The notes beneath the pieces are model-generated. The model was given only the letters and a program-made list of their open reading frames with translations. It made no database searches and was not told where the DNA came from. From the NCBI GenBank assembly GCA_902782955.1, contig CACZPD010000014.1, positions 1-6,218 of the forward strand: a DNA stretch of 6,218 bases, read 5' to 3'. Made by a program: the position numbers and the translations under genes. Shown here in pieces: positions 1 to 6,218 of the stretch. Numbering within the stretch: the first letter of the stretch is position 1; each line of letters begins with the position of its first letter. This DNA comes from an uncultured Erysipelotrichaceae bacterium (GTDB lineage Bacteria > Bacillota_I > Bacilli_A > Erysipelotrichales > Erysipelotrichaceae).

Positions 1-1
1 G

Positions 2-607
2 GCAAAAGAGATCAAGGACATTTCCGGCTACACACACGGAATCGGCTGGTGCGCTCCGCAGCAGGGAGCCTGCAAGCTGAGTCTGAATGTTAAGGACGGC
101 GTGATCCAGGAGGCGCTGGTCGAGACGATCGGATGCTCGGGAATGACGCATTCCGCAGCAATGGCGAGTGAGATACTGCCCGGCAAGACGCTTCTGGAAG
201 CACTGAACACCGACCTGGTATGTGATGCGATCAATACAGCCATGCGCGAATTGTTCCTGCAGATCGTATACGGCCGTACACAGTCCGCTTTTTCCGAGGA
301 CGGACTCCGTATCGGTGCCGGTCTGGAAGATCTCGGCAAAGGCCTCAGATCCATGGTTGGTACCATGTACGGCACTGCCGCAAAGGGAACCCGTTATCTG
401 GAAATGACGGAAGGTTACGTCGTAAAGATGGCACTTGATAAGGATGACCAGGTATGCGGCTATCAGTTCCTCAGCCTCGGCAAGATGATGGATGCAATTA
501 AAAATGGCATGTCTCCGAACGAAGCTTATGAGAAGAATCTGGGCACGTACGGACGTTTCAAAGAAGAAGACGGAGCGGTCAAATGGATCGATCCGCGGAA
601 AGAATAA
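2..607 (+). CDS. NifU/IscU-like iron-sulfur cluster assembly scaffold protein (5' partial)
   Basis: The open frame runs in from the window edge with no stop; 201 residues are visible before TAA at 605-607. The internal ATG at 101 is not the likely start, because the upstream codons continue a sensible protein (GYTHGIGWCAPQQGACKL). The segment around IGCSGMTHSAAM resembles the GC-x-A/S cluster-ligand loop of NifU/IscU scaffolds. Its cysteine is residue 45 of the visible part; further cysteines lie at 17, 24, 74 and 152. From family knowledge, such proteins hold a nascent Fe-S cluster in the cytosol. Which of these cysteines bind iron here is inference: C45 and C74 are spaced much like the first two IscU ligands, while C152 is farther away than the third IscU ligand. 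The next gene starts 15 nt downstream and is a GGGtGRT protein, a usual partner of this scaffold subtype, which strengthens the call. Perhaps 25-40 N-terminal residues are missing. Confidence 0.8.
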   Translation, partial: AKEIKDISGYTHGIGWCAPQQGACKLSLNVKDGVIQEALVETIGCSGMTHSAAMASEILPGKTLLEALNTDLVCDAINTAMRELFLQIVYGRTQSAFSEDGLRIGAGLEDLGKGLRSMVGTMYGTAAKGTRYLEMTEGYVVKMALDKDDQVCGYQFLSLGKMMDAIKNGMSPNEAYEKNLGTYGRFKEEDGAVKWIDPRKE

Positions 608-610
608 GGA

Positions 611-616
611 GGAGGT
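611..616 (+). promoter_or_regulatory. Ribosome binding site of the GGGtGRT gene, touching the upstream stop codon
   Basis: GGAGGT lies 6 nt before the ATG at 623, inside the longer purine run AAGGAGGAGG that begins within the TAA of the scaffold gene. The arrangement favours translational coupling of the two genes. Confidence 0.75.
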
Positions 617-622
617 GCAGCA

Positions 623-1642
623 ATGGCTTTGTTTGAAAATTATGAAGGACGCATGCCTCAACTGCAGCCCGTTCTTGAAAAGTACGGCTTCAAAAATTTT
701 GAGGATGTGAAGGTATTTACCAACAGCAAGGGTGTTGATGCTTACAGTATCGTTGAAAGCACACAGCCGATCTGTTTTGAAAATGTCAAATGGGCATATG
801 AACTCGGTGCAGCGATCGCCATGAAGGAAGGCGCTGTGAAGGCCGCTGACGCTGCCAAATGGATCGGTGTCGGCCTGCAGGCATTCTGCATTCCCGGATC
901 TGTCGCGGATCAGCGTCAGGTCGGTATCGGCCACGGCAACCTCGGCGCGATGCTGCTGGACGAAGAGACAGAATGTTTCGCTTTCCTTGCGGGACACGAA
1001 TCTTTTGCGGCCGCGGAAGGCGCGATCAAGATCGCTCTGAATGCGAACAAGGTCCGTCAGAAACCGCTCCGTGTCATCCTGAACGGTCTCGGAAAAGACG
1101 CGGCGATGATCATCAGCCGTATCAACGGCTTCACTTATGTCCAGACCAAGTACGATTATCTTTCCGCTGATGTCAAGGAAGATCACGCTCTGACGATCGT
1201 AAGCAGGACCGCTTATTCCAGCGGTGACCGCGCGAAGGTCAACTGCTACGGTGCAGACGATGTACGTGAAGGTGTTGCGATCATGTGGCATGAAGGCGCT
1301 GATGTTTCCATTACCGGGAACTCCACCAACCCGACCCGTTTCCAGCACCCGGTTGCGGGTACCTACAAGAAAGAACGCTGGGAAGCCGGCAAGAAATACT
1401 TCTCGGTTGCTTCCGGCGGCGGTACAGGGCGTACTCTGCATCCTGACAACATGGCTGCAGGTCCCGCTTCCTACGGTATGACGGATACTCTTGGCCGTAT
1501 GCACTCTGATGCGCAGTTCGCAGGTTCTTCCTCTGTTCCGGCGCATGTTGAAATGATGGGCTTCCTTGGCGCAGGCAATAACCCGATGGTTGGTATGACT
1601 GTCGCAGTTGCAGTCGCTGTACAGGAAGCAATGGCCAAATAA
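623..1642 (+). CDS. GGGtGRT family protein
   Basis: This is a complete 339-residue protein. The family is named after its motif, and GGGTGRT is present literally at residues 265-271 (nt 1415-1435). The length fits my recollection of the family (about 330 residues). The start at 623 is set by the strong GGAGGT site 6 nt upstream. Other visible landmarks are a glycine-rich stretch GIGHGNLGAMLL around residue 110, a GHESFAAAEGAIKIA segment around residue 128, and an alanine/valine-rich C-terminus. No signal peptide or membrane segment is seen, so it is probably cytosolic. The biochemical role is not established to my knowledge. Constant pairing with a NifU-like scaffold suggests a part in iron-sulfur cluster handling, which is inference from context. 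The gene is followed by a clear terminator, so the two genes form the end of their own unit, separate from the downstream cluster. Confidence 0.9.
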   Translation: MALFENYEGRMPQLQPVLEKYGFKNFEDVKVFTNSKGVDAYSIVESTQPICFENVKWAYELGAAIAMKEGAVKAADAAKWIGVGLQAFCIPGSVADQRQVGIGHGNLGAMLLDEETECFAFLAGHESFAAAEGAIKIALNANKVRQKPLRVILNGLGKDAAMIISRINGFTYVQTKYDYLSADVKEDHALTIVSRTAYSSGDRAKVNCYGADDVREGVAIMWHEGADVSITGNSTNPTRFQHPVAGTYKKERWEAGKKYFSVASGGGTGRTLHPDNMAAGPASYGMTDTLGRMHSDAQFAGSSSVPAHVEMMGFLGAGNNPMVGMTVAVAVAVQEAMAK

Positions 1643-1670
1643 AACACTATATCCGGATAGTTCACTCTGT

Positions 1671-1707
1671 AAAAGCTCCCAATCACGCTTTGGGAGCTTT
1701 TGTTATG
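1671..1707 (+). terminator. Rho-independent terminator after the GGGtGRT gene
   Basis: A perfect 11-bp inverted repeat pairs AAAAGCTCCCA (1671-1681) with TGGGAGCTTTT (1691-1701) around a 9-nt loop, and continues into TTTTGTT on the + strand. The A-run on the left arm would also give a U-run on the minus strand, so it could act in both directions, although no minus-strand gene is present. It sits 29 nt after the stop codon at 1640-1642. Confidence 0.9.
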
Positions 1708-1791
1708 GAAACAGGCCGCTGAACACATCCGCAATCACCGTTTCAATGCAAGCTGTTTCTTTTAGAGATAGGGTATCGCAATACGTTTGTC

Positions 1792-1819
1792 TTTTCATTT
1801 AAAAGGATTGGAATATAAT
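1792..1819 (+). promoter_or_regulatory. Probable sigma-A promoter of the hydrolase/methyltransferase operon
   Basis: A perfect -10 hexamer, TATAAT, lies at 1814-1819 in an A/T-rich context. A weak -35 candidate, TTTTCA (4 of 6 consensus bases), lies at 1792-1797 with a 16-nt spacer. Transcription would start near 1826, inside the palindrome at 1824-1839, which implies control at initiation. The -10 call is much firmer than the -35 call. Confidence 0.6.
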
Positions 1820-1823
1820 ATAA

Positions 1824-1839
1824 GTTAAGCAAAGCTAAC
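1824..1839. promoter_or_regulatory. Operator-like partial palindrome, site 1
   Basis: GTTAAGCAAAGCTAAC begins 5 nt after the -10 box and covers the expected transcription start. Its outer arms GTTA...TAAC are inverted, while the inner bases pair imperfectly. It matches site 2 at 4784-4799 in 13 of 16 positions, including the central CAAA and the whole CTAAC half. The position suggests a repressor site. The regulator is not in the window; DtxR/MntR-type metal regulators and MarR-type proteins both use short palindromes of this general style, so the class is undecided. Confidence 0.55.
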
Positions 1840-1915
1840 TACATTGCCGGATTTATTTCTTTTTTAATATGAGTTGGAAACGGATAAATAAGACCGGGAT
1901 ATGTACCTGCCGGGA

Positions 1916-1920
1916 AAGGA
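1916..1920 (+). promoter_or_regulatory. Ribosome binding site that fixes the start at 1929
   Basis: AAGGA lies 8 nt before the ATG at 1929. The alternative ATG at 1869 is preceded by a T-rich stretch with no purine-rich site, so 1929 is the better start for the following gene. Confidence 0.7.
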
Positions 1921-1928
1921 AACAGAAT

Positions 1929-2567
1929 ATGAAATATATCGGAATGCCTGTGGGAATGTGGATCCTGTTTCAAAGATCATTCCGTGAGCATCTGGTTTCT
2001 GTATTGGGAACAGATGAAAAAGAAGCGGACCGGATCACGAAGTCCGCAAAGACAAAGTACAGGGAGATCATTTCAAAACTGCCTGAATTTGAGAAAAAAG
2101 ACCGCTTTACCATGAATATCGTCAATTGTGCCATGTTCTGCGCGTTTCTTCTTTCGATGGACAGAAAAGCAGATATTGCAGAAATGACAGATTATTATGC
2201 GCAGGCGATGATGACGAAACCGATGAAATGGTTCTGCCGCTTGTCGGGGAAAAAGAAATTCACGGGAAAAGATATTCAGGGAATGAAGGATACGGCAGCT
2301 TTGAAGGCAGCTGACAGGAATCCTTATTCATGGAATATGGATTTCTATCCGTATACGGATAACAGCGGGTATGAGGCAAGATTTACCAGATGCGGGATCT
2401 GCAGGCTGATGAAAGAATACGGATTATATGAATATGTTCCTGCAATGTGTCATCTGGATTACACGATGAGTGATGCCGGCGGCCGCAGTGTTTTCGTGCG
2501 GCAGTATACCCTGGCGTCCGGCGGTCCTTGCTGTGACTGCGGCTATAAGAAAAAGGAAAATGCATGA
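1929..2567 (+). CDS. ATC-hydrolase-family protein A (L-2-amino-thiazoline-4-carboxylic acid hydrolase-like)
   Basis: The protein has 212 residues from ATG 1929. A longer frame from 1869 would add 20 residues but lacks a ribosome binding site. The C-terminal part shows the features I associate with the ATC hydrolase family: TRCGIC (C155, C158), then MCHLD (C174, H175, D177), then GGPCCDC (C201, C202, D203, C204), with NPYSWNMDF before them. The founding Pseudomonas enzyme opens the thiazoline ring of ATC to a carbamoyl-cysteine on the way to L-cysteine. No carbamoyl-cysteine amidohydrolase is present here, so the true substrate is open. No signal peptide is seen; the hydrophobic patches near residues 5-13 and 66-74 are too short to call membrane spans. 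It is the first gene of the operon and overlaps the next one by 4 nt (ATGA at 2564-2567). It is a divergent paralog of the gene at 3409-4023. The family call is good; the reaction is uncertain. Confidence 0.8.
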   Translation: MKYIGMPVGMWILFQRSFREHLVSVLGTDEKEADRITKSAKTKYREIISKLPEFEKKDRFTMNIVNCAMFCAFLLSMDRKADIAEMTDYYAQAMMTKPMKWFCRLSGKKKFTGKDIQGMKDTAALKAADRNPYSWNMDFYPYTDNSGYEARFTRCGICRLMKEYGLYEYVPAMCHLDYTMSDAGGRSVFVRQYTLASGGPCCDCGYKKKENA

Positions 2568-3409
2568 AGTATCATATTGCAAAAAACACGATCCAGGAAA
2601 CACTGGTCATACCGCTGTTCGGAAGACTTGTTTGTTCGGAGCGTTATCCGGAATTGTTTTCCGATGAATCAGCGAAAAGAATATGCGATTCCCTTGATTA
2701 TGATTTCGATGAAAAGCGGAAAAAGATGGAATCTGTTTTCGGCCTCTTCGGTGCTTTGGAAGTGGCGCAGAGACAGTATGACCTGCAGTGTGAGGTAACA
2801 GATTATCTTGAAAAGCATCCTTTTGCGGCTGTGGTGAATCTCGGCTGCGGACTGGACGATACATTCCGCAAGGCAGACAACGGACAGTGCAGGGGTTATA
2901 ACCTGGATTTTCCGGATGTGATTTCAATCAGAAACGGCATCCTTCCCCCGGGTGAAAGAGAAGAAAACATCGGCTGTGATCTCAACGATTTCAGCTGGAT
3001 GGACCGGATCGATGCGGAAAACGGAGCTGTGTTCTTCGCGGCAGGAGTGTTCTATTATTTCAGAACAGAAGATGTCAGGAAACTGTTCTGTGCCATGGCG
3101 GAAAGGTTTCCCGGTTCTGTAGTGTGCTTTGATTCCTGCAATGCAAGAGGCACGAAGATGATGCGTTCAACCTGGCTGAAGGAAGCAGGGATCACGGATG
3201 TGCAGGCTTACTTTTCACTGGAAGATGAAAAGGAACTGAAGACCTGGAGTAAAGATTTTTCTTCTGTCAGTGCAAAGAGCTATATGCGCGGATACCGGGA
3301 TATATACCGGCATGTCGGTCTGATTCACAGACTGATGATCCGGTTCTGCGACAGATTTGTAAAGATGAAGATCATCCGGATCGCTTTTGCGGAAAAGGAA
3401 AAGAAATAA
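2564..3409 (+). CDS. Class I SAM-dependent methyltransferase, leucine carboxyl methyltransferase/TcmP-like
   Basis: This is a 281-residue cytosolic protein. Residues 10-21 (IQETLVIPLFGR) resemble the N-terminal signature of the LCMT/TcmP O-methyltransferase group. The SAM-binding motif I is VVNLGCGLDDTF at 90-101, and the acidic end of strand 2 is D115 in YNLDFPDV. AAGVFYYF around residue 160 fits the motif after strand 4. Family members methylate carboxyl or hydroxyl groups of polyketides, small molecules or protein C-termini; the substrate here is unknown. The start at 2564 overlaps the stop of the preceding hydrolase-like gene (ATGA), and an AAGGAAAA site inside that gene's end serves as its ribosome binding site. 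Its TAA shares one base with the next ATG (TAATG, 3407-3411). Translational coupling on both sides implies that it works together with the two ATC-hydrolase-family proteins. Confidence 0.85.
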   Translation: MKYHIAKNTIQETLVIPLFGRLVCSERYPELFSDESAKRICDSLDYDFDEKRKKMESVFGLFGALEVAQRQYDLQCEVTDYLEKHPFAAVVNLGCGLDDTFRKADNGQCRGYNLDFPDVISIRNGILPPGEREENIGCDLNDFSWMDRIDAENGAVFFAAGVFYYFRTEDVRKLFCAMAERFPGSVVCFDSCNARGTKMMRSTWLKEAGITDVQAYFSLEDEKELKTWSKDFSSVSAKSYMRGYRDIYRHVGLIHRLMIRFCDRFVKMKIIRIAFAEKEKK

Positions 3410-4023
3410 TGGAAAAAAGAATTGAAGAGTATGTACGTATGTTCGGGCGTACTTTGCAGAAATCAGGTTATCCGGATGCGGACCGGAAGGAATCCGATTA
3501 CAGGAAAAGGCTGGAGGATATGTACGCTTCCGAGGCATTCCGTCAGCACAATGTCTATCCAACAATGAATGTTGTCCATGTTTATGCCGTTATCGGGATG
3601 TGTCTGGAGCTGAAGGACGACGGTCTTCCGGAGAATGAGATCATCAGCCTTGTAAACGAAGTGTTCCGCACGAGAAGAAAAGCGTACGCTGCCTTGATCA
3701 GATGCATCGATTTATATCCCGGCAGCTGGAAGATCGCCCGGAAATGGAACATCAATGACCATGAAAAGCGGGTCAGGGACGGCAGTATCACTTATGATTC
3801 ATTTGAAGTCAGTGAAGAAAAGATCGCATATAAGATTTCCAGATGCATGTATGTCAATATGTTTGAATATTACGGGATACGCTCTTTATGCAGGATCTTC
3901 TGCATGACAGATGAAACAGCGTATAAAAACCTTTCGAGGCATGTAGATTTTATCCGGCATTCAGATCTCTCACGCGGGGATTCCTGTCATGATGAGGTGA
4001 TGAGAAAAAGAAAGACCGGCTGA
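3409..4023 (+). CDS. ATC-hydrolase-family protein B (divergent paralog of A)
   Basis: The protein has 204 residues, and its start overlaps the previous stop by one base. AAGGA at 3395-3399 lies 9 nt upstream of the ATG. Its C-terminal third aligns in register with protein A: RC (C146), an 18-residue gap, then CMTD (C165, D168), then R-x3-L-x2-G-x2-C-H-D (C193, H194, D195). Protein A has the same C-x18-C-x2-D spacing and ends in C-C-D one residue sooner. The N-terminal two thirds are charged and helical-looking (EKRIEEYVRMFGR at the start) and show little resemblance to A by eye. No signal peptide or membrane span is seen. The C-H-D triad in place of C-C-D and the absence of the extra CxxC of protein A suggest a different metal or catalytic arrangement. 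Function is inferred from family only; no substrate can be named. Confidence 0.75.
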   Translation: MEKRIEEYVRMFGRTLQKSGYPDADRKESDYRKRLEDMYASEAFRQHNVYPTMNVVHVYAVIGMCLELKDDGLPENEIISLVNEVFRTRRKAYAALIRCIDLYPGSWKIARKWNINDHEKRVRDGSITYDSFEVSEEKIAYKISRCMYVNMFEYYGIRSLCRIFCMTDETAYKNLSRHVDFIRHSDLSRGDSCHDEVMRKRKTG

Positions 4024-4048
4024 AACGGAAAATACCGGAGGAGTAATT

Positions 4049-4735
4049 ATGAACAGAAAAGATCAGATCCGGAATGCGTATAAAGTTACCGGAGGCAAAG
4101 CGGATTTCTATGATGGTATGATGACATATTCTACTTTTTTGGGAAAGCTGATCTGCCGCGTGGTCTGGAATATGGACGGTGAAAAAAACGTACGATACCT
4201 CGAAAAGGCGCTTTCGGGTGTACCGGAAGATTTTTCGGGAAAACTGCTGGAAGTGCCGGTCGGCACCGGTGTGCTTACAATGCCTGTATACAGGGATCTT
4301 CCGGACGCGGATATCACCTGCCTCGATTATTCGGAAGATATGATGCGGAAAGCAAAAGAAAGAGCGGGAACTATGGGGATCCGCAATATCACTTTCCTGC
4401 AGGGAGATGTCGGCGCGCTGCCGTTTGCGGATGAATCATTTGATGTCGTGCTTTCCCTGAACGGGTTTCATGCATTCCCAGACAAGGAAGCAGCCTATCA
4501 GGAAACATGGCGTGTTCTGAAAAAGGGAGGAACATTCTGCGGCTGCTTTTACATCCGCAGGCAATGTGCAAGAACGGACTGGATCATCCGGAACATGTAT
4601 CAGAAACTTGGTTATTTCACGCCGCCGTACGAGACCGCAGGAAGTCTGAAAAAGCGTCTGGGTGAACTGTACGCAGAAACGGAAGTGACTGCAGTGGAAG
4701 GTATCGGCTGTTTCCGGTGCCGGAAAGCAGGATAA
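4049..4735 (+). CDS. Class I SAM-dependent methyltransferase, UbiE/Methyltransf_11-like
   Basis: The protein has 228 residues. GGAGGAG at 4037-4043 lies 5 nt before the ATG, 25 nt after the previous stop. The SAM-binding core is clear: motif I LLEVPVGTG (67-74; E68, G72, G74), acidic D93 in CLDYSEDMM, motif II/III GDVGALPFADESFDVVLS (119-136) and the RVLKKGGTF turn near residue 160. The EVPVGTG form has a proline where many family members have glycine (D/E-x-G-x-G-x-G); I recall such P-containing variants in active homologs, so inactivity is not implied. It appears cytosolic. The family methylates C, N, O or S atoms of small molecules, and the substrate is unknown. It closes the four-gene run of alternating hydrolase-like and methyltransferase genes and is followed by a hairpin at 4745-4767. 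Confidence 0.85.
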   Translation: MNRKDQIRNAYKVTGGKADFYDGMMTYSTFLGKLICRVVWNMDGEKNVRYLEKALSGVPEDFSGKLLEVPVGTGVLTMPVYRDLPDADITCLDYSEDMMRKAKERAGTMGIRNITFLQGDVGALPFADESFDVVLSLNGFHAFPDKEAAYQETWRVLKKGGTFCGCFYIRRQCARTDWIIRNMYQKLGYFTPPYETAGSLKKRLGELYAETEVTAVEGIGCFRCRKAG

Positions 4736-4744
4736 GGAAAACAA

Positions 4745-4767
4745 AGCTTCCCCGGATAAGGGAAGCT
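4745..4767. terminator. Hairpin after the fourth operon gene, without a + strand U-tract
   Basis: A perfect 8-bp inverted repeat, AGCTTCCC (4745-4752) and GGGAAGCT (4760-4767), surrounds a 7-nt loop. What follows on the + strand is GTAATAAAGAAAAT, with no T-run, so it is a poor intrinsic terminator in the direction of the genes. On the minus strand the hairpin is followed by TTTGTTTT and would look like a proper terminator. It may mark an mRNA 3' end or a processing/stability element, with partial read-through into the next gene. Confidence 0.5.
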
Positions 4768-4783
4768 GTAATAAAGAAAATAT

Positions 4784-4799
4784 GTTAGTCAAAACTAAC
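4784..4799. promoter_or_regulatory. Operator-like perfect palindrome, site 2
   Basis: GTTAGTCAAAACTAAC has perfect 6-bp inverted arms (GTTAGT and ACTAAC) around CAAA. It lies 23 nt before the ATG at 4823, in an A-rich spacer. It matches site 1 (1824-1839) in 13 of 16 positions. TATGTT at 4781-4786 overlaps the left arm and could be a weak -10 box, but no -35 partner is visible, so a promoter here is not established. The repetition of the site before both gene groups implies control by one regulator. Confidence 0.6.
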
Positions 4800-4822
4800 T
4801 AAAAAGCAAAAAGGGGGATCAA

Positions 4823-5689
4823 ATGGCAAAAAAGGATTCACTGAATCAGAAAAAATCAATGAGTGCATTGTTCCGCGGGAAAGCGATCTTCAAACCGCTG
4901 AATACGGGACGGATCGATGAAAATGTGGCATGTGTACGGGAATGGGTCGCCAATATCTTTTTCTATACAAAGGGAAATACAACGGTCATGATCGATGCCG
5001 GGTATAACTATGAACGGCTGAAGGAAAAGATGGGATGGCTGGACATAGATCCTGCATCGATCAGGCATATCCTGATCACACATCAGGATACCGATCATGT
5101 AGGAGCGCTGGAAACAGACAGTGACCAGCTGTTTAAAGAAGCGACTGTTTACATCGGGGAAACAGAAAACCGCTATCTGACAGGCGAAAAAAGAAGAAAG
5201 GTCATCTACGGATTGTATAAACTCCCGATGGTAAAAATGAATAATCAGAAAGTTCTTCTGAAGGACGGTCAGATCTTTTATATCGATGACATCAAAATAG
5301 AATGCCTGCTCGTACCCGGGCATACATGGGGCCACATGGTGTATCTGATCGATGACATGTATCTGTTTACCGGGGATACGATCTGGTTCGGCCAGGACGG
5401 CGGATACAGTTTTATTTCGACGCTGGCGGAAGACAACAAGCTGGCAGTCCGTTCTCTGGCCGGACTGGAAGCTGAACTGCGGAAAAGTAACAGGACGTTC
5501 AAAGTCATAACCGGACATACAGGCTGGACGGATGACCTGGATTTTGTTTTCCGGCACAGGGAGGAACTGTGCCGTCCGTTCACAAGGAAATACAAAGATC
5601 CGTATGCGCCGTATGACGGCTATATCGAGACAGATGATACGGAAGAAGGAGCGCGGAATCATCCGCTTGGAAAGGTAAAAGGAATATGA
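4823..5689 (+). CDS. Metallo-beta-lactamase-fold metal-dependent hydrolase
   Basis: The protein has 288 residues. AAGGGGG at 4811-4817 lies 5 nt before the ATG. The MBL fold is shown by VMIDAGYN (55-62), the metal motif THQDTDHVG (H87, D89, D91, H92), PGHTWGH (H167, H171), FTGDT (D185) and ITGHTG (H232). The canonical H-x-H-x-D-H has become H-x-D-x-D-H, since Asp 89 replaces the second His. I recall this HQDxDH form in Firmicute MBL proteins, so it is a subfamily trait rather than decay. No signal peptide is seen, so it is probably cytosolic. Family members hydrolyse thioesters, lactones, phosphodiesters or other esters; the substrate here is unknown. The C-terminal tail (about residues 255-288) is acidic and charged. 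It overlaps the next methyltransferase by 4 nt (ATGA) and stands behind a copy of the operator used by the upstream operon, so it probably belongs to the same process. Confidence 0.88.
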   Translation: MAKKDSLNQKKSMSALFRGKAIFKPLNTGRIDENVACVREWVANIFFYTKGNTTVMIDAGYNYERLKEKMGWLDIDPASIRHILITHQDTDHVGALETDSDQLFKEATVYIGETENRYLTGEKRRKVIYGLYKLPMVKMNNQKVLLKDGQIFYIDDIKIECLLVPGHTWGHMVYLIDDMYLFTGDTIWFGQDGGYSFISTLAEDNKLAVRSLAGLEAELRKSNRTFKVITGHTGWTDDLDFVFRHREELCRPFTRKYKDPYAPYDGYIETDDTEEGARNHPLGKVKGI

Positions 5690-6218
5690 AACCGGATTAT
5701 AAAAACTGGATGCCGAAAGGCATGATATTTGCGGGAATGGGAGGAACATGCGCCTTTCTGATTCTTTATATCGTATTCGGAAACACGGGAATCGTTTCCG
5801 GGAGTCTGAAAACGATCCTTCAGGCAGTATCCCTGACCGGTTTAATTGTCGGGATCTGTTCCACCGCCTGGATGATCATGCTGTACAAGGCGTTCTCCTA
5901 TGACGGAAAGCGTCAGATGTCCCGGCAGATCATCGAAGGCATAGCGGGGTATGTCCGTCTCCCGGAAGGCGGGAAAGGCCTGGATGTCGGATGCGGCAGC
6001 GGCGCGCTGACGATCGCCTGTGCCAAACGGAATCCGCAGGAGGAGTTTATCGGGATCGACAGATGGGGAAAGGAATACGCTTCCTTCAATAAACCTCTGT
6101 GTGAAAACAACGCAGCTGCGGAAAATGTAACGAATGTCTCCTTTGCGAAAGGGGATGCGCTGAAACTGGATTTTCCGGACGAGACTTTTGACGCGGTCAC
6201 AAGCAACTATGTTTATCA
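5686..6218 (+). CDS. Membrane-anchored class I SAM-dependent methyltransferase (3' partial)
   Basis: The ATG at 5686 overlaps the TGA of the MBL gene (ATGA), with AAAAGGA-like purines 6-12 nt upstream. The frame stays open to the window end, giving 177 full codons. Two hydrophobic segments lie at about residues 12-31 and 44-67, joined by a short GNTGIVSGSLK loop, with basic residues on both flanks. They predict a hairpin in the membrane with the catalytic domain in the cytosol. The SAM-binding motif I is GLDVGCGSGALTIA (98-111), followed by acidic D127 in FIGIDRWG, GDALKLDFPD (about 157-166), and the ETFDAVTSNYVY segment at the cut edge. The combination of a two-span anchor with a Methyltransf_11/25-like domain is seen in Firmicute methyltransferases. 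The substrate is unknown; the anchor suggests a hydrophobic or membrane-delivered one, which is inference. The likely remainder is 60-90 residues. Confidence 0.85.
   Translation, partial: MKPDYKNWMPKGMIFAGMGGTCAFLILYIVFGNTGIVSGSLKTILQAVSLTGLIVGICSTAWMIMLYKAFSYDGKRQMSRQIIEGIAGYVRLPEGGKGLDVGCGSGALTIACAKRNPQEEFIGIDRWGKEYASFNKPLCENNAAAENVTNVSFAKGDALKLDFPDETFDAVTSNYVY

Follow-up and report, generated by a model that had tools for sequence, protein, structure and literature searches.

A variable pool of ATC-hydrolase-family proteins and methyltransferases behind putative iron-type boxes in gut and rumen Firmicutes

Gene content of the locus

The window analysed here is a 6,218-nt stretch of DNA from an uncultured Erysipelotrichaceae bacterium (GCA_902782955.1, contig CACZPD010000014.1), and it carries the following features, which fall into two putative transcription units.

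1792..1819, + strand: promoter-like site TTTTCA-N16-TATAAT, four bases ahead of the first box (10/12 consensus)
1824..1839, no strand: iron-type box GTTAAGCAAAGCTAAC, differing from GTTAG-N6-CTAAC at one position; putative unit-1 operator
1929..2567, + strand: gene A, ATC_hydrolase (PF14196) subfamily A, 212 aa, with the Cys3-Asp residues Cys155, Cys174, Asp177 and Cys202 (ORF, profile search and homologue alignment)
2564..3409, + strand: gene MT1, LCM/TIGR00027-like SAM methyltransferase, 281 aa (ORF and profile search)
3409..4023, + strand: gene B, ATC_hydrolase subfamily B, 204 aa, with the Cys3-Asp residues Cys146, Cys165, Asp168 and Cys193 (ORF, profile search and alignment)
4049..4735, + strand: gene MT2, UbiE/Methyltransf_25-like SAM methyltransferase, 228 aa (ORF and profile search)
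4745..4767, no strand: hairpin of 9 pairs separating the two units, with a T-run solely on the - strand (hairpin scan)
4784..4799, no strand: iron-type box GTTAGTCAAAACTAAC, exact GTTAG-N6-CTAAC; putative operator of unit 2
4823..5689, + strand: MBL-fold metallo-hydrolase, 288 aa (ORF and profile search)
5686..6218, + strand: gene MT3, methyltransferase after an N-terminal hydrophobic stretch, cut by the window end (ORF and profile)

The first-pass annotation had described A, MT1, B and MT2 as consecutive genes on one strand, and this order stands, with a 4-nt overlap between A and MT1, a 1-nt overlap between MT1 and B and a 25-nt gap before MT2. The start of A was set at 1929 rather than 1869 because the homologue consensus opens with MKYxGMPxGMW. 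The run of genes extends beyond 1929..4735 to the MBL gene and then MT3, and a relative, L179, which is 93% identical to the window across 2181 nt, has MT2, MBL and MT3 in this order, after which come genes for a DUF6796 protein, a small membrane protein and a BAAT_C-type hydrolase. The top solved-structure matches of the MBL protein were hydroxyacylglutathione hydrolases. A search of the window against Rfam at gathering thresholds gave no match.

Profile searches assigned MT1 to LCM (PF04072; 37.3 bits, cut-off 22.3) and MT2 to Methyltransf_25/11 and UbiE-like proteins, and no significant alignment was found between the two, in agreement with their earlier placement in different subfamilies. 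The search for solved-structure relatives of MT1 returned no convincing match. Both A and B exceed the curated cut-off of the PF14196 profile (81.3 and 42.5 bits, respectively, against 28.1). They had been called paralogs, which is valid in a distant sense and not as a close pair, because BLASTP aligned only 63 aa at 25% identity (E 2e-4) and their identity in the multiple alignment is 16%. This low identity, together with the lack of a significant alignment between the methyltransferases, led us to reject a tandem duplication of a two-gene pair; the first-pass annotation had likewise concluded that the locus is no simple tandem duplication.

A conserved Cys3-Asp motif in the ATC-hydrolase-family proteins

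A and B share a conserved Cys3-Asp motif in the C-terminal half. Cys155, Cys174 and Asp177 (A numbering) are kept in 14/14 aligned paralogs, and the third Cys lies at the identical position or one residue off in all 14; in the A3 alignment (25 rows, without B) C155, C174, D177, C202 and D203 are invariant. No convincing match was obtained when solved-structure relatives of A and ATC paralogs (A2) were sought. Fold searches with models of A and B placed the V4R/H-NOX/TRAPP Bet3 ligand-binding fold among the best neighbours of both, at a weak level and with modest Z scores, on which we assign neither protein to a fold family. To our knowledge, members of PF14196 are mostly uncharacterised. The family reaches up to 13 matches per genome, a count that covers 36 of the 74 B loci (35 genomes), all picked for B, so that its presence in 35/35 is by construction. 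The namesake of PF14196 is the L-2-amino-thiazoline-4-carboxylate hydrolase, which we take to be the enzyme named AtcB; unlike the AtcB type, A and B are set among methyltransferases, hydrolases and metal genes, and their own activity is a prediction from sequence.

V4R, HNOB and ATC hydrolase are described as similar in the accessible text of PMC5847659. Another comparison is offered by TolI of tolyporphin biosynthesis, which is annotated as an ATC hydrolase and, according to the accessible parts of PMC8401325, PMC10548856 and PMC10459692, is an Fe-S protein that removes vinyl groups from a porphyrinogen hydrolytically and independently of O2. The likeness of TolI to A and B is one of annotation, not of sequence alignment. 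Its setting differs: the TolI gene lies in a cluster of cyanobacterial origin, alongside hem and P450 genes, and for this cluster the accessible parts of these sources describe neither a methyltransferase pool nor shuffling of the kind reported below.

A palindromic box precedes both putative units

The present analysis adds a GTTAG-N6-CTAAC palindrome ahead of both putative transcription units. With up to one mismatch the window contains two matches, against 0.07 expected, and two matches occurred in 0/200 shuffles; the unit-2 box is also present in L179, as GTTAGTCTAAACTAAC. The promoter scan found 5 sites against 5.0 in shuffles, and position alone supports the promoter-like site at 1792..1819. 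Across loci L001-L094 we counted 112 exact boxes against 1.0 expected (the loci partly overlap and sites are partly double-counted), and 14 genomes held 153 box sites against 15 sites of the reversed pattern.

Boxes were also counted upstream of individual pool genes. With up to one mismatch, a box lies upstream within the run in 19/23 MT1 runs (controls 0 and 1) and 14/20 A runs (controls 0 and 2), and exact boxes precede 16/23 and 10/20 of these runs, respectively (controls 0). Counting by eye at or near the block head placed a box upstream of A in 18/20 cases (exceptions L143 and L148), compared with 14/20 by the stricter script. For B, a box was found upstream in 26/70 runs (controls 3 and 2), and 35/70 runs had none, with none of these 35 cut by a locus edge.

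Outside the clusters, in other carrier genomes, this palindrome lies in front of feoA, feoB and flavodoxin genes, of a gene for an iron-type binding protein (Peripla_BP_2) and of a DtxR-family repressor gene, so that an operator-like box is common to the pool clusters and to known iron genes. Six of the 20 regions around non-cluster boxes were without a recognisable iron- or metal-related gene. DtxR-family iron regulons occur in Firmicutes, and the genes behind the box resemble such a regulon; in the literature searched we came upon none that includes an extensive mosaic of enzyme genes. Judged from the neighbouring genes only, the regulator of the box is putatively of the DtxR type. DtxR-family regulators can also be Mn-specific, and ZIP (ZupT-like), HMA-domain and heavy-metal P1B ATPase genes occur inside clusters, which would fit a palindrome bound by a regulator of another metal, such as manganese or zinc, and a cluster serving that metal. 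We regard this as improbable, given the feoA, feoB, flavodoxin and iron-type binding protein genes behind the same box.

The window resembles one draw from a shuffled gene pool

The first-pass annotation proposed two hydrolase/methyltransferase pairs acting as a unit, which would predict a conserved order. The exact order A-MT1-B-MT2 was found in the window alone, and in 0/188 other loci (many of them short or overlapping). What recurs instead is a pool of ATC-hydrolase-family proteins, SAM methyltransferases, alpha/beta hydrolases, MBL proteins, an ApbA-like reductase, small membrane proteins, metal transporters and ABC/ECF transporters, in varying order; small membrane proteins and membrane methyltransferases make up many of its members, and the alpha/beta-hydrolase match of one member, abH4, is sub-threshold (16.4 bits). 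Clusters of this pool that contain B occur, for example, in Butyrivibrio proteoclasticus P18 (L042) and Butyrivibrio sp. XPD2006 (L035).

Co-occurrence across genomes was tested for the four genes. Among 294 genomes of one order, A is accompanied by MT1 in 40 of the 44 genomes that have it and by MT2 in 37, and 34 of the 44 lack a B match. The presence of A is patchy in each of three genome sets (5/295, 44/294 and 8/295). Thirteen distinct long ORFs without ambiguous bases join pool members as fusions, of which 3 depend on one weakly matching half (23%, 32% and 36% identity) and 2 (L098 and L123) touch a locus edge; B itself is also fused to an alpha/beta hydrolase and to another ATC protein. 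Any other pool family is missing from 22/74 B loci and 5/74 have one, the pool having been defined from the same loci. Since only 26/70 B runs have an upstream box and 22/74 loci are without another pool family, B alone is not tightly tied to iron or to the pool.

These results uphold the idea of a joint pathway, insofar as the families co-occur, recur as neighbours and are fused to other pool members, and they do not support the fixed unit of two pairs. A pathway confined to these four genes, in which A and B would form a heteromer alongside two cognate methyltransferases, would account for the tight gene overlaps in the window, and B-MT1-A does occur in three genomes (L033, L034 and L066); we nevertheless consider it very improbable, because among the loci compared the full order is seen only in the window, most genomes with A have no B match and B has other fusion partners. 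No result obtained here speaks for a heteromer of A and B. As far as sequence can tell, the window looks like a single shuffled sample of a large enzyme pool rather than a fixed two-pair operon, and such a pool looks common in gut and rumen bacteria behind an apparent iron-sensing DNA switch. We recognised no description of such a cluster in the literature covered, outside which most subscription journals fall; in the accessible part of PMC9674144, ATC hydrolase is a single line of an enrichment table.

Transporters and siderophore and heme pathways in carrier genomes

Some clusters have a pair of ABC genes and an ECF importer gene of the Trep_Strep type beside them. The best of the half-transporter matches listed for ABC11 are YbtP and IrtA, of the yersiniabactin (YbtPQ) and mycobactin (IrtAB) importers, whereas for ABC19 Sav1866 and MsbA rank ahead of YbtQ, and such similarity is unspecific. 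Transporter genes accompany a minority of clusters (ABC11 at 8/74 and ABC19 at 6/74 B loci).

NIS synthetase (PF04183) was found in 0/25 carrier genomes, with 2/14 control genomes positive, and the NRPS condensation domain (PF00668) was absent from 18/25 and present in 7/25. In 6 of these 7 every match lies either on a different contig or at a distance of tens of kb from the pool genes; the other, G014, has a weak match (31.9 bits) in L027, ~5 kb before Fur-MT3 pool genes. Scanning the clusters, we recognised no siderophore synthase. Given the NIS synthetase and condensation-domain counts, most hosts are unlikely to make a classical siderophore of their own. Ferrochelatase (PF00762) was likewise found in 0/25 carrier genomes, with 8/14 control genomes positive.

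The cluster could still make and secrete a new metallophore, of neither NRPS nor NIS type, from a primary metabolite, with shuffling giving chemical variants. The methyltransferase-like proteins may then include aminocarboxypropyl transferases, as for nicotianamine-type metallophores. The iron-type boxes, the adjoining ABC pair and ECF importer and the many tailoring-type genes, among them methyltransferases and the ApbA-like reductase, are compatible with this reading. We think it rather unlikely, because the recurrent families that were scanned included none we recognised as scaffold-forming, in addition to the synthetase and condensation-domain results.

Low iron might instead prompt the cell to remodel a lipid, a quinone or a cofactor and thereby lower its iron demand, with no chelate involved. 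Flavodoxin substitutes for ferredoxin under low iron, and flavodoxin genes stand behind the same box; the abundance of small membrane proteins and membrane methyltransferases in the pool also fits. This iron-sparing response seems unlikely to us, since metal carriers (ZIP, HMA domain and P1B ATPase) lie within clusters and the patchy presence of A is easier to reconcile with an accessory trait than with core remodelling.

Discussion

In our judgement the chances are about even that the window represents one mosaic version of a small-molecule cluster, induced by iron starvation in gut and rumen Firmicutes, that remodels an iron-binding ligand. In this model, low iron would cause a DtxR-type repressor to leave the boxes, and both units would be transcribed. 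A and B would be enzymes whose conserved Cys3-Asp site probably holds a metal or an Fe-S cluster, by analogy with TolI, and which would hydrolytically cleave a bond in a hydrophobic or aromatic ligand. The methyltransferases would methylate this ligand, and the MBL and alpha/beta hydrolases would cut its esters, thioesters or lactones. The ligand would most likely be an imported iron chelate, such as a foreign siderophore, heme or another tetrapyrrole, or a plant chelator, remodelled so that its iron could be kept, and different gene sets would suit different ligands. Since the substrate of TolI is a tetrapyrrole, we also considered a role in rumen chlorophyll breakdown; in view of the iron boxes, a ligand that carries iron is the likelier one.

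It is possible, and we suggest it tentatively, that the remodelling of imported chelates constitutes an undescribed anaerobic iron-acquisition chemistry, in which iron-regulated, combinatorially shuffled TolI-like Fe-S enzymes, methyltransferases and hydrolases would dismantle or rebuild the chelates, dietary heme among them, so that the iron is freed or kept, and in which each bacterium carries its own subset. The clusters probably serve small-molecule processing under iron scarcity. Database names such as thiazoline hydrolase and methyltransferase mask what appears to be an iron-stress system that is patchy across gut and rumen Firmicutes, and thanks to the box a gene set that had no name now yields a testable prediction, namely the response of its genes and of the metabolome to iron starvation. 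Should the substrate prove to be a chelate or a tetrapyrrole, the system would show how anaerobes gain iron from food or neighbours, and PF14196 would gain a role.

Gene order and gene content around A and B

In the window, a NifU-like/GGGtGRT gene pair is followed by six same-strand genes: A, MT1, B, MT2, an MBL-fold hydrolase gene and MT3, the last being incomplete because it is truncated by the window end. A and B belong to ATC_hydrolase (PF14196) subfamilies, and MT denotes a methyltransferase. The Fe-S-like pair lies directly 5' of A, adjoining possible Fe-S enzymes:

2-607: NifU-like protein (NifU_clost, E 1.1e-5, under that profile's cut-off)
623-1642: GGGtGRT family protein (PF14057, 608.8 bits)

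The first-pass annotation described A-MT1-B-MT2 as one operon of two hydrolase/methyltransferase pairs, and the layout it described stands: the overlaps of 4 nt and 1 nt and the third spacing, a 25-nt gap, are as described, and the methyltransferases differ in type, MT1 being LCM-type and MT2 UbiE-like, without significant alignment between them. The proposed kinship of A and B is a distant one: both score above the PF14196 cut-off but share just 16% identity in the multiple alignment. In a relative, L179, 2181 nt that start shortly ahead of MT2 and run downstream are 93% identical to the window. This identity begins 10 bases 5' of MT2; the 84 bases upstream, with the contig end close by, are unlike the end of B, so that stretch would hold a breakpoint, a spacer or a different gene. 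Judging from L179, the genes beyond the window end are probably MT3, DUF6796, TMa (a small membrane family) and abH50 (an alpha/beta hydrolase).

With B as query, 74 loci were fetched from GTDB genomes; Firmicutes labels predominate, many are ruminant-gut, and five are labelled Actinobacteria-type or Succinivibrionaceae. A separate search of three orders found A at E 1e-20 in 5/295, 44/294 and 8/295 genomes. When gene order was compared across 188 uniformly annotated loci, a good number of them short or overlapping, the exact A-MT1-B-MT2 run was absent from all; the window alone has it. The sole other run with all four genes is L039, and B-MT1-A occurs in three genomes (L033, L034 and L066, with L107, L111 and L127 repeating the same genomes). 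The four-gene order as a unit is therefore not supported among the loci examined: the neighbourhood is conserved in content, its families recurring, but not in order.

The ORF families that recur near B, hereafter the pool, lie nearly always on the same strand as B. TMa is present in 28 copies in 24 of the 74 B loci, alpha/beta hydrolase families in 20, 14 and 9 loci (the family in 14, abH4, being assigned from a sub-threshold match only), A and MT6 in 11 each, MT2 and MT3 in 10 each, and MT1 in 9. Also recurrent are DUF6796, ApbA-like, PEMT-like, P1B ATPase and ZIP families, an ABC pair and, by Pfam, further ATC_hydrolase subfamilies. At least two other pool families accompany B in 47/74 loci, one in 5/74 and none in 22/74. 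A loci retrieved without B are surrounded by the same families; 20 longer A regions contain MT1 (11/20), TMb (9/20), TMa and abH2 (8/20 each), MT2 (7/20), and ZIP and ApbA (6/20 each). TMa and TMb, two small hydrophobic proteins that are very common in the pool (such as L042:13679-14182 and L045:7469-7963), gave no Pfam match.

PF14196 matches reach 13 per genome, and seven lie within ~5.5 kb of one contig, one of them with an internal stop. Dense series of different ATC_hydrolase subfamilies, with up to seven such matches per ~5.5 kb, were seen at L075 (G022:C82) and L082 (G002:C60). The gene runs of L026 and L069 are nearly alike despite Succinivibrionaceae and Clostridiales labels, respectively, which may reflect a wrong MAG label or bin, or mobile genes.

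Co-occurrence and fusion of pool members

In the order that includes G002, 294 genomes were compared: 44 carry A, 67 MT1, 55 MT2 and 12 B. A occurs together with MT1 in 40 genomes (10.0 expected), with MT2 in 37 (8.2 expected) and with B in 10 (1.8 expected), and all four genes are present in 10. The corresponding Fisher p values (9e-27, 2e-26 and 1e-7) overstate the significance because the genomes share kinship.

Two or three pool members are fused in 14 long ORFs, 13 of them distinct (L008 and L079 are one gene). The types are abH4-B-ATC18, MT1-MT2, MBL-MT2 (twice), MBL-MT3, abH10-MT2, ApbA-MT2, ApbA-MT3, ATC28-MT3, abH10-ATC33, a fusion of A to an MT6-like half, and two more; ATC18, ATC28 and ATC33 are further ATC proteins. 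Two examples are:

L008:7206-9284: 692-aa fusion joining B to abH4 (alpha/beta-hydrolase-like) and to a second ATC protein
L183:8060-9589: MT1-MT2 fusion, halves each 75% identical to pool members

One half is weak in three fusions (L061 ATC28, 23%; L078 MT2-like, 32%; L091 MT6-like, 36%), and two fused ORFs reach a locus edge; none contains ambiguous bases. These natural fusions argue that the hydrolases, methyltransferases and ATC proteins act in one common pathway, and so back the joint pathway originally proposed.

A putative iron box within and outside the clusters

Because the window holds two similar palindromes, loci and genomes were scanned for GTTAG-N6-CTAAC. At up to one mismatch the window has two matches (0.07 expected; two in 0/200 shuffles):

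1824-1839: box, four bases 3' of a promoter-like TATAAT
4784-4799: box preceding the MBL gene, kept in L179

L001-L094, some of which overlap, contain 112 exact sites versus 1.0 in block shuffles, and 14 whole genomes contain 153 versus 15 for the reversed pattern. Counting boxes with up to one mismatch that stand upstream in the same run, MT1 has one in 19/23 cases (controls 0 and 1), A has one in 14/20 (controls 0 and 2) and B in just 26/70 (controls 3 and 2).

Twenty regions surrounding non-cluster boxes were inspected in six genomes. Pfam identified FeoA (L162, L170, L173), FeoB (L164, L176), flavodoxin (L160, L164), Peripla_BP_2 (L161, L165) and a DtxR-family repressor (L172); similarity to pool members identified HMA, DUF3793 and DUF6110-P1B genes in L164, L167, L171, L174 and L175, and by eye L168 looks like L161. 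No recognisable iron or metal gene was found near the box in 6/20 regions (L159, L163, L166, L169, L177, L178). In L163 and L166 the box stands ahead of genes resembling, by eye, 2-isopropylmalate synthase and amidophosphoribosyltransferase, which are not obviously iron genes. At L083 (G002), Pfam-confirmed feoA and feoB, separated by one short gene, lie immediately 5' of A-HMA-ZIP.

Proposed function

Gene content, box and linkage are established by these comparisons. We propose that low iron would release a putative DtxR-type repressor, that A and B, via a Cys3-Asp metal or Fe-S site, would act on a hydrophobic or aromatic ligand by breaking one of its bonds, and that the methyltransferases and hydrolases would modify the remainder. 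The common substrate is unlikely to be heme or a classical siderophore made by the host itself, since NIS synthetase and ferrochelatase were each found in 0/25 carrier genomes and condensation domains were absent from 18/25; they are present in 7/25, including G014, where a weak match lies ~5 kb from pool genes (L027). Some clusters include an ABC pair, of which ABC11 is closest to YbtP, then IrtA, among the half-transporters shown, while for ABC19 Sav1866 and MsbA rank above YbtQ; in some, a Trep_Strep S component forms part of an ECF set. Both findings may point to import, and an imported iron chelate is the favoured ligand.

No description of such a cluster was found in the accessible portions of the literature searched, including PMC9674144, PMC5847659, PMC8401325, PMC10548856 and PMC10459692. 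Small-molecule loci under iron regulation are already known; this composition, with its shuffling and PF14196 expansion, looks like a new form of such loci. If TolI-like enzymes do turn out to dismantle chelates here (TolI, of tolyporphin biosynthesis, is annotated as an ATC hydrolase and reported as an Fe-S protein), the novelty would go beyond a variant of known iron-regulated loci.
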